64,000 nucleotides of DNA, from assembly GCF_001426685.1 (NCBI RefSeq), contig NZ_LMFB01000015.1, forward strand, positions 185,657-249,656. The letters are read 5' to 3'. The notes under the pieces were generated by a model, which searched no databases, was not told where the DNA came from, and saw only the letters and a program-made list of their open reading frames with translations. This document shows, piece by piece, positions 1-64,000 of the stretch (position 1 is its first letter; each line of letters begins with the position of its first letter). Origin of the DNA: Rhizobium sp. Root483D2 (GTDB lineage Bacteria; Pseudomonadota; Alphaproteobacteria; Rhizobiales; Rhizobiaceae). Made by a program: the position numbers and the translations under genes.

Positions 1-2
1 CG

Positions 3-548
3 GTGGTTAATGCCGCAGGCGGCTGGGCCGATCAGACCGCAGAGCTCTTCGGCGTCAAGCCGCTCGGCATCGTCCCGCACCGGCGCACCGCCATCACCAT
101 CGACCTTCCCGAGGGGATCGATATTTCGGCCATGCCGGAGATCAATGAGATCGACGAGGAGTTCTACATGAAGCCCGACGCCGGCCGCCTGTTCGCGAGC
201 CCCGCCGATGCCACCCCGTGCGAGCCCGGTGATGTCCAGCCCGAGGAACTCGATGTCGCCTGGGCCGCGCACTATGTCGAGGAGGCGACCACGATCCCGG
301 TCCGCCGCGTGGCCAAGAGCTGGGCTGGCATGCGCAGCTTTTCGCCCGACAAGCTGCCCGTCATCGGCTTTGCGGCCGGACAGCCGGACTTCTTCTGGCT
401 GGCGGGACAAGGCGGCTACGGTATCCTGACCTCGCCCGCCCTTGGCGCCCTGGCGGCTAGCCTTTTGACCAGCGAGCCGCATCCGGAAGGGTTCGGCACG
501 ATGGGGCTTGACCCCGCACGGTTCAACCCGCTCCGATTCACGGCCTGA
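3..548 (+). CDS. FAD-dependent amine/amino-acid oxidoreductase, C-terminal part
   Basis: Partial gene, cut by the left window edge; the frame is open from the first bases, so the GTG at position 3 is an internal Val codon and not a start. The 181 visible residues fit the C-terminal half of the DAO (glycine/D-amino-acid oxidase) family: a substrate-domain strand with VNAAGGWAD near the start, then the conserved closing segment SWAGMRSFSPDKLPVIG, and the flavin-contacting GQGGYGILTSPA around residues 135-146. Such enzymes oxidise an amine or imino acid with FAD and pass electrons to oxygen or a carrier. The substrate cannot be told from this piece. The stop overlaps the 3' end of the convergent UdgX gene by 11 bases. 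Confidence 0.85.
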   Translation: MVNAAGGWADQTAELFGVKPLGIVPHRRTAITIDLPEGIDISAMPEINEIDEEFYMKPDAGRLFASPADATPCEPGDVQPEELDVAWAAHYVEEATTIPVRRVAKSWAGMRSFSPDKLPVIGFAAGQPDFFWLAGQGGYGILTSPALGALAASLLTSEPHPEGFGTMGLDPARFNPLRFTA

Positions 549-2058
549 TATCATCCATTGCGCTGCTCCGCCCGCCCGCCGGACTTATCTTTCGCCCGAA
601 TTCGGCGGCACGCGCAATATCCGAGCGAAACCGCGCCATTTCCTCCATCCTGCGGCCCTCGTCCGGGATGCGCAGCAGATAGGCCGGGTGCACGGTCACC
701 AGCAACGACTGCCCGGCATCGATTTGCAGCATCTCGCCGCGCAGATCTGCCAGCCGCTGGCGGCTGTCGGTCAGCGCCATCAGCGCGGTTGATCCCATCG
801 CCACGACAAGCTTTGGCTTGACCAAAGCCAGTTCCCGCGTCAGCCACCATTTGCAATGCTGCACCTCGCCGACATTCGGCTTTTGATGGATTCGGCGCTT
901 ACCGCGTGGCTCGTATTTGAAATGCTTGACCGCATTGGTGACATAGGTGTCCTTGCGGTCCAGCCCCACATCCTGGGCAACCTTGTTGAACACCGCACCT
1001 GCCGGGCCGACGAAGGGCCGGCCGGCCAGATCCTCCTGATCGCCCGGCTGCTCGCCGACGATCATGACCGCGGCATCCTGCGGCCCCTCGCCGAATACGG
1101 TCTGCGTTGCCCGGCAATGCAGGGCGCAGCGCGTGCAGTGACGCGCTTCCTCGCGAAGCTCCTCCAACGTTCCGGCCGGTGGCTGGGCAATTTCGGGTTC
1201 GGCTTGCGCGACCGCCTGCAGCCGCTGGTGAAACAATGGCGCCTCGCTGGCCGCGCGCTCGGCCATCGCAATGACGCTCGCCTCTGCCCCGGCAATCAGC
1301 CCCGGAATGAGCCCGGCTTCCGGCAGGTTCTTCCAGTATTTCTTTGGCATCTCCGTCATCATCATCTTCACCTTGAGACGGGCCGGATTGAAGATGCTGG
1401 AAAAATAGGTGCGCCAGAGCATATCGGTGCTATCCGTCAGCATCGGATTTTCCGCAGGTTCGGTTGAAACCGACAGGCTCTCGCCATCCCAGGCCGCCGT
1501 TCCCCTCGGCGTGGCGATGATCCAGTCCATATCGGTAAACCGGCGCTGAAAGAACGGCGCCACACGCGAAACGATATGATGATCCGGTTCGAACCAGGCC
1601 AGAAATCGCCGCCGCGCATGCCCTTCCCCGATGTCGAACTCCTTGAACCGGACGAACGCCGTCATCTTGTGGCAATCGCGCCGCACGGATTTTTCCATCG
1701 CCCGCAACTGCGCCACATCCGCATCGGAGACCACTTCCAGAAGCGCGCGCTCCCCCTGCAGCCGGAAGAGAACCCGGTAGAGAAGCTGGAAACGCAAGGG
1801 ATCGCTATGGCAGATCACCGCCTGCGCCAAGGACAGGAAGGCCTTTGGCACGGTCAAGGAGGCCCCTGAAGTAACGATTGCCCTGCCGGGCGAGGATAGA
1901 TCAGCCACGCCGGCATCCGCCCCGAACAGGTCGCCCGCCGCATCGCTCCTGCACCGCCAGTCGATCCCGCGCGGTGGCGTGCCGGCCAGCAGCAACGGCC
2001 GCGCAGCCTCCCGCCACTCGGTCAGATCGCCCCGGCCCTCCAGAAGAACCGTCGCCAT
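538..2058 (-). CDS. udgX: UdgX-family uracil-DNA glycosylase with N-terminal DUF4130-type domain
   Basis: 506 aa. Residues 1 to about 250 match the DUF4130-like domain usually linked to this family; residues 300-500 form a family-4-like uracil-DNA glycosylase. Visible motifs are GEQPGDQE (335-342), the UdgX-specific loop KRRIHQKP (387-394, His391) and HPAYLLR (457-463). In studied UdgX proteins the loop histidine traps the enzyme covalently on the abasic site after uracil excision. Candidate Fe-S ligands are Cys308, Cys311 and Cys402; His379 (in TNAVKHF) sits where family-4 enzymes carry another Cys. The frame is open 27 codons further upstream, but the ATG at 2058 shares one base with the stop of the radical SAM gene (TAATG), so translational coupling supports this start. 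It is the second gene of a LexA-boxed operon. Confidence 0.9.
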   Translation of the reverse strand: MATVLLEGRGDLTEWREAARPLLLAGTPPRGIDWRCRSDAAGDLFGADAGVADLSSPGRAIVTSGASLTVPKAFLSLAQAVICHSDPLRFQLLYRVLFRLQGERALLEVVSDADVAQLRAMEKSVRRDCHKMTAFVRFKEFDIGEGHARRRFLAWFEPDHHIVSRVAPFFQRRFTDMDWIIATPRGTAAWDGESLSVSTEPAENPMLTDSTDMLWRTYFSSIFNPARLKVKMMMTEMPKKYWKNLPEAGLIPGLIAGAEASVIAMAERAASEAPLFHQRLQAVAQAEPEIAQPPAGTLEELREEARHCTRCALHCRATQTVFGEGPQDAAVMIVGEQPGDQEDLAGRPFVGPAGAVFNKVAQDVGLDRKDTYVTNAVKHFKYEPRGKRRIHQKPNVGEVQHCKWWLTRELALVKPKLVVAMGSTALMALTDSRQRLADLRGEMLQIDAGQSLLVTVHPAYLLRIPDEGRRMEEMARFRSDIARAAEFGRKISPAGGRSSAMDDIRP

Positions 2059-3290
2059 TACAAGAGCGCCAGCTGTTCGGGCTTGGGCTCGAACATGGCC
2101 CGCAGATCGGAGCGATCGATCAGCCGGTGCGGTGTCCAACCCTCCGTCACAACGAAGGACTGCACCTTCTTCACCGAAACATGGAGCCGCGCCAAGTCCT
2201 CCAGCCGCAAACGCCGATGGCGCCGCGCCGACAGGATACCGTTGACGGCCTTCGTTCCCAATCCCGGCACCCGCAGCAGCATCTCGCGTTCCGCCGTGTT
2301 CACATCCACCGGAAAGCGATGCCGGTTGACCAAAGCCCAGGCAAGTTTCGGGTCGAGCTTCAGGTCCAGCATGCCATCGGGCTGGTTCTCGGTAATCTCC
2401 TCAATGCCAAAGCCATAAAACCGGTAGAGCCAATCCGCCTGGTAAAGCCGGTGCTCGCGCATCAGCGGTGGCTTGATCAAAGGCAGGTTCTTTGACGCAT
2501 CGGGAATGGGGCTGAAGGCGGAATAATAGACCCGGCGCAGCCCGTAGCTGCCGTAAAGCCGGGCGCTGGTCCCGAGGATCACCTTGTCATTGGCTTGATC
2601 GGCGCCGACGATCATCTGCGTGCTCTGGCCTGCCGGCACGAAGCGTTTGCGCCGCTTGGTTTGCAGCGTCGGATCATTGGCGGCCTCGATCTTCAGCCTG
2701 AGCTCGCCCATCGACTTGCGGATATTGGCCGGCCGCTTTTCCGGCGCCAGCCGCGTCAGCCCCGTGTCGGTCGGCAGTTCGATATTGATCGACAGGCGGT
2801 CGGCATAAAGACCCGCCTGCTCGATCAGCAGCGGCGAGGCTTCGGGAATGGACTTCAAATGGATATAACCGCCGAAATTATGGGTAACGCGCAATTCCCG
2901 GGCGATGCGCACCATTTCCTCCATCGTATAATCCGACGAGCGAATGATCCCCGAAGAGAGAAAAAGGCCTTCGATATAATTGCGCCGGTAGAATTCCAGC
3001 GTCAGCCAGACGACCTCCTCGACGCTGAACCGCGCGCGCTCGACATTGCTGGATGACCGGTTGATGCAATAGGCACAGTCATAAATGCAGAAATTCGTCA
3101 TCAGGATTTTCAACAGCGAAATGCAGCGGCCATCCGGCGCATAGGCATGACAGATGCCGGACCCTTCCGTCGATCCCAGACCGCCCGATTTGGAGGAATC
3201 CCTCTTCACCGTGCCGCTCGAAGCGCAGGAAGCATCGTATTTGGCAGCATCGGACAGGATGGCCAATCGTTCGTTCAGCGATTTCTTCAT
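2058..3290 (-). CDS. Radical SAM protein of the UDG-linked DNA modification/repair family
   Basis: 410 aa. The radical SAM cluster motif CX3CX2C is at Cys68, Cys72 and Cys75, followed by a TIM-barrel-like region (AIRE-type strands such as IHLKSIPEASPLLIE and LSINIELPTD). A helix-hairpin-helix (RVPGLGTKAVNGIL) near residues 345-360 suggests DNA binding. Extra cysteines at 22, 47 and 56 could bind a further cluster. This architecture matches the family known as the putative DNA modification/repair radical SAM protein that is genomically tied to UDG-domain proteins; its reaction is unknown. It is the first gene of the operon with udgX. Its ATG lies 8 bases downstream of a TATCAT -10 hexamer, with no room for a Shine-Dalgarno site, so I predict a leaderless transcript. 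Confidence 0.9.
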   Translation of the reverse strand: MKKSLNERLAILSDAAKYDASCASSGTVKRDSSKSGGLGSTEGSGICHAYAPDGRCISLLKILMTNFCIYDCAYCINRSSSNVERARFSVEEVVWLTLEFYRRNYIEGLFLSSGIIRSSDYTMEEMVRIARELRVTHNFGGYIHLKSIPEASPLLIEQAGLYADRLSINIELPTDTGLTRLAPEKRPANIRKSMGELRLKIEAANDPTLQTKRRKRFVPAGQSTQMIVGADQANDKVILGTSARLYGSYGLRRVYYSAFSPIPDASKNLPLIKPPLMREHRLYQADWLYRFYGFGIEEITENQPDGMLDLKLDPKLAWALVNRHRFPVDVNTAEREMLLRVPGLGTKAVNGILSARRHRRLRLEDLARLHVSVKKVQSFVVTEGWTPHRLIDRSDLRAMFEPKPEQLALL

Positions 3291-3294
3291 GGTT

Positions 3295-3327
3295 GTTCAT
3301 GATACGTTCTTATCGCTCTTTGGTCAA
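3295..3327 (-). promoter_or_regulatory. SOS promoter with LexA box for the rSAM-udgX operon
   Basis: Read on the minus strand: -35 TTGACC (3322-3327), 17-bp spacer, -10 TATCAT (3299-3304). A perfect alphaproteobacterial LexA box, GTTC-N7-GTTC, occupies 3295-3309 and covers the -10 hexamer. The predicted transcription start is within about 3 bases of the ATG at 3290, giving a leaderless mRNA. LexA binding here would block RNA polymerase directly, so DNA damage should induce the operon. Confidence 0.85.
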
Positions 3328-3417
3328 TGCGAGAAAAACCCAAAATATCGGAACGATTGCTGCAGGCACTCGTTGTAAGCCCGAACCCTCCCCAAGCTTG
3401 CATAAGGAGATGGCGCA

Positions 3418-3978
3418 ATGCCTTCCATCAACACATCGAAAATACTCATCCTCGCGACCCATGGCTACGAGCGCTCCGAACTGCGCGTGCCGCTGGATGA
3501 ATTGAAAAAGCGCGGCGCCGATATCAAGGTTGCTTCCGTCGAGAAGGACCCGATCAAAAGCTGGGACAAGAAGGATTGGGGCGATACCGTCAATGTTGAT
3601 CTTCTGGCCAAGGACGTGAAGATCGATGATTTCGACGCGCTGGTCTTGCCCGGCGGTCAAATGAACCCGGACATTCTGCGCCATGATGAAGATGCTATGC
3701 GCATCGTCAAGGAATTCATCGCATCCGGCAAGGTCGTCGCTGCCATCTGCCATGCGCCGTGGCTCCTGATCGAAGCCGATGCCGTGCGCGGCCGCAAGAT
3801 GACGTCCTATGCCTCGATCAAGACCGACATGAAGAATGCCGGCGCCATCTGGTCGGATGAGCCTGTCGTCACCGACAAGGGCATCATCACATCGCGCAAT
3901 CCCGGCGATCTCGACGCTTTCGTCAAGAAGATCGTCGAGGAAGTCGAAGAAGGCCGCCACGAGCGCCGCGCCGCCTAA
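3418..3978 (+). CDS. DJ-1/PfpI family protein (type 1 glutamine amidotransferase-like)
   Basis: 186 aa, the usual size for the PfpI/YhbO branch of the DJ-1 superfamily. The nucleophile-elbow motif AAICHAPWLL places the reactive cysteine at Cys111 with adjacent His112; LVLPGG (76-80) is the strand before it. Family members act as stress proteins, with glyoxalase, deglycase or peptidase activities reported for individual members; I cannot choose between these. A clear ribosome binding site (AAGGAGA) precedes the ATG. It is divergent from the SOS operon and followed after 30 bases by a general-stress flavoprotein, which fits a small stress-response pair. Confidence 0.88.
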   Translation: MPSINTSKILILATHGYERSELRVPLDELKKRGADIKVASVEKDPIKSWDKKDWGDTVNVDLLAKDVKIDDFDALVLPGGQMNPDILRHDEDAMRIVKEFIASGKVVAAICHAPWLLIEADAVRGRKMTSYASIKTDMKNAGAIWSDEPVVTDKGIITSRNPGDLDAFVKKIVEEVEEGRHERRAA

Positions 3979-4008
3979 TGACGCCTGGAGCGATCGAAAG
4001 GAAAAAGA

Positions 4009-4512
4009 ATGGCTGATATTTCAAAGACGAAAACCGATCCGCTGCAGCAATTGTGGGATGTGCTGGACGATGTGCATGCCGGTATGTTGGGCGTCGAAGA
4101 ATCCGGTCAGCATATGCAGCCGATGGCGCCCTTTGTCGAAAAGGAAAGCAACTCGATCTGGTTTTACACCCGCACAGACAGCGATCTGGTGAAGGCCGTA
4201 CAAACTCGCGACAGGGCGCATTTCTGCGTCATCAGCAAGGATCATGATTATCATGCGTGCCTTGCCGGTGCCATCGACGAGGTCAAATCCCGCGAACATA
4301 TTGAAAAATACTGGTCGGCGCCGGTGGCGGCCTGGTTCGAGGGCGGCAAGGAAGATCCGGCATTGACCATGCTGCAACTGAAGCTCGACGATGTTGCGAT
4401 CTGGGCTTCAACCAACAGCACGCTGAAATTCGGCTGGGAAATCGCCAAAGCCAATCTGACCGGCAAGGAGCCGGAACTCGGCTATCACACGAAGATTTCG
4501 CTGCCACACTGA
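4009..4512 (+). CDS. Pyridoxamine 5'-phosphate oxidase-fold general stress protein (GSP26 type)
   Basis: 167 aa. The sequence fits the split-barrel FMN-binding family of general stress protein 26: LWDVLDDVHAGMLGV at the N-terminus, then SIWFYTRTDSDLVKAV and HFCVISKDHDYHACLAGAIDEV, the two strands that form the flavin pocket. These small proteins bind FMN/FAD and are linked to stress; no catalytic role is established for most. It starts 30 bases after the PfpI gene with GAAAGGAAAAAG as ribosome binding site, so the two are probably co-transcribed. The 3' end faces the flavin reductase gene. Confidence 0.85.
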   Translation: MADISKTKTDPLQQLWDVLDDVHAGMLGVEESGQHMQPMAPFVEKESNSIWFYTRTDSDLVKAVQTRDRAHFCVISKDHDYHACLAGAIDEVKSREHIEKYWSAPVAAWFEGGKEDPALTMLQLKLDDVAIWASTNSTLKFGWEIAKANLTGKEPELGYHTKISLPH

Positions 4513-4553
4513 TATCGTCAGCACCGATCGGCAATTATGCAGTCAGATGCCCT

Positions 4554-4567
4554 GCCCGGCCCCGGGC
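4554..4567. terminator. Possible short hairpin between convergent genes
   Basis: GCCCGG-CC-CCGGGC forms a GC-rich stem between the two convergent stops at 4512 and 4582, followed by GGGCGTTTGT on the plus strand. The U-tract is short, so activity as an intrinsic terminator is uncertain. Confidence 0.3.
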
Positions 4568-4581
4568 GGGCGTTTGTCGTC

Positions 4582-5160
4582 TCAGAGGGAGACCCGGCCA
4601 TAGCGGCCGTTGCTATAGACCAGCGAATGTCCATCGCCTGCGACGATGGAGACGACGCGGCCAAGAATGATCGCATGGCTATGGCGTTCGATAATTTCAT
4701 CGACTTCGCAATCGATCCCGGCCAGCGCGCCACGCAACACCGAAGCGCCGCTCGCCAATGTAAACCATTCGGCCCCGTCATAGCGCTCGATGCCTTTGAG
4801 GCCACCCTTGCCGGCAAACCGGTCAGCGACATCCTGCTGGTCGGCGGTTAGGATATTGACGCAGAAATGCCCGTAGCGGCGAATGACCGGCCAGCTCGAT
4901 GAACTGCGATTGATATTGACGATCATCGTTGGCGGATCGACCGATAAAGCCGTGGCCGACGTCACGGTTGCACCGGTTCGCTCATCAGCGACCCCAGCCG
5001 TGATGACGGAAACGCCGCCCGACATCCGCCGCATGGCCGATTTCAGCGCATCCTCATCCGCCACATGCGGAAAAGGCTGCTCCTGCTGCGGAGCGATCCT
5101 GTCGAGCGAATTTCTCAAAGCGAGGTTCATGCTGGTCCACTCTTTAGCCGTCTCGTTCAT
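4582..5160 (-). CDS. Flavin reductase family protein (HpaC/FMN reductase-like)
   Basis: 192 aa. The core from residue 45 on matches the flavin_Reduct domain: MRRMSGGVSVITAG, then TGATVTSATALSVDPPTMIVNINRSSSSW and HFCVNIL, with the closing motif LVYSNGRYGRV. Such proteins reduce FMN or FAD with NAD(P)H and hand the flavin to a monooxygenase; no monooxygenase partner is adjacent. The start is uncertain: the ATG at 5160 has a poor ribosome binding site, whereas the in-frame ATG at 5130 (MNLALRNSL) is preceded by AAAGAG. The gene is monocistronic. Confidence 0.85.
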   Translation of the reverse strand: MNETAKEWTSMNLALRNSLDRIAPQQEQPFPHVADEDALKSAMRRMSGGVSVITAGVADERTGATVTSATALSVDPPTMIVNINRSSSSWPVIRRYGHFCVNILTADQQDVADRFAGKGGLKGIERYDGAEWFTLASGASVLRGALAGIDCEVDEIIERHSHAIILGRVVSIVAGDGHSLVYSNGRYGRVSL

Positions 5161-5428
5161 GTCCGTGATTTACGCACGAAAGACGCTCCCGCCTCAAGAA
5201 AATATCGCCCGCACTGCCCGCCGAAGCTGGATCGATTTTTCAATGATCATAAAATTTATAGATTATATTATTTTCCGAAGGGCCACTCTTTCTGCGACAG
5301 TGATATCCTGCCGAAAGGCTGAAAGTCGCAATAAGATATCAATTTCATAGACTATTGACAGGATGGCCAATTGTGTCAGGATTGTGTTAACGCCCGTTAA
5401 CCGATCGCATCCAATAGCGGAGAACTGC

Positions 5429-5605
5429 ATGTTTTATCACGGTGGAATGACCCTCGGTTACCTCACGCCTCCGGCAAAAAAGGAAAAAGCCGTTCGCGTC
5501 GAAATGCCCGTGCGCCAGAGCCGCGAAGAACAGACGGAATTCGAACAGGAGCGCGATCAGGAACTGAGCCGCGCTTTTCTCACCCCCTGGCATCTCTTTT
5601 ATTGA
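5429..5605 (+). CDS. Small hypothetical protein, 58 aa
   Basis: I do not recognise this protein. It begins at an ATG preceded by CGGAGA and is hydrophilic and rich in Glu, Gln and Arg in the second half (QSREEQTEFEQERDQELS), with aromatic ends (MFYHGG and PWHLFY). The upstream 200 bases are AT-rich and could hold its promoter. An in-frame upstream ATG exists at 5363 but lacks a convincing ribosome binding site. The stop overlaps the 3' end of the AraC-like remnant on the other strand. Confidence 0.45.
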   Translation: MFYHGGMTLGYLTPPAKKEKAVRVEMPVRQSREEQTEFEQERDQELSRAFLTPWHLFY

Positions 5606-5740
5606 TCGCGATAGGCTGATCTGAGCGAGCTCTCGCCCCCGCCATGGGTGGCAACGCGCGACAACTTCTCCATCATGCGAAATTGCGCCGGGCTGACGCC
5701 AAAATGGCGGAATTCCTTGCCGAACCTGCGTCTCAATCCT
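5599..5740 (-). pseudogene. Remnant of an AraC-family regulator (C-terminal HTH end)
   Basis: Translating the minus strand gives LRRRFGKEFRHFGVSPAQFR followed by a short tail and a TAA stop at 5599. The spacing of RRFGKEF and GVSPAQFR is that of the second helix-turn-helix of AraC/XylS regulators, where F-x3-F and G-x-SP-x2-(F/Y)R are the conserved closing residues. Upstream on the same strand I see no frame encoding the first HTH or a sensor domain, so only about 45 codons remain. Decayed gene is my inference; chance resemblance is possible. Confidence 0.45.
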
Positions 5741-5874
5741 GCTCACCCTTTTCTCCGAAACAGTCGCCTCTAACCAAGGTTCCGTGTTCCTTTTGACGGC
5801 GGCGAAAGCGTTGCCAGACCTGCGATGGTGTGCGAATATTAGATAAACGCATCTTCTTTATCAGCAGGGATCGC

Positions 5875-6342
5875 ATGCAGCCCGAGACAATCGATGGCAA
5901 AACCGTCAAAAACTTGGTTATCGCGCATGCACTCAATGGCGCGGTCGTCCTTGGTCAGCCCGGCGGGTTTGCTGTTCTCGTGAAATATGGAGCGAATGAG
6001 AGAGCGGTGGCCGCTCAGCGCTCCCGCCGGATGCGCATCTGGCGGAATTTGAATACGGCGGCCGCTTATGTTCGCAATGAGCTCGGACTTGAACGGTTCG
6101 AAATCGACATGAGCGAGCATGACCCGGCCGCTGCGGAACGGAAGCGGCCCGACACAGCAGAACGTCAGCGCAAACTGCATGAGGCGGGCGAACAGGACGC
6201 GTGGTTTCGAGGTCAGGTGCAAAAAGCGATAGATGGCATTGCGGATGGCTCAAACCGCGTCATTTTTGAGGACGAGTGGACGGAAAAGGCGCAGTTGAAG
6301 CGGGCAGATCTACAGCGCCGTATCGGTGCACAAGGCCGCTAG
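5875..6342 (+). CDS. Probable antitoxin of a type II toxin-antitoxin pair
   Basis: 155 aa from the ATG at 5875, which has AGCAGGGA upstream; the frame is open to an earlier ATG at 5830. The N-terminal half (GKTVKNLVIAHALNGAVVLGQPGGFAVLVKYG) resembles a small DNA-binding or PHD-like module, and the C-terminal half carries DAWFRGQVQKAIDG, typical of RelB/stability-determinant antitoxins that wrap around ParE/RelE toxins. It ends 4 bases before the toxin ATG. An antitoxin with an extra N-terminal module is longer than the usual 80-90 aa. Assignment rests mostly on the neighbouring toxin. Confidence 0.65.
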   Translation: MQPETIDGKTVKNLVIAHALNGAVVLGQPGGFAVLVKYGANERAVAAQRSRRMRIWRNLNTAAAYVRNELGLERFEIDMSEHDPAAAERKRPDTAERQRKLHEAGEQDAWFRGQVQKAIDGIADGSNRVIFEDEWTEKAQLKRADLQRRIGAQGR

Positions 6343-6346
6343 ATGC

Positions 6347-6628
6347 ATGCGGATCGTCAGACGCGCCTCATATGCCAGCGATCTCGACAGGATTGTTGAC
6401 CACATTGCCTTGGACAATCCTGCGGCAGCGCTCGACATCTGGGATGAAATTGAGCGGCAAGTCGAACGGTTGCGCGATTTCCCGCAGTCAGGCCGCGCCG
6501 GACGGCTGCTGAACACACGGGAACTAATTGTGTCGGGAACGCCCTTTATCGTGGTCTATGTGGTTTCCGCTGATGTCGAGTTGATTCGTGTCTTGCATGG
6601 CGCGCAGCAATGGCCACCGGAAAGTTAA
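6347..6628 (+). CDS. RelE/ParE family toxin
   Basis: 93 aa, the normal ParE size. The fold signature is clear: SYASDLDRIVDHIALDNPAAALDIWDEIERQVERLRDFPQSGR (helical hairpin), then RELIVSGTPFIVVYVVSADVELIRVLHGAQQWP, the beta-sheet and the closing I/L-x-R-V-L-H-G-x-Q motif. ParE members poison DNA gyrase and RelE members cleave mRNA; I cannot say which applies. The ATG at 6347 follows the antitoxin stop by 4 bases; a GTG at 6326 would overlap it. The final WP instead of the usual WP/RP tail is within family variation. Confidence 0.85.
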   Translation: MRIVRRASYASDLDRIVDHIALDNPAAALDIWDEIERQVERLRDFPQSGRAGRLLNTRELIVSGTPFIVVYVVSADVELIRVLHGAQQWPPES

Positions 6629-6850
6629 AGCCTCGCACCATGGAAGCCGGACCGATCGACTGGGTCCTGTTCTTTCATTGTATAGGTCCTCCTGGCGAGA
6701 AGAAAAGCTGGATAAACCTCGCTTGGTTGGTTTCCCAAATCCGAGATCGTTTGTCATCAGGCCACCCTCTCCGTCGATGTTGAAGCCCGCACCACAGTCC
6801 GCCGTAACGGGAAGCGTAACTTTCAACAATCGCCCGCTCAATCCCCTCGC

Positions 6851-7549
6851 CTACCGCAACCACTGCGCATAATCCGGCACCAGCAGATGCAGCGGCGCCT
6901 CGTCCTCCTCGATGCCGGAAAACCGCGTTACTGCCGGGTCCTCGAAAATATTGTCGGTATTGTCGTCGTTGACGGTGGAAACTTCGGCGACGAAGACATC
7001 GGCGCCCTCGCCCCAGAAGGCGTGCCAGTCACCCGGCATCAGGGTCACGCTTTCGCCGGGCGACAATCTCAGCTTATGCCCCGGCGCCAGATCGCGCCAG
7101 ATGCCGTCGGTCGCCACCCGTGTGCCCCTGGACCGGTCGCACTGGCCGCCTGTATCGCCAAACAGCTCGATCACCAGCGTGCCGCCACCGCGATTGATGA
7201 TGTCTTCGGCCTTCAGAAGATGCCGGTGCATCGGCGTCACCTGATCCTTGCGGGCGATCATCGCTTTTTCGGCATAGAGCATGCCGCGTCCGCGCTGCAG
7301 ATCGGCAAAGCGGCCGTTGCGCACGGTGAACAGGAAGAGCCCTGTCCGGTCAAAATCACCAAGCCCGAAATCGGTGATATCCCAGCCCAGCGATGCGCCG
7401 GTAATGCCGTCGATTTCCCCCTTGCGCGCCCGCATCTCGTCCGGCGACCACCGCGAAAATGGCGGCAGGATGAAGCCGAACGAGCGCATGAAGGCCTCGC
7501 TCTCGCGCATGATGGCGTTGATGGCGCTGCGTTTCATCGGAATGCTCAT
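6851..7549 (-). CDS. D-lyxose/D-mannose isomerase family protein
   Basis: 232 aa. Matches the D-lyxose ketol-isomerase cupin family: the metal-site region MHRHLLKAEDIINRGGGTLVIELFG (His pair plus Glu) and the second half LSPGESVTLMPGDWHAFWGEG with another His. Members interconvert D-lyxose/D-xylulose or D-mannose/D-fructose using Mn2+. The start has AAGGAG five bases upstream. It follows the SDR gene by 10 bases and belongs to the gntR-SDR-isomerase operon opposite uxuA, so its physiological role is probably in hexuronate or mannose-related catabolism (inference). Confidence 0.85.
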   Translation of the reverse strand: MSIPMKRSAINAIMRESEAFMRSFGFILPPFSRWSPDEMRARKGEIDGITGASLGWDITDFGLGDFDRTGLFLFTVRNGRFADLQRGRGMLYAEKAMIARKDQVTPMHRHLLKAEDIINRGGGTLVIELFGDTGGQCDRSRGTRVATDGIWRDLAPGHKLRLSPGESVTLMPGDWHAFWGEGADVFVAEVSTVNDDNTDNIFEDPAVTRFSGIEEDEAPLHLLVPDYAQWLR

Positions 7550-7559
7550 GGCCTCTCCT

Positions 7560-8345
7560 TCAGCGAACGCCGATACCGGCTGTCAGACCGCCATCGATCC
7601 GGTGGTCCGACCCTGTGATGAAGCCTGCTTTATCCGAGGCCAGGAAAGCGGCAAGCACCGCCACTTCCTCCGGTTCACCGATCCGCCCCAGCGGATGCGC
7701 CGCGCCAAAACGCTGAAACACGGCATCGATATCGGCATCCTCGCCCTCGAATGTCCGCGCCGCCAGTTCCAGGATCGGCGTGCGCACAGAGCCCGGACTG
7801 ATCGACACGACCCGAATGCGATCGGCGGCAAAATCGAGCGCCATCGCTCGCGTCAGCGCATGGATCGCGCCCTTGGAGGCAACATAGGCCGAGACACCGC
7901 TCTGGCAGGCATGCCCCTGCACGCTCGACAGATTGACAATCACGCCGCCGCCGCGCTTGCGCATCTCCGGCACGCCGAACTCTGCCGTCAGATGGATCGA
8001 ACCGACATTGACGGCCATGCAGCGCATGAAGGCCTCGAACGGCGTGGTCTCTGCCGTGCCATAGGGATGTACTGCGGCCGAATTGACGATGATGTCGATC
8101 CCGCCGAACGCCGCGATAGCCGACGCTATGGTGCGGCTCACATCGGCAGGCACGGAAACATCCGCATGAAAAACGGTGAGCAGGAGGCTTTCGGCAGCAG
8201 CCATCGTTTCCAGTGCTGCATTGGCCTCGAGATCGATCCCCAGCGACGCCACGGAAGCGCCCTGGCGGGCGAGATGCAGCGCAACAGCCCGGCCGATACC
8301 GGTCGTTCCGGTGACGACGGCGACCTTCCCCTCGAATTCACGCAT
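7560..8345 (-). CDS. SDR family NAD(P)-dependent oxidoreductase
   Basis: 261 aa classical short-chain dehydrogenase. Cofactor motif TGTTGIGRAVA (13-23), NSAA in place of the usual NNAG (about 91-94), catalytic Ser in NLSSVQG and Tyr-Lys in YVASKGA. Closing PLGRIGEPEEVA and GSDHRIDGGLTAG are family-typical. In a uronate cluster that lacks uxuB, it could act as the fructuronate or other sugar-acid dehydrogenase, but this is inferred only from context. The ATG overlaps the end of the GntR gene by 8 bases, indicating translational coupling. Confidence 0.85.
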   Translation of the reverse strand: MREFEGKVAVVTGTTGIGRAVALHLARQGASVASLGIDLEANAALETMAAAESLLLTVFHADVSVPADVSRTIASAIAAFGGIDIIVNSAAVHPYGTAETTPFEAFMRCMAVNVGSIHLTAEFGVPEMRKRGGGVIVNLSSVQGHACQSGVSAYVASKGAIHALTRAMALDFAADRIRVVSISPGSVRTPILELAARTFEGEDADIDAVFQRFGAAHPLGRIGEPEEVAVLAAFLASDKAGFITGSDHRIDGGLTAGIGVR

Positions 8346-9084
8346 CGCGCTTCTCCCGTCCCTTCACTCTTTTCAATGCCGCCCCCTGCCCGCCGCGCGG
8401 GCCATCCGCCGCCGGAATGAATTCCAGGCCCGCATCGAGATGCCGGTCCATATGATAGGCAAATCCGATCCGGTCGCGTTCGCGCAGCGCCCTGACGATA
8501 TCGGCATGTTCGCTGGCGACGCTCTCCAGCACCAGCCGCTGCGATTTTCCCGCCAGCATCAGCCGCCCGATCACCGGCTTCAACATGCCGTAGGTTTCCG
8601 ACAGCGTCCGGTTTCCCGCCGCATCCACCATCAGCTTGTGAAACTGATAGTCCAGCTCCGATGCCTCTTCCGGCGTGCCCGCCTGCAGGATGCGCGCATT
8701 GAGCACCTCCATCCCGGCCAGCGTTTCCTCGGTGATCCGCGTCGAGAGCAGATCAAACAGGCTCATCTCCGTTAGCCGCCGGTATCCCTGAATATCGCGG
8801 AAAGCATCGACGGAAATATCCATGGCGAAGGAAAACAGGTCGCGCATTGCCGATTGATGCTGGCCGGTCAGGACAGCCCCGACTTTTTGCCGGGATTCAG
8901 CGACGCCATAGGCCTTCAACGTCCGGAAAGCTTCGCGCACGGTGTTGCGGCTGGCATCGAACATGACGGCAAGCTCGGCTTCGCTGGGCAAAACATCACC
9001 GACCGTCAGGCCGCGTTCGCGGATGAGGCCGCGAATGTGATCCACCATTCCATCAACGGCGGAAGCGCGCGCACCGTCTTCCAT
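8338..9084 (-). CDS. GntR-family transcriptional regulator (FadR/FCD subfamily)
   Basis: 248 aa. N-terminal winged helix: VDHIRGLIRERGLTVGDVLPSEAELAVMFDASRNTVREAFRTLKAYGV, the GntR signature, at residues 12-62. The C-terminal all-helical FCD ligand domain includes DYQFHKLMVDAAGN and EHADIVRAL with the metal-binding His/Asp pattern (D-x3-H, H, H). FCD regulators respond to small carboxylates or sugar acids and usually repress. It is divergent from uxuA and leads the SDR-isomerase operon; operator candidates overlap both promoters, so autoregulation plus control of uxuA by a uronate intermediate is likely. Confidence 0.9.
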   Translation of the reverse strand: MEDGARASAVDGMVDHIRGLIRERGLTVGDVLPSEAELAVMFDASRNTVREAFRTLKAYGVAESRQKVGAVLTGQHQSAMRDLFSFAMDISVDAFRDIQGYRRLTEMSLFDLLSTRITEETLAGMEVLNARILQAGTPEEASELDYQFHKLMVDAAGNRTLSETYGMLKPVIGRLMLAGKSQRLVLESVASEHADIVRALRERDRIGFAYHMDRHLDAGLEFIPAADGPRGGQGAALKRVKGREKRDA

Positions 9085-9115
9085 ATCCCAGTCTCCTGTC
9101 CTGTTGCATGGCAGT

Positions 9116-9130
9116 TTATGTCCGACATAA
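9116..9130. promoter_or_regulatory. GntR operator candidate 1 (in the gntR promoter)
   Basis: Perfect palindrome TTATGTC-C-GACATAA. On the minus strand it lies between a -35 TTGATT (9137-9142) and a -10 TAAACT (9113-9118) for gntR. Its core GTCCGACAT is repeated with one change at operator 2. Confidence 0.7.
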
Positions 9131-9177
9131 TAGCGAAATCAACTCGTCGATATTGATTTTATCCAAATATCTGCATT

Positions 9178-9192
9178 AATTGTCCAACATTA
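9178..9192. promoter_or_regulatory. GntR operator candidate 2 (in the uxuA promoter)
   Basis: Contains TGTCCAACAT, matching the core of operator 1 (TGTCCGACAT) at 9 of 10 positions. It overlaps the predicted uxuA -10 TTAATT (9176-9181), whose -35 TTGATT is at 9153-9158 (17-bp spacer). Centre-to-centre distance from operator 1 is 62 bp. Confidence 0.6.
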
Positions 9193-9209
9193 TAACGGAG
9201 GAGATGAAT

Positions 9210-10385
9210 ATGCTGGAAAGCTGGCGCTGGTTTGGACCGGACGATCCGGTCACCTTGTCTGACGCGCGCCAGGCTGGTGCCCACGGCGTCGTCACGGCCC
9301 TCCACCATATCTATGACGGCCGCATCTGGACGCCCGGCGACATCGCTGAGCGCATGGCGCTGGTCAGGAAGGCCGGGATGACATGGGCCGTCTGCGAATC
9401 CATTCCTGTCAACTCGGCGATCAAGCGGCGTGACGGCGACTGGCGGCGCACTCTGGATGCCTGGAAACAGAGCCTTGCCAATCTGGGCAAGGGCGGCGTG
9501 CCTGTAGTTTGCTACAATTTCATGCCGGTGGTCGATTGGACCCGCACCAATCTGTTGTACCCAACCGAGGCCGGCGGCTTTGCGCTGCGCTTCGACATGA
9601 TCGATTTCGTCGCCTATGATGTTTTCGTGCTGAAACGCCGTGCCGCTGAAGACAGCTACGCGCCCGATGTCATCGAGGCCGCACGGCAAAGGCTGGCGCA
9701 AAAAAGCGACGATGAAATCCTGACGCTCGAACGAAACATCATCGCCGGTCTGCCCGGCGGCGAAGACAGCCACACGCGCGAAAAAATCCGCGCCGAGATT
9801 GCCAGTTTCGACGATGTCTCCTCCTCCGACATGCGCGCCAACCTCATCGAGTTCCTGAAGGAAGTGGTGCCTGTCGCCGCCGAAAACGGCGTCCGGCTTG
9901 CCATCCACCCCGACGATCCGCCGTTCTCGCTGTTCGGCCTGCCTCGCGTCGTCTCCACTGCCGATGACATCCAGACCATCCTCGATGCGGTCGATGAGCA
10001 GGCAAATGGTATCACCCTTTGCGCCGGTTCCTACGGCTCACGCACCGGCAACGATGTCACCGGAATGGCGGAGCGCTTTGCCGCCCGCATCCATTTCGCC
10101 CATTTGCGCAATGTCAGCAAGGAACCGGACGGATCCTTCATCGAATCCGAGCATCTGGCCGGCGATGTCAAGATGGTCTCGCTGATCTCGATTCTACGCG
10201 CCGAAGAGCGGCGGCGCGAACGGGAGGGCCGCAGCGACAGCATCATCCCGATGCGCCCCGATCATGGACATCTGTTGATTGATGACCAGAAAAAGAAGGT
10301 CAATCCCGGCTATTCCTGCATCGGCCGCCTTAAGGGCCTTGCCGAATTGCGCGGCGTCATCGCCGCCGTCGATCAACTGACATAG
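9210..10385 (+). CDS. uxuA: Mannonate dehydratase UxuA
   Basis: 391 aa, normal for UxuA. It dehydrates D-mannonate to 2-keto-3-deoxygluconate in glucuronate catabolism, using Mn2+ or Fe2+. Recognisable family segments: MLESWRWFGPDDPVTL at the start, ALHHIYDGRIWTPGDI, VCESIPV, CYNFMPVVDWTRT near residue 108, the metal-site region GVRLAIHPDDPP, CAGSYGSRTGNDV and the C-terminal MRPDHGHLL. CGGAGGAG (9196-9203) is best spaced for the ATG at 9210; another ATG two codons upstream abuts it. It stands alone on the plus strand, divergent from its likely regulator. Confidence 0.95.
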   Translation: MLESWRWFGPDDPVTLSDARQAGAHGVVTALHHIYDGRIWTPGDIAERMALVRKAGMTWAVCESIPVNSAIKRRDGDWRRTLDAWKQSLANLGKGGVPVVCYNFMPVVDWTRTNLLYPTEAGGFALRFDMIDFVAYDVFVLKRRAAEDSYAPDVIEAARQRLAQKSDDEILTLERNIIAGLPGGEDSHTREKIRAEIASFDDVSSSDMRANLIEFLKEVVPVAAENGVRLAIHPDDPPFSLFGLPRVVSTADDIQTILDAVDEQANGITLCAGSYGSRTGNDVTGMAERFAARIHFAHLRNVSKEPDGSFIESEHLAGDVKMVSLISILRAEERRREREGRSDSIIPMRPDHGHLLIDDQKKKVNPGYSCIGRLKGLAELRGVIAAVDQLT

Positions 10386-10404
10386 AGACAGCGAAGGCGC
10401 GGGG

Positions 10405-11157
10405 TCAGGCCCGCGCCGACAGGCCTGCGCGCCGCGCAAGGACGCGCTCGATTGCCGAAAAGCCGTCATAAATGAGTACGGCAAGTGCCCCGACGATCAG
10501 TCCGCCCTGCAAAACGAAGGCGATATTGTTGGATTGCAAACCGGCAATGATCACCTCGCCCAGCGTCTTTGCCGCCACCGTCGAGCCGATCGTCGCCGTT
10601 GCCAGGCTGATCACCACCGACAGCCGGATGCCGGCCAGGATCACCGGCATGGCCAGCGGCAGTTCCACCTTGAAGAGGCGCTGGCGGTCCGTCATGCCGG
10701 AACCACGGGCGGCCTCCATCACCGAGGCCGGCAAGGTCGTCAACCCCGTCAGCGTGTTTTCAAAGATCGGCAAAAGCCCGTAGAGAAACAGCGCCACCAG
10801 CGTCGGTTTTTCGCCGAAACCGAGGATCGGCACCGCAAGCGCCAGCACGGCGACCGGCGGAAATGTCTGCCCGACATTGACCAGGCTGCGCGATAAAGGC
10901 AGGAATTCCGCCCCGAAAGACCGCGTGACCAGAATGGCCAGCGTGACGGCGACGATGATGGCACCGGTCGTGGCAATGGCGACGGTGCGCAGATGCAGGA
11001 GCGTCAGCGTCAGCAGGCTGCCCTGATTGTAGATCGCCGGCGCATTCTCCTGCACCAACGGCTTCAACAGCGGATCAAACCAGCCGGGCGCCAGGAGAAA
11101 GGCGATCAGCACAGCCAATAGCGCGGCGCGCAGGAGATGCGGGATAAAGGCCTTCAT
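10405..11157 (-). CDS. Osmoprotectant-type ABC transporter permease (YehW-like)
   Basis: 250 aa inner-membrane permease with about six hydrophobic segments. The BPD_transp_1 loop is visible: EAARGSGMTDRQRLFKVELPLAMPVILAGIR. The frame is open further upstream, but the ATG at 11157 overlaps the ATPase stop by four bases (ATGA). Last gene of the four-gene operon; together with the 388-aa permease it forms the membrane pore. Size and order match YehW in the YehZYXW importer. Confidence 0.88.
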   Translation of the reverse strand: MKAFIPHLLRAALLAVLIAFLLAPGWFDPLLKPLVQENAPAIYNQGSLLTLTLLHLRTVAIATTGAIIVAVTLAILVTRSFGAEFLPLSRSLVNVGQTFPPVAVLALAVPILGFGEKPTLVALFLYGLLPIFENTLTGLTTLPASVMEAARGSGMTDRQRLFKVELPLAMPVILAGIRLSVVISLATATIGSTVAAKTLGEVIIAGLQSNNIAFVLQGGLIVGALAVLIYDGFSAIERVLARRAGLSARA

Positions 11158-12092
11158 TGCGGCTTTGCTGCACGCCTGGTCAGCCCTTCCAAGGTTACCC
11201 GGCCCAGAATCCTGCCATCGGCAGCGGCAACCGGCAAGGCCGCCCGTCCGCTCCACAGCAGTTCGGAAAGCGCATCGCGCTGGCTCACCGTTTCCATTAC
11301 CGGCTGCCCATCCGCCGCTCCCGGCTCGACCGCATTGGCTGCGGTGTCGATCGACAGCAGCCGGAATGGCCGCTCGCTGGTGCCGATCAGCGTCTGGACG
11401 AATTCGGTTGCAGGATCCTTCACCAGTTCGGCGGGCTTGCCATATTGAACGAGCGCGCCCTTATCCATCACGGCGATCTTGTGGGCGAGGTGAAACGCCT
11501 CATCCATGTCATGCGTCACCAGCACGATCGTCGTGCCCAGCACGCGCTGAATGGCGAGCAGATTGGCCTGCGCCTTTGCCCGGATGATCGGGTCGAGGGC
11601 GCCGAAAGGCTCATCCATCAACAGCACGTTCGGCTCTGCCGCGAGCGCCCGCGCCACGCCGACGCGTTGCTGCTGGCCGCCGGAAAGCTCATGCGGAAAC
11701 CGGGATGCGAAGGCGGCCGGATCGAGCTGAAACAGCGTCAGCAACTCCGCGACCTTCGCATCGATCCGCGCCTTGTCCCAGCCAAGCAGAACCGGCACCG
11801 TCGCAATGTTCTGCGCGACAGTACGATGCGGAAACAGCCCGTGGCCCTGGATCGCATAGCCGATCCGGCGCCGCAGCTCGAAACCCGGCATCGAGCGATT
11901 GTCCTCGCCGTCCAGGCGGATCGTTCCGGCCGTCGGCTCGACCAGCCGGTTGATCATTCGCAGAAGCGTCGTCTTGCCCGATCCGGAGGTTCCGACAATG
12001 ACCGTTACCGTGCGTGGCTCGATCGTCATCGACACATCGTTGACGACGACATTACCGTCGTAGCTTTTGGTGATCCCGTCGATTTCGATCAT
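11154..12092 (-). CDS. Osmoprotectant-type ABC transporter ATP-binding protein (YehX-like)
   Basis: 312 aa. Walker A GTSGSGKTT (34-42), Q-loop YAIQGHGLFPHRTV, signature LSGGQQQRVGVARAL, Walker B VLLMDEPFGALD and switch LVTHDMDEA. After residue 240 there is a C-terminal regulatory extension (GTSERPFRLLSIDTAANAV to the end, with a partial CBS-like ILGRVTLEGL), as in betaine/choline importer ATPases. The canonical Q-loop contains GHGLFPH, seen in OpuA/ProV/YehX proteins. Overlaps neighbours on both sides by ATGA. Confidence 0.92.
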   Translation of the reverse strand: MIEIDGITKSYDGNVVVNDVSMTIEPRTVTVIVGTSGSGKTTLLRMINRLVEPTAGTIRLDGEDNRSMPGFELRRRIGYAIQGHGLFPHRTVAQNIATVPVLLGWDKARIDAKVAELLTLFQLDPAAFASRFPHELSGGQQQRVGVARALAAEPNVLLMDEPFGALDPIIRAKAQANLLAIQRVLGTTIVLVTHDMDEAFHLAHKIAVMDKGALVQYGKPAELVKDPATEFVQTLIGTSERPFRLLSIDTAANAVEPGAADGQPVMETVSQRDALSELLWSGRAALPVAAADGRILGRVTLEGLTRRAAKPQ

Positions 12093-13255
12093 GCAGCCCT
12101 TCCTCGTTCTTGCTGAGGAGCATTCATTTCAATCAGCGCATCGAGCACGATCGCGGCGGCAAAGGCCAAAACCACGGTCGGCACGGCACCCAGCAGCACA
12201 AGATCCATCGCCGTCTGGCCAATGCCCTGGAAGACGAACACGCCGAAACCGCCGCCGCCGATGAGCGCGGCGATGGTGGCAAGGCCGATATTTTGCACCA
12301 GCACGATGCGAATGCCCGTGAGAATGACGGGCATTGCCAGCGGAAACTCGATGCCGAACAGTCTCTGGCGATCCGTCATGCCGATACCGCGCGCGGCCTC
12401 GTTTGCCTCGCGCGGCACGCCGGCAAGACCGACCACGGTATTGGCGACGACCGGCAGCAGCGAATAGAGAAACAGCGCGACGAACGCGGGCGCAGCGCCG
12501 ATACCGCGAATGCCGATGGCGGCGGCTCCCGGCACGTTGACGGCGATCCAGCCAAGCGGCGCGATCAGAATGCCGAAGAGCGCGATCGACGGTATCGTCT
12601 GGATCAGGTTGAGCGTGTTGAGCACGCCGGCCCGCAATGGCGCGACCCGGTGGCAGAGAATGCCAAGCGGCAGCCCGACCACGACCGACGCTACCAGCGA
12701 CCCCAAAGCCAGCGTCACATGCTTCCCGGCCTCCAGCCAGAACACATCGGCCCGGCCCGAATATTCCTTGAGGATCGACAGGCCATCCCACAATCCCGAC
12801 ATCAGGATTGCTGCTGCCCCGCCTAGCGTGACAGCCAGAAGCAGCACCCTGACCAGCGGCAAGGGCCGCAGCCTGGTAATCGAATCGGCAGCCAGAAGGG
12901 CGAAGGAAAACAGCAGGATCCAGAAGCCGGACGCCGGCGAAACCCGCGCATAGCTATTGCCTGCCGGCGTCAGAAACGTTGCCGCCATCCCGACGAAAAC
13001 GGCGATCGCAGCAAGACCCGCAGCCGCAGTCAACAGCCGGAGGCGCGTCTGCGTCTTGAAGAGAACAATCAGCGCCGCGCAGACCATCAACGCGAAAAGC
13101 AGAATTCCCGCACCAGCCGGCAGGGCATCGAGAATGCCTTTCCCGTCGCCCGGCACGATGCGATTGGCGCGAAACGTCGCAAACGGCGCGGCGAATGCTC
13201 CATAAGCGATCAGGAGCGCAACGACCACACCGAGCTTGTCGAAGCGAATGCTCAC
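12089..13255 (-). CDS. Osmoprotectant-type ABC transporter permease (YehY-like)
   Basis: 388 aa. The first 190 residues carry several extra membrane helices (AAFATFR..., GILLFALMVCAALIVLF, LLTAAAGLAAIAVFVGMAA, FWILLFSFALLAA) before the permease domain, which holds EAARGIGMTDRQRLFGIEFPLAMPVILTGIR. This long-form permease paired with a short one is the YehY/YehW arrangement. The start ATG is 75 bases after the binding-protein stop, and the stop overlaps the ATPase ATG. Confidence 0.9.
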   Translation of the reverse strand: MSIRFDKLGVVVALLIAYGAFAAPFATFRANRIVPGDGKGILDALPAGAGILLFALMVCAALIVLFKTQTRLRLLTAAAGLAAIAVFVGMAATFLTPAGNSYARVSPASGFWILLFSFALLAADSITRLRPLPLVRVLLLAVTLGGAAAILMSGLWDGLSILKEYSGRADVFWLEAGKHVTLALGSLVASVVVGLPLGILCHRVAPLRAGVLNTLNLIQTIPSIALFGILIAPLGWIAVNVPGAAAIGIRGIGAAPAFVALFLYSLLPVVANTVVGLAGVPREANEAARGIGMTDRQRLFGIEFPLAMPVILTGIRIVLVQNIGLATIAALIGGGGFGVFVFQGIGQTAMDLVLLGAVPTVVLAFAAAIVLDALIEMNAPQQERGRAA

Positions 13256-13330
13256 ACTGCCATCCCCATCCCCTCCAGGCCGGCTTCATCCTGCAAGCCG
13301 GCCGTTTCACGGTAGCCTTTTAAGACCAGC

Positions 13331-14242
13331 TTATTTCACAAAGCCGTTCTTCTTCAGGAAATCCTCGGCAACCGCCTTGGCAGGCTCGCCACCGACCTGA
13401 ACACGGCCGTTGAGATCCTGAAGGGTCACCAGATCGAGCTTCTCGAACACAGGCTTCAACAGGGTTTCGATGTCCGGATGCTCCTTCAAAACAGCTTCAC
13501 GGATGATTGGCGCCGGCTGGTAGACGGGCTGCACGCCCTTGTCGTCTTCGAGCACAACGAGGCCGGACGGCGCAATGCCGCCATCGGTGCCATAGACCAT
13601 GGCGGCATTGGCGCCGTTGGTCTGGTTGGCTGCGGCCGCGATGGTTGCGGCGGTATCACCACCCGACAGCGTGATCAGCTGATCGGATTTCAGCGTGAAC
13701 CCATAGGTCGTCTGAAATGCCGGAAGTGCCGCTGCCGAATTGACGAACTCGGAAGACGCCGCCAAAACGACCGTACCGCCGCCCGCTACATATTTGCCGA
13801 AATCACTGAAGGTCTTGATCTTGCTGCCATCGGCCAGATCCTTGCGCACCGCAACAGCCCAGGTGTTGTTGGCAGGCGAAGGCGTCAGCCAGACGATCTT
13901 GTTGGCATCATAATCCAGCGTCTTGGCCTCGGCATAGGCCTTTGCGGCGTCTTTCCAGAGCGGATCATCAGCCTTTTCGAAGAAGAAGGCGGCATTGCCG
14001 GTATATTCCGGATAGATATCGATCTCGCCTGCGGTGATGGCCTTGCGCACGACGGGCGTCGCCCCAAGCTGCACCCGGTCCGTCGTTTCGATATTGTTGG
14101 CCTTCAAAACCGCCAGGATGATATTGCCAAGCACGCCGCCCTCGGTATCGATCTTCGAGGATACGACGACCTGCGCATTGGCAAAAGCCGTGGAAACGAG
14201 CACGGCCAGGGCCGTCCCGATCAATGTTGTTTTCAGACGCAC
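13331..14242 (-). CDS. Osmoprotectant-type ABC substrate-binding protein (OsmF/YehZ-like)
   Basis: 303 aa from the GTG at 14242, preceded by AAGGGAGA. The upstream open frame has no signal-peptide logic, whereas this start gives VRLKTTLIGTALAVLVSTAFANAQ, a clean Sec signal with cleavage after ANA. The mature protein fits the OpuAC/QAT family: SKIDTEGGVLGNIILAVLKANNI, then GEIDIYPEYTGN and KIVWLTPSPANNTWAVAVRKDLA. Ligands of the family are betaine-type compounds, but E. coli YehZ has low betaine affinity, so the real ligand is open. First gene of the operon. Confidence 0.92.
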   Translation of the reverse strand: MRLKTTLIGTALAVLVSTAFANAQVVVSSKIDTEGGVLGNIILAVLKANNIETTDRVQLGATPVVRKAITAGEIDIYPEYTGNAAFFFEKADDPLWKDAAKAYAEAKTLDYDANKIVWLTPSPANNTWAVAVRKDLADGSKIKTFSDFGKYVAGGGTVVLAASSEFVNSAAALPAFQTTYGFTLKSDQLITLSGGDTAATIAAAANQTNGANAAMVYGTDGGIAPSGLVVLEDDKGVQPVYQPAPIIREAVLKEHPDIETLLKPVFEKLDLVTLQDLNGRVQVGGEPAKAVAEDFLKKNGFVK

Positions 14243-14308
14243 GATAATTCTCCCTTGAAACGCTTCCCGATTTCTCCCACGCCCGCCCGCATTCGTCGGG
14301 GTATAAAC

Positions 14309-14322
14309 TGCCATATGTGGCA
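14309..14322. promoter_or_regulatory. Palindrome upstream of the OsmF-like operon
   Basis: TGCCA-TATG-TGGCA lies 67-80 bases upstream of the GTG start at 14242 and is the only clear symmetric site in the 5' region. It may bind a regulator. No assignable -35/-10 pair was found. Confidence 0.35.
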
Positions 14323-14545
14323 AGCTTGAGAGAAAAATAGAGCGTGGGAAGGGGAATTTGCGCAGTGGGTGGGGTTGCGGCGCTTCCAAAGGTGGCGGCA
14401 GCCCAGGGGAATATGCCTTTGCCGTCGGATGCACCGTGGAATGGGCATTGCGGCAGCTTTCAGGTCGTCAGGATGTTCACGTTGATGCCGTCAATCAACG
14501 CTTGGGAATGCTTTGGAGATGAGGCCCAGGGATTATTCCGGCGCC
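14323..14545. other. Gene-free stretch between the ABC operon and the 222-aa gene
   Basis: The gap between the GTG at 14242 and the stop at 14546 is 303 bases. Apart from the palindrome at 14309-14322 I see no convincing ORF, tRNA or terminator in it; the small open frames have no ribosome binding sites and no family resemblance. Confidence 0.5.
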
Positions 14546-15214
14546 TCAGACCGCCAAGAATGAAGGGTCGCCAGTTGCCCAGCCCAAGCGCAGTTTCATA
14601 CCATCCGCGAGCCGCACCTCAGCAGGCTGATCGGAGGCAGCAGAACAAGCAAACAAAGACATAAAGGCTGAAAAGTCGTCAAACCACATTTTCGATGGCG
14701 AGAATGAGTGGACAATCATCGCCGCCTCGTCGGTTTTGAAACGCCGGGCCTCAATGATTGCAGATGCCGTACGGTGAAGAAGTTGATATCTGATCTGGGG
14801 ATGCGGCAGCTCGCCGAGGCCAAGAAGCGCGCACAGGTAGTTCATGCGAATGACCTTGCCGGGCGACGGCTCGCGCATCCACTCCCCCACGCTTGGTCCG
14901 AACGGCTCGTTTACTTTCCCCTCGATCGTCGCTGCACACGTGAGGCCGCCGTATCGCAGCAACGCGAAGACATCATTCTGGCTGTCTCGTATCCCTCCAG
15001 GAAGAGGAACTTTGTGCTCGGGTATCGCGAGAAGGAGCTCGCAGCCTTCAGGAAACAGCGCCGCAACCTCCGGCGGCAGGCCGGCGCTCATCTCCCAGCT
15101 ATAGGCGAGCGTTTTTGCCGAGTAGCCTGTGCGCCATTGTTTTTCCGGCTCTGCAAGAAACTGCTGCCAAGCTGCTGGGCCTGAACTTGGGAGGTAGATT
15201 TTTGTTCTTTTCAC
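14546..15214 (-). CDS. Uncharacterised protein, 222 aa
   Basis: I do not recognise a functional family with certainty. The protein starts MKRTKIYLPSSGPAAWQQFLAEPEKQW, lacks a signal peptide or membrane helix, and has a mixed alpha/beta character, with a central segment PGGIRDSQNDVFALLRYGG and a segment VIRMNYLCALLGLG. Proteins of this look occur in alphaproteobacteria as stand-alone genes, sometimes on islands. GC content and codon use are less skewed than in the flanking operons. It ends 303 bases before the ABC operon start and is divergent from the ClpP-like/PAN gene. Confidence 0.6.
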   Translation of the reverse strand: MKRTKIYLPSSGPAAWQQFLAEPEKQWRTGYSAKTLAYSWEMSAGLPPEVAALFPEGCELLLAIPEHKVPLPGGIRDSQNDVFALLRYGGLTCAATIEGKVNEPFGPSVGEWMREPSPGKVIRMNYLCALLGLGELPHPQIRYQLLHRTASAIIEARRFKTDEAAMIVHSFSPSKMWFDDFSAFMSLFACSAASDQPAEVRLADGMKLRLGWATGDPSFLAV

Positions 15215-15389
15215 GATTGATATTCCCAGCAGGAGGTTGCGCAGCCGTTAAACGCCGGTCAATGCACGGCAATTACCTTCGCTCATTAACTGCATTGACA
15301 TTTCACAGGGCGAGAGGCGTGAGTCAACTTGCAACCATTGCCTGTTTGCTGCTTGATGATACCTTCAGAGGCGGAGTGGGGGCATCGCT

Positions 15390-16676
15390 GTGAGATTGAT
15401 ATGTGTGCTGCGTTTGTTGTTGACCGCCATACTACTGCTTTTTCTCTGTGCGTCGCCTAGCTTGTCGGCGGAAAAGGTATTTGGGCCCTTCTCGGTTGCA
15501 GATGCGGCTCCGAACGTCATTGTACTAAATGGCGAGATCGATATCGGTTCAGCTCTTAACTTTCGACGTGCCCTTCAAGCTGCGCCCAATGCGAAGCTTC
15601 TGACATTGAACAGCCCAGGTGGCACCGTGCAAATGGCGTTGCTCATCGCTGACGACGTTCATGAGCGTGGCATGTCAACATACATCACAAAGGAAAGCGG
15701 CTGCCTTTCTGCGTGTGCTCTTATTTTCCTAGCAGGCGTTGAGCGCCAAACCGACGGAACACTTGGCGTTCATCAAATTTCATCGGACTCCGGGGATTTG
15801 GTCAGCGCTCAGCTCTCAATTTCGGATATACTCGATGTTCTTAATCGTTTCGGCACGCCGATCGAAGTTATGACTTGGATGTTTAAGACTCCGCCGAACG
15901 ATATGCACGTATTCACTGCAGACGAAATCGAGAGCTACAAGATCAATCGCAAACGACAGGGGCTTGCGCCGACACCGTCGCAGACATTGGCTACAGCCGA
16001 ACGCAGCGCAAACGCCACGACCGTAACGCCCAGCCCGGTTACGCCGCTGGCAACAGCGACCAAGACGAGCCACGATGCAGTATCCAACGATGAGGCGCTC
16101 GCCAATCTGTCCGCGATTGAAGACTATACGCGACGTCCGACTCGAATGGCGCTATACACCGGCCTGGATTTGTTTGGTGATGACATCCAAGCAGAACGCA
16201 CGATCGATGCAGCAGAATGTGCTAAGACTTGCCTGTCGATGAATGGTGTATGCAAAGCGTTCACCTTCAACACGAGCTCGAAGATTACCAAGGGCCCGAA
16301 CTGCTTTCTGAAATCAAAAGAGGGACGTGCCGATGGGAATTCGGTTGCAATCTCCGGCAGGTTTCTGAGCAGTGTAGAACCGGATCCTCAAAATTTCACA
16401 ATCAGCACGATCGACCCCACGGCATCGCTGTTCAAGGACGTCGATCTACCAGGAGGCGATCTTACGTCTCGACCGGCACAGATCGGTGGCAATGCTCAAC
16501 AATGTCGGCTTGCATGCATCGATCAGGGGCGCTGCGTTGCTTTCACTTATATCAAACGGAAAAAGGAATGCTGGCTCAAGGGCGTTGTAGGATCGCCGAA
16601 ATATCGAGCTGGCTTGGTTACTGGCATAAAGGACGTAAAGTCATTCTCTGCTGCAAAAATTATCAGCCTGCAATAA
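15390..16676 (+). CDS. Secreted ClpP-fold protein with two PAN/Apple domains
   Basis: 428 aa, GTG start. Signal peptide 1-27 (hydrophobic LLLTAILLLFLCASPSLSA). Residues 40-190 show a ClpP-like fold: SPGGTV (75-80), the serine motif GCLSACALIF with Ser107 and the histidine motif LGVHQ with His128, so a Ser-His dyad is present. Thr/Ser/Pro-rich linker 191-235. Two PAN-type modules follow: residues 256-325 (Cys277, 281, 288, 305) and 347-413 (Cys372, 376, 382, 394), both with C-x3-C and AFT(F/Y) strands. PAN domains bind proteins or sugars, so this may be a periplasmic protease or binding protein. Base composition is lower in GC than the surroundings and the gene sits beside tRNA-Ser. Confidence 0.75.
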   Translation: MRLICVLRLLLTAILLLFLCASPSLSAEKVFGPFSVADAAPNVIVLNGEIDIGSALNFRRALQAAPNAKLLTLNSPGGTVQMALLIADDVHERGMSTYITKESGCLSACALIFLAGVERQTDGTLGVHQISSDSGDLVSAQLSISDILDVLNRFGTPIEVMTWMFKTPPNDMHVFTADEIESYKINRKRQGLAPTPSQTLATAERSANATTVTPSPVTPLATATKTSHDAVSNDEALANLSAIEDYTRRPTRMALYTGLDLFGDDIQAERTIDAAECAKTCLSMNGVCKAFTFNTSSKITKGPNCFLKSKEGRADGNSVAISGRFLSSVEPDPQNFTISTIDPTASLFKDVDLPGGDLTSRPAQIGGNAQQCRLACIDQGRCVAFTYIKRKKECWLKGVVGSPKYRAGLVTGIKDVKSFSAAKIISLQ

Positions 16677-16729
16677 AGTGCTTCACAGTCTCGCTGCAAA
16701 TGCGCCTTAACGCATAAACCCAGGCAGAA

Positions 16730-16819
16730 TGGCGGAGAGGGTGGGATTTGAACCCACGATACCCTTGCAGGTATGCCGCATTTCGAGTGCGGTGCGTTCG
16801 ACCACTCTGCCACCTCTCC
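16730..16819 (-). tRNA. tRNA-Ser (anticodon CGA)
   Basis: Minus-strand cloverleaf with 7-bp acceptor GGAGAGG/CCTCTCC, D-arm, anticodon loop CTCGAAA (anticodon CGA), the long class II variable arm expected for serine, T-loop TTCAAAT, discriminator G and an encoded CCA end. Length about 90 nt, normal for tRNA-Ser. Confidence 0.95.
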
Positions 16820-17107
16820 GGATATGCTGGTCGGCGCCATCAGCGCGAGGCGGTTCATAGCGGCAGTTTTCGGCAATGACAAGAGGGCGGATCAAGGAAA
16901 ATCAAGCTTATCGGCGTCTTTCACCTTGACAGTTTTGCCGGCTTCACGTAATTCGCGAACTCGAAGTGGTGTGGCATGCCCTCACCGCGCCGGGTTTCTA
17001 TTTGCCCGTTTCACCGGCAATGCCGACAAGGCTTTGTCATCGTCCGACTGAAGAAAAAGACGGCCCCGCTTTGGCGGAGAGCCGGAACGAACATGAAAGG
17101 ATATAAA

Positions 17108-17485
17108 ATGTTCGCAGTCATCAAGACCGGCGGTAAACAGTACCGCGTGGCAGCCAACGACGTTCTGACGATTGAAAAATTGGAAGGCGCCGCAGGCGAC
17201 AAGATTGAATTCACCGAGATCCTGATGGTCGGCGTCGGCGCCGATGCAACCATCGGTGCTCCGTTTGTTGAAGGTGCCGTTGTCAGCGCCGAAGTTGTGG
17301 AACACGGCCGCGCCAAGAAGGTCATCGCCTTCAAGAAGCGCCGCCGCCAGAACTCGAAGCGTACCCGCGGTCACCGCCAGCACAACACGACTGTCCGCAT
17401 TCTGGACATCGCTGGTGCTGCCGGCGCGAAGGCGAAGAAGGCTTCCAAGAAGTCCGACGACGCTGCCGCTGAAGCCGCAAACTGA
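17108..17485 (+). CDS. rplU: 50S ribosomal protein L21
   Basis: 125 aa. [27 protein letters not shown] is the universal L21 start, and [28 protein letters not shown] the rRNA-binding core. The C-terminal 25 residues form an Ala/Lys-rich tail typical of alphaproteobacterial L21. ATG at 17108 follows AAAGGA; the frame is open further upstream without meaning. The 288-bp leader after tRNA-Ser probably holds the promoter. L21 binds 23S rRNA early in 50S assembly; rpmA follows after 32 bases. Confidence 0.98.
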
Positions 17486-17517
17486 GACACGGATCCAAGG
17501 TTTAAAGGAGAACACCC

Positions 17518-17787
17518 ATGGCACATAAAAAAGCTGGCGGTTCCTCGCGCAACGGTCGCGATTCACAGTCCAAGCGCCTCGGCGTGAAGAAGTTCGGTGG
17601 CGAAGTCGTCATTCCGGGCAACATCATTCTGCGCCAGCGCGGAACCCAGTGGCATCCGGGCGCCAATGTCGGCCTCGGCAAGGACCACACCATTTTTGCA
17701 CTGACGGCCGGTAACGTAAACTACCGTACGAAGGCCAATGGCCGCGTGTACGTGTCTGTCATGCCGAAAGCCGAAGCAGCGGAATAA
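17518..17787 (+). CDS. rpmA: 50S ribosomal protein L27
   Basis: 89 aa. [28 protein letters not shown] is the classic L27 N-terminus that reaches toward the peptidyl-transferase centre; no N-terminal cleavage extension (as found in Firmicutes) is present. AAAGGAG precedes the ATG. Co-transcribed with rplU; the strong hairpin at 17857-17894 ends the operon. Confidence 0.98.
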
Positions 17788-17856
17788 GCCGGTAGCGCTC
17801 TTAAAACAGCCGGCGTCTCATCGACCCGGCTGACGCTTACCGTTCAGGCCAAGATC

Positions 17857-17894
17857 AAAAGGGGAGATGGGGCAATGCCCGATCTCCCCTTTTT
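17857..17894 (+). terminator. Intrinsic terminator of rplU-rpmA
   Basis: AAAAGGGGAGAT (17857-17868) pairs with ATCTCCCCTTTT (17882-17893), with an inner GGG/CCC pairing, followed by a T-run. This also argues against starting the next gene at the ATG inside the hairpin (17867). Confidence 0.9.
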
Positions 17895-17914
17895 CACGTC
17901 TTGGAGGACTGAAC

Positions 17915-18571
17915 ATGCAAAGCGAATTGTTGAGGGAGAGCCAATCCCGGTCTCCCCGGGAAGATTCCCTGGAATCTTCTCAGGAGCGGCTGCGGCCCCA
18001 ACGGTCAAGGACCGATTGCCCGATATTGTTATCGCCCAGGCTCGTTTTGCGCGCCCCCCACGAAGACGATATCGACGCCCTTGCCCATCTTGCCAACAAC
18101 GCCAATATCGCCACCATGGTTTCGCGCATGCCGCACCCATACACGGTGGCCGATGCTGCGGATTTCGTACGCCGTACGAAGACGGGCACGATTGGCAAGT
18201 GCGTCTATGCGATTACCAAAGCGGATAATGGCGCATTTCTCGGTTGCTGCGGTATCGAGCCGCATCCCGACGGCAAGACGGCGGAGCTCGGCTATTGGCT
18301 GGGCGAACCGCACTGGAACAAGGGCTATGCCACGGAGGCGGCACAGGCGCTGACAGACATGGCTTTCCGCACCCGCGATATCGACCAGATCGATGCGCGC
18401 TGCCGGGTCATGAACGTCGCCTCGCGGCGGGTCATCCAGAAATGCGGCTTCCAGTTCCAGGGAAGCGGCATGGTCGACAGCCAGGCGCTCGGCGGCATGA
18501 TGTCGGTCGAATGGTACAGGCTCGACCGCAAGACCTGGATGTCGTTGCGCAGCTGGGGAGGTCTGCGATGA
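17915..18571 (+). CDS. GNAT family N-acetyltransferase (RimJ/RimL type) 1
   Basis: 218 aa from the ATG at 17915, which has GGAGGA eight bases upstream; an in-frame ATG at 17867 lies inside the rpmA terminator and is rejected. After a 35-residue polar leader the protein shows SPRLVLRAPHEDDIDALAHLANN, the core ELGYWLGEPHWNKGYATEAAQAL (acetyl-CoA loop around residues 125-145) and NVASRRVIQKCGFQ. These enzymes acetylate protein N-termini or small amines; the substrate here is unknown. The stop overlaps the next gene (ATGA). Confidence 0.88.
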   Translation: MQSELLRESQSRSPREDSLESSQERLRPQRSRTDCPILLSPRLVLRAPHEDDIDALAHLANNANIATMVSRMPHPYTVADAADFVRRTKTGTIGKCVYAITKADNGAFLGCCGIEPHPDGKTAELGYWLGEPHWNKGYATEAAQALTDMAFRTRDIDQIDARCRVMNVASRRVIQKCGFQFQGSGMVDSQALGGMMSVEWYRLDRKTWMSLRSWGGLR

Positions 18572-19149
18572 CCGCTCATCTGAAGGAACGGCCAAAAACC
18601 GCCATGCGTCCCGATCCCGGTGCGTGCCCCATCATCGAAACAGCCAGGCTGGTTTTGCGTCCGCACAAACTGTCCGATGCCGATGCGGTGGCACAATCGC
18701 TTGCCGATTACCAGGTCTCGCGCATGCTGGCGCGGGTTCCGGTCCCCTACCACCGGCAGGATGCGCTCGATTGGCTGGTCAGCCAGGGTTCGGGGCTGAT
18801 TGCCGGCTGGACGCTGGCGATCACCACCGGCGACGACGTCCATATCGGCAGCGTCGGCATCGAGTTGCGGCATGGCCAGTGGCATCTCGGCTACTGGCTG
18901 AACCGCTACTACTGGAACCGTGGTTATGCCAGCGAAGCGGTGCATGCCGCGATAGAGCGGTTCTTCCGCCGCATGCCGTCAACCACCCTGCATTCCGGCG
19001 TCTTCGCCGACAATGCGGGATCGCTGAAGCTGCAGAAGAAGCTCGGCTTCGAGATTACCGGCTGCAGCCAGATCTATGCACTGGCCCGCAACGGCATGGT
19101 CAGCCATATCGAGACCATGATCACGGCAGGCGCCCTGCGCGCGCCTTAA
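18568..19149 (+). CDS. GNAT family N-acetyltransferase (RimJ/RimL type) 2
   Basis: 193 aa. ETARLVLRPHKLSDADAVAQSLAD, then GYWLNRYYWNRGYASEAVHAAI as acetyl-CoA loop and NAGSLKLQKKLGFEITG. It is clearly homologous to the preceding gene, so the pair arose by tandem duplication. The ATG overlaps the stop of copy 1 (ATGA), so the two are translationally coupled. A strong hairpin after the stop ends the unit. Confidence 0.88.
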   Translation: MTAHLKERPKTAMRPDPGACPIIETARLVLRPHKLSDADAVAQSLADYQVSRMLARVPVPYHRQDALDWLVSQGSGLIAGWTLAITTGDDVHIGSVGIELRHGQWHLGYWLNRYYWNRGYASEAVHAAIERFFRRMPSTTLHSGVFADNAGSLKLQKKLGFEITGCSQIYALARNGMVSHIETMITAGALRAP

Positions 19150-19154
19150 CGAAC

Positions 19155-19187
19155 AAAGGCCCGCAGCTTATCGCTGCGGGCCTTTTT
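19155..19187. terminator. Bidirectional intrinsic terminator
   Basis: AAAGGCCCGCAGC (19155-19167), loop TTATC, GCTGCGGGCCTTT (19173-19185) and then TT. It sits between convergent stops at 19149 and 19195 and has A/T tracts on both sides, so it can serve both transcripts. Confidence 0.9.
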
Positions 19188-19194
19188 GGTTGCA

Positions 19195-21148
<1,954 letters not shown>

Positions 21149-21149
21149 C

Positions 21150-22319
21150 ATGACGCCGCAACGCAAACCGCTGGAAAAATACCGCCGGATTGTGATCAAG
21201 ATCGGCTCGGCCCTGCTTGTGGATCGCAAGACGGGACTGAAGAAGCAATGGCTGAATGCCATGTGCGCCGATATTGCGGCCTTGAGGTCCAAGGGCGTCG
21301 AGGTCCTCGTCGTCTCCTCCGGCGCCATTGCGCTGGGGCGTTCGGTGCTCGATCTCGCCCCCGGCGCGCTAAAACTTGAGGAAAGCCAGGCGGCGGCGGC
21401 CGTCGGCCAGATTGCGCTTGCCCGCGCCTGGTCCGAAAGCCTGTCGGCGGACGAGATCGTTGCCGGCCAGATTCTCTTGACGCTGGGCGATACCGAGGAG
21501 CGGCGGCGTTATCTCAACGCCCGCGCCACGATCAGCCAGCTCTTGAAGATGCGGGCCGTGCCGATCATCAACGAGAACGATACGGTCGCCACGACCGAAA
21601 TCCGCTACGGCGACAATGATCGCCTGGCCGCCCGCGTCGCCACCATGGCCGGCGCCGATCTGCTGGTGCTTCTCTCCGATATCGATGGGCTCTACACCGC
21701 CCCGCCGCATCTTGATCCCGATGCGCAGTTTCTTGAGACCATCGCGGAAATCACGCCCGATATCGAAGCAATGGCAGGCGGGGCCGCCTCCGAGCTATCG
21801 CGCGGCGGCATGCGCACCAAGATCGATGCCGGCAAGATCGCCACGGGTGCCGGCTGCGCCATGATCATTGCGTCCGGCAAGGTTGATCATCCGCTGTCGG
21901 CGATCGGCGAGGGCGCCCGCTCATCCTGGTTTGCACCATCGGGTTCGCCGGTGACGGCACGCAAGACCTGGATTGCCGGACAGTTGCTGCCGGCAGGCAG
22001 CCTTGCCATCGACGCCGGCGCTGAAACGGCGCTCCGTTCCGGCAAAAGCCTGCTTCCGGCCGGTGTCCGCCAGGTGACGGGCTCGTTCAGCCGTGGCGAT
22101 ACGATCGCGATTATCGGGGCGGAAGGCCGCGAGATTGCCAGGGGACTGGCCGGTTACGATGCCGATGAAGCCCGCCAGATCGCGGGCAAGAAATCAGCGG
22201 AAATTGCCGTTATCCTGGGGTATGCGGGACGCGCCGCGATGGTCCATCGCGACGATATGGTGATGACCGTATCTGCGAAGCGGGAGACGGATGCAGTGAG
22301 GAGCGACGCTCATGCTTGA
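21150..22319 (+). CDS. proB: Glutamate 5-kinase
   Basis: 389 aa. First step of proline synthesis: ATP-dependent phosphorylation of glutamate. Amino-acid-kinase domain from [14 protein letters not shown] through [20 protein letters not shown] and [12 protein letters not shown], then a C-terminal PUA domain from about residue 280 ([24 protein letters not shown]). The start is the ATG at 21150, one base after the obgE stop region; RBS-like AAGACTGA is weak and coupling to obgE is likely. Overlaps proA by 8 bases. Confidence 0.97.
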
Positions 22320-23592
22320 CGATGCGCGAAAGAAAGAAGTCCAGGAATTGATGGCCGTGATCGGCCGTCAGGCCCGTGCCGCCAGCCGGCCGCTTGCCAC
22401 GGCGTCGGCCGAGCGAAAACACGCAGCCCTTATCAGCATGGCCAGCCATATCGTCGCCCATAAGGACGACATTCTCGCCGCCAATGCGCTTGACCTGGAA
22501 AACGCCCGCGAAACCGGCGTCGCCGCATCCTTTCTCGACCGGCTGACCCTGTCGGAAACCCGCGTCCTCGATATGGCCAATGCCATCCGGGCAATCGCCG
22601 AACTGCCCGATCCCGTCGGCGATATCCTTGCCGAGTGGGATCGTCCGAACGGCCTGCATATCGAGCGCGTGCGCACGCCGCTCGGCGTTATCGGCGTCAT
22701 CTATGAAAGCCGCCCGAACGTTACAGCTGACGCCGGCGCTCTGTGCCTCAAGGCCGGTAATACCGTGATCCTGCGCGGCGGCTCCGACAGTTTGCATTCA
22801 TCGCAGGCTATCCATGCCTGCATGGTGCAGGGCTTGAAGGATGCCGGACTTCCAGTGCATGCGATCCAGATGGTGCCGGTTTCCGATCGTTCGGCGGTCG
22901 GCGCCATGCTGACCGGTCTTGGCGGCTCGATCGACGTCATCGTTCCGCGTGGCGGCAAAAGCCTTGTCGCCCGTGTCCAGAACGAAGCCCGCGTCCCGGT
23001 TTTTGCCCATCTGGAAGGCCTTTGCCACGTCTATGTCGATGCTTCCGCTGATCTGGAGATGGCGAAAAAGATCGTCGTCAACGCCAAGATGCGCCGTACC
23101 GGCATTTGCGGCTCGGCCGAAACGCTGCTGATCGACAGTAAGGCCAAAGATAAATTCGTCGTCCCGCTGATTGCAGCCCTTCGCGATGCCGGCTGCGAGG
23201 TGCGCGCCAGCGAAGAAATCCGCGAGATTGTGCCGGGACTGATTGCAGCGACCGAGGAAGACTGGGCAACGGAATATCTCGATGCGATCATTTCGGTGAC
23301 GCTGGTCGATGGTATCGAAGGCGCGATCGATCATATCTCGTCCTGGTCATCGGCCCATACGGAAGCCGTCATTGCCGAAGATCCAGCCGTCGTCGAACGC
23401 TTCTTTGCAGAGGTCGATTCGGCCATCCTCTTGCACAATGCCTCGACCCAGTTTGCCGATGGCGGCGAATTCGGCATGGGCGGCGAGATTGGCATCGCCA
23501 CCGGCAAGATGCATGCGCGCGGACCGGTCGGCGTCGAACAATTGACCTCGTTCAAATACAGGGTGCGCGGCACCGGTCAGGTCCGGCCGTAA
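22312..23592 (+). CDS. proA: Gamma-glutamyl phosphate reductase
   Basis: 426 aa. Second step of proline synthesis, NADPH-dependent reduction of glutamyl phosphate to the semialdehyde. Aldehyde-dehydrogenase fold: [30 protein letters not shown], nucleotide-binding region and active-site [13 protein letters not shown] with the catalytic Cys, and the closing [20 protein letters not shown]. Overlaps proB (start inside its last codons), so ProB and ProA are produced together, as fits channelling of the labile intermediate. Confidence 0.97.
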
Positions 23593-23593
23593 G

Positions 23594-24211
23594 GTGAAGC
23601 CGGGCGATGTCGATCCGTTTTACCTGAAAATGCCCCATGTCGAGACCGGCATGACCGTTGGATTGTTCGGCGGTTCGTTCAATCCGCCGCATGACGGCCA
23701 TGTGCTGGTTGCCGATATCGCGCTGCGCCGGCTTGGTCTTCAGCAGCTCTGGTGGATGGTCACTCCAGGCAATCCGCTGAAGAGCCGCAATCATCTGGCG
23801 CCACTTTCAGAACGGATCGCACTCAGCGAGAAGATCGCCCATGATCCGCGCATCAAGGTGACGGCCTTCGAGCAATCGCTCGGCCAGAGCTACACCGCCC
23901 GCACGCTGGAAAAGATCCGGGAGCGAAATCGCGGCATCCATTTCGTCTGGATCATGGGCGCCGACAATCTGAAGAATTTTCACCACTGGCAGGACTGGCA
24001 GAAGATCGCCTGCACCTTTCCCATCGCCGTCATCGACCGCCCCGGCGACACGCTGTCCTATCTGTCCTCGAAGATGGCGAAAACCTTTGATTACGCCCGC
24101 GTGGACGAAGCCCATGCCGCAAGCCTTGCCTGGCGCAAGGCGCCCGCCTGGACGTTTATCCACGGACCACGCTCACCACTCAGCTCCACGGCGCTGCGGG
24201 CGAAATCTTGA
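23594..24211 (+). CDS. nadD: Nicotinate-nucleotide adenylyltransferase
   Basis: 205 aa from the GTG at 23594; alternative starts are the ATGs at 23630 (MPHVE) and 23651. Rhizobial NadD proteins commonly keep a short leader before MPHVE, which favours the longer form. The nucleotidyltransferase motif GLFGGSFNPPHDGH and the C-terminal PLSSTALRAK (ISSTxIR-type) are present, with WWMVTPGNPLK in between. It makes deamido-NAD from NaMN and ATP. Begins one base after proA. Confidence 0.93.
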   Translation: MKPGDVDPFYLKMPHVETGMTVGLFGGSFNPPHDGHVLVADIALRRLGLQQLWWMVTPGNPLKSRNHLAPLSERIALSEKIAHDPRIKVTAFEQSLGQSYTARTLEKIRERNRGIHFVWIMGADNLKNFHHWQDWQKIACTFPIAVIDRPGDTLSYLSSKMAKTFDYARVDEAHAASLAWRKAPAWTFIHGPRSPLSSTALRAKS

Positions 24212-24317
24212 GTGTATATAAGCAATGATTAACCGTCATTTATTTCTCGTGTCTTGAAACCTTGGGGTATTGGTGCCTACATTTAGAGTGCGGCTCGACC
24301 GACATTCGAATCGCAAC

Positions 24318-24764
24318 ATGCCTGTTCTGTTCACCTGGAAAGGAAAACCTCTGACAACAGTACACGCGAAGGGAAATGTCACTCGCATTTTCCCGCAAAG
24401 CCCGGAGCGTAGCGACGAAGCCGCTGCCCGTGCTCTTCAGCTGGTTCTCGGCAGTCTCGAGGACTCGAAGGCAGAAGATATTGTCACCATCAACATTGCC
24501 GGCAAATCCGCGCTGGGAGACTACATGGTCGTGGTCTCAGGGCGCTCGAGCAGGCATGTCATGGCGATTGCCGATCACCTGATCACTGATCTTAAGGACG
24601 GTGGCCAGGGCAATGCCCGCGTTGAAGGTCTGGAGACCGGCGACTGGGTGCTGATCGACGGCGGCGACATTATCGTTCACGTCTTCCGCCCGGAAATTCG
24701 CGAGTTCTACAACATCGAAAAGATGTGGGCCGCGCCGGACATGGAAGACGGCACTTTGCACTGA
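24318..24764 (+). CDS. rsfS: Ribosome silencing factor RsfS
   Basis: 148 aa as drawn. The RsfS/YbeB core runs from about residue 35: ALQLVLGSLEDSKAEDIVTINIAGKSALGDYMVVVSGRSSRHVMAIADHL, then GLETGDWVLIDGGDIIVHVFRPEIREFYNIEKMW. It binds L14 and blocks 50S-30S joining in starvation. The start is unclear: ATG at 24318 (chosen), GTG at 24270, or a CTG at 24351 that has AAAGGA at good distance and would give the LTTVHAKG start seen in related proteins. It follows nadD by about 100 bases. Confidence 0.92.
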   Translation: MPVLFTWKGKPLTTVHAKGNVTRIFPQSPERSDEAAARALQLVLGSLEDSKAEDIVTINIAGKSALGDYMVVVSGRSSRHVMAIADHLITDLKDGGQGNARVEGLETGDWVLIDGGDIIVHVFRPEIREFYNIEKMWAAPDMEDGTLH

Positions 24765-24987
24765 GCCTTTAAGCACCCTTTCCGGGCGCTTGAGCGCGAG
24801 TGATACATTTGGATCCTGCATGGCCTGCAGGTCACGTTGGTTGATTGCGGCCATTCGCAGTTTGAGTTTTGCCACCAGCGCTCCGCTGGGCAGGAAAAGA
24901 ATGTGCTTGCTTGCTGTCTACGCTCAGACGCCTTGGCTGGTCTCGTGAAGGAAACGCGACCAGCTCTCTACACATGAAGGAATTGAC

Positions 24988-25470
24988 ATGCGGGTTGGCC
25001 TCTTTGCCGTCGGGCGTCTCAAGGCTGGCCCGGAAAAAGATCTAGCGGCCCGTTATCTCGACCGTTTTGCCAAGGCTGGCCCAGCGATCGGCCTTGAACT
25101 CTCGCGAATTGCCGAAGTGCCCGAAAGCCGCAGCTCAAGTTCGGACACGCGCAAGCGCGAAGAAGCGGCCCTGCTTGAAAAATCCCTGCCGGACGCCAGT
25201 CTTCTCATTCTTCTCGACGAACGCGGCAAGGCGCTCGATTCGGAAGGGTTCGCCACCCTGATTGGCACCTTCCGCGACAGCGGCAAACGCGAGCTGACGA
25301 TCGCGATCGGCGGCGCCGACGGCCTCGATCCCGCCCTTCACGCCAGGGCCGATGCCGTCATCTGCCTTGGTAAAATGACGTGGCCGCATCAATTGGTGCG
25401 AATTCTCATCGCAGAACAGCTTTACCGGGCCGTCACCATCCTCTCGGGCCATCCCTATCATCGCGTTTGA
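24988..25470 (+). CDS. rlmH: 23S rRNA pseudouridine-1915 N3-methyltransferase RlmH
   Basis: 160 aa SPOUT methyltransferase. Core motifs LLILLDERGKALDSEGFATLI, TIAIGGADGL and the knot end MTWPHQLVRILIAEQLYRAVTILSGHPYHRV match the family. It methylates pseudouridine 1915 in helix 69 on assembled 70S ribosomes. The ATG follows GAAGGAATTG. A gap of 223 bases separates it from rsfS; no gene was supported there. Next comes the EnvC-like gene, 118 bases on. Confidence 0.96.
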   Translation: MRVGLFAVGRLKAGPEKDLAARYLDRFAKAGPAIGLELSRIAEVPESRSSSSDTRKREEAALLEKSLPDASLLILLDERGKALDSEGFATLIGTFRDSGKRELTIAIGGADGLDPALHARADAVICLGKMTWPHQLVRILIAEQLYRAVTILSGHPYHRV

Positions 25471-25588
25471 GCGATCGCCGTTACACCGCCATCCGGATGC
25501 CGCAATTGCCACGAATGGCTGTTGGCTGAAATCCCCAAATCAGCGTAGGGTTTTCAGCTGAAAGACACGGCTGACAGCGAATGGCGGA

Positions 25589-27028
25589 ATGACGACAGGT
25601 GCGGCAAAGCAGGCACGGGAAAAGCAGCCGGGATCGACCGGAAGGCTTGGCTTTCGCGTGGGGCTCATGACCGTTCTCCTGCTTGCCGCCACTGGTGCCC
25701 CAGCGCAAACTCCGGAAAACCCCGGTCAAACCCCACCGGAAACCGCTGGACAGTTTCCGGCGCAAGCCGATCCCGCTGCAAACCTCGCCTTGAAACGCGA
25801 CAGCACCCGCAGCGAACTGGAAGCCCTGTCGAAGACCATCACGCTTTCCAATGACCGCGCCGCGCAATTGCAGGCCGGGATCGCTGAGCTTGAGAAAACC
25901 AGTGAATCGCTGCGCACGGCGCTGGTCGCATCGGCTGATAAGCGCAAGGCATTGGAACAGCAGATCATCGACGGCGAAGATAAGCTGAACACGTTGCGGA
26001 CAAAGGAAGACGCCGTTCACGCTTCCCTGCGCGCCCGGCGCGGGGTGCTGGCCGAAGTGCTGGCAGCGCTGCAGCGCATGGGCCGCAACCCGCCGCCGGC
26101 TCTTCTGGTGACCCCGGAAGACGCGCTGGGCTCGGTGCGAAGCGCCATCCTTCTTGGCGCGGTCGTTCCCGGCATCCGCCACGAAACGGAAAACCTTGCG
26201 GCCGATCTGAAAGCTCTTGCAGGCGTCCGCAAGGAAATCGTCACCCAGAAGCAGGCTCTCGGCGACGATATGACGGCGCGGCTCGAGGAAGAGCGGCGCA
26301 TGAACATGCTGATCGTTGAAAAACAGAAGCTGAAGCAGCGCAGCGCCACCGAACTTGCCTCAGAACGCCGCAAGGCCGAGCAGCTTGCCGCGCAGGCAAC
26401 CAGCCTTGAAGGGCTGATCGGCTCGATCGAAAGCGAGATTACATCTGCCCGCGATGCGGCCGCAGCCGCCAAGGCCGAAGAGGAAAACCGCCGGCTGATG
26501 TCGGAGGCCCAGCGCAACGAGGCCCGCGCGCTGGCCAACAGCACGACGCCCGACAAAAACCGTATTGCGCCTGCATATGCGTTTTCGGACCTGCAGAAAA
26601 AACTCGCACTTCCGGTTGCCGGATCTGTCCTGCGCACGTTCGGCGACGCCGACGGCACGGGGCACTCCCTTCAGGGCATGATGCTTGAGACCAATGCGGG
26701 GGCTTTGGTGACGGCGCCGTCGGATGGCTGGATCGTTTTTGCCGGCACGTTCCGCAGCTACGGCCAGATGATCATTCTCAATCCCGGCGACGGCTATCAC
26801 GTCGTTCTGTCCGGTTTGGAAGACGTGACAGTGCAGCAAGGCCAGTTCGTCGTTGCCGGTGAACCGCTTGGGACCATGGGTAACAAAAGAGTGGCCAGCG
26901 CCACTGCATTGGCGCTGGAAACCGAACGTCCGACGCTTTACATTGAATTCAGGAAAGACGGAAAACCGGTTGATTCCCGACCATGGTGGACCGCAGCAGA
27001 CACCGGAAAGGCACGCAATGATTCATAG
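25589..27028 (+). CDS. EnvC-like murein hydrolase activator (degenerate LytM domain)
   Basis: 479 aa. Hydrophobic segment at about 23-40 (signal peptide or anchor, ending AQT), coiled coil from about 60-125 and 210-320, then a LytM/M23 domain at about 340-465. The zinc ligands of active M23 peptidases are missing: where HxGxD is expected it reads GMMLET, and the HxH site reads YHVVLSG. This is the EnvC pattern, so it probably activates amidases during septum splitting rather than cutting peptidoglycan itself. Its stop overlaps ctpA by 11 bases. The neighbourhood (ctpA, DivDAC-type gene) is envelope-related. Confidence 0.88.
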   Translation: MTTGAAKQAREKQPGSTGRLGFRVGLMTVLLLAATGAPAQTPENPGQTPPETAGQFPAQADPAANLALKRDSTRSELEALSKTITLSNDRAAQLQAGIAELEKTSESLRTALVASADKRKALEQQIIDGEDKLNTLRTKEDAVHASLRARRGVLAEVLAALQRMGRNPPPALLVTPEDALGSVRSAILLGAVVPGIRHETENLAADLKALAGVRKEIVTQKQALGDDMTARLEEERRMNMLIVEKQKLKQRSATELASERRKAEQLAAQATSLEGLIGSIESEITSARDAAAAAKAEEENRRLMSEAQRNEARALANSTTPDKNRIAPAYAFSDLQKKLALPVAGSVLRTFGDADGTGHSLQGMMLETNAGALVTAPSDGWIVFAGTFRSYGQMIILNPGDGYHVVLSGLEDVTVQQGQFVVAGEPLGTMGNKRVASATALALETERPTLYIEFRKDGKPVDSRPWWTAADTGKARNDS

Positions 27029-28340
27029 AACGTCACTTGTTCTGGTCGGGGCACTCATGGGTGCAGCGGCCACGGGCGTTGTATATTCCTCCATCGTCCC
27101 GGCCGTCGCGGCCAATCCGTCGACCTATCGCGAACTGTCGGTTTTCGGCGATGTTTTCGAGCGCGTGCGGGCGCAATATGTGACGCCGCCGCAGGACGAC
27201 AAGCTGATCGAAAATGCCATCAACGGCATGCTGTCGTCGCTGGATCCCCATTCGAGCTACATGAACTCGACCGATGCCGAAGACATGCGCACCCAGACCA
27301 AGGGTGAGTTCGGCGGTCTTGGCATCGAAGTCACCATGGAAGACGATCTCGTAAAAGTGACCAGCCCGATCGATGATACACCGGCCGCCAAGGCTGGCGT
27401 TCTCGCCGGTGACTTCATTTCCAAGATCGACGGTGCCGACGTGCGCGGCCTGAAGCTTGAGGAAGCCGTCGACAAGATGCGCGGCGCAGTCGGCCAGGCC
27501 ATCAAGCTGACCATCCTGCGGAAGGGTGCTGAAAAGCCGATCGAACTGACGATCGTTCGCGACATCATCGCCGTTCGCGCCGTCAAGTTCCGCACGGAAG
27601 ACGATGTCGGTTATGTCCGCGTCATCTCGTTTACCGAAAAGACCTATGACGACCTGAAAAACGCGATCGAAAAGATCAAGGCGCAGGTTCCGGCCGACAA
27701 GCTGAAGGGCTATGTGCTGGACCTTCGCCTCAACCCGGGCGGTCTGCTCGACCAGGCGATCAACGTCTCCGACGCGTTTCTGGAACGTGGTGAAGTGGTT
27801 TCGACCCGTGGCCGCAATCCCGACGAGACCCGCCGTTTCAACGCGACACCCGGCGATCTGACCGACGGTAAGCCGGTGATCGTGCTCGTCAATGGCGGTT
27901 CGGCTTCGGCATCGGAAATCGTTGCCGGCGCCCTGCAGGACCTGAAGCGCGCCACGGTTCTCGGCACGCGTTCGTTCGGCAAGGGCTCGGTGCAGACCAT
28001 CATCCCGCTCGGCGAAGCCGGTGCGCTGCGTCTGACCACCGCGCTCTATTACACGCCATCGGGCAAATCGATCCAGGGCACCGGCATTTCGCCGGATATC
28101 AAGGTCGAACAGCCGCTGCCAGCGGAACTGCTCGGCAAGGTCGAAACGACGAGCGAATCCAGCCTGCGCGGCCATATCAAGGGCCAGAACGAAAATGACG
28201 AGGGCTCCGGCTCCGTTGCCTACGTCCCGCCGGAAACCAAGGACGATCTGCAGCTGAACTACGCGCTTGACCTCCTGCGCGGCAAGAAATCGGACCCGGC
28301 CTTCCCCGCCAATCCGGAAAAAGCCGAACTTAAGCCGTAA
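27018..28340 (+). CDS. ctpA: C-terminal processing peptidase (S41 family)
   Basis: 440 aa from MIHRTSLVLVG at 27018; the start overlaps the EnvC-like stop. N-terminal signal/anchor 5-32, PDZ domain about 95-175 (IEVTMEDDLVKVTSPIDDTPAAKAGVLAGDFI), catalytic Ser in GGSASASEI and Lys in TRSFGKGSVQ. These proteases degrade or trim periplasmic proteins by their C-termini and in many Gram-negatives act with lipoproteins on peptidoglycan endopeptidases. The pairing with EnvC is conserved in rhizobia. A hairpin follows at 28374. Confidence 0.95.
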   Translation: MIHRTSLVLVGALMGAAATGVVYSSIVPAVAANPSTYRELSVFGDVFERVRAQYVTPPQDDKLIENAINGMLSSLDPHSSYMNSTDAEDMRTQTKGEFGGLGIEVTMEDDLVKVTSPIDDTPAAKAGVLAGDFISKIDGADVRGLKLEEAVDKMRGAVGQAIKLTILRKGAEKPIELTIVRDIIAVRAVKFRTEDDVGYVRVISFTEKTYDDLKNAIEKIKAQVPADKLKGYVLDLRLNPGGLLDQAINVSDAFLERGEVVSTRGRNPDETRRFNATPGDLTDGKPVIVLVNGGSASASEIVAGALQDLKRATVLGTRSFGKGSVQTIIPLGEAGALRLTTALYYTPSGKSIQGTGISPDIKVEQPLPAELLGKVETTSESSLRGHIKGQNENDEGSGSVAYVPPETKDDLQLNYALDLLRGKKSDPAFPANPEKAELKP

Positions 28341-28373
28341 CATTCGCAACAGATGCGGATTGCTGATACTTTT

Positions 28374-28406
28374 CGCCGCCTGGCTCCGGCCGGGCGGCGG
28401 TTTCGA
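28374..28406 (+). terminator. Probable terminator after ctpA
   Basis: CGCCGCC (28374-28380) pairs with GGCGGCG (28393-28399), with an inner GG/CC pairing, followed by GTTTCGATTCTT. T-rich but interrupted. Confidence 0.5.
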
Positions 28407-28468
28407 TTCTTAAGGGAAGGCCGAAACAAGGGCTTCCACTGTCGCAACTCAGATCGGTAGAGGCCCTT

Positions 28469-29674
28469 TTGGGAACAGATCTCAACGCTCCTCTTGGTCA
28501 GAACCGCAAGACGCGTTCCTCCAAATCGCAAAAATCAGGCCTGACCTTCGGCCGTCTGTCGCTGGGCGTCTGCGCCCTTGCACTCGCCGGAATTTCCGTC
28601 TGGAGCGTGGTGAAGCCGACCGGCCTGATTGCCCCGCCGGACACGAAAATCGTGGCGGATGCAGCCCAGCCAGGCGAAAAGGCAGTGCCAGACCCTGTAA
28701 CTACCCCCAGCACGCTCAAGCAACAGAAGACAAGCGGTGCGCTGTCCGGCGCCCATGTCGAGGAAACGCTGACCGACGACGGTTCGATCGTCACCAAATT
28801 CTCGCCCAAGCAGCGCGACGGGGAGGGGCCTGCCTTCATTGAAGTCGGCCGCACCAAGGGTCAGGATCCGCGTCTGGCGACTTTCCCGAATGATGAACTG
28901 CTGGAAGACAGCCCGCAGGGGCGGCTGCCGGTCACAGGACCGGACGGACTGCGGCCGATGGATCAATATGCGCGGCCCTGGTCCGGCGCCCGCGGTATCC
29001 GCATCGCGCTAGTGGTCGGCGGCCTTGGCCTCAGCCAGACCGGCACGCAGAATGCGCTGCGGCAACTGTCCCCCGATGTGACGATGGCCTTTGCCGCGAC
29101 CGGCAACAGCCTGCAGCGCTGGATGCAGGAGGCGCGCCGCAGCGGCCATGAAATCCTGTTGCAGGTGCCGTTTGAGCCCTTCGACTATCCGGACAACAAT
29201 CCCGGCCCCCATACGCTGCGCGTCGCGCTGGATGCGAAGAAGAACCTGTCGGAACTGCATTATTCCCTGGCGCAGATCACCAATTATACCGGCATCATGA
29301 ATTTCCTCGGCGGCCGTTTTCTCTCCGACGCCGGCGCGCTGGAGCCGGTGATGCGCGATATCGGCAGGCGCGGGCTGCTGTTTCTTGACGACGCGACATC
29401 CGCGCAGACGCTGACGGGGACGCTGGCCGGAACGATCGGCGTGCCACATGGATTTGCCGATATGGTCGTCGATGACCAGATTGACCGGACAGCCATCCTG
29501 AAAAAACTCGATGAACTCGAGCGTATCGCCAGACGCAATGGCGGCGCGATCGGCGTCGCGTCCGCCTTCGATGAAAGCGTGGCCGCCATTTCCCAATGGA
29601 TGGACGAGGCGGGGACGCGGGGCATCGAATTTGTCGGCGTCTCGGCGCTCGTCAAGGATCCGCAACAGCAATAG
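28469..29674 (+). CDS. Divergent polysaccharide deacetylase family protein (YibQ-like)
   Basis: 401 aa. TTG start (MGTDLNAPLGQNRK), preceded by AGAGG; no ATG gives a better N-terminus. One membrane helix at about 28-50 (LSLGVCALALAGISVWSVV), a disordered Pro/Gln-rich region, then the deacetylase-like barrel from about residue 170: IRIALVVGGLGLSQTGTQNAL, LLQVPFEPFDYPDNNPGPHTL, NFLGGRFLSD and LFLDDATSA. The metal-binding residues of true deacetylases are only partly kept, so activity is doubtful. Lies with EnvC and CtpA homologues, pointing to cell-wall work. Confidence 0.88.
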   Translation: MGTDLNAPLGQNRKTRSSKSQKSGLTFGRLSLGVCALALAGISVWSVVKPTGLIAPPDTKIVADAAQPGEKAVPDPVTTPSTLKQQKTSGALSGAHVEETLTDDGSIVTKFSPKQRDGEGPAFIEVGRTKGQDPRLATFPNDELLEDSPQGRLPVTGPDGLRPMDQYARPWSGARGIRIALVVGGLGLSQTGTQNALRQLSPDVTMAFAATGNSLQRWMQEARRSGHEILLQVPFEPFDYPDNNPGPHTLRVALDAKKNLSELHYSLAQITNYTGIMNFLGGRFLSDAGALEPVMRDIGRRGLLFLDDATSAQTLTGTLAGTIGVPHGFADMVVDDQIDRTAILKKLDELERIARRNGGAIGVASAFDESVAAISQWMDEAGTRGIEFVGVSALVKDPQQQ

Positions 29675-29734
29675 TTTAAGACCAAACGTAATTCTTCCAG
29701 CACGCAGTCATACAGGCAGGCAAGGGGCAGGCGC

Positions 29735-30280
29735 ATGAGCAAGGACAAATCGAAACCAGTCAAGGCTGAGGATCTGCCATACCGTCCCTGCGTCGGCATC
29801 ATGGTGCTGAACCGGGAGGGTCTTGTCTGGGCCGGGCGGCGCATTCCGGTTGGCAATTCCGAATATGATGGCTCGGCTCAGCTCTGGCAGATGCCACAGG
29901 GCGGCATCGACAAAGGCGAGGACCCGCTAAAGGCGGCGTACCGCGAGCTTTATGAAGAAACCGGCATGACGACCGTGTCGCTGCTTGCGGAAGCCCCGGA
30001 CTGGATCAACTATGATCTGCCGCCCCACCTGATGGGCATCGGCCTCAAAGGCAAATATCGCGGTCAGACCCAGCGCTGGTTCGCCTTCCGTTTCGAGGGC
30101 GACGAATCCGAAATCGCTATCAACCCGCCACCCGGCGGCCACGAGCCGGAATTCGACGAATGGGCCTGGAAGCCGATGCACGCGCTGCCCGATCTGATCG
30201 TGACGTTCAAACGCGGCGTTTATGAAGTTGTCGTGGGGGCGTTCGCGCATCTGGCGGATAACGCGGCGCCACGCCCATAA
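29735..30280 (+). CDS. rppH: RNA pyrophosphohydrolase RppH
   Basis: 181 aa. Nudix box [23 protein letters not shown] fits GX5EX7REUXEEXGU exactly. The N-terminal [11 protein letters not shown] and the WQMPQGG turn match RppH/NudH, as does [16 protein letters not shown]. It removes pyrophosphate from 5'-triphosphate mRNA and starts RNase E decay; older names are invA/ialA. GGCAGGCGCATG gives a modest ribosome binding site. A GCCGCC-TTCG-GGCGGC hairpin and the bidirectional terminator follow. Confidence 0.95.
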
Positions 30281-30342
30281 AGAGATGGTGCCGCCTTCGG
30301 GCGGCGTCTCAGTGCTCCATTGGAGCAAACGGTTCTCCATAC

Positions 30343-30380
30343 AAAAATGCCCGCCGGGAAAACCAGGCGGGCATTTTTTT
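30343..30380. terminator. Bidirectional terminator between rppH and bfr
   Basis: AAAAATGCCCGCC, short loop, GGCGGGCATTTTTTT. T-run on the plus strand for rppH, A-run (T-run on minus) for bfr. Confidence 0.9.
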
Positions 30381-30393
30381 AAGTGATGAAGCT

Positions 30394-30903
30394 TTATTCG
30401 GCTTCGTTGGCCGGGGCCGCGTTGAGCTGGCCGTATTTCTCGGCACCGATCTTGTTGAAGAGATCGAGCTGGGTTTCGAGGAAGTCGATATGGCTTTCCT
30501 CATCCATCAAAAGCTCTTCGAACAGCTTCATGGACACATAGTCGCCCGCGTCATGACAGATGTCGCGGGACTTCTTATAGGCCTTGCGGGCATCATATTC
30601 GCCGGCGAGATCGGCTTCCAGCACTTCCTTGACCGACTGGCCGATGCGAAGCGGCGCGAGCGTCTGGAGGTTGGGATGGCCTTCAAGGAAGATGATGCGC
30701 GACACCAGTTTGTCGGCATGGTGCATTTCCTCGATGGATTCGGCCCGCTCCTTCTTGGCAAGAAGCGTATAGCCCCAATCGTCGAGAAGACGATAATGGA
30801 CCCAATACTGGTTGACGGCACCGAGCTCGAGATACAGCGCTTCGTTAAGCTGCTCGATGACTTTTTTGTCGCCTTTCAAGATCCGCTCTCCTGTTTTCTT
30901 CAT
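30394..30903 (-). CDS. bfr: Bacterioferritin
   Basis: 169 aa. Four-helix ferritin: [31 protein letters not shown], the haem-binding methionine in [15 protein letters not shown] (Met60 here, equal to Met52 after the 8-residue N-terminal extension), and ferroxidase ligands in EEMHHADK and [16 protein letters not shown]. Forms a 24-mer iron store with haem at subunit interfaces. The C-terminal AAPANEAE tail and the leader MKKTGERIL are small additions. Lies downstream of bfd and overlaps it by 59 bases. Confidence 0.95.
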
Positions 30904-31156
30904 GGAATTGTTTGAGGCGGGTCATGAAATCAAATATCTGCTCGCCCGTCGAGGGGCGGCAGGCATGATATTGCTCGGTGGTGCGGATGATGATGTCCAC
31001 GACATTGGGAAAACAGCCGCAGCAACGGCCGCGCTTTTCCATCGCATGATAGACTTTTGCAGGCACGATGAGCTGCCAACAGTCCTCATCGAGCATCTCG
31101 ATGATCGTGTTCTCAATGTCCTTATCGGTGATAAAATTGCAGCTACAAACCAGCAT
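30845..31156 (-). CDS. bfd: Bacterioferritin-associated ferredoxin (extended C-terminus)
   Basis: 103 aa from the ATG at 31156 ([22 protein letters not shown]). The [2Fe-2S] ligands are Cys4 and Cys6 plus Cys45 and Cys48 (CCGC), the Bfd pattern. E. coli Bfd is only 64 aa; the extra 40 residues here ([14 protein letters not shown] to QKSHRAA) are basic and hydrophilic and run over the bfr start by 59 bases. Bfd reduces the bfr haem to release iron. Cotranscription with overlapping ends suggests a fixed ratio. An Irr-like site lies upstream. Confidence 0.88.
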
Positions 31157-31195
31157 TTCGTCTGCCCGTGATACGCAACGCACTGAATTCTCTTC

Positions 31196-31224
31196 ATAAA
31201 GCAAAAGCGGATATTTACTGTCAA
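31196..31224 (-). promoter_or_regulatory. Predicted bfd-bfr promoter
   Basis: Minus strand: -35 TTGACA (31219-31224), 17-bp spacer, -10 CTTTAT (31196-31201). Transcription would begin near 31189, about 33 bases before the bfd ATG. Confidence 0.6.
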
Positions 31225-31267
31225 CAAAAAAGGGCACCGGAATATAGCCGCGACGTCATCGCTCGAA

Positions 31268-31284
31268 ATTAGAGCAATTCTAAA
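31268..31284. promoter_or_regulatory. Iron control element (Irr box) candidate
   Basis: TTAGAG-CAA-TTCTAA with flanking A matches the rhizobial ICE TTTAGAA-N3-TTCTAAA at 12 of 14 fixed positions. It lies about 87 bases upstream of the predicted start, more an activator than a repressor position. AGAGCAATTC also occurs in rhizobial repeats, so a coincidence is possible. Confidence 0.4.
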
Positions 31285-31288
31285 CTTG

Positions 31289-31309
31289 ATGAAAACATCG
31301 TGTTTTCAT
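31289..31309. repeat. Perfect 9-bp inverted repeat upstream of bfd
   Basis: ATGAAAACA-TCG-TGTTTTCAT. AT-rich and without a T-run on the bfd side, so more like an operator or a transcription boundary than a terminator. Confidence 0.5.
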
Positions 31310-31441
31310 TAACTTAATTAGGTTGAATGCAAGGCGCTGCCGGATTTTCCACAGAATTCAAGTTTTCTTGAGTGGCAAAAATGCAAACAATTTTTGTTAC
31401 AGACGTCCGGTTTTTTCCCGGCGTCCCGGAAATCTGCATCG

Positions 31442-34400
31442 TCAATGGAAGTTTCTCCCCTTCGGCATAACGTTCACAGTTTCGAGGAGGTCTTGGCGAT
31501 TCCCTGCCTCGTCATGAGGTGAGGCGTCTTTTCGAGACCGGTGTTTTTGCCGGTGATCGCCGGTCGGCCTTAGCACTTCATCGGATCTGGCATTGGCGCC
31601 AAAACCTTTCGCCTCTTTCTGGAGAATGCCGAGCGCCGGCGTCATGTCTTCCAGATGGCTTGCCACGACATGGATGACGCCGCTGGCACTTTGCAGGCGT
31701 CCCCTGATCTTGACCAGGCGCGCGCCCATGACGACCGAACGATAGGTCTCGAACACATTTTTCCAGATGATGGCATTGGCAACGCCGGTTTCGTCTTCAA
31801 GTGTCATGAAAATCACCCCCTTTGCCGTTCCCGGCCGCTGGCGCACCAGCACGAGACCCGCGATCGTCACCGTGCCGCCGTTTCGAACCGCATCCAGGCT
31901 GCGATTGGTAACGATACCCTGGCTTGAAAAATCCTCCCGCAGAAAGGAAACCGGGTGCGCTTTCAGTGACAGGCTGAGATAGCGGTAGTCATTGATCACA
32001 TGCTCGCCCTGCTGCATCTGCGGCAGGAGGACCTCAGGTTCATGCTGAAGCTCGTCATGACCCGCCTGTTCGAACAGCGGTAATCTTTCGGCTGCGGACT
32101 TTTCGTCGAGCGATTTGACCGCCCAGAGAGCCGCGCGACGATCAAGCCCGATCGATCGGAACGCATCCGCATCCGCAAGACGCTCGATGGCCGCGCGTGT
32201 CAGGCCGGACCGCAGCCACAGATCCCGCACCGAGGAATAACCGGCACCGCGATGGGCAACGAGTTTATCCTCCATATCCTGCTGCCGCAGGCCCTTGACG
32301 AGGGAAAAACCGAGCCGGATTGCCTTGCTGGTCTTGATGACACCCCGCATCTCCCTGTGCCGCGGCTCGATATCACGCGGATCAAACATCGCGTCCCCCT
32401 CAAGAGCGGCATCCCAGCTGGATATATTGATATCGACCGGAAGCACCTTGACCCCATGCTCGCGCGCATCCCGCACCAGCTGGGCCGGTGGATAAAAACC
32501 CATGGGCTGGGAATTAAGCAGGGCAGCGCAAAAGATGTCGGGATAATAGGTCTTGAACCAGCAGGACGCATAGACCAGCAAGGCAAAGGAAGCCGCGTGG
32601 CTTTCCGGAAAACCATATTCCCCGAAACCTTCGATCTGGCTGAAACACCGTTCGGCGAATTCGCGCTCATATTTGTGCCGGGGATTATTGACCATGCCTT
32701 CGATCATGCGATGCTTGAAGTGGGACACCTGTCCGGTCCGCCTGAACGTTGCCATCGCCCGGCGCAATTTATCGGCTTCCGTTGGTGAAAACCCGGCGGC
32801 CGTAATGGCAATCTGCATCGCCTGCTCTTGAAACAGCGGCACACCCAATGTTCGCCCCAGAACCTCTTTCAATTCTTCGCTGGGATAGTCGACCGGCCGG
32901 CCGTGCCGCCGATCCTCCCTGCGTTTCAGATAGGGGTGCACCATATTTCCCTGGATCGGGCCCGGCCGGACGATCGCGACTTCGATGACGAGATCATAGA
33001 ACTCCCGTGGCTGCAGGCGCGGCAGCATGCTCATCTGCGCCCGGCTCTCTATCTGGAAAACGCCGATCGTATCGGCGCGGCAGATCATATCGTAGACGGC
33101 CGGCTGAATGTCTTCATAGATCTGCGACAGTCTTTTGGGTTCATTGTAATGATTTTCCAACAGCTTGAAGGCCTTGGCGAGACAGGTGAGCATGCCGAGG
33201 GCCAGCACGTCGATCTTCAGAATTTTCAGGTTGTCCAGATCGTCCTTGTCCCATTCCACCATGTAACGATCGGGCATGGCCGTGTTCATGATCGGCACGA
33301 CCTCATCGAGGCGGTCCTTGGTGATGACGAAACCACCGACATGCTGCGAGAGATGACGCGGATATTCCATCAGCAGCCCGGCATAATTCAACACGCGCAA
33401 CGTGGTCGGATCCGCCATATCGAGACCGGCGGCCTTTGCCTGTTCCTGCGAAAAAGAGGTGGTCCACCAGCCCCAGATCGAGCTCGAAAGTGCTGATTGC
33501 ACATCCTCGGAAAGACCGAAGACCTTGGCCACCTCACGCCCGGCCGAGCGGGCACGGTAGCTGATGACAGCAGCGGCAAGGCCGGCATGCTCCTTGCCAT
33601 ATTCGCTGTAGATATATTGGATCACCTCTTCACGGCGGGCATGCTCGAAATCGATATCGATATCCGGCGGCTCGTCGCGATCCTGCGACAGGAAGCGATC
33701 GAACAAGAGAGTGAATTCCTGCGGATCGACTTCGGTGACGCCCAGGCAGAAACAAACCGACGAATTGGCCGCCGATCCCCGCCCCTGGCAGAGAATGCCT
33801 TTGCTGCGGGCAAAATTCACCAGTTTGTGGACGGTCAGGAAATAGGGCTCATATTCTTTGGCTTGAATGAGCTCGAGTTCATAAGCCAGCTGACGTTCGA
33901 CCTTTTCGGAAACGCCGCCGGGATAGCGAACCATTGCACCTTCACGGACAAACCGCTGCAATCTTTCCGCCGGAGTTTCTCCGTCAGCGCTCTCCGTTGG
34001 ATAATTGTGCTTCAATTCATCGAGATTGAAGGATAGCCGGCGAAAGAATTTGGCGGTGTTGGCAATGGCCTCTGGATAATCCTTGAAGATCCTGGTCATC
34101 TCCGCCGGATTTTTCAAATGCCGCTCGGCATTGGCCTGAAGGCGAAGGCCGGCCTGTGCGATCGTGACATGTTCCCGGATGGCAGTGACGACATCCGCCA
34201 CCGGCCGATGCTCCGGCGCATGATAAAGCGCATCATTGGTGGCAATCAGACGGGTTCCCGTCTTCACGGCAATGGCGGCCAGGCACGCGAAATCATGCCG
34301 ATCGAAACCGTCATAATGCGGTGTCATCCCAAGATGGAGCCGGTGCCCGGCATACTCGCCGAGCTTGGACAAAAGGCTTGATAGCGCCTGCGCATTTGGA

Positions 34401-34798
34401 CGCCCCGCACCTTCCAGAACAATCAGTTGAAGCTCGTCCTGCCATTCGAGCAAATCCGAAAGGAACAACGTGCAGGTCCCCTTCTTTGAGCGCAGGTTTC
34501 CCGCACTCAGCATGCGGCACAGATGCGCCCAGCCCCGCCGGTCGCGCGGATAGGCAAGAATATCCGGCGTATCATCGGCAAAGATCAGCCGCGCGCCGGG
34601 TTGAAACGCATAATTCTCAAGCTTTGCCTTGGCATGAGCACGGACCACGCCGGCGACCGTGTTGCGATCGGCAATGCCGAGACCCGCAAGCCCGATCTTC
34701 TGGGCGGTGACCACCATGATCTCGGCCGGCGCCGATCCCTCCAGGAAGGAATAGTTGGTTCTGGCGCCAAGCTCATAAAAGACCGGTGCAGCACTCAT
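31442..34798 (-). CDS. dnaE2: Error-prone DNA polymerase DnaE2
   Basis: 1118 aa, standard for DnaE2. N-terminal PHP domain ([22 protein letters not shown]), the polymerase core with [16 protein letters not shown] and the acidic triad region [12 protein letters not shown], then the fingers, an HhH, and an OB fold near residues 980-1060 ([29 protein letters not shown]). The C-terminus [11 protein letters not shown] is the usual DnaE2 ending. It is the SOS mutagenic polymerase, recruited by ImuB. The ATG at 34798 overlaps the imuB stop (ATGA); longer upstream frames are read-through. A decreased-fidelity C family enzyme. Confidence 0.97.
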
Positions 34799-36417
34799 GC
34801 GAAAATTCCATGCAGGAACCATTGCGGCGGCGCGACCGTCTGGCCGTAGAGACCATCGCGAAACAGCCAGAAACGCCGGCCCTCCACATCCTCGATCCGG
34901 AAATAATCCCGCGTCAGCGCATCTTCTCCGTCGATCCACCATTCGCCGGCGATCCGCTCGGGACCTTCGGCCTTGGTCACCTGGTAAATGATCTTGCGCC
35001 ATTTGAAACTTGCCGGCGCCCCTTCCGGCAATTCGGCCGCGATCGCATCCACCCGTTCCGGATGGCGGAAAAGCCGCAAGGGGCGAACGGAGGGGAGATC
35101 AGCGGCTTTGGGCCGATCAAGCCCCTGTTGCACAGCAAGCCCGGCAATATCTAAAACGGGTGAAAAAGAAGTCGCCCTTTCCGGCACATGGCTTTCCTGC
35201 AGCACCAGCGCGAAGAGGCTATCCGGCCCGAAGCGGGCCATGACCCGATCGGCAAAGGCCGACAGGGGGCGGGTCTGGTCCGACCGCCCGGAAAAATCTT
35301 CCTGCGTAGCAAGGTAGCGTTCCGTCTTCAGCACGCAGAGGCGCAGGATTTCAAAACCGAAACCTGCATCGAGATCATCATGAATGGCCTGAAGACGCTC
35401 GCGGTACAGCGCGGCGATGCGCTCCGGATCCTTGGAGGCGGCCGACATGGCGGCCCGGATACGAAAGACTTTACCATCCACCCGGAACAGCACGAGTTCA
35501 AACAGGCGGCCACCTTCCTCGCGCTCCTCCAAGCTTTGGCGCAGGCTTTTGGCAAGCTGCAATGTCAGCTGCAAAATATCGTCCTCATCCTGAATCGGAG
35601 AGGCAAGGCGGCGCTCCGCCGACAGGCTGGCCACCGGAAGGCGCGGCGAAAGCGGCTCGTCCTCGAAACCCAGCGCCTGATCGAGGCGCAGGAGCACCGA
35701 CGGGCCGAACCGGCGGGCCAACGGTGCGCGGGGCAGGGGAATGAGATCACCGGCGGTTTTCAGGCCGACGCGGGCCAGGGTCTCGATCGTGTCCAGGGGA
35801 AGCCTCAGTGCCGCAAGGGGCAGGGGAGACAGAACCTCTTCACCATCCTGCGGGCCGGCGATGTGCCCCGGCCGGTAGCGTGCCATGGCCCAGGAGAGCC
35901 CGGCCGAAGATGAGATGGCCCCCCGCACCTCGATGCCCAGACGGAAAAGCCTGAAGAGGATGTCGGCCAGAAGCGATTGCTCGCTGCCATGCAGATGGAC
36001 ACAGCCGGTAATATCCAGATAGAGCCCGTTCGTCCCGTCCATCGCCACAAGCGGCGTATAGCGGTCGCACCAATCGGCAAGCGAGGTCAAAAGGCCCTTG
36101 TCGGCAGCAGGATCGGCCGCAATGATCTCGATGCCGGGCAGCATCGCACGCGCCTCCGCCAGACCTTGCCCGCGTTTCAAGCCGGCCTTTTCCCCGCAGA
36201 TATCGAGAGCTGTAATGCGCATGGCATTCTGGATACGATCGACAAAGACCAGCGGCGGATGGTCAGGACGCTTTCTGGAAAGCCACGATACGCCCCATTT
36301 CGTCCGCGCCACCCGGTCCGCCGGCAGATGCGGAAAGTTCAGCGACAGAATACGCTGGCTGGAATTTTGCAGGAGACGCGGCTGTCTCTGGGACGGGATG
36401 TCGGAAACGGCGGGCAT
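34795..36417 (-). CDS. imuB: ImuB, Y-family polymerase-like mutasome factor
   Basis: 540 aa. Y-polymerase-like fold starting [16 protein letters not shown], with palm region [20 protein letters not shown] and little finger later. The catalytic acids expected of an active DinB are not all in place (LPADR where D-x-D is expected), so it is probably non-catalytic, bringing DnaE2 to the beta clamp. The start at 36417 has GGAG 11 bases upstream and lies inside imuA, overlapping it by 155 bases, which is longer than usual. Stop overlaps dnaE2. Confidence 0.93.
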
Positions 36418-37195
36418 GGGAACTCCATTCCATCAAAAGTTCAAGAGGTGCAAAGGCCCTGCTTTTCTCGACAGTGACCCGGAAGACCGGATTGCCGATG
36501 CTGCCGGCCAGCACCGATCCGTCCGGAAGCGGCCGCCCCGTGGCGGGGCTGGGGGCAATAAGGAACCGGAAGAGCGCACTGCTCGCCTCTTCGCCGCCCG
36601 CCTGCCGCAGGAGGAAAATCGGCACATGACCGGTCCGCGCCCGCATATGCAGGCGGCGGCTTTCGTTGAGGCCGAACTGGGCCGGGTTTCCCCGGACCTC
36701 CAGAATGATGGCCCTGAAGATCGGGACCGAGAGCGCCGCTTCGGCAATCCAGAGCGCATCAGCGATAGTGCGGGGACTGCTGAAAAGGCAGCAGCCAATA
36801 TCCAGCCCATAGGCCTGCAGCCCGCGGCCATAAGGAGCCCCCGCCTCCGCGCCCGTCATTCCCTGGCCGATCCACAGAATGGGTGACACGGCGTCAGCGC
36901 TTTGAACCCTCTGGCAAAGGGCGGCCAGCGCCAGCACAAAACCCATGGCCGCCCCGGCGTCGCGGGTTTCTGCCGCGCGGATTTCAGTGAGCCCGGCCAG
37001 CGGCAGGCCGCCATGCAGGACATCGTCGAGCGCGGCGATGCCGAGGGGGAGAACATGCCTGGAAACGTCCCTGCTGCCTGCGGGTTCAAAGCCTTCTGGA
37101 GCGCCCTTTCTGGCAGCCTTCAAAAGACCTGGCACGTTTTCGTTTTCCAGCCGCGCAATGGTTTCGCGCAGCGCAAAAAGACGCTCGCGCGTCAT
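36263..37195 (-). CDS. imuA: ImuA, RecA-like mutasome factor
   Basis: 310 aa from the ATG at 37195 (MTRERLFALRETIARLE), which has GGAG at the right distance. The longest frame begins at 37228, only 4 bases from the LexA box, so 37195 is preferred. RecA-like core: LPLGIAALDDVLHGGLPLAGLTEI, VLALAALCQ and ILEVRGNP; no intact Walker A is seen. It acts with ImuB and DnaE2 in SOS mutagenesis. The last 50 residues ([10 protein letters not shown] to FQKAS) overlap imuB and look low-complexity. Confidence 0.93.
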   Translation of the reverse strand: MTRERLFALRETIARLENENVPGLLKAARKGAPEGFEPAGSRDVSRHVLPLGIAALDDVLHGGLPLAGLTEIRAAETRDAGAAMGFVLALAALCQRVQSADAVSPILWIGQGMTGAEAGAPYGRGLQAYGLDIGCCLFSSPRTIADALWIAEAALSVPIFRAIILEVRGNPAQFGLNESRRLHMRARTGHVPIFLLRQAGGEEASSALFRFLIAPSPATGRPLPDGSVLAGSIGNPVFRVTVEKSRAFAPLELLMEWSSHARRFRHPVPETAASPAKFQPAYSVAELSASAGGPGGADEMGRIVAFQKAS

Positions 37196-37231
37196 GGGCG
37201 TCTGCTCCATGACGTCACTCCAATTCAAGTT

Positions 37232-37278
37232 GTTCCTGTTATGTTCCTATAGATTCCAGAGCTTCCCGGAAGAGTCAA
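37232..37278 (-). promoter_or_regulatory. SOS promoter with LexA box for imuA-imuB-dnaE2
   Basis: A perfect GTTC-N7-GTTC box lies at 37232-37246. On the minus strand, -35 TTGACT is at 37273-37278 and -10 AATCTA at 37250-37255, with a 17-bp spacer. The box covers the expected transcription start, the classical position for LexA repression. Confidence 0.9.
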
Positions 37279-37380
37279 CGGGATTCTCTAAGAATTTATT
37301 CCTTGGAAGCAGCTGCCCAAATTCAACCCTCGAAAAACGCTGGGGAAATGGCTATATCAGGGGGCAAGCAAGGAGTGCCC

Positions 37381-37815
37381 ATGGCCCGCATAGACCAGAG
37401 CGACGATTGGCGGGAACGCCACGCGCCGACAATCAGCACATTTGAATCCCTGGCGCTGGAGGCTTACAGCCACCTGCCGGAGGAATTCCGGGCGCTGGCG
37501 ACCGATCTGACCATCGAGATCAACGATTTTCCAGACGAGGACGTGTTCGAGGACATGGCGCTGGAAACGCCGTTCGACCTGCTCGGACTGTTCGAGGGGC
37601 GCGGCATCGGCGAGCGCTTTACCATGGAAACCGGCGAGATGCCGAACCGGATTATTCTCTACCGCCGGCCGATCCTCGACTATTGGGCCGAGAACGAGGA
37701 GACGCTGGGCGACATCATCACCCATGTCCTGATCCACGAAATCGGCCATCATTTCGGCCTGTCGGATGACGACATGGAGCGGATTGAGGAAAGCGTCGAG
37801 CATGTTGGCGGCTGA
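37381..37815 (+). CDS. Zincin-like metallopeptidase family protein
   Basis: 144 aa. The HExxH site is HVLIHEIGHHFGL near residues 118-130, and the whole matches the small MtfA-like/DUF1025 family (conserved FPDEDVF, LGLFEG, ILYRRPIL and ETLGDIITHVLIHEIGHH). No signal peptide. Function is uncharacterised. The ATG follows GGAGTGCCC; the frame is open upstream (37303) without a good start. Divergent from imuA. Confidence 0.85.
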   Translation: MARIDQSDDWRERHAPTISTFESLALEAYSHLPEEFRALATDLTIEINDFPDEDVFEDMALETPFDLLGLFEGRGIGERFTMETGEMPNRIILYRRPILDYWAENEETLGDIITHVLIHEIGHHFGLSDDDMERIEESVEHVGG

Positions 37816-37846
37816 GGCGGGTTAACCGACCCAGCCAGCCAAGGCA

Positions 37847-38053
37847 TCAATGTTCGGAAAGCTTAGTGTCGGGGGTATATTCCTTGCCTTCGACATCCTT
37901 GACCACGGCCTGGCCGCACATCATCGCCCGGGTTTCCTGGTTCCAGGCATAGGTCGGCGATCCATAGAGTTCCCAGCCTTTGTTGAGAGCGGCCGTGACC
38001 TTGTGGCAGAAGGTGGCATCGTCGATGGCGGTCAAGAGGCGGTAAAGTTTCAA
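37847..38053 (-). CDS. DUF1737 family small protein
   Basis: 68 aa. KLYRLLTAIDDATFCHKVTAALNKGWELYGSPTYAWNQ is typical of the DUF1737 family, of unknown function. The ATG at 38053 overlaps the stop of the CoA-ester lyase-like gene (ATGA), so it is the downstream partner in a two-gene unit. Confidence 0.8.
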   Translation of the reverse strand: MKLYRLLTAIDDATFCHKVTAALNKGWELYGSPTYAWNQETRAMMCGQAVVKDVEGKEYTPDTKLSEH

Positions 38054-38958
38054 GGGGTTTTTCCTTTGTTGGCGATGGCATCGGCCTTGGCCGAAAGCCG
38101 CAGGGCCTGATCGAGGTGAAGACGCTCGACCATCAGGCCGTTGAGATTGATGACGGCTTTATCCGCATTATCAGGCAGCGCAAAGGCGGCGATGATCGAG
38201 CGGGCATCCGCAAGGGCGGCATCGGCGACGCCGAAGGCGCCGTTGGCGGGATCGATCTGGGCCGGGTGGATCAGCATCTTGCCGTCAAAGCCCATGTCGC
38301 GCCCTTGAGCACATTCCGCCTCGAAACCAGAAACATCCCGGACATCATTAAAGACCGCATCGATGATATCGAGGCCGCAGCTACGGGCCGCCAGCAGAAT
38401 CTGCATCAGCCAGGCGATGAGATAGGTACGGCCAGGCAAAGCGGGCACGCCGGTTTCCTTGCGCAGGTCGTTCAGCCCCGGCACGAAACAATCGAGCCTG
38501 CCGCCACGGGTGCGGCCGGTTTCAGCAATCGCCGCCGCATTGAGCACGCCACGCGGGGTTTCGATCATCGCCCAGAGGCGAACGCTGTCTGGCGCATCGT
38601 TTTCGCCAAGAAAATCAACAACCGTCTGAATATCCTGCGGGCTTTCGACCTTGGGCAACAGGATGGCATCGGGCGAAAGCGTCAGGGCGAAGGCGAGGTC
38701 CTCCTCACCGAACGGCGTGTTCAAATGATTGATGCGGACAATCACCTCGAGATCGCTGCGGCGCTCCCGCTGAAGATGAGCGGCAAGCGTCCGGCGGGCG
38801 CCGCCCTTGTTTCCGTCAGGAACAGCATCTTCCAGATCGTAGATCACCGCGTCGCAGGCAAGGGTCGCGACCTTGGCAAGGGCGCGGGCATTGTCGGCGG
38901 GCACGCACAGAACCGAGCGGCGCAGGCGGGCAGGGTGACGATCATGGGGCAAACTCAT
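38050..38958 (-). CDS. CitE/HpcH-type CoA ester lyase
   Basis: 302 aa from the ATG at 38958. CitE-like TIM-barrel: RSVLCVPADNARALAKVATLACDAVIYDLEDAVP (start of barrel), ILLPKVES, LWAMIETPRGVLN and GFDGKMLIHPAQI, where the conserved Glu and Asp bind Mg2+. Stand-alone CitE-like proteins cleave malyl-, citramalyl- or related CoA esters. No partner subunits are adjacent, so the substrate is open. Long open frame upstream is not used. Confidence 0.9.
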   Translation of the reverse strand: MSLPHDRHPARLRRSVLCVPADNARALAKVATLACDAVIYDLEDAVPDGNKGGARRTLAAHLQRERRSDLEVIVRINHLNTPFGEEDLAFALTLSPDAILLPKVESPQDIQTVVDFLGENDAPDSVRLWAMIETPRGVLNAAAIAETGRTRGGRLDCFVPGLNDLRKETGVPALPGRTYLIAWLMQILLAARSCGLDIIDAVFNDVRDVSGFEAECAQGRDMGFDGKMLIHPAQIDPANGAFGVADAALADARSIIAAFALPDNADKAVINLNGLMVERLHLDQALRLSAKADAIANKGKTP

Positions 38959-39072
38959 GCGGCTTTTGTGCCCGGCTTTCGCCATTTTCGCAAGGCAGAC
39001 ATGGAAGACGGAAGTAGGTCTTGCAACGCGGAGCGGGCGAACCCACATTTCAGGCAACGAAAGGTGACGACA

Positions 39073-39312
39073 ATGCAAAGCATACGCTCTCTCTTCCTGA
39101 CTATCGCGGGCATCGCGTTCACGCTGATGGCCTTCGTCTTTACCGCATCGCTCGGTCTTGCCCTGATCGGTATCGCCTCGGTCGTGATGATCGGCATGAC
39201 GATTGCAGCGCGGCTTGCGCCCAAGCCGGTTCGCGCCACCGTCAACCGCAACCGCCAGCAGCGCGAGCCGCGTGTCTGGAACGATGGCCGCGGCACGATC
39301 ATCGACATGTAA
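39073..39312 (+). CDS. Small membrane protein, 79 aa
   Basis: One or two hydrophobic segments (LFLTIAGIAFTLMAFVFTASLGLALIGIASVVMIGMTIAARL), followed by a basic tail ending in REPRVWNDGRGTIIDM. Preceded by AAAGGTGA. No domain recognised; a similar C-terminal tail is common in rhizobial small inner-membrane proteins. A GC hairpin follows at 39319. Confidence 0.65.
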   Translation: MQSIRSLFLTIAGIAFTLMAFVFTASLGLALIGIASVVMIGMTIAARLAPKPVRATVNRNRQQREPRVWNDGRGTIIDM

Positions 39313-39318
39313 GGCCGG

Positions 39319-39338
39319 GTTGCGGGCTTTCCCGCAAC
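39319..39338. terminator. Hairpin between the small membrane gene and leuD
   Basis: GTTGCGGG-CTTT-CCCGCAAC, perfect 8-bp stem. No T-run follows, so it may be a weak terminator or a transcript-stabilising element. Confidence 0.4.
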
Positions 39339-39429
39339 GCTGAGCAAGATTCTCCTTCATTTCGGCATGAAATTGCTCTAAACGCTGGGCGGACATTCTT
39401 CCGCCCCGTTGAAATCGAAGGCCATTGCC

Positions 39430-40035
39430 ATGGACAAGTTCGTCAAGCTCACCGGCGTTGCCGCGCCGCTCCCCGTCGTCAACATCGACACGGATATGAT
39501 CATTCCGAAGGATTACCTGAAGACGATCAAGCGCACCGGTCTCGGTACCGGCCTTTTCGCCGAAGCCCGCTATCATGAGGACGGCTCGGTCAACGAGGAT
39601 TTCGTGCTCAACAAGCCCGCCTACCAGAATGCCAAGATCCTGGTTGCCGGCGACAATTTCGGCTGCGGCTCGTCGCGCGAGCATGCCCCATGGGCGCTGC
39701 TCGATTTCGGCATTCGATGCGTCATCTCGACCTCGTTTGCCGACATCTTCTACAATAACTGTTTCAAGAACGGCATCCTGCCGGTCGTGGTCTCCCCGGA
39801 AGACCTGGAAAAGTTGATGGATGACGCCTCGCGCGGCTCCAATGCCATCCTGACCGTCGATCTGGAAAACCAGGAAATCACCGGCCCGGACGGTGGCAAG
39901 ATCAGCTTCGAACTCGACGCTTTCCGCCGCCACTGCATGCTGAACGGCCTTGATGATATCGGCCTGACGCTGGAAAAGGCAGCCTCCATCGACACGTTCG
40001 AAAAGGCCAATGCCGCTTCGCATCCCTGGGCCTGA
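39430..40035 (+). CDS. leuD: 3-isopropylmalate dehydratase small subunit
   Basis: 201 aa. Aconitase C-terminal-like swivel domain: [27 protein letters not shown] at the N-terminus, [15 protein letters not shown] as substrate-binding loop, and [16 protein letters not shown]. Together with LeuC (not in this window) it isomerises 2- to 3-isopropylmalate in leucine synthesis. leuB lies 19 kb away, so the leu genes are dispersed, as usual in rhizobia. Confidence 0.96.
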
Positions 40036-40041
40036 CCCGCA

Positions 40042-40428
40042 ATGCCAAGCCCGCGAAAACTGATCTCTTCCGGCTCGCCGTTTGAAAAGACGGCGGGGTA
40101 TTCGCGGGCTATCGTGCAGGGCGAGTGGTGCTTCGTTTCCGGCACGACCGGCTACGACTACCAGACGATGACCATGCCTAAGACGGTGGAAGCGCAGACC
40201 CGCAATTGCCTGAAAACGATCGAAGCGGCCCTTACAGACGCCGGTTTCTCGCTGAAAGACGCGGTGCGAAATCACTATTACGTGACAGATGCCGCCTTTG
40301 CCGATGCCGTCTTCCCGATCCTTGGTGAGGCCTTCGGCGATATCCGCCCTTCGGCCACCATGGTAGTCTGCGACCTGATCCGGCCGGAAATGCTGATCGA
40401 GATCGAAGTCACCGCCTTCAAGGGCTGA
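40042..40428 (+). CDS. RidA family protein
   Basis: 128 aa YjgF/RidA fold. SSGSPFEKTAGYSRAIVQGEWCFVSGTTGYD and the closing IRPSATMVVCDLIRPEMLIEIEVTAFKG carry the conserved Arg and Glu of the enamine/imine deaminase pocket. Archetypes hydrolyse reactive 2-aminoacrylate. It begins 6 bases after leuD, so co-transcription is likely; RidA genes near branched-chain synthesis genes are common. Confidence 0.9.
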   Translation: MPSPRKLISSGSPFEKTAGYSRAIVQGEWCFVSGTTGYDYQTMTMPKTVEAQTRNCLKTIEAALTDAGFSLKDAVRNHYYVTDAAFADAVFPILGEAFGDIRPSATMVVCDLIRPEMLIEIEVTAFKG

Positions 40429-40569
40429 CGGCATGCATCAGCCGTCCAAGAGGCCGGCCCCGCGAAACTCCGCCAAGCGCGCTTTTACCAATTCCGCAAA
40501 ACGATTTGTTTTCAATATCCAGGCCTGTAGCATCCCGTTTGAACATTGATGTCAGCCGAGGGGAAAAGC

Positions 40570-41022
40570 ATGCTTTTGAGAATGGAAGCGAAACTTGCCG
40601 GCGTCTGCACGCCGGTTTTCACCAGCCATCCGGTCCGCTGGCTGGGGCTTATGGCATTGTGTTCGATCTTCATCCTGAGCGGCGTGACCAAGCTCCTCGA
40701 TTTCAGCGCCGCCGTCGCCGAAATGGAACGCTATGGCCTTTTGCCGGCAAGGCCGATTGCCGCTGTGGTCATCCTTTTCCAGCTGAGCGCATCGGTCATG
40801 GTCATCAGCGGCTTCCTGCGCTGGATCGGCGCGCTGTCTCTGTCCCTGTTTACAGTGCTCGCGACAATGATTGCCCTGCGCTTCTGGGACATGCCGCCGG
40901 GCCCTGAGCGCTTCATGGCAATGAACATCTTCTTCGAGCATCTCGGGCTCGCGGGCGCTTTTCTTCTGGTCGCCTGGTACGATCTGCACAAATGGCGCCG
41001 GGGCGAGAATGACTGGAGCTGA
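40570..41022 (+). CDS. DoxX family membrane protein
   Basis: 150 aa with four hydrophobic segments (MALCSIFILSGVTKLLDF, AAVVILFQLSASVMVISGFL, LSLSLFTVLATMIALRF and LAGAFLLVAWYDL), typical of small DoxX/DoxD-type membrane proteins. Function is not defined; some homologues join redox or heme complexes. GAGGGG precedes the ATG at 40570. The region after its stop holds a palindromic repeat. Confidence 0.8.
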   Translation: MLLRMEAKLAGVCTPVFTSHPVRWLGLMALCSIFILSGVTKLLDFSAAVAEMERYGLLPARPIAAVVILFQLSASVMVISGFLRWIGALSLSLFTVLATMIALRFWDMPPGPERFMAMNIFFEHLGLAGAFLLVAWYDLHKWRRGENDWS

Positions 41023-41100
41023 CCCAACTCCATACGCTGACTTTCTTCGAAAGGGTAGGGATGAGCAAAGGGAGTTACTTCACCACTCAACCCTTAACCA

Positions 41101-41141
41101 GGCCCCTCACCCTAACCCTCTCCCCGCTTGCGGGGAGAGGG
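41101..41141. repeat. Dispersed palindromic intergenic element
   Basis: CCCTCTCCCCGC (41116-41127), TT, GCGGGGAGAGGG (41130-41141) is a perfect 12-bp-arm palindrome, preceded by CCCCTCACCCTAA. A partner segment with CCTTCTCCCC and AGAAGG follows at 41165-41190. This layout is common in alphaproteobacterial intergenic regions. It lies 3' of the DoxX gene and could act as a terminator for both convergent genes. Confidence 0.7.
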
Positions 41142-41241
41142 AATGATAGAGTTTGCCGCTCGGTCCTTCTCCCCATTTACAGGCAGAAGGTCCCGACAGG
41201 GCGGATGAGAAGCGTGCAGCGTTAGCCGTTACGCCACGCAA

Positions 41242-42402
41242 TCACCACGCGGCCCGATAAATCGCCAGCGCGTCCTCTTCGCTGACAGAGCGGGGATTGT
41301 TGATCAGGAGGCGGGTCTGTTTCATGGCGGCGGTGGCCATGGCGGGGAGATTGGCCTCTGTCACGCCGACATCGCGCAAATGGACCGGCATGCCGAGCGT
41401 GACCATCAGCGCCACCAGCTGTGTGATGAAATGTGCGCAGCGCTCGTCTGGATCGGGTATCGCGCCGAGTTCAGGAAACGCATCGGCGGCGATCTCGGAA
41501 TAGACATGGGCTGCGGAGGCGCTGTTGAAGGTGAGCACATGCGCAAGGACCAGCGCGTTGGAAAGCCCGTGCGGCACGTGGAACAGGCTGCCGATGGGGT
41601 AGGCGAGCGCATGGACGGCGGCGACCGGCGAATTGGCAAAGGCCATGCCGGCCAGCATCGAGCCATAGAGCATGGCGCGCCTTGCCGCGATGTCGCCGGG
41701 TGTTTTGACGGCGATGGCAATGTTTGCGCCAAGCAGCCGCAAGGCTTCACGCGCCAAAAGGCGCGACACGGGATTGTTGTTGGGATTGACCGAGGCATAG
41801 GCTTCGATCGCATGCACCATGGCGTCGATGCCGGTGGCCGCGGTAATGGACGCGGGCAGGCCGAGCGTCAATTGCGCATCGAGGACGGCGCTATCGGGTA
41901 AGATGAGCGGCGAGGATACGCCACGTTTTTCATCGTCCGACACGGTGATGATGGCGACAGGCGTGACCTCCGAACCGGTGCCAGCCGTGGTCGGCACCAG
42001 GATCAGCGGCAGGCGCCGCCCCTTTGCCTGATTGACCCCCCAGCAGCCGGACAGGAGCTCGCCGGACCCGGCAACCAGCGCCGTGAGCTTGGCGACATCC
42101 AGCGAGGAACCACCGCCAAAACCGATGACCGCATCGATCTTCTCAAGCCGCGCCAGATCGATGGCGGCCTCAAGCGTCGTCAAGGACGGATCCGGCTCGA
42201 CGGCGTCGAAGATGATGACGCGCTTGCCTGCCTGCCGCAGCGACAGCAGGGCCGTATCGTAAAGGCCAAGTCGCGTCAGCCCGGCATCGGTGATGAACAA
42301 AATGTTTTCAACCGCTGCCGGCAGCGTTTCGCCAAGACGTGCAGACGCTCCATCGGCGACGATCAGGCGGCCGGGGAAATGGAAGAGGAACGGCGCCGTC
42401 AT
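41242..42402 (-). CDS. Iron-containing alcohol dehydrogenase
   Basis: 386 aa group III dehydrogenase. NAD-binding VIGFGGGSSLDVAKLTAL, PTTAGTGSEVT, and metal-ligand region GIDAMVHAIEAYASVNPNNNP with HALAYPIGSLFHVPHGLSNALVLAHV. Members reduce maleylacetate or act on alcohols and aldehydes; this one has features of the general ADH branch. Last gene of the 41-48 kb operon; the start overlaps the FAH-family stop (ATGA). Confidence 0.88.
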   Translation of the reverse strand: MTAPFLFHFPGRLIVADGASARLGETLPAAVENILFITDAGLTRLGLYDTALLSLRQAGKRVIIFDAVEPDPSLTTLEAAIDLARLEKIDAVIGFGGGSSLDVAKLTALVAGSGELLSGCWGVNQAKGRRLPLILVPTTAGTGSEVTPVAIITVSDDEKRGVSSPLILPDSAVLDAQLTLGLPASITAATGIDAMVHAIEAYASVNPNNNPVSRLLAREALRLLGANIAIAVKTPGDIAARRAMLYGSMLAGMAFANSPVAAVHALAYPIGSLFHVPHGLSNALVLAHVLTFNSASAAHVYSEIAADAFPELGAIPDPDERCAHFITQLVALMVTLGMPVHLRDVGVTEANLPAMATAAMKQTRLLINNPRSVSEEDALAIYRAAW

Positions 42403-43244
42403 CGATAGGCCACGACAGTCTGGCGCTGTTCGCCAAGCCCGGCAATGCCCAGATGCATTGTCTGGCCGGCCTCCAGATAGACCGGCGGCTTCATGCCCAT
42501 GCCAACGCCGGGGGGCGTGCCGGTGGCGATGATATCGCCGGGCTCCAGCGTCATGAATTCGCTGATATAGGCGACGAGATGATAGACGGAGAAGATCATC
42601 GTCGCGGTATTGCCCGTCTGGCGCCGGATGCCATCGACGTCAAGGAACAGCGCCAGCGACTGGATATCGGCGATCTCGTCTCTCGTAACCAGCCACGGGC
42701 CTATCGGGCCGAACGTATCCGCGCTCTTGCCCTTGGTCCATTGGCCGCCGCGTTCGGCCTGATAGGCGCGCTCGCTGACATCGTTGACGACGCAATATCC
42801 GGCAATATGGGCCTCTGCCTGGTCTTCCGTGATATTGCGCGCACGCTTGCCGATCACGATGCCGAGCTCGACCTCCCAGTCCATCTTAGTTGCGGTCTTT
42901 GGCCGGATGACGTCGTCATTCGGGCCGCAGATTGCCGAGACGGCCTTTTGAAACAGGATCGGCTCTTGCGGAATCGGCAAGTTGCTCTCGGCGGCATGAT
43001 CGGCATAGTTCAGCCCGACGCAGATGAACTTGGACACCGCACCGACACAAGGGCCGATGCGGACGGCGGCATCGACAGTTGGCAGGCTTTGCGGATCGAT
43101 CGAGGCGACGCGGGCAAGGCTCGCATCGTTGATCGTCAGCCCGGTAATATCCGCAACCACGCCGGAGAGATCGCGGATGACTCCCGTCGCGTCCAGCAGG
43201 CCGGGACGCTCATGACCGGCGTCCCCAAAACGAAGCAATTTCAT
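42399..43244 (-). CDS. Fumarylacetoacetate hydrolase (FAH) family protein
   Basis: 281 aa. FAH-fold: CVGLNYADHAAESNLPIPQEPILFQKAVSAICGP, metal site DWEVELGIVIGKRARNI and EAHIAGYCVVNDVSERAYQ, then TGTPPGVGMGMKPPVYLEAGQ. It fits 2-hydroxyhepta-2,4-diene-1,7-dioate isomerase/5-carboxymethyl decarboxylase-like members. Located in a catabolic operon with hydratase and decarboxylase homologues, so it probably handles a ring-fission product or sugar lactone. The permease gene is 23 bases upstream. Confidence 0.88.
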   Translation of the reverse strand: MKLLRFGDAGHERPGLLDATGVIRDLSGVVADITGLTINDASLARVASIDPQSLPTVDAAVRIGPCVGAVSKFICVGLNYADHAAESNLPIPQEPILFQKAVSAICGPNDDVIRPKTATKMDWEVELGIVIGKRARNITEDQAEAHIAGYCVVNDVSERAYQAERGGQWTKGKSADTFGPIGPWLVTRDEIADIQSLALFLDVDGIRRQTGNTATMIFSVYHLVAYISEFMTLEPGDIIATGTPPGVGMGMKPPVYLEAGQTMHLGIAGLGEQRQTVVAYR

Positions 43245-43267
43245 GATCTTGTCCCTGGAGTTGAAGC

Positions 43268-44110
43268 TTAGTTGGCGGCCTGCGACGACGTATCCGACCA
43301 GAAGGCATAGCGGCGGGCGACGATACGCAGTGCAACGCTCATCAGGATGCCCATGGCCGAGAGATAGAACAGCACCGAAAACACGCCGGTGACATCGACC
43401 GACGCCTGACGTTGGATGATGACGCTGCCGAGCCCCTGGGATGCGCCGATGAACTCGCCGACGACAGCGCCGATGACCGCAAGCACCGCGCCGACTTCGA
43501 GCCCTGCAAACAGATAGGGCAGCATTGCCGGAAGGCGGACCTTCACATAGGTCTTCACCGGCCCTGCCCGAAGGGCGCGCATCAACAGAAGCCGCCGGGG
43601 ATCGCCGGTCCTCAAGCCTGCCACCACATTGACGAGGATCGGGAAAAAGGCGAGCAGCGCGGCCGTGACGATCTTCGACTGTATCCCATATCCGAACCAG
43701 ATGATCAGCAGTGGCGCGACCGCGACCTTGGGAATGGTCTGGAGCGCCAGTGCGAAGGGATAGACCGTCCGGTCGAGAAACCGGACCAGCGCGATGCCGG
43801 TTCCAAGCGCAATCCCGAGCACGGCCGCAGCGGCAAAACCGACGATGACCTCGACAAAGGTGATCCAGAGATGCGGCAGAATGACCCCTGTCGCCAGATC
43901 GTCCCAGATGCGCCGGATGACATCACTGGGAGTCGGCACGATGAATTGCGGCACATCGAGAAGCCGCACGCTTGCCTCCCACAGGAAAAGCAGCACCGCC
44001 GTTGTCAGCGAAACGACGAGCCATTGCGGCATTTCGCCGGAGGGTTTTGCAGCCCTTGGGGAGGTGGGAGCTGACGCGGTGGAGGCGATGCTGAGGTCCT
44101 GGTTGCTCAT
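43268..44110 (-). CDS. ABC transporter permease (SsuC/TauC type)
   Basis: 280 aa, about six helices. N-terminal cytoplasmic segment rich in Ser/Thr, then VVSLTTAVLLFLWEASVRLL and the permease loop LRTGDPRRLLLMRALRAGPVKTYVKVRLPAMLPYLFAGLEVGAVLAVIGAVVGEFI. Family of nitrate/sulfonate/taurine/pyrimidine-type importers. ATGA overlap with the ATPase gene. Confidence 0.9.
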   Translation of the reverse strand: MSNQDLSIASTASAPTSPRAAKPSGEMPQWLVVSLTTAVLLFLWEASVRLLDVPQFIVPTPSDVIRRIWDDLATGVILPHLWITFVEVIVGFAAAAVLGIALGTGIALVRFLDRTVYPFALALQTIPKVAVAPLLIIWFGYGIQSKIVTAALLAFFPILVNVVAGLRTGDPRRLLLMRALRAGPVKTYVKVRLPAMLPYLFAGLEVGAVLAVIGAVVGEFIGASQGLGSVIIQRQASVDVTGVFSVLFYLSAMGILMSVALRIVARRYAFWSDTSSQAAN

Positions 44111-44922
44111 GATGCGTCTCCCCGCACGTCCAGCAGATGGCGCAGGCGCGCCACATAGGTTCCGAAATGGTCGGATGCCATCAAATCGATCGAACGCGGA
44201 CGCGGGATTTCGATCGGGATGATTTCGCGCACCGTCGAGGGCCGGCCGCTCATGACGAAGACGCGATCGGCCAGGAATGCGGCTTCGGCGATCGAATGCG
44301 TGACAAAGACGACCGTTGCGCCCGATTGGAGACTGATGCGCTGCAGTTCGAGGTTCATCTGCTCGCGGGTCATCGCATCGAGCGCGCCAAAAGGTTCATC
44401 CATCAAGAGCAGCGACGGATCGAGCGACAACGCCCGGGCGATGGCGACACGCTGCTGCATGCCGCCCGACAGTTCATTGGGATATTTGTTTTCAAACCCC
44501 GACAGCCCCACCAGGTCGATCATATCCTGGGCACGGCGGCGGCGTTCGGATCTGGCAAGGCCATTAATCTCGCCAGGCAGTTCGACATTCTCGATCACCG
44601 TACGCCAGGGAAAAAGGACGGCATCCTGAAAGACGATGCCGAAATCCTCCTGCGGGCCGGTAACGACCACGTCCTTGAAACGGATGGTACCTTCGCTGGG
44701 GCGCAGCAGGCCAGCCAGCATCATCATCAGCGTGCTCTTGCCGCAGCCCGATGGTCCGAGAATGGCGATGAATTCGCCGCGGGCAATATCGGCCGTGACC
44801 GAATCCACGGCCCGGACAGGACGGCCGTCGGCGGCGCTATAGACCTTGGCCACCTGTTGCAACTGTATCAGCCGTTCGCTTGCCAGCATGGTTTGAATTT
44901 GCGGAACTCGTTCAGGCTTCAT
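44107..44922 (-). CDS. ABC transporter ATP-binding protein (SsuB/TauB type)
   Basis: 271 aa. Walker A GPSGCGKST, Q-loop IVFQDAVLFPWRTVIENVELP, signature LSGGMQQRVAIARAL, Walker B LLLMDEPFGALD and VFVTHSIAEAAFLADR. FPWRTV after the Q-loop is the mark of the nitrate/sulfonate/taurine class. N-terminal extension of about 20 residues precedes the domain. Start overlaps the SBP stop (ATGA). Confidence 0.93.
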   Translation of the reverse strand: MKPERVPQIQTMLASERLIQLQQVAKVYSAADGRPVRAVDSVTADIARGEFIAILGPSGCGKSTLMMMLAGLLRPSEGTIRFKDVVVTGPQEDFGIVFQDAVLFPWRTVIENVELPGEINGLARSERRRRAQDMIDLVGLSGFENKYPNELSGGMQQRVAIARALSLDPSLLLMDEPFGALDAMTREQMNLELQRISLQSGATVVFVTHSIAEAAFLADRVFVMSGRPSTVREIIPIEIPRPRSIDLMASDHFGTYVARLRHLLDVRGDAS

Positions 44923-45968
44923 TTGCCCCAGTTCCTTGCCTTTTCGCGGATCGGAACCGGATCGACCCGGCTTGCGGCCGCAATCAGATCATTGGTGACG
45001 AGATCGCTCGATTTCAGATCCTCCGTGAAAACGCCCTCGGCTTTGAGGACATCCATGTAGGACTGCACCTTGGACAGATCGTATTGACCGAATTTCTCAA
45101 CCGGATCGTCGTTGAACAGAGCGGACTTGAAGGCGATTTCAGCCAGGCCCGTGGCGACGGCCTGCTCCTGCGTACCCTGTGGTTTGGCGGCGGGATTGAC
45201 CTCCCAGTAAATTTGAAGCGCGGCCTCGGGGTTTTCCTTGATGAAGATGCGTGCCTTGACCTGCGCGCGCAAAAACCGCTGCAGTGCGTCGGCTTTCTCG
45301 CTCAGCTCCTGGTCGGAGGCGAAAAACCCGCCATTGCTGACATCGCCGACCTCAGGGTGATAGATGTAGCGGAATTTGTGCCCGGCCCGCTCCAGGCTGC
45401 CATAAACAGCATCCCACAGCGAGAGCGCCTGCACCTGGCCGCCGGCAAGCGCCGCCATCGCCTGGTCACCGGTACCGACGGGCAGGAACATATCGTTGGT
45501 GGGATCAATACCGGCCGAGCGAAGCAGCGACTTGGCAACCGTCATTGACGATGACGCCATGCTCGCGACGCCGATCTTCTTGCCCGCCAGATCCCCTGCG
45601 GACTTGATATCGCTATCCACGGGAACAGCAAGCCAATAGATCAGCTGGTCGTAACGCGAATAGATGAATTTGCCGCGAAGGCCTTTGGAATACCCGAGCA
45701 GATAAGGCTCGAACGTGACGTCGGCGATATCGGCGCTGTTGCTGGCCGCAAGCTGCGTAGCCAGCGCTGCACCCTGGGTATAGCGGATTTCGACCTCCAG
45801 GCCTTCTTCGGCAAAGAAGCCGGCCTTTTGCGCCACATAGGTGTTGAGATAGGCCGGGTTCGGCACCGGAGAGCCGCCCTGCACGACAAAACTTTCCTGC
45901 GCCTGAGCCGGCGATAGGGCCGCCGCCATCAGCGACAGGCCTGCCAGCATTCCCACCAGTCTAAACAT
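44919..45968 (-). CDS. ABC substrate-binding protein (SsuA/TauA/NMT1 type)
   Basis: 349 aa from the ATG at 45968, preceded by GGGAGGA; the open frame extends far upstream into the cupin region but this start gives the signal peptide MFRLVGMLAGLSLMAAALSPAQAQ. NMT1-like body: VAQKAGFFAEEGLEVEIRYTQGAA, NSADIADVTFEPYLL, AGKKIGVASMASSSM and DMFLPVGTGDQAMAALAGGQVQALSLWDAVYG. Ligands of the class are sulfonates, pyrimidine precursors, riboflavin-like or aromatic acids. Here the operon suggests an aromatic or ring-derived acid. Confidence 0.9.
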   Translation of the reverse strand: MFRLVGMLAGLSLMAAALSPAQAQESFVVQGGSPVPNPAYLNTYVAQKAGFFAEEGLEVEIRYTQGAALATQLAASNSADIADVTFEPYLLGYSKGLRGKFIYSRYDQLIYWLAVPVDSDIKSAGDLAGKKIGVASMASSSMTVAKSLLRSAGIDPTNDMFLPVGTGDQAMAALAGGQVQALSLWDAVYGSLERAGHKFRYIYHPEVGDVSNGGFFASDQELSEKADALQRFLRAQVKARIFIKENPEAALQIYWEVNPAAKPQGTQEQAVATGLAEIAFKSALFNDDPVEKFGQYDLSKVQSYMDVLKAEGVFTEDLKSSDLVTNDLIAAASRVDPVPIREKARNWGK

Positions 45969-46032
45969 GATTTCCTCCCTGGACCTCGATGAAAACGATA
46001 TGCCGCAGGCTGCCCGCAAGGCAGCCTCCTTC

Positions 46033-46707
46033 CTACGGCAGATCAAAAAAGCGTTCGGCATGGACGTGATAGACCTGCCGTTTGGGACGATCCCAATCTT
46101 CCCTGTTGACGAACCGCGTCGATGAGCGGCTCTTGACGGCGCGGGGCAGGATGAGCCCGCGCAAAAATGCCGTGTCTTCTTCCTTGTGCATGCGCGCCGA
46201 GACCGGCTCGTCGATGCCGTTTTCGATGAAGCTGTCGCCCGGCAGATGCAGCTTGGGCACGCCGCCCGGGCCAATGGCATCGATCTCGCCGCGCGCCACC
46301 CAGCGAATTCCCGGCCCCTGATGCATATGCAATGGTGCGACCGTACCCGGTGGAAACGTGACCTGGTCGCACCGCAGCAGCCAGCTGTTGGCCGGATCAA
46401 GCGCGATGTCGAAGCTGTTCAAAACCCGCGACTCCGATTTTGGCGACGAGCGCAGCCGGCCGTCATGCGTCTCGGTTTCCGGTACAAGTTCCCAGCGCAG
46501 CACCTCCGCGCCCTCCGGCCCCACGACATAGCTCACCTCATCCTGGCCAACCCAGGCGGAGCCTGCCGAATGAAACTGGTTGGATGACGCGGTCTCCACG
46601 GTCAGCCCGCCGTTGCGGACATAGAGGACCCGGACGGCATTGGGCAGAAAGGAGATGTCGGCATTGACCGGGACAATGTCTTCGAGAAGCCGAAAAATGT
46701 AGCGCAT
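46033..46707 (-). CDS. Cupin domain protein
   Basis: 224 aa with two weak cupin halves; the second has PPGTVAPLHMHQGPGIRWVARGEIDAIGPG, with a His-rich metal motif and PGDSFIENG. N-terminal half RVLYVRNGGLTVE and AGSAWVGQDEVSYVVGPEGAEVLRWELV is cupin-like as well. The role is unknown: it could be a small dioxygenase, isomerase or sensor. It is in the catabolic operon, 64 bases upstream of the SBP gene. Confidence 0.7.
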   Translation of the reverse strand: MRYIFRLLEDIVPVNADISFLPNAVRVLYVRNGGLTVETASSNQFHSAGSAWVGQDEVSYVVGPEGAEVLRWELVPETETHDGRLRSSPKSESRVLNSFDIALDPANSWLLRCDQVTFPPGTVAPLHMHQGPGIRWVARGEIDAIGPGGVPKLHLPGDSFIENGIDEPVSARMHKEEDTAFLRGLILPRAVKSRSSTRFVNREDWDRPKRQVYHVHAERFFDLP

Positions 46708-46744
46708 GCAAACCTCGTAACCTGAGCGTCGAGCGCCCCGGGAC

Positions 46745-47053
46745 CTAGTGTTTCAGATAGTGTTCTGCGACCTTGAACGGGATGACCTCGACGGAATGCC
46801 AGACGCCGCCGAGCATCCAGGGATCATTGTCCAGCCATTCCCAAAGAGCGGCCTCGTTGTCGAAATTGCAGATGCAGCCCGAACCGGCGGGATTGCCCGC
46901 CTCGTCCTGAACCATGCCGCCGAGAAGCAGCTTGCCCTCGGCCTGCAGCTTGCTGGCACCCTCGATATGCGCCGGGCGGAGTTCCGCACGCTTGCGCTGC
47001 AGCTCCGGATCCAGCGGATCCTGCATGCGGCAGATGACGATATATTGCGGCAT
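46745..47053 (-). CDS. YciI family protein
   Basis: 102 aa from MPQYIVICRMQDPLDPELQRKRAELRPAHIEG. YciI/muconolactone-isomerase-like ferredoxin fold; conserved His in the AHIEG segment and GSGCICNFDNEAALWEWLDNDPW. Family members include 5-chloromuconolactone dehalogenase-like proteins, but most lack known function. The frame is open upstream to 47128 without a better start. Four bases after the decarboxylase-like stop. Confidence 0.82.
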   Translation of the reverse strand: MPQYIVICRMQDPLDPELQRKRAELRPAHIEGASKLQAEGKLLLGGMVQDEAGNPAGSGCICNFDNEAALWEWLDNDPWMLGGVWHSVEVIPFKVAEHYLKH

Positions 47054-47057
47054 TGTC

Positions 47058-47819
47058 CTATTCCCCCACCATGAATGTTGCTTGACCGAGCGCCTCGAAG
47101 CGCGCCCGGACATAGGTCCCTGCCACAAGCGGCCTTGCGGCAGTGGCGCTGCCCGACAGAACGATATCTCCGGCCTCTAGACTGTCGCCACGCTCCGCCA
47201 TCAGCCGGGCCGCCGCCACCAGCGAGCGGATGGGATGACCCATGATCGCCGCGCTGGAACCGATTTCCACCGGGTCTCCATCCACCTCCAGGCTGATGCC
47301 GAGATTGCCGAAATCGACCGACGCACTGTGCCAGGCGCCGATCACCAAGGCTGCGGACGACGCATTGTCGGCAACGGAATCCGAAAACCGGAATTTGAAA
47401 TCCTTGTAGCGGCTGTCGATGATCTCGATGGCGCCGGCGACACTTTCAATCGCCGCATAGGCTTCAAGCGCCGTGACCCTGCCTTCAAGCGGCCGCTTCA
47501 GCCGGAACGCGATCTCCGGCTCGGCGCGCGGATGAATGTAACGGCTGCGCGCCAACGTTCCGGCATCGTCGATCAGCATGCCATCGGTGAGGCGGCCCCA
47601 GCTCATCTGGTCGACGCCGACTTGCGCAATCTTGGCCTTGCTGGTCAGCCCCATCTTGATGCCGATCCGGCGGTCGCCGCCTGCGATCCGGCGCTCTATG
47701 GAGAGCCGCTGCACCTCGTAGGCCTCACCCGTGGAGAGTTCGACATCGAGCTGGGCCACCGCTTCGGCCGACATGGCGGCATTATGAAGCCTTGCGGCAA
47801 TGGCATTGAAATCAGTCAT
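47058..47819 (-). CDS. 4-oxalocrotonate decarboxylase-like (hydratase/decarboxylase family)
   Basis: 253 aa in the MhpD/DmpH family. IGIKMGLTSKAKIAQVGVDQMSWGRLTDGML, then metal-site region HPRAEPEIAFRLKRPL and AIEIIDSRYKDFKF, with closing GDIVLSGSATAARPL. In meta-cleavage pathways such proteins decarboxylate 4-oxalocrotonate or hydrate 2-hydroxypentadienoate and work as a complex with their hydratase. The next-upstream gene is that partner; they overlap by ATGA. Confidence 0.85.
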   Translation of the reverse strand: MTDFNAIAARLHNAAMSAEAVAQLDVELSTGEAYEVQRLSIERRIAGGDRRIGIKMGLTSKAKIAQVGVDQMSWGRLTDGMLIDDAGTLARSRYIHPRAEPEIAFRLKRPLEGRVTALEAYAAIESVAGAIEIIDSRYKDFKFRFSDSVADNASSAALVIGAWHSASVDFGNLGISLEVDGDPVEIGSSAAIMGHPIRSLVAAARLMAERGDSLEAGDIVLSGSATAARPLVAGTYVRARFEALGQATFMVGE

Positions 47820-48643
47820 TGCGCTTTCCTCGGCCCGAACTGAACCCCGACGGAACCAAGGCCGTTGATACGGGCCTCCAGATATTCGCCATCATGGGAG
47901 CGGACCATCGGCCCGAGCGCACCGGACATCACCACATCGCCCGCATGCAAAGGGCGGCCAAGCCGCACCATGGTGCGCGCCAGCCAGCGCAGCGCGTTAA
48001 GCGGATGACCAAGGCAGGCAATGCCCGCCCCGAACGACACGGGGTCGCCATTCCTCTCGATGACCATGCCGCACAGAAGCAAATCGATCTGATCGATCTT
48101 GCGGGGGCTCGCACCCAGCACATAAAGCCCCGACGACGCATTGTCGGCGATCGTATCGACGATATCGAGGTCCCAGTCGGTAATGCGGGTATCGATGATT
48201 TCCAGCGCCGGCAGGGCATAGGCCGTGGCGCGCACCACTTCGGCCAGAGACGGGTTTTCCTGCGTCAGATCGCGCTCCAGCACGAAAGCGATCTCGCCTT
48301 CGGCCTTTGGCTGGAAGAGCGTGCCTGCCGGTATCGTATCGCCATCGGCGATCTCCATATCGGAGAACAGCATGCCATAATCCGGCTGGTCGATATTGGC
48401 GTTTTTCTGGACGATTTTCGCCGTCAGACCGATCTTGCGGCCCGACAGCCGCCGCCCTTCTGCCAGCCAGCGCACCGTATTGGCTTCCTGGACACTATAG
48501 GCTCCAGCCAGATCGCGCGGCGCCAAATGCCGGCGGACCGATGCACAGGTCTGCTTTGTAGTATAAGCATCGTATATATCGCGCGCCGCCTGTTCAATAC
48601 CATGGCGGCTACTGGCAACTGTGGCCAGATCCTGGTTTTTCAT
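47816..48643 (-). CDS. 2-oxopent-4-enoate hydratase-like protein
   Basis: 275 aa. Same family: SVQEANTVRWLAEGRRLSGRKIGLTAKIVQKNANIDQPDYGMLFSDM, FQPKAEGEIAFVLERDL, ALPALEIIDTRITDWDLDIVDTIADNASSG and GDVVMSGALGPM. The Glu-rich metal site (EGEIAF) is intact. First gene of the catabolic operon; GGGAGC precedes the ATG. The typical downstream pieces of meta-cleavage (4-hydroxy-2-oxovalerate aldolase, acetaldehyde dehydrogenase) are not here. Confidence 0.87.
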   Translation of the reverse strand: MKNQDLATVASSRHGIEQAARDIYDAYTTKQTCASVRRHLAPRDLAGAYSVQEANTVRWLAEGRRLSGRKIGLTAKIVQKNANIDQPDYGMLFSDMEIADGDTIPAGTLFQPKAEGEIAFVLERDLTQENPSLAEVVRATAYALPALEIIDTRITDWDLDIVDTIADNASSGLYVLGASPRKIDQIDLLLCGMVIERNGDPVSFGAGIACLGHPLNALRWLARTMVRLGRPLHAGDVVMSGALGPMVRSHDGEYLEARINGLGSVGVQFGPRKAQ

Positions 48644-48721
48644 GCCTCAACGCTCCCAAATCCCACGTCGAGAAGAAAATATGAAATGTAAAATTCGCCA
48701 TGAAGCCGGAATTCTAAGAGA

Positions 48722-48763
48722 AATTACGCAATTCTAAAGTAGTATATTATAATTACGTCATTC
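48722..48763. promoter_or_regulatory. Tandem repeats between the hydratase operon and iclR
   Basis: AATTACGCAATTC (48722-48734) and AATTACGTCATTC (48751-48763), 11 of 13 identical, start 29 bp apart (about three helical turns). AT-rich and in the 253-bp divergent gap. Likely regulator sites. Confidence 0.55.
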
Positions 48764-48896
48764 AAATCACTGATTGGCGATTGTTCATTCCAGTATCTTC
48801 TTGCCTCCCGTTGACGATATGTTTAGGCTCTCCAACAAAAAGAAACAGGCAAATCGGTCAAATATGTCCACCATGTGGGCTTTTCGCGGGTAGCGG

Positions 48897-49721
48897 ATGT
48901 TAGACATTGCTCACAACGGCGCCGACAACCGGAAGAGTGGCACCCAAGCCATTTCCAGAGCGCTGGATGTGCTCGACCTGCTGGCCATGGGCTCCAATCC
49001 CAATCGCGGCCTGAAGATCGGCGACATATCGAAGTTTCTCGGCATCACGCGCCCGACGACGCACCGGATTTTGACCACGCTGATCGAGCGCGGCTTTGCC
49101 CAGCGCGTCGAGAAATCGGGGCGCTACATGATCGGCGAACAGATCAGCCTTCTGGCTTTGTCGAGGGAACGCAAGCTTCCCATTCTCCAGCTTGCGGAAA
49201 CCCATCTTCAGGAGATCAGCCGCATCGTCGACGACACCGTGTTCTTTTCCATCCGCAGTGGCCGCGACGTGGTGACCATCGCGCGGATGATCGGCAATTT
49301 TCCGATCCAGGTCCTGTCGATCGATGTTGGCGACCGCCGGCCGCTGGGCGCGATCACGGCGGGGGTTGCCATGCTCAGCCGGCTTTCCGACGCGGAGGCG
49401 GCGGGCATCGTAGCCAATGACGAGGCCCGGCTGGCGAAATTTCAATATACGGTGCCGGATGTACTGAATTTCGTCCGCGAGACTCGTGCGCGCGGCTTTG
49501 CCTATCGCCAGAAGGGCGTGATCCCCGGCACCAAGGCAATTGCCGTAACCGTCGGCAGGCCTGGCGATCCCGTCATGGGGGCCGTTACGGTTTCGGGCAT
49601 GGCCAAGCGCATGACCGAAAGCCGCGTCAACGAGATTATCGGTGCCGTGTCCAGCGAATGCGAGGCAATGGCAACCAAGCTGCGGCAGAAGCTGACCGCG
49701 GACGGCCTGATGACGCCGTAG
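48897..49721 (+). CDS. IclR-family transcriptional regulator
   Basis: 274 aa. N-terminal winged helix: AISRALDVLDLLAMGSNPNRGLKIGDISKFLGITRPTTHRILTTLIERGFAQRV, the IclR HTH. C-terminal ligand domain with VFFSIRSGRDVVTIARMIGNFPIQVLSIDVGDRRPLGAITAGVAMLSRL and YRQKGVIPGTKAIAVTVGRPG. IclR proteins respond to aromatic or small acids. Divergent from the hydratase-to-alcohol dehydrogenase operon, so the likely local regulator. ATG at 48897 has only GCGGG upstream. Confidence 0.92.
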   Translation: MLDIAHNGADNRKSGTQAISRALDVLDLLAMGSNPNRGLKIGDISKFLGITRPTTHRILTTLIERGFAQRVEKSGRYMIGEQISLLALSRERKLPILQLAETHLQEISRIVDDTVFFSIRSGRDVVTIARMIGNFPIQVLSIDVGDRRPLGAITAGVAMLSRLSDAEAAGIVANDEARLAKFQYTVPDVLNFVRETRARGFAYRQKGVIPGTKAIAVTVGRPGDPVMGAVTVSGMAKRMTESRVNEIIGAVSSECEAMATKLRQKLTADGLMTP

Positions 49722-49749
49722 CCAGCTCCATTCCCATGAGCAAAAACAC

Positions 49750-50496
49750 CTAGTAAGTCGCCCGCCCGCCGGAAATATCGTAGACGGCGCCGGTGGAAAA
49801 CGAGCATTCCTCACTGGCAAGCCAGGCAACCAACGCGCCGAATTCCTCCGGCTTGCCGAACCGGCCCATGGGGATTTTCGAGAGCATGTAATCGATGAAT
49901 TCCTGGCTATTCTGCTTGAAAATATCGGTCTCGAAGGCGGCCGGTGCCACGGCATTGACGATGACGCCCGTTTTCACCAGCTCCTTGCCCAAAGCCTTCG
50001 TCATCGCCATGACGCCTGCCTTGGCCGACGCGTAAGGGGTGGCCGTCGGGTTGCCTTCCTTGCCGGAAATTGACGCGACATTGACGATCCGGCCATAACC
50101 TGCGCGGATCATGTGCGGGATCACCGTCCGGCAGCAATAATAGACGCCGAACAGATCGACTTCGATCACCTGGCGCCACGCCTCCACCGGGTATTCCCAG
50201 CCATTAACATTCGGCCCGGAAATACCGGCATTGTTGACGAGGATATCGATCTTGCCGAAGCGCTCCAGCGTCTGCGCCGCCGCAGTGCTGACCGAACCCA
50301 GATCGGAAACATCGCAGACAAAGCCGGCCGCCTCGGAACCGAAGGCAGCGATAGCGGTTTCAAGACTGGCCGGATCGACGTCCCACACCGCAACCTTTGC
50401 ACCGCTGCCCAGTACACGCTGGACCACCGCCTGCCCCAGCCCCTTTGCACCCCCCGTCACCACGGCGACACGATTGTGAAGATCGATTGCGTTCAT
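49750..50496 (-). CDS. SDR family oxidoreductase
   Basis: 248 aa from the ATG at 50496, which has GGGAGGA; a longer frame begins at 50520. TGGAKGLGQAV cofactor site, NNAG (about 84-87), SISGKEGNPTATPYASAKAGV (Ser, Tyr, Lys), closing FSTGAVYDISGGRATY. Substrate unknown. It is convergent with iclR and downstream of the sulfur cluster by 192 bases, so it belongs to either unit or stands alone. Confidence 0.87.
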   Translation of the reverse strand: MNAIDLHNRVAVVTGGAKGLGQAVVQRVLGSGAKVAVWDVDPASLETAIAAFGSEAAGFVCDVSDLGSVSTAAAQTLERFGKIDILVNNAGISGPNVNGWEYPVEAWRQVIEVDLFGVYYCCRTVIPHMIRAGYGRIVNVASISGKEGNPTATPYASAKAGVMAMTKALGKELVKTGVIVNAVAPAAFETDIFKQNSQEFIDYMLSKIPMGRFGKPEEFGALVAWLASEECSFSTGAVYDISGGRATY

Positions 50497-50688
50497 GTTG
50501 TCCTCCCAGATAAAACTCACCTGGAGGTCTCCCGGAACGGTGCGAACGGCAACACGAAACGGGATGTTCTGACCACATGGTGGATATCAGCGAGGGGTCG
50601 CGTGGCAGGAATGCGAGGCGGATCGGCGTGACGGCAGCATGGGCTGGCTTGCGAAGCGGCGGCTATGCCGCTCCGCAAGCTGGCATCG

Positions 50689-51936
50689 TCAGCTCCAGGC
50701 GTGCAGCGGCGGTTTCTCGCCGTTCAGGAAATACTTTCCAAGGATTGAATATTTCCAGCGGACCGGATCGTGCAAGGTATGGGTGCGAGCGTTGCGCCAA
50801 TGACGGTCAAGCCCGTGTTCGGCAAGGGTCGAGCGCGTGCCCGCCAGTTCGAAGAGCTTGTTGGTTGCGGCAATCGCGATCTCGGTGGAGAGGATCTTTG
50901 CCTCCGCCGTGACGATCTGCGCTTCGGCGACGGTTTCGGCGTTGGGGTCGAGAATAGCCCGGTCGATGGCGTAGCCGGCCTTTTCCAGAAGCGCCTGTGC
51001 CGCATGCAGCCGGAGTGTCAGGTCGCCGATGGCCTGGATCGTATAGGGATCGTCCCAGGCGTTATCAACGCCGGAATCCACCCAGGCGCGGCTCTTGGTG
51101 CGCACGAAATCGACGGTTTCGTCGATCGCAGCCTGTGCGATACCGGTATCGACGGCAACCTGGATGATCTGGAAGATCGCCCCATCCGCCGTCGGCACCT
51201 CGTATCCCTTGTAGCCCGGGACCAGATGCGTCTTTGGCACTTTCACATTGTTGAGCAGCACGGTTCCCGACAATGTCGTGCGCTGGCCGAAGGAGGACCA
51301 GTCATCGATGACGGTCAAGCCGGGTGCATCACGCTGCGCAATCGCATACCAGGCCCGGCCCTCGCCATCGAGCGCAACGATCGGCACGAGATGCGCAAGC
51401 AGCGCACCCGACGAATAGAACTTCTGGCCGTTGACCACCACATGATCGCCGGCATCGACGAACCCGGTCTCGAAATCGACCGCACGCTTGGAGCCGAATT
51501 CGGAGAAGGCGTTGCCGAAACGTGTGCCTTTCAGAACTTCGGCAAAGAGCAGCGTCTGTTGCTCTGCGTCCGATACAGTGCGGATGGCGGCAACGACACC
51601 CAGATGGTTCTGCGCGATCTGCCCGATGGAGGAATCGGCCGCCGAGATGATCTCGATCACCTTGGCCAGCGTTGCATAGGAGACTTCGGGGCCGCCGAAT
51701 GCCTTCGGCACATTGATCGACCAGAGCCCGCTCTGCGAAAAGGCATCCAGCTCCTTGACCGGCCAGATGCGGTCGCGGTCGCGCAATGCCGATTCCCGGA
51801 CAAATTCGGCCGCAAGCGTCTTGGCAATGGCAATCGCCTCGGCATCGGTCCTGATGATATGGGCTGGTTCTGCCGGGCGCGGAACCGGCGGCACCGCCGC
51901 TGCTGCATTGTCCGTATTGACGGGGGAAAGGGTCAT
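50689..51936 (-). CDS. SfnB-family acyl-CoA dehydrogenase-like flavoprotein
   Basis: 415 aa. Acyl-CoA dehydrogenase fold: GLWSINVPKAFGGPEVSYATLAKVIEIISAADSSIGQIAQNHLGVVAAI, then FGNAFSEFGSK, DDWSSFGQRTTLSGTV and HRHWRNARTHTLHDPVRWK. The match is to the SfnB sulfur-acquisition branch and its monooxygenase relatives (TdsC/DszC-like), not true acyl-CoA dehydrogenases, since the CoA-site catalytic Glu context is absent. Probably a reduced-flavin monooxygenase for an organosulfur compound. Last gene of the cluster. Confidence 0.85.
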   Translation of the reverse strand: MTLSPVNTDNAAAAVPPVPRPAEPAHIIRTDAEAIAIAKTLAAEFVRESALRDRDRIWPVKELDAFSQSGLWSINVPKAFGGPEVSYATLAKVIEIISAADSSIGQIAQNHLGVVAAIRTVSDAEQQTLLFAEVLKGTRFGNAFSEFGSKRAVDFETGFVDAGDHVVVNGQKFYSSGALLAHLVPIVALDGEGRAWYAIAQRDAPGLTVIDDWSSFGQRTTLSGTVLLNNVKVPKTHLVPGYKGYEVPTADGAIFQIIQVAVDTGIAQAAIDETVDFVRTKSRAWVDSGVDNAWDDPYTIQAIGDLTLRLHAAQALLEKAGYAIDRAILDPNAETVAEAQIVTAEAKILSTEIAIAATNKLFELAGTRSTLAEHGLDRHWRNARTHTLHDPVRWKYSILGKYFLNGEKPPLHAWS

Positions 51937-51960
51937 GGGTCTGTCTCCTTTTCGATTGGG

Positions 51961-52743
51961 TTAAACGGCATTGGCCGGGATGGATGGCGCCGTGGCCCTC
52001 AGGCCGAGATAGAAAGTCTTGATATCGTCACGCGCGCGCAGCGCCTGCGCATCGCCGGAAAGCACGCTGACGCCGTTTTCCAGGATGATGGCGCGATGGG
52101 CATAGGTTAGTGCGACAGCGGAATTCTGCTCCGCTACCAGGATGGAAAGACCCTCGTCGCGATTGAGCTGACGCAGCGTCCGGAAAATGTCCTGGACGAT
52201 GATCGGGGCCAAACCCATGGATGGCTCGTCGAGCACCAGAAGGCGCGGCCGCGACATCAGCGCCCGGCCGATCGCCGTCATCTGCTGCTCGCCGCCGGAG
52301 GTGAGGCCACTGAGCGCACGGCGCTTTTCCTTCAGTCTTGGAAAATGCGTATAGACCCGTTCGATATCTGCAGCGATCTCAGCACGCGTGCTGCTGCGGC
52401 CAAGGCCACCCGAGACGAGGTTTTCCTCGACCGTCAGGCTGCGGAAGCAATGGCGGCCCTCAAGCACCTGCACGAGGCCGGCGCGCACCAGAGCGGCGGG
52501 GCTTGTTTTTACCACATCCAGCCCGTCGAACCGGATGCTGCCGGACACGATCTGTCCACGTTCGGCCGCAAGCAGATTGGACAGTGCCTTCAGCACCGTC
52601 GTTTTGCCCGCACCATTGGCGCCAAGCAGCGCCAGGATTTCACCGCGCGCCAGATTGAAGCTGACGTTGTCGATCGCGGTGATGGCGTGATTGTACGTCG
52701 CTTTGAGATCATCGACGGCAAGCAGCGCATTTTCCAGAGCCAT
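51961..52743 (-). CDS. LIV-type ABC transporter ATP-binding protein (LivF-like)
   Basis: 260 aa from MALENALLAVDDLKATYNHAITAIDNVSF. Walker A GANGAGKTT, LTSGGEQQMTAIGRALMSRP (LivF-type signature), Walker B LLVLDEPSMGLAPIIV and VAEQNSAVALTYAHRAIILENG. AACAGGA precedes the ATG. It is separated from the other transporter genes by the binding-protein gene and a stem-loop. A longer open frame upstream lacks a start. Confidence 0.93.
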   Translation of the reverse strand: MALENALLAVDDLKATYNHAITAIDNVSFNLARGEILALLGANGAGKTTVLKALSNLLAAERGQIVSGSIRFDGLDVVKTSPAALVRAGLVQVLEGRHCFRSLTVEENLVSGGLGRSSTRAEIAADIERVYTHFPRLKEKRRALSGLTSGGEQQMTAIGRALMSRPRLLVLDEPSMGLAPIIVQDIFRTLRQLNRDEGLSILVAEQNSAVALTYAHRAIILENGVSVLSGDAQALRARDDIKTFYLGLRATAPSIPANAV

Positions 52744-52832
52744 AATCCTGTTCCTGTTGCCTTGAAGGGCGGGGGTTGCGAAGAGGCGCGGGGCGGGTTG
52801 AGAGGGAAAACAACCGCCCCCGCGCCTGTTCC

Positions 52833-52867
52833 TCGATGCTGCGCCCGCCGCCGGGCGCAAGCATCGA
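52833..52867 (-). other. Stem-loop just after the binding-protein gene
   Basis: On the minus strand, right behind the SBP stop at 52872: TCGATGC-T-GCGCCCG pairs with CGGGCGC-AA-GCATCGA, a long GC-rich stem with a small bulge. No U-tract follows. A second GC-rich pairing lies at 52780-52828. Such structures often stabilise SBP mRNA and lower downstream expression. Confidence 0.6.
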
Positions 52868-52871
52868 AGGG

Positions 52872-54206
52872 TCAGTTGGTCGCCGTTCCCGCATCTTCGG
52901 CCGTGCGAAGCTTGATGCCCTTTTCAGCGGCATAGGCTTCCGACGACTTTTCGATGATCGGGCGCAGCAGCGCCCAGTCCGGCGCGATCCAATCGGAGAC
53001 GACATTCCACTTCGCGCCATCCCACTGCTGGAAGGTCACGTAGCCATTGCCTTCGTGATTATCCCAGGTGACGTTGATCGAGTGGAACAGGCCCTTGGCG
53101 CCCAGCGCCTCGACGCGGGCGGGATCGAGTTGCAGATGTTCAAAGCCCCAGCGGACTTCGTCTCCGGTCAGCGTCCGCTTGCCGAATTTCTCCTGCGCGA
53201 TGCGGATCGCCTCGACATTGAGAATGCCGTTGACGATGCCGAGATTGTGGTACACTGAGCCGATACGCTTCTTGTCTTCAAGATTGCCCTTGCCGGCATC
53301 GTAGATCGTCTTGACGATCTCCTGAACGACCGGATATTCAGCCCCGGATGCCTGGGTGGTGATTGCCGTATAACCCTTGGCCGCGTCGCCGGCGGGGATG
53401 GCATCCTCTTCCGAATTCGACCAGACATTGCCGATGATATGATCGACCGGGAAGCCAGTCTTGGCGGCAGTCTTCAGCGCAACCGGGTTCATCACGCCCC
53501 AGCCGCGCAGGACGACGTAATCGGGCTTGGCGCGGCGGATTGCCAGCCATTGGGACTGCTGTTCGTTGCCAGGATGCGGCACTTCGATCTGCTGCAGTTC
53601 GAAGCCGTATTTCTCAGCCAAGAGTTCGTAGATCGGGATGGTTTCCTTGCCATAGGGCGAGCCATGGTAAAGCACGGCGATCTTCTTGCCCTTCAGGCTT
53701 TCAAGCCCGCCTTCCTTGGAGGCGATATAGTTCACGATGCCGGAAGTTTCGCTATAGGGATTGAGCAGCAGCGGAAAGACGTAAGGGAAGACGCGGCCAT
53801 CGGTGGAATCGGTGCGGCCGTGGTTGATGGTGATCAGCGGTACCTTGTCCTGGGTAATCCGGTCGATCATCGCATAGGCGATGCCGACGGAAAGCGGGTT
53901 CCACGCAGCCACGTTCGGATTGCTCTTGAGCCGCTCATAGGCTTCGACGCCGCGCTCGACTTCATATTGGGTCTCGGCCTCCAACCATGTCAGCTTGACG
54001 CCGTTGACGCCGCCATCGCGGGTATTGATCAGGTTGAGATAATCAATGAAACCGCCGAAGAAGCCGGTGCCGCCGGCCGCATAGGGACCGACGCGGTAGC
54101 TCTGGAGCGGGAAATATTGTTCGTCGGCATGCGCCATCGGCAATGCCACCGTGAAGGCGATGCCGGCGGCAAGCGCCGCGATCTTGAATTTGCTGAGGAT
54201 CGTCAT
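52872..54206 (-). CDS. LIV-type ABC substrate-binding protein
   Basis: 444 aa from MTILSKFKIAALAAGIAFTVALPMAHADEQ, signal peptide cut after AHA. Body of the Leu/Ile/Val-binding type: YRVGPYAAGGTGFFGGFIDYLNLINTRDGGVNGVKLTWLEAETQYEVERGVEAYERL, KKIAVLYHGSPYGKETIPIYELL. The class also binds amides, aromatic acids and other polar compounds. Within this sulfur cluster, a sulfone or sulfonate ligand is inferred. A 5' extension at 54239 is rejected. Confidence 0.9.
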   Translation of the reverse strand: MTILSKFKIAALAAGIAFTVALPMAHADEQYFPLQSYRVGPYAAGGTGFFGGFIDYLNLINTRDGGVNGVKLTWLEAETQYEVERGVEAYERLKSNPNVAAWNPLSVGIAYAMIDRITQDKVPLITINHGRTDSTDGRVFPYVFPLLLNPYSETSGIVNYIASKEGGLESLKGKKIAVLYHGSPYGKETIPIYELLAEKYGFELQQIEVPHPGNEQQSQWLAIRRAKPDYVVLRGWGVMNPVALKTAAKTGFPVDHIIGNVWSNSEEDAIPAGDAAKGYTAITTQASGAEYPVVQEIVKTIYDAGKGNLEDKKRIGSVYHNLGIVNGILNVEAIRIAQEKFGKRTLTGDEVRWGFEHLQLDPARVEALGAKGLFHSINVTWDNHEGNGYVTFQQWDGAKWNVVSDWIAPDWALLRPIIEKSSEAYAAEKGIKLRTAEDAGTATN

Positions 54207-54305
54207 GTCTGGACACACTCCGGGTATCGACCGGGGCAAAGGCGCCGGTCCGGGTTGATCTGATAAGGCTGACTGCGTTTTGGAGCCTTGCGGGCTCCCG
54301 ATCGA

Positions 54306-55346
54306 TCAGGACCGCGCGATGGCGGCGCCGATACGTTTTCGGACCCGGTCCCAAAGAGCGGCCAGCCCATCGGGTTCGAGGATCAGAAACAGGATGATGA
54401 GCGCGCCAAGCACGATGCGCTGGCTCATGTCGAGCACGCCCGAATTGAAGATATCGCCGAGCAGGAACGAGCCGAGCCGCGACAGGACCAGCGGGAACAC
54501 CACGATCAGCGCCGCGCCGAAAAAGGCACCGCGGATCGAGGCCAGCCCCCCGATGATGACGATGAAAAGAATCTGGAACGACCGGTCGAGATTGAAGCCG
54601 GCAGGCTCGACGGTGCGCAGATAGGCAAACGTCCACAGAACCCCGGCAATGCCGATGATGAACGAGGAGATACCAAAGGCCAGGAGCTTGGTCTTCAAGA
54701 CCGGCACGCCGATGATCCGCGCCGCCGTCTCATTGTCACGCACCGCGATGAAATTACGGCCGGTCTGCGAATTCACCAGGCGATAGGCAAGAAGCGTGAG
54801 GACGGCGACCACGGTCAGCGAAAAATAATAGCGCCCCACCGGTCCATCGAAGACGAAACCGGCGACAGAAAGCTGCGGCGCATCGATCACGCCGGAGGCG
54901 GAATCGTTGGAAAACCAGCTGAATTTGGTCAATGCCCACTGCACGAAAAATTGCGCTGCAAGGGTGGACACTGCCAGATAAAAGCCCTTGAGGCGCAGGC
55001 TCGGAAGGCCGAACACCAAACCGATGGCCGCCGCCGAGAAACCGGCCAGTACCATACTGACGATCAAGGGCAAGCCATCGACCCGAAGATTGAAATTGAA
55101 TGCGGCGAAGGCTCCAGCCGCCATGAAGGCGGCACTGCCGAGCGAGACCTGCCCGGCATAACCCGTCAGAATATTCAACCCGAGACCGGCGAGGCTGAGC
55201 GCCAGGAAGGGCAAAAGGATCGCTTCAAACAGGTAATTGGAACCGGCAAGCGGCACCGCGACATAGGCAATGGCAAGCCAGGCCAGTGGCTGTGCCCAGC
55301 GGATAGGCAATCGATGCGCCGCAAGATCGTAGGTGATCGTGGACAT
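54306..55346 (-). CDS. LIV-type ABC transporter permease (LivM-like)
   Basis: 346 aa. Multi-helix permease: LNILTGYAGQVSLGSAAFMAAGAFAAF is the conserved LivM segment, with GLPSLRLKGFYLAVSTLAAQF and RDNETAARIIGVPVLKTKLLAFGISSFIIGIAGVLW. It forms the membrane channel with the LivH-like gene, which lies 3 bases upstream. N-terminal helices begin at residue 20. Confidence 0.92.
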   Translation of the reverse strand: MSTITYDLAAHRLPIRWAQPLAWLAIAYVAVPLAGSNYLFEAILLPFLALSLAGLGLNILTGYAGQVSLGSAAFMAAGAFAAFNFNLRVDGLPLIVSMVLAGFSAAAIGLVFGLPSLRLKGFYLAVSTLAAQFFVQWALTKFSWFSNDSASGVIDAPQLSVAGFVFDGPVGRYYFSLTVVAVLTLLAYRLVNSQTGRNFIAVRDNETAARIIGVPVLKTKLLAFGISSFIIGIAGVLWTFAYLRTVEPAGFNLDRSFQILFIVIIGGLASIRGAFFGAALIVVFPLVLSRLGSFLLGDIFNSGVLDMSQRIVLGALIILFLILEPDGLAALWDRVRKRIGAAIARS

Positions 55347-55349
55347 CGC

Positions 55350-56246
55350 TCAGACCCTTTCCACAAGCTTCTGGCCAAACAGGCCAGACGGGCGCACGAG
55401 GAGAAAGGCGAGCGCGATGACATAGGCAAACCAGCCCTCGATACCCCCGCCGAAATATTCGCCGATATAAACCTCGGCCAGCTTCTCCGATGCACCGATC
55501 AACAAACCGCCAACGATTGCCCCAAGGATCGAATCGAACCCGCCAAGCACGAGAACCGGCAACGCCTTGAGGACGATGAGCGACAGGGAGAACTGCACCC
55601 CGACGCGGGCACCCCACAAAAGACCGGCAACAAGCGCGACAAGACCGGCCGCCGCCCAGACCGTGGCCCAGATCCAAGGGAGCCTCAGGCCGACGGCCAA
55701 CGCAGCAAACTGATCGTCGGCGACGGCGCGAAAACCGAGCCCGATGCGGGTGTAGCGGAAAAACAGGGAGAGCAGCAGCACCATGGAGGCGGCAACCACG
55801 GCTGCGAAAATATCGAACTGACTGATATAGACCCCACCGACATCGAACGGCACATCCTCGATACCAAGATCAAGCCCGTGCACCTGCGTGCCCCAGATCA
55901 GCTGCGCCGCTCCCTCGATAATATAGGACAGGCCGAGCGTCGCCATGAACAAGGTGATCGGCGGCTTGTTGGTCAGCGGCCTCAACACCGTGCGCTCGAT
56001 GGCAATGCCGATCACCACCATGATCGCAAACGTGATGGCGAAGGCGAGCGGAAAGGAAATGCCGCGCTCCGTCAGACTGACGAAAGTCAGCGCTGCAAAC
56101 AGAAGCATTGCCCCTTGCGCGAAATTGAGCACGCCCGAGGTCTTGTAGATCAGCACGAAACCGATGGCGACCAGCGAATACATGACGCCGGAAAGAAGAC
56201 CGCCAACCAGAACCTCGGTGAAAAACAGCCAGTCGAAATCGGCCAT
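55350..56246 (-). CDS. LIV-type ABC transporter permease (LivH-like)
   Basis: 298 aa. LVGGLLSGVMYSLVAIGFVLIYKTSGVLNFAQGAMLLFAAL is the LivH start; later LPVLVLGGFDSILGAIVGGLLIGASEKLAEV. The start ATG shares a base with the LivG-like stop (TGATG), so translation is coupled. Confidence 0.92.
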   Translation of the reverse strand: MADFDWLFFTEVLVGGLLSGVMYSLVAIGFVLIYKTSGVLNFAQGAMLLFAALTFVSLTERGISFPLAFAITFAIMVVIGIAIERTVLRPLTNKPPITLFMATLGLSYIIEGAAQLIWGTQVHGLDLGIEDVPFDVGGVYISQFDIFAAVVAASMVLLLSLFFRYTRIGLGFRAVADDQFAALAVGLRLPWIWATVWAAAGLVALVAGLLWGARVGVQFSLSLIVLKALPVLVLGGFDSILGAIVGGLLIGASEKLAEVYIGEYFGGGIEGWFAYVIALAFLLVRPSGLFGQKLVERV

Positions 56247-57151
56247 CAGATACCCTCCCCATTTTCATTTTCGGGAGCGGTTCCGAGATAGGCATCGATC
56301 ACCCGCTGGTCGCGCTGGACCTCGGCGGGCGTTCCATCGGCAATCTTGCGGCCGTAGTCGAGCACAGCGACACGGTCGGACAATCCCATGACCACGCCGA
56401 TATCATGTTCGATCAAAACCACCGTCGTGCCAAACCGGTCGCGCGCGGCGCGCACGAAATCGGCCATCTCGTTCTTTTCCGTCGCCGTCATCCCGGCCAT
56501 CGGCTCGTCGAGCAAAAGGATATCCGGTTCCGCCACCAGGGCACGTGCCAGCTCCACCCGCTTCTGCAAGCCATAAGGCAGCGTGCCGGCCAGACGATCG
56601 GCAGCATGCGAAAGATGCAGGAAATCGAGGATGGCCAAGGCGCGACTGCGGGCATCGGCCCGTTCCGCGCCAGCACGGCCAAGGCCCACGATCTGTTCGA
56701 TGAAGCTGGAGCGGGTCCTGTGCGCCCGCCCGGTGATGACATTGTCGAGAACGCTCAAGCCCTTGAACAGGGCGAGATTTTGGAATGTGCGGGCAATGCC
56801 GAGACGGGCGAGTTTCTGTGTCGGAACTTGCGTGTACAGCCGCCCCGAAAGCCGGACATGGCCGCGCTCGGGCCGGTATACGCCACTGATCACGTTGATG
56901 ATCGAGCTTTTGCCAGCACCGTTGGGTCCGATAATTGCGAGGATTTCTCCCTGTCTCACCGCAAGATCAATGCCGGTGAGGGCGACAACGCCGCCGAACG
57001 ACAACGTCACTCCGGCAAGTTCCAGAATTGCGTCACTTCCGGCCGCCGGCCGTTCGCTGCCGTGGCGCAACGGACCGTCAAGGCCGGCCAGATGCTCCTG
57101 TATTTCCGGCGGGAAGGGCGCCGATCCCAGCGCTCCAAAAGCCAATGTCAT
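56246..57151 (-). CDS. LIV-type ABC transporter ATP-binding protein (LivG-like)
   Basis: 301 aa with an unusual 40-residue N-terminal extension (MTLAFGALGSAPFPPEIQEHLAGL...). Walker A GPNGAGKSS, TQVPTQKLARLGIARTFQNLALFKGLSV, signature LPYGLQKRVELARALV, Walker B ILLLDEPMAGMTATEKNEM and VVLIEHDIGVVMGLSDRV. Two GC hairpins at 57212-57270 separate it from sfnG upstream. Confidence 0.92.
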   Translation of the reverse strand: MTLAFGALGSAPFPPEIQEHLAGLDGPLRHGSERPAAGSDAILELAGVTLSFGGVVALTGIDLAVRQGEILAIIGPNGAGKSSIINVISGVYRPERGHVRLSGRLYTQVPTQKLARLGIARTFQNLALFKGLSVLDNVITGRAHRTRSSFIEQIVGLGRAGAERADARSRALAILDFLHLSHAADRLAGTLPYGLQKRVELARALVAEPDILLLDEPMAGMTATEKNEMADFVRAARDRFGTTVVLIEHDIGVVMGLSDRVAVLDYGRKIADGTPAEVQRDQRVIDAYLGTAPENENGEGI

Positions 57152-57211
57152 TGCGCGCTAACCCCCATTATCCGTTGCGCCCGGCCGGTGAGCCGGCGCG
57201 CAGCATCCACC

Positions 57212-57270
57212 CCGCAGGCGTCGCCGCCTGCGGTTGCGTCATTTCCGGTGGCGGCCGGAAACCGGCCGCC
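57212..57270. other. Two tandem GC hairpins between sfnG and livG
   Basis: CCGCAGGCG-TCGC-CGCCTGCGG (57212-57233) and GGCGGCCGG-AAA-CCGGCCGCC (57250-57270), each a perfect 9-bp stem. They lie in the 133-base gap of an otherwise tight operon and lack U-tracts, so they may process or stabilise the mRNA. Confidence 0.6.
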
Positions 57271-57284
57271 GGTCTCAATGCAGA

Positions 57285-58388
57285 CTATTCCGCAGCAATT
57301 GCGCTGGATGCTTCGGCCTCTTCGATCGCCCGCACCAGCGGGATCACATGCTTGCCGAAATACTCGACCTCTTCCTGGAAATGCAGAAAGCCGAGCAGGA
57401 TGAGATCGGCGCCTGCCCGTTTGAGATCAACGACGCGCCGTGCCACCTGTTCGGGCGTACCGATCAGGTTCGAGCGGAAACCGTCATTGTACTGAACGAG
57501 ATCCTCGAAGGAGGATTTTGCCCAATTGCCTTCGCCCTCCGGCGACGACTTTCCGGCATTCTTGACCTCATGGCCAAACGCGTTGACGGCGTCCGGATTG
57601 GCCTTTTCGATGATCTCGGCCAGAACGGCTCTTGCCTCTTCCTCGGTCTCGCGGACGATCGCAAACGCATTGACGCCGACGCGCACGGAATGACCGTTGG
57701 CCTTTGCCTTGCCCTGGATGTCATCGACCTGCTTGCCGATTTCCTCTGGCGTATTGCCGTTGGTAAAATACCAGTCGGAGACACGCGATGCCATGTCGCG
57801 CGCCGCGCGCGAGGAGCCGCCCTGGAAGATTTCCGGCTGCGGATCGATGGGCTTGGGCTTCAGCGAATAATTATTGAAGCGATAGAAGTCGCCGTGGAAG
57901 GTGAAATTGTCTTCGGTCCAGATGCCGCGCAGCGCACGAATGAATTCTTCTGAGCGGCGGTAGCGCTCATCATGATCCAGCCAGTGTTCGCCGATCGCAT
58001 GAAACTCGCCACGGAACCAGCCGCTGACCACATTGACCGCGACCCGGCCATTGGTGAGATGATTGATCGTGGCGATCTGCTTGGCGGCAAGCGTCGGGTT
58101 CCACGGCCCCGGCAAAATGGCGGCGATCACCTTCAGCGTGGTGGTGGATTCCAGCAGCGCATGACTGAAGGCGACCGATTCATGCTGAAATTCGGCGCCA
58201 TAACCGGCGGTGAAGCGGATCTGGCTCAGCGCATAATCGAAGCCGCTCGCCTCGGCGATCTGCGCCAGCTTTCTATTGTAGTCGATCGTCCAGCTCGTCC
58301 GCTGCTCGATATTGGAAATGACAAGGCCGCCTGAAACATTGGGGACCCAGTAGGCAAATTTGACCGGCTCTCTGCTGGCATAGGACAT
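57285..58388 (-). CDS. sfnG: Dimethyl sulfone monooxygenase SfnG-like
   Basis: 367 aa luciferase-like flavin monooxygenase. KFAYWVPNVSGGLVISNIEQRTSW, AEASGFDYALSQIRFTAGYGAEFQHESV, LPGPWNPTLAAKQIATINHLTNGRVAVNVVSGWFRGEF and FQGGSSRAARDMASRVSDWYFTNG are strongly SfnG-like. It converts dimethyl sulfone to methanesulfinate and formaldehyde with FMNH2 and O2. FMNH2 is supplied by the MsuE-like gene 23 bases upstream. I recognise the family, but activity is untested. Confidence 0.9.
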   Translation of the reverse strand: MSYASREPVKFAYWVPNVSGGLVISNIEQRTSWTIDYNRKLAQIAEASGFDYALSQIRFTAGYGAEFQHESVAFSHALLESTTTLKVIAAILPGPWNPTLAAKQIATINHLTNGRVAVNVVSGWFRGEFHAIGEHWLDHDERYRRSEEFIRALRGIWTEDNFTFHGDFYRFNNYSLKPKPIDPQPEIFQGGSSRAARDMASRVSDWYFTNGNTPEEIGKQVDDIQGKAKANGHSVRVGVNAFAIVRETEEEARAVLAEIIEKANPDAVNAFGHEVKNAGKSSPEGEGNWAKSSFEDLVQYNDGFRSNLIGTPEQVARRVVDLKRAGADLILLGFLHFQEEVEYFGKHVIPLVRAIEEAEASSAIAAE

Positions 58389-58411
58389 GGTATTCTCCCT
58401 CTTGAAAATGG

Positions 58412-58999
58412 CTAGGCCGACGCGGCGACGAGTGCTGGACGATGGTCATGAACGCGAGCGGTGGCGGCCTGACTGGCAAAAGGCAGCGCCTGCACGAGTT
58501 CTGAAACGGCGCGCTCGATGCGCTCGTGAACGGTAGGGTTGGTAATCTGATACTCGGCAAAATCGGTTTCGGTGGCATAGATGGCCGTCGGCAGCGTCAA
58601 GGCGTTGAAGAAACCGAACAGCGGCCGCAGCTGATGTTCCGTCATCAGGCCATGCAGCGGCGTACCGCCCGTGGCGGCCAGAATGACACGTTTTCCGGTC
58701 AGGGCGCGGTAATCGACCAGATCGAAGAGATGCTTGAGCGCACCGGTATACGAGGCCCGGTAGACCGGCGAGCCAACGACGAGCACATCTGCCGCCTCGA
58801 CGGCGTCAACGATCGCCCGCCCCTCGGCATCGAGCTGATCGGAGCGAAGCGCCTTGAAGAGAACGGGAGCAGCCTCCACCAGTTCTATCGTTTGCCCCGC
58901 AAAGCCCAACCGCGACGCCGCCGCAGCCACGATTGCCTCGACTAGAACCGCCGTTCGCGACGGCCGTTTGACATTTCCCGATAGACCCAAAATTTTCAT
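58412..58999 (-). CDS. msuE: FMN reductase (MsuE-like)
   Basis: 195 aa NADPH-dependent flavodoxin-fold reductase. MKILGLSGNVKRPSRTAVLVEAI, VVGSPVYRASYTGALKHLFDLVDYRALTGKRVILAATGGTPLHGLMTEHQLRPLFGFFNAL match the MsuE/SsuE family. ATG at 58999 is chosen because GAGGA lies 10 bases upstream; a frame from 59026 has no ribosome binding site. First gene of the sulfur operon, feeding SfnG and possibly the SfnB-family protein. Confidence 0.9.
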   Translation of the reverse strand: MKILGLSGNVKRPSRTAVLVEAIVAAAASRLGFAGQTIELVEAAPVLFKALRSDQLDAEGRAIVDAVEAADVLVVGSPVYRASYTGALKHLFDLVDYRALTGKRVILAATGGTPLHGLMTEHQLRPLFGFFNALTLPTAIYATETDFAEYQITNPTVHERIERAVSELVQALPFASQAATARVHDHRPALVAASA

Positions 59000-59022
59000 G
59001 GCGGCAACATCCTCTTTTGCCG

Positions 59023-59035
59023 CCATAGTCTATGG
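59023..59035. promoter_or_regulatory. Palindromic operator candidate upstream of msuE
   Basis: CCATAG-T-CTATGG, a perfect inverted repeat within an AT-rich segment (59023-59080). It is a likely binding site for the regulator of the sulfur operon, perhaps of the LysR type; the family is not determined. Confidence 0.45.
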
Positions 59036-59515
59036 TTTTTATATTCTATTGATAACGTTTGATTGCTAATATTCGAGGAGAAAGTGGAATACTAGCCCTG
59101 CATGTTGGCGGGTTCTGTGGAATTTTAAACTCTATGGTTCCTGCGGGAGCGCATATGCTGCGCCGCTAAGATGCGCCATTTCCACCTGCCAGCCGGAGAT
59201 CGGCGCTGTCCTGGATGGAACAGAAACGCCTATTTTCGCGGTTTTGATCGGCTGGAAAAAACGAGCATGTCCAATGTGGACCGCAGGATGGCGGTGAGCG
59301 AGTGGATGAGATTGTGCATGTGCCGTTCCATCGTCTGAGCCGGCAGGTTTCTCCGGCCAGTGGACGCTACCGGCTTTTGGACTGCCCACCCCGTTCCGGC
59401 GGGAACTGACGGCGTGCGCACAATTCTTTCCAAAACTGCATTTTCCTTGAACGGAAGTTGCGTTAAGAACGCGCCAACATCTGACACGCCCACTCTTCGA
59501 TATAAGGAATGCCCC
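59036..59515. other. Long gene-free stretch between msuE and leuB
   Basis: About 480 bases with AT-rich sequence next to msuE, then ordinary GC content. I found no convincing ORF or RNA gene, and no leucine-rich leader peptide ahead of leuB. The region probably holds both promoters; a TATAAGG-like -10 lies just before leuB. Confidence 0.5.
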
Positions 59516-60628
59516 ATGACAGAGCGCAATCTTTTCCTTCTGCCCGGCGACGGCATCGGCCCGGAAGCCATGGCGGAAGTCCGCAAAATCATCGCTTACA
59601 TGAATGCCGAGATGGCCGGTGGCTTCACGACTGATGAAGGCCTTGTTGGCGGTTGCGCCTACGACGCGCATGGGGCGGCGATTTCCGACGCTGACATGGA
59701 AAAGGCGATGGCGGCCGATGCCGTGCTGTTTGGTGCCGTCGGCGGTCCGAAATGGGATGACGTGCCCTATGAAGTGCGTCCGGAAGCGGGCCTTCTGCGC
59801 CTGCGCAAGGATATGGAGCTGTTTGCCAACCTGCGTCCGGCGATCTGCTATCCGGCGCTCTCGGATGCGTCTTCGCTGAAGCCCGAGCTTGTCGAAGGCC
59901 TCGATATCCTGATCGTGCGCGAACTGACCGGCGGCGTCTATTTCGGCGAACCCAAGGAGATCATCGATCTCGGCAACGGCCAGAAGCGCGGCATCGATAC
60001 GCAGGTTTACGACACCTACGAAATCGAGCGCATTGCAGGCGTTGCCTTCGAGCTGGCCCGCACCCGCGGCAACCGCGTCTGCTCGATGGAAAAGCGCAAC
60101 GTGATGAAATCCGGCGTGTTGTGGAACCAGGTGGTGACCGCCACGCACAAGGCGAAATATTCCGACGTGGCGCTTGATCACATGCTGGCCGATGCCGGCG
60201 GCATGCAGCTTGTTCGTGCGCCAAAACAGTTCGACGTCATCGTCACCGACAACCTGTTCGGCGACATGCTGTCGGATGTTGCCGCCATGCTGACCGGCTC
60301 GCTCGGCATGCTGCCATCGGCCTCGCTCGGCGCTCCCGATGCGAAGAGCGGCAAGCGCAAGGCGCTCTATGAACCCGTGCACGGCTCAGCTCCGGACATT
60401 GCCGGCAAGGGCATTGCCAACCCGATCGCGATGATCGCCTCGTTTGCCATGTGCCTGCGTTACTCCTTCAACCTCGTGACGGAAGCCGACACCCTGGAAA
60501 AGGCAATCGCCAACGTTCTCGACAAGGGTATCCGCACCGGCGACATCATGGCCGACGGCGCCCGCAAGGTCGGCACCGTCGAGATGGGCGATGCGATCCT
60601 GGCCGAGTTCAAGGCGCTTTCTGCGTAA
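59516..60628 (+). CDS. leuB: 3-isopropylmalate dehydrogenase
   Basis: 370 aa. Decarboxylating dehydrogenase: [64 protein letters not shown] and the Mg/substrate site [30 protein letters not shown], ending with [18 protein letters not shown]. It oxidises and decarboxylates 3-isopropylmalate with NAD+ in leucine synthesis. AAGGAA precedes the ATG at 59516. A strong terminator follows, so it is monocistronic. Confidence 0.97.
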
Positions 60629-60653
60629 ATGTCGCTGGAATAATGTGTATTGC

Positions 60654-60685
60654 GGCATCCGGGTCATCGCCCGGATGCCATTTTT
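60654..60685 (+). terminator. Intrinsic terminator of leuB
   Basis: GGCATCCGGG (60654-60663), loop TCATCG, CCCGGATGCC (60670-60679), then ATTTTT. Perfect 10-bp stem with T-run. Confidence 0.95.
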
Positions 60686-60745
60686 GTTTGGGCGGGGTTG
60701 AATCCGCTCCACAGATTCACAAGTTTGGTCGGATAGCCATTTTGT

Positions 60746-60905
60746 CCCCCATCATTCCTGTTCTCAGGCTGGAGCCGAGGATGTCACAGGAATCCAGCGA
60801 CACGGCGTCTGTCGCGTCACGGAGTCTTCTGCGGCGCAGACGCACCGCCACTGGATCCCGCCACAAGCCCTCGGGTTACATTCGAGGATAGGATGACGGA
60901 GGAAG
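60746..60905. repeat. Intergenic palindromic element of the rhizobial (RIME-like) type
   Basis: About 160 bp with imperfect terminal inverted repeats (CCCCCATCATTCCTG at the left; the complement of AGGATAGGATGACGG at the right) and nested inner pairs: GGAATCCAG/CTGGATCCC and GCGTCTG/CAGACGC. No ORF of note. Layout and motifs look like non-autonomous rhizobial intergenic repeats. Its right end reaches into the 5' side of the PAP2 gene. Confidence 0.6.
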
Positions 60906-60937
60906 AAAGGGCGCCGTGCCAAGAAAGTCCTTCATTC

Positions 60938-61639
60938 ATGAACCGACCGCTTTCCTCATCTCTCTGGCTGCTTCTGGCGGCTGCCCTCCTCGTCGTGGCG
61001 CTGCTGCCGTTTGACGGCACTCTGTCGCAAACGGCGCAGGCTTTGCCGGGCGGTGTTGTCGCTTTCAACAAACGGATCACCGATTTCGGCACTTTTGCCT
61101 GGATGATCTACGGCTCCGGCTCGATCGTCATCGTCGCCTATATTCTCCACCGGGTGTCGCGCAGCGAAGGGTTTTCGTCGAAAAGCAAGACCGGCTGGCG
61201 GCTGGCTCTGTATTTTCTGGTGACGATTGGCAGTGCGAGCATCGTGGTGCATCTGGCCAAGCTGATCATCGGCCGGGCGCGGCCGGAGCTTTTTGCCGAA
61301 TATGGCGCCCATAGCCTATCGTTCTTTTCCGGCCATGACTGGGTGTTCCAGAGTTTTCCCTCCGGCCATTCCGCCGCTGTCGGCTCGTTCTTCGGCGCCT
61401 TTTCGATGCTGGCGCCACGGCTGCGCATCGTCTTTGTGATCGGAGCGCTGGCCATCGGCATCAGCCGCGTCATTGTCGGCGCCCATTATCCCAGCGATGT
61501 GGCGGCGGGCCTGCTGGTCGGATTGTGGACGGCCTTGATGACGGCCTTCTTCTTTGCCCGGAAAAACTGGCTGTTCCGCCTGGATGAGGCCGGCTGGCCG
61601 CGGCCGAAGAACAGTTTTCAGCCAAAACCCCTGGCTTGA
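60938..61639 (+). CDS. PAP2-family phosphatase (membrane)
   Basis: 233 aa from the ATG at 60938 (MNRPLSSSLWLLLAAALLVVALL). An upstream in-frame ATG at 60893 lies in the palindromic repeat and would add 15 hydrophilic residues; it remains possible. PAP2 motifs: KLIIGRARP, PSGHSAAVGS and SRVIVGAHYPSD, on a protein with five to six membrane helices. Substrates include undecaprenyl pyrophosphate and phospholipid phosphates. Independent transcription behind the leuB terminator. Confidence 0.9.
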   Translation: MNRPLSSSLWLLLAAALLVVALLPFDGTLSQTAQALPGGVVAFNKRITDFGTFAWMIYGSGSIVIVAYILHRVSRSEGFSSKSKTGWRLALYFLVTIGSASIVVHLAKLIIGRARPELFAEYGAHSLSFFSGHDWVFQSFPSGHSAAVGSFFGAFSMLAPRLRIVFVIGALAIGISRVIVGAHYPSDVAAGLLVGLWTALMTAFFFARKNWLFRLDEAGWPRPKNSFQPKPLA

Positions 61640-61655
61640 GGCACGCAGACTGAAA

Positions 61656-61684
61656 AGGCCCGGCGCAGGGGCTGCGCCGGGCCT
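61656..61684. terminator. Terminator between PAP2 and MFS genes
   Basis: AGGCCCGGCGCA (61656-61667), loop GGGGC, TGCGCCGGGCCT (61673-61684). AAAA on the left makes a T-run for the minus-strand MFS transcript; the plus side has only TGTT. Confidence 0.85.
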
Positions 61685-61708
61685 GTTCATATGCATATCC
61701 AGTAAGGA

Positions 61709-63595
61709 TCAATCCATGGCGTGGATATCGCGATCCTTGGTTTCCGGCAGGAACAGAATACCGATCACGAGCGTGATGCCGGCAAACACGATCGGGTACC
61801 AGAGGCCATAATAGATATCGCCCTGGGCGGCACTCATCGCAAACGCCGTTGCCGGAAGCAGGCCACCGAACCAGCCGTTACCGATATGGTAGGGCAGGGA
61901 CATGCCGGTGTAGCGGATGCGGGTCGGGAAGAGTTCGACCAGAAGCGCTGCAATCGGGCCGTAGACCATCGTCACATAGATAACGAGCACGGTGAGCACG
62001 GCAATAACGGTAATCCAGCTGACGCGGGCGGGATCGGCAACCATGGTGAAGGAGCCGCCCTTGTCGATGGTGTAAACCGGCATTTCGGTCACGCCTGCAG
62101 CCTCTTCCGCCGTCAGGAGTTTGGCGGCAACCAGCTCTTCGCCGGTCATGCTGGCCTTGTTGCCTGCGCGAACGGCAGTGGCATCGAGCGTCAGTTCCCG
62201 ATTGGCGGCCACGAAGCTGTCAAGCTTGCTTTCCGGAACCTTTGCAGCACCGCGAACCAGCGGATAGCCGGCGTCGTGGAGCGCAATGTTGATCTGTTTT
62301 TCAAAGGCGGCACCCGAAGCCTTGGCCTGGTCGCCAGCGGCAATCGCGTCATAGCCGGTGACCGTCTCATCGCCGATCTTGACCGTTGCTGCCGAGCCGG
62401 CCGGGCCGGGGACGACATCATAGGGAACCGAATTGCGGGTCAGGAACGACGTTGCGATATCGCAGGAGGTCGTGAACTTGGCCGTGCCGGTCGGGTTGAA
62501 CTGGAACTTGCAGTCATCCGGAGCGGCAGTGACGGTTGCCCGGATGGTTTCCTGGGCTTCCGCAAGCGCCGGATTGCCGGCCCAGGTCAGCGCCTTAAAC
62601 AGCGGGAAATAGGTGAGCATGGCCAGCACCAGTCCAGCCATGATGATTGGCTTGCGGCCGATCTTGTCCGACAGCGCGCCGAACAGAACGAAGAAGCCGG
62701 TGCCGATGAGCAGCGAGATGGCGACCATGATATTGGCCGACTGGCCGTCCACCTTCAAAATGTTCTGCAGGAAGAACAGCGCGTAGAACTGACCGGTATA
62801 CCAGACAACGGCCTGGCCGACGACGGCGCCGAACAGGGCGAGAAGCGCGATCTTGGCGTTTCTCCACTGGCCGAAGGCTTCCGTCAGCGGCGCCTTTGAG
62901 CCCTTGCCTTCTTCCTTCATCTTCTTGAAGGCAGGAGATTCGTTCATCTTCATGCGGATCCAGACGGAAACGCCAAGCAGGATGAACGACAGCAGGAACG
63001 GAATGCGCCAGCCCCAGGCCGCAAAGGCTTCCTTGCCCAGTATCATCTGCACGGCAACGATGACGACCAGTGACAGGAACAGGCCGAGCGTTGCCGTCGT
63101 CTGGATCCAGGAGGTGAAATAGCCGCGCCGGCCCTGTGGCGCATGTTCGGCCACATAGGTTGCCGCACCGCCGTATTCGCCGCCGAGCGCTAGGCCCTGC
63201 AGCATGCGCAGCACGATCAGAAGGATCGGAGCGGCGATGCCGATCGAGGCGGCACCGGGCAGGATGCCGACGAGGAATGTCGACAGGCCCATGATGACGA
63301 TGGTGACAAGGAACGTATATTTGCGCCCGACGAGATCACCCAGACGTCCAAAGACCAGCGCGCCGAACGGACGCACGAGAAAGCCTGCCGCAAAGGCAAG
63401 CAAGGCGAAGATGTTGCGGGTGGTTTCGGGATATTGGGAAAAGAAGGTTGCGCCGATATAGACGGCCAGCGAACCGTAGAGATAGAAATCATACCACTCG
63501 AAGATCGTGCCGAGCGAAGAGGCGAAAATCACCTTCTTCTGCTCGCCGGTCATCGGTGCAGCCTTTGCACCGGGCGCTACTGCGACATCTGCCAT
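61709..63595 (-). CDS. MFS transporter, metabolite:H+ symporter type, with inserted domain
   Basis: 628 aa from the ATG at 63595, preceded by GGAGGA. Twelve-helix MHS-family transporter: SLGTIFEWYDFYLYGSLAVYI, motif A GRLGDLVGRK (84-92) and RMLQGLALGGEYGG. Between a late helix (about 320-336) and the next (about 527-545), roughly 190 residues are inserted, with Cys362 and Cys378 and much Ala/Thr. Normal MHS members have about 430-450 residues. Related Rhizobiaceae sequences share this longer form. Substrate is unknown; MHS proteins carry proline, betaine, alpha-ketoglutarate or similar. Confidence 0.88.
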   Translation of the reverse strand: MADVAVAPGAKAAPMTGEQKKVIFASSLGTIFEWYDFYLYGSLAVYIGATFFSQYPETTRNIFALLAFAAGFLVRPFGALVFGRLGDLVGRKYTFLVTIVIMGLSTFLVGILPGAASIGIAAPILLIVLRMLQGLALGGEYGGAATYVAEHAPQGRRGYFTSWIQTTATLGLFLSLVVIVAVQMILGKEAFAAWGWRIPFLLSFILLGVSVWIRMKMNESPAFKKMKEEGKGSKAPLTEAFGQWRNAKIALLALFGAVVGQAVVWYTGQFYALFFLQNILKVDGQSANIMVAISLLIGTGFFVLFGALSDKIGRKPIIMAGLVLAMLTYFPLFKALTWAGNPALAEAQETIRATVTAAPDDCKFQFNPTGTAKFTTSCDIATSFLTRNSVPYDVVPGPAGSAATVKIGDETVTGYDAIAAGDQAKASGAAFEKQINIALHDAGYPLVRGAAKVPESKLDSFVAANRELTLDATAVRAGNKASMTGEELVAAKLLTAEEAAGVTEMPVYTIDKGGSFTMVADPARVSWITVIAVLTVLVIYVTMVYGPIAALLVELFPTRIRYTGMSLPYHIGNGWFGGLLPATAFAMSAAQGDIYYGLWYPIVFAGITLVIGILFLPETKDRDIHAMD

Positions 63596-63752
63596 TTCGT
63601 TTGTCCTCCACTCAAAAACGGCTTTGTGCGCACCCTGAATTGCTTGCGAATCCTCCCTGATTCGCAAGCGGAATGCGCCATGAGACCAAAATGGCAGAAA
63701 ACACCCTGGGGCGGCAGAGCGGCTTTGGGATTATGACTTTAGTCGAATATGC

Positions 63753-64000
63753 TCAGGCCCGAAGGGCCGCAGCCGGGGACTGGCGATAGGCGAGAAGTGC
63801 CGGGGCCAGCGCCAGGACGGCGGAAAACAGCGCGATGGCGGCGACGCTTGCCAGATCGCTGCGGATGAAGCCGACCGGGAGGGCGATGCCGCTTTCGCCC
63901 GAAAACAGCCTGGACAGCAGGATTGCGGCACCATAGCCGAAGGCAAAGCCAAGAATGATGCCAAGTGCAATCAGGATGAACAGTTCCAACCAGACGATCA
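63753..64000 (-). CDS. FtsX-like ABC transporter permease, C-terminal part
   Basis: Partial gene, cut by the right edge; the visible 82 residues are the end of the protein. Two hydrophobic segments (FILIALGIILGFAFGYGAAILLSRLF and VAAIALFSAVLALAPALLAYRQSP) with the closing SPAAALRA are typical of the last helices of FtsX/MacB-like permeases. Role could be macrolide or lipoprotein export; not decidable here. Confidence 0.7.
   Translation of the reverse strand, partial: IVWLELFILIALGIILGFAFGYGAAILLSRLFSGESGIALPVGFIRSDLASVAAIALFSAVLALAPALLAYRQSPAAALRA

Follow-up and report, generated by a model that had tools for sequence, protein, structure and literature searches.

The window analysed here, a stretch of 64,000 nucleotides (64 kb) from Rhizobium sp. 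Root483D2, carries on its minus strand a two-gene operon. The first gene codes for a radical SAM protein of the TIGR03916 family, which we take to be the radical SAM/helix-hairpin-helix family COG4277, the second for a fusion of a DUF4130 domain with a UdgX domain (Table 1). The stop codon TAA of the former (2060-2058) and the start codon ATG of the latter (2058-2056) overlap as TAATG. The first-pass annotation of this DNA had described UdgX downstream of the radical SAM gene with such an overlap; the overlap was confirmed, but the partner turned out to be the DUF4130-UdgX fusion and not UdgX alone.

Table 1. Features of the operon and of its promoter region, with positions in the window.
Feature	Position	Strand	Basis
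Radical SAM gene, TIGR03916 rSAM_link_UDG, 410 aa	2058-3290	-	568.2 bits, cut-off 343.5
CX3CX2C, C68-C72-C75, expected ligands of the SAM-binding [4Fe-4S] cluster	3066-3089	-	239/239 aligned loci, repeats included
N-terminal stretch with near-invariant C22, C47, C56 and H48; candidate second metal site	3123-3227	-	237 or 238/239 loci
Helix-hairpin-helix-like region, residues 327-357	2220-2312	-	Pfam HHH_3, sub-threshold
Predicted LexA operator GTTC-N7-GTTC, GTTCATGATACGTTC	3295-3309	strandless	pattern scan; conserved in relatives
Operator on the coding strand, GAACGTATCATGAAC	3295-3309		direct read
-35 element TTGACC	3327-3322	-	direct read
Spacer between -35 and -10, 17 nt	3321-3305	-	direct read
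-10 element TATCAT, within the operator, 8 nt ahead of ATG	3304-3299	-	direct read
Start codon ATG of the radical SAM gene	3290-3288	-	direct read
DUF4130-UdgX fusion gene, 506 aa	538-2058	-	sequence and profile searches
DUF4130 domain, TIGR03915	1315-2034	-	217 bits, cut-off 112
UdgX domain, TIGR03914	610-1311	-	331.5 bits, cut-off 189.95
UdgX R-loop KRRIH with the expected cross-linking H391	886-900	-	residues 387-391

The CX3CX2C motif previously noted in the radical SAM gene was borne out. The helix-hairpin-helix noted with it was recovered as a match to HHH_3 (E 7.6e-4), which at 20 bits remained below the Pfam cut-off of 27. The general Pfam Radical_SAM model scored 29.1 against a cut-off of 29.5. 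Three further cysteines, C22, C47 and C56, are near-invariant, and we therefore suggest from the alignment that they may hold a second metal site. The AlphaFold2 model of the protein had a pLDDT of 86.5, with low confidence at residues 22-32 and 34-43; since it is weak in this region, the geometry of the site is not part of our proposal. The best fold matches among the 50 listed for this model were HydE, lipoyl synthase and biotin synthase. Each of these enzymes has, or may have, an extra cluster; none of them is known to act on DNA, which speaks against DNA as the substrate here.

In the partner protein, the UdgX domain of the model matched UdgX structures with a Z score of 30 and 1.4 A over 196 residues, and this domain filled the list of 50 fold matches obtained for the fusion. 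Motif A, GEQPG, was found at residues 335-339. The cross-linking histidine was kept in all 50 rows that have this column in a 60-row alignment, while the rest of the loop varied. Signature residues of UdgX were surveyed over 184 alphaproteobacterial loci, for which a box within 70 bases was demanded; by strict patterns, GEQPG was present in 147 and K[RK]R[IL]H in 115 of 153 complete fused partners.

Among 151 genomes of the family, 67 had the radical SAM gene and 66 DUF4130 above the respective cut-offs, and the two sets were identical except for G043, where the radical SAM gene reaches the end of its contig. Caulobacter vibrioides/crescentus, included as a control genome, matched TIGR03916 as well. 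Partners were compared more widely in 195 alphaproteobacterial loci and 30 loci of other classes, a set from which identical proteins, the repeats L099-L101 and L191, and the far-phylum plasmid loci L269-L272 and L273 had been removed. The fusion was the partner in 181 of these 225 loci (169/195 and 12/30, respectively), DUF4130 without UdgX in 34, and the partner was unreadable in 10. UdgX did not exceed the cut-off in 23 of the 25 DUF4130-only genomes examined for the 34 loci (above cut-off in 0/18 and 2/7). The constant unit is the radical SAM protein with DUF4130, and UdgX is dispensable. The pairing rule for these families is presumably TIGR03916 with either TIGR03915 or a TIGR03915-TIGR03914 fusion, and here the fusion lies directly downstream of the TIGR03916 gene. 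Wider sampling consisted of the best 80 of at least 590 relatives and of a survey with 84 genomes above cut-off, in which all 29 outside the class were read and the alphaproteobacterial G627, G636, G642, G654, G671, G703, G714, G751 and G773 were left aside.

Direct reading of the sequence confirmed the earlier assignment of a perfect GTTC-N7-GTTC box on the -10 element of a TTGACC-17-TATCAT promoter, with the ATG of the radical SAM gene 8 nt past this covered -10. A transcription start 6-8 nt past the -10 hexamer would leave a leader of about 1-3 bases. As is typical of leaderless genes, the -10 is within about 6-9 nt of the start codon and no Shine-Dalgarno sequence intervenes. A -10-like hexamer ended 5-12 nt ahead of the start codon in 58 of 67 family loci, and a Shine-Dalgarno-like sequence was seen in 5/67. 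The near-leaderless start predicted in the first-pass annotation is thus supported here and at most family loci. We have good confidence, judging from promoter spacing, in a near-leaderless mRNA in this genome, and a leaderless or near-leaderless message is likely for most loci of the family. It would not be found everywhere: the box is situated near -90 relative to the radical SAM gene in seven f160-family genomes, so that the radical SAM mRNA would not be leaderless there.

The number of boxes alone said little. GTTC-N7-GTTC occurred 4 times in the window against 1.48 expected, a count that 6 of 100 shuffles reached, and 181 times in the 6.04-Mb genome against 143 for the reversed control pattern; motif count as evidence in itself was rejected on these figures. 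It is the conservation of the box at the loci, set against a count barely above chance, that led us to regard it as more than a chance match. A perfect box was present at all 67 family loci with the radical SAM gene, the locus of the window included, and in two further, partly overlapping sets at 16/17 and 77/81 loci. That close relatives might retain the operon but lack the box had been named beforehand as a refuting observation; this occurred in 0/67. Among the distinct alphaproteobacterial loci (identical proteins removed), 191/195 had a perfect box and 4/195 the reversed pattern, the background rate of the box being 0.15% per 61 bp. One of the alphaproteobacterial loci without the box, L069, belongs to a genome (G348) without LexA above cut-off. 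The present genome has one LexA match above cut-off, and lexA itself, like imuA in this window, carries a box of the same kind. One might argue, from the abundance of the motif in the genome and from the distance of only 109 bp to the start of the divergent PfpI-like gene at 3418, that the box arose by chance or belongs to that gene. Its position near the radical SAM start in nearly all alphaproteobacterial loci, including those where the operon is split, already contradicts this explanation, to which we assign next to no probability.

Outside the Alphaproteobacteria the operator was exchanged for another one. CTGT-N8-ACAG was found perfectly at 19 of the 30 loci, a count which rests on gene starts taken from the alignment, and within one mismatch at 24/30; shuffling gave expectations of 0.15 and 1.7, respectively. 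The radical SAM-DUF4130 pair usually carries the operator in genomes without UdgX, too. At the xanthomonad-type loci L181, L230, L241 and L252 no known LexA box preceded the radical SAM gene. The genomes of L230, L241 and L252 have LexA, and lexA there carries a TTAGTA-type box, TTAGTAGTAATACTACTAA; this box was absent ahead of the radical SAM gene, and a LexA-box explanation was rejected for these loci. The two published Bacteroidetes motifs were not found at two Bacteroidota copies. The two genes are separated in G022 and G124 and lie 2.2 kb from each other in G027; in all three genomes it is the radical SAM gene that retains the box, and DUF4130-UdgX has no perfect one ahead of it, so that joint induction would not be universal.

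The proposal of SOS control through LexA was supported by the conservation of the operator and by its replacement in other classes, and from these patterns we are nearly certain that the operon is under LexA control. It would very probably be switched on by DNA damage, since the LexA site on the promoter is kept almost without exception in relatives. In the mechanism we favour, LexA would sit over the -10 element and repress the operon. DNA damage would trigger LexA cleavage through RecA, RNA polymerase would then transcribe a leaderless or nearly leaderless message, and the radical SAM protein and DUF4130-UdgX would be made from it by overlapping translation. The radical SAM protein and DUF4130 may form a DNA-directed pair and use 5'-deoxyadenosyl radical chemistry to process a nucleotide that is damaged or unusual; the putative second metal site at C22/C47/C56 probably takes part in this. 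The UdgX domain would be an accessory of many lineages, although not of all, which locates uracil and, through a covalent bond, keeps hold of the abasic site that results. As a whole, a LexA-repressed operon with a radical SAM-DUF4130 core and UdgX as accessory appears to us a reasonably probable explanation. For its chemical part, a DNA lesion handled jointly with DUF4130 is on balance the substrate we would expect. A more detailed version remains tentative: a radical SAM enzyme with six cysteines and a second Fe-S cluster would act with DUF4130 as an SOS-induced lesion enzyme, UdgX would be a later holder of abasic sites that hands them over, and LexA control would have persisted through changes of the motif.

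Other functions may be considered for the pair. Resolution of UdgX-trapped uracil sites, put forward in the first-pass annotation, would make the radical SAM enzyme release or repair UdgX-DNA cross-links. The frequent fusion of UdgX to DUF4130 and the strict conservation of the cross-linking histidine are in line with this, and passages of PMC10359453 name RecA-dependent pathways or proteases as possible means of resolving the complexes. As the radical SAM-DUF4130 pair occurs in genomes without UdgX, however, and plasmid copies from Bacteroidota and Bacillota (L269-L272) have a DUF4130-only partner as well, service to UdgX was rejected as the core function and we consider such a role improbable. 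Direct reversal of a pyrimidine lesion in the manner of spore photoproduct lyase (SPL), with DUF4130 as lesion-binding subunit, would fit a radical SAM protein in a DNA-repair context under SOS control. Passages of PMC8565304 count SplB-type radical SAM proteins among SOS members, and those of PMC3765255 connect DUF4130 with SplB-like proteins and UDGs and suggest thymine modification. Against it, the NCBIfam search returned TIGR03916 only and no SPL family for the radical SAM protein, the three extra cysteines are near-invariant, and the best fold matches listed were of another kind; SPL was absent among those 50, which do not exclude an SPL fold. We regard this reaction as unlikely, if worth keeping in mind.

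The same fold matches, to enzymes with a possible additional cluster, and the same cysteines might instead point to installation of a base or sugar modification, for example by inserting sulphur or a methyl group, in place of repair; it would be made where DNA is damaged or on incoming DNA. Modification of bases had been suggested in the first-pass annotation, too, and the NCBI product name of the family reads 'putative DNA modification/repair'. A shared fold, however, shows no function, and no defence-system model matched either protein; we know of no DNA modification made by this pair, and this role seems to us rather doubtful. An anti-phage system was rejected, no PADLOC model matching the radical SAM or the DUF4130-UdgX protein. 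Among plasmids (72,556 records, E 1e-20) 158 gave a match, and among phages (50,697 records, E 1e-10) 10 did, which indicates that the operon travels sometimes.

If the version with a six-cysteine enzyme and a later UdgX is correct, models based on E. coli would lack an inducible chemistry of repair or tolerance that is widespread. An operator conserved across the class and swapped in others ties the enzyme pair to the DNA-damage response, and the LexA link tells when its substrate should be sought, namely after damage. DUF4130 would be the essential partner in such work, and C22, C47, C56, C68, C72, C75 and H391 are the residues of interest. For UdgX, too, the range of possible roles becomes narrower; passages of PMC10359453 call its precise role in physiology largely unknown.

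The SOS link of the operon is already in print, and the idea of a new arm of the SOS response was therefore not supported. Passages of PMC8565304 predict that a Bacteroidetes operon of two genes, COG1573-COG4277 (UDG), is under SOS control, and they cite earlier reports in Verrucomicrobia and Alphaproteobacteria; those of PMC3765255 place DUF4130 in an SOS context alongside radical SAM proteins and UDGs. In the open-licence literature we found nothing on UdgX together with radical SAM and nothing naming TIGR03916. The operon is not mentioned in passages of PMC7739468, PMC1839093, PMC12907096, PMC3323433 and PMC4211646, and the term 'radical SAM' is absent from the last four.

The Bacteroidetes operon likewise places a UDG gene and another gene together under LexA-type control, and the relevant passages of PMC8565304 interpret it as base excision repair. 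They use Bacteroidetes motifs, whereas here GTTC-N7-GTTC lies on the -10 element, the partner is DUF4130-UdgX and DUF4130 is the constant component. All three models of the NCBIfam trio TIGR03916/TIGR03915/TIGR03914 match here above their cut-offs; their names give neither regulation nor reaction, and what the present analysis adds is the conservation of the operator and the extra cysteines. With UdgX of Mycobacterium smegmatis, as described in parts of PMC10359453, the domain shares GEQPG and KRRIH with the cross-linking histidine. It differs in motif B (HPAYLLR here, HPSSLLR there), in its position C-terminal to DUF4130 and in its operon with a radical SAM gene. SplB, of the spore photoproduct lyase type, is also a radical SAM protein with a part in DNA repair linked to SOS, but the protein studied here belongs to a different sequence family, has six near-invariant cysteines and shares 66 of 67 family genomes with DUF4130. 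Within the window itself, the imuA-imuB-dnaE2 mutasome (31442-37228) has the same LexA box directly upstream (37232-37246); that operon serves translesion synthesis and not lesion chemistry.

The operon is a real, strongly conserved SOS operon, although the GTTC-N7-GTTC pattern alone was nearly uninformative: it occurred four times in the window against 1.48 expected, and 181 times in the whole genome against 143 for the same pattern read backwards. Conservation, not pattern count, settles that the box is beyond chance. In the family set (151 genomes, the window's own included), all 67 loci with a radical SAM protein over the cut-off carried a perfect box beginning 17-34 bases 5' of the gene start, and no close relative that keeps the operon had lost it. 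The box was also perfect in 16 of the 17 further loci over the cut-off in the class set (289 genomes), and in 77 of 81 loci drawn from the best 80 of at least 590 relatives plus one viral-collection contig, a set spanning Rhizobium, Agrobacterium, Mesorhizobium, Paracoccus, Brevundimonas, Acetobacter, Sphingopyxis and others, one being Xanthomonas. With all sets and the phylum-search loci pooled and identical proteins removed, a perfect box lay within 120 bases in 191 of 195 distinct alphaproteobacterial loci; the reversed pattern did so in 4. By eye, two of the exceptions (L114, L151) were one mismatch off and a third (L140) had no box upstream of the radical SAM gene; the genome of the fourth (L069, G348) had no LexA over the cut-off.

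Two LexA-type boxes, spaced by 11 or 24 bases, preceded the radical SAM gene in several relatives, among them L012, L021, L025 and L210; in L210 they lay about 46 and about 22 bases upstream. Contig IMGVR_UViG_3300006947_003566 of IMG/VR (L182), filed as viral, has a perfect box at its copy of the radical SAM gene and may be a bacterial fragment.

Features of the operon and of the mutasome cassette in the window
Feature	Position	Strand	Remarks
-35 element TTGACC	3327-3322	-	sequence
-10 element TATCAT	3304-3299	-	17 nt after TTGACC
LexA-type box GTTCATGATACGTTC	3295-3309		-10 element within box
Start codon ATG of radical SAM gene	from 3290	-	8 nt after TATCAT
Radical SAM gene	2058-3290	-	410 aa; TIGR03916, 568 bits vs cut-off 343.5
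DUF4130-UdgX fusion gene	538-2058	-	TIGR03915/DUF4130, then TIGR03914/UdgX
imuA-imuB-dnaE2 mutasome cassette	31442-37228	-	34 kb from radical SAM operon
GTTC-N7-GTTC box of imuA-imuB-dnaE2	37232-37246		directly 5' of imuA

Outside the class the operator changes, yet most loci keep one. Among 30 such loci (all 29 over the cut-off from other classes in the phylum search, plus Xanthomonas L181), none had GTTC-N7-GTTC; CTGT-N8-ACAG was perfect in 19 and within one mismatch in 24, where shuffles expect 0.15 and 1.7. These sites span 80 bases before to 16 after the radical SAM start, and the motif recurred at lexA (L274) in G604, the sole such genome whose lexA promoter was read. It was missing from L204, L248 and the xanthomonad-type loci L181, L230, L241 and L252. 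The genome of L204 (G499) had no LexA over the cut-off, and that of L248 (G761) had a near-full-length match just under it (99.6 vs 110.95 bits). LexA was present in the genomes of L230, L241 and L252, which have a TTAGTA-type box at lexA but not at the radical SAM gene; LexA control is therefore not universal. In place of the LexA box of other groups, the xanthomonad-type loci have a palindrome some 39 bases 5' of the radical SAM gene, GTCTCA-N5-TGAGAC, exact in three of the four and one base off in L241, which may form a hairpin or be the site of a different regulator. In Bacillota, a plasmid copy (L271) had GAAC-N4-GTTC, the form of the Bacillus SOS box, at both -185 and -156, and L272 had one such site with one mismatch. 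Neither of two Bacteroidetes motifs tried was found at the Bacteroidota copies L269 and L270.

Direct reading of the sequence bore out the first-pass annotation of a box on the -10 element of a TTGACC-17-TATCAT promoter. Its leaderless transcript held in part. A TANNNT or TATNNN hexamer ended 5-12 nt before the start codon in 58 of the 67 family loci, a TTG-type -35 lay 15-19 nt away in 26, and a Shine-Dalgarno-like tetramer was seen in only five. TANNNT ended at -12 to -5 in 97 of 184 alphaproteobacterial loci, against 9-14 in five equally wide neighbouring windows. The box covered the -10 in 48 family loci (start -17 to -22) and lay just 5' of it in 19 (-26 to -34). This is good evidence for a predicted leaderless or very short-leader mRNA at the window's operon, but not for a general rule, as the box lay near -90 in seven genomes from family f160 (in eight rows, L257 repeating L223).

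The TAA of the radical SAM gene overlaps the next ATG (TAATG) as first described, but the partner is a DUF4130-UdgX fusion, not UdgX alone. The constant unit is radical SAM plus DUF4130, with UdgX optional. In the 151 family genomes, radical SAM exceeded the cut-off in 67 and DUF4130 in 66, the same genomes except G043, where the radical SAM gene sits at a contig end. The partner was DUF4130 only in 16 of 195 alphaproteobacterial loci (10 more unreadable), 14 of which kept a perfect box, and in 18 of the 30 others. For 25 of these 34 loci we searched the genome for UdgX; a separate UdgX exceeded the cut-off in two of seven alphaproteobacteria and in none of the 18 from outside the class. Since the pair occurs, usually boxed, without UdgX (none over the cut-off in 23 of 25 genomes), undoing UdgX cross-links, proposed earlier as the resolution of UdgX-trapped uracil sites, is not the main role of the radical SAM enzyme. 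Where the two genes are far apart (G022, G124) or separated by 2.2 kb (G027), the radical SAM gene had the box and DUF4130-UdgX had no perfect one upstream. The separate DUF4130-UdgX gene of G124 (L098) adjoins a ruvB-like gene, recognised by eye, with a GTTC-N7-GTTC box 85 bases upstream (1259-1273).

Radical SAM enzymes with CX3CX2C generate 5'-deoxyadenosyl radicals. The motif, already noted in the first pass, was present in 239/239 aligned loci (repeats included); the accompanying helix-hairpin-helix was a weak match, under the Pfam cut-off. C22, C47, C56 and H48 were kept in 237-238 of the 239, across Pseudomonadota, Bacillota and Bacteroidota, and from these extra near-invariant cysteines we infer a candidate second metal site. 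The sole full exception, a Gemmatirosa plasmid homologue of 37% identity (L273, NZ_CP007129.1), lost all four and retained CX3CX2C; its stretch had no DUF4130 match, and it is a possible paralogous family for comparison. The other C22 miss was an alignment gap in L174. The radical SAM model (pLDDT 86.5) was uncertain at residues 22-43, the stretch holding C22; its barrel resembled HydE (Z 17.9, 214 residues, 2.4 A), lipoyl synthase (Z 17.8, 226 residues, 3.2 A) and biotin synthase (Z 17.1, 213 residues, 2.5 A). The UdgX domain matched UdgX structures (Z 30), with GEQPG at 335 and KRRIH at 387 of the fusion protein, and the nucleophilic histidine of its loop stood in 50/50 aligned rows having that column.

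Other boxes lie elsewhere in this genome. The genome has one LexA match over the cut-off, with box GAACACATATGGAAC upstream of lexA. In the boxed mutasome cassette, ImuA matched its model under the cut-off (44.6 vs 150 bits), ImuB weakly matched DNA polymerase IV models, and the third protein matched 'error-prone DNA polymerase' above its cut-off (1341.6 bits). A pair of overlapping GAAC-N7-GAAC boxes, offset by 11 bases (L200/L201, G000:C44:57607-57632), lies 150-161 bases 5' of a 194-aa ORF, a possible further SOS gene. Another LexA-type box (L199, G000:C43:67535-67549) precedes an ORF with a PRK09951 match under the cut-off and the sequence MCGRYTN, with which SRAP (YedK/HMCES-type) proteins begin; it may be another abasic-site protein under SOS.

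RecA-triggered cleavage of LexA derepresses LexA operators. NCBIfam names TIGR03916 'putative DNA modification/repair radical SAM protein', and we take this family to be COG4277. The pair, DUF4130 being one of its subunits, would act on a DNA lesion, and UdgX would contribute uracil or abasic-site capture; UdgX removes uracil and then bonds to the abasic site, according to PMC10359453. In the literature within reach, which excluded most subscription papers, we found no earlier description of the change of operator, of UdgX being dispensable, of the additional cysteines or of a leaderless layout. The SOS link itself, first annotated as a new arm of the response, is not new, because PMC8565304 reports, by comparative analysis, that an operon of two genes, COG1573-COG4277, is under SOS control in Bacteroidetes. 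It adds that such control of a UDG-based system had already been described for Verrucomicrobia and Alphaproteobacteria, with references to a paper on LexA in Verrucomicrobia and to one on the SOS regulon of Caulobacter. The operon adds one more case to an established kind of SOS operon, and its reaction is now easier to test.
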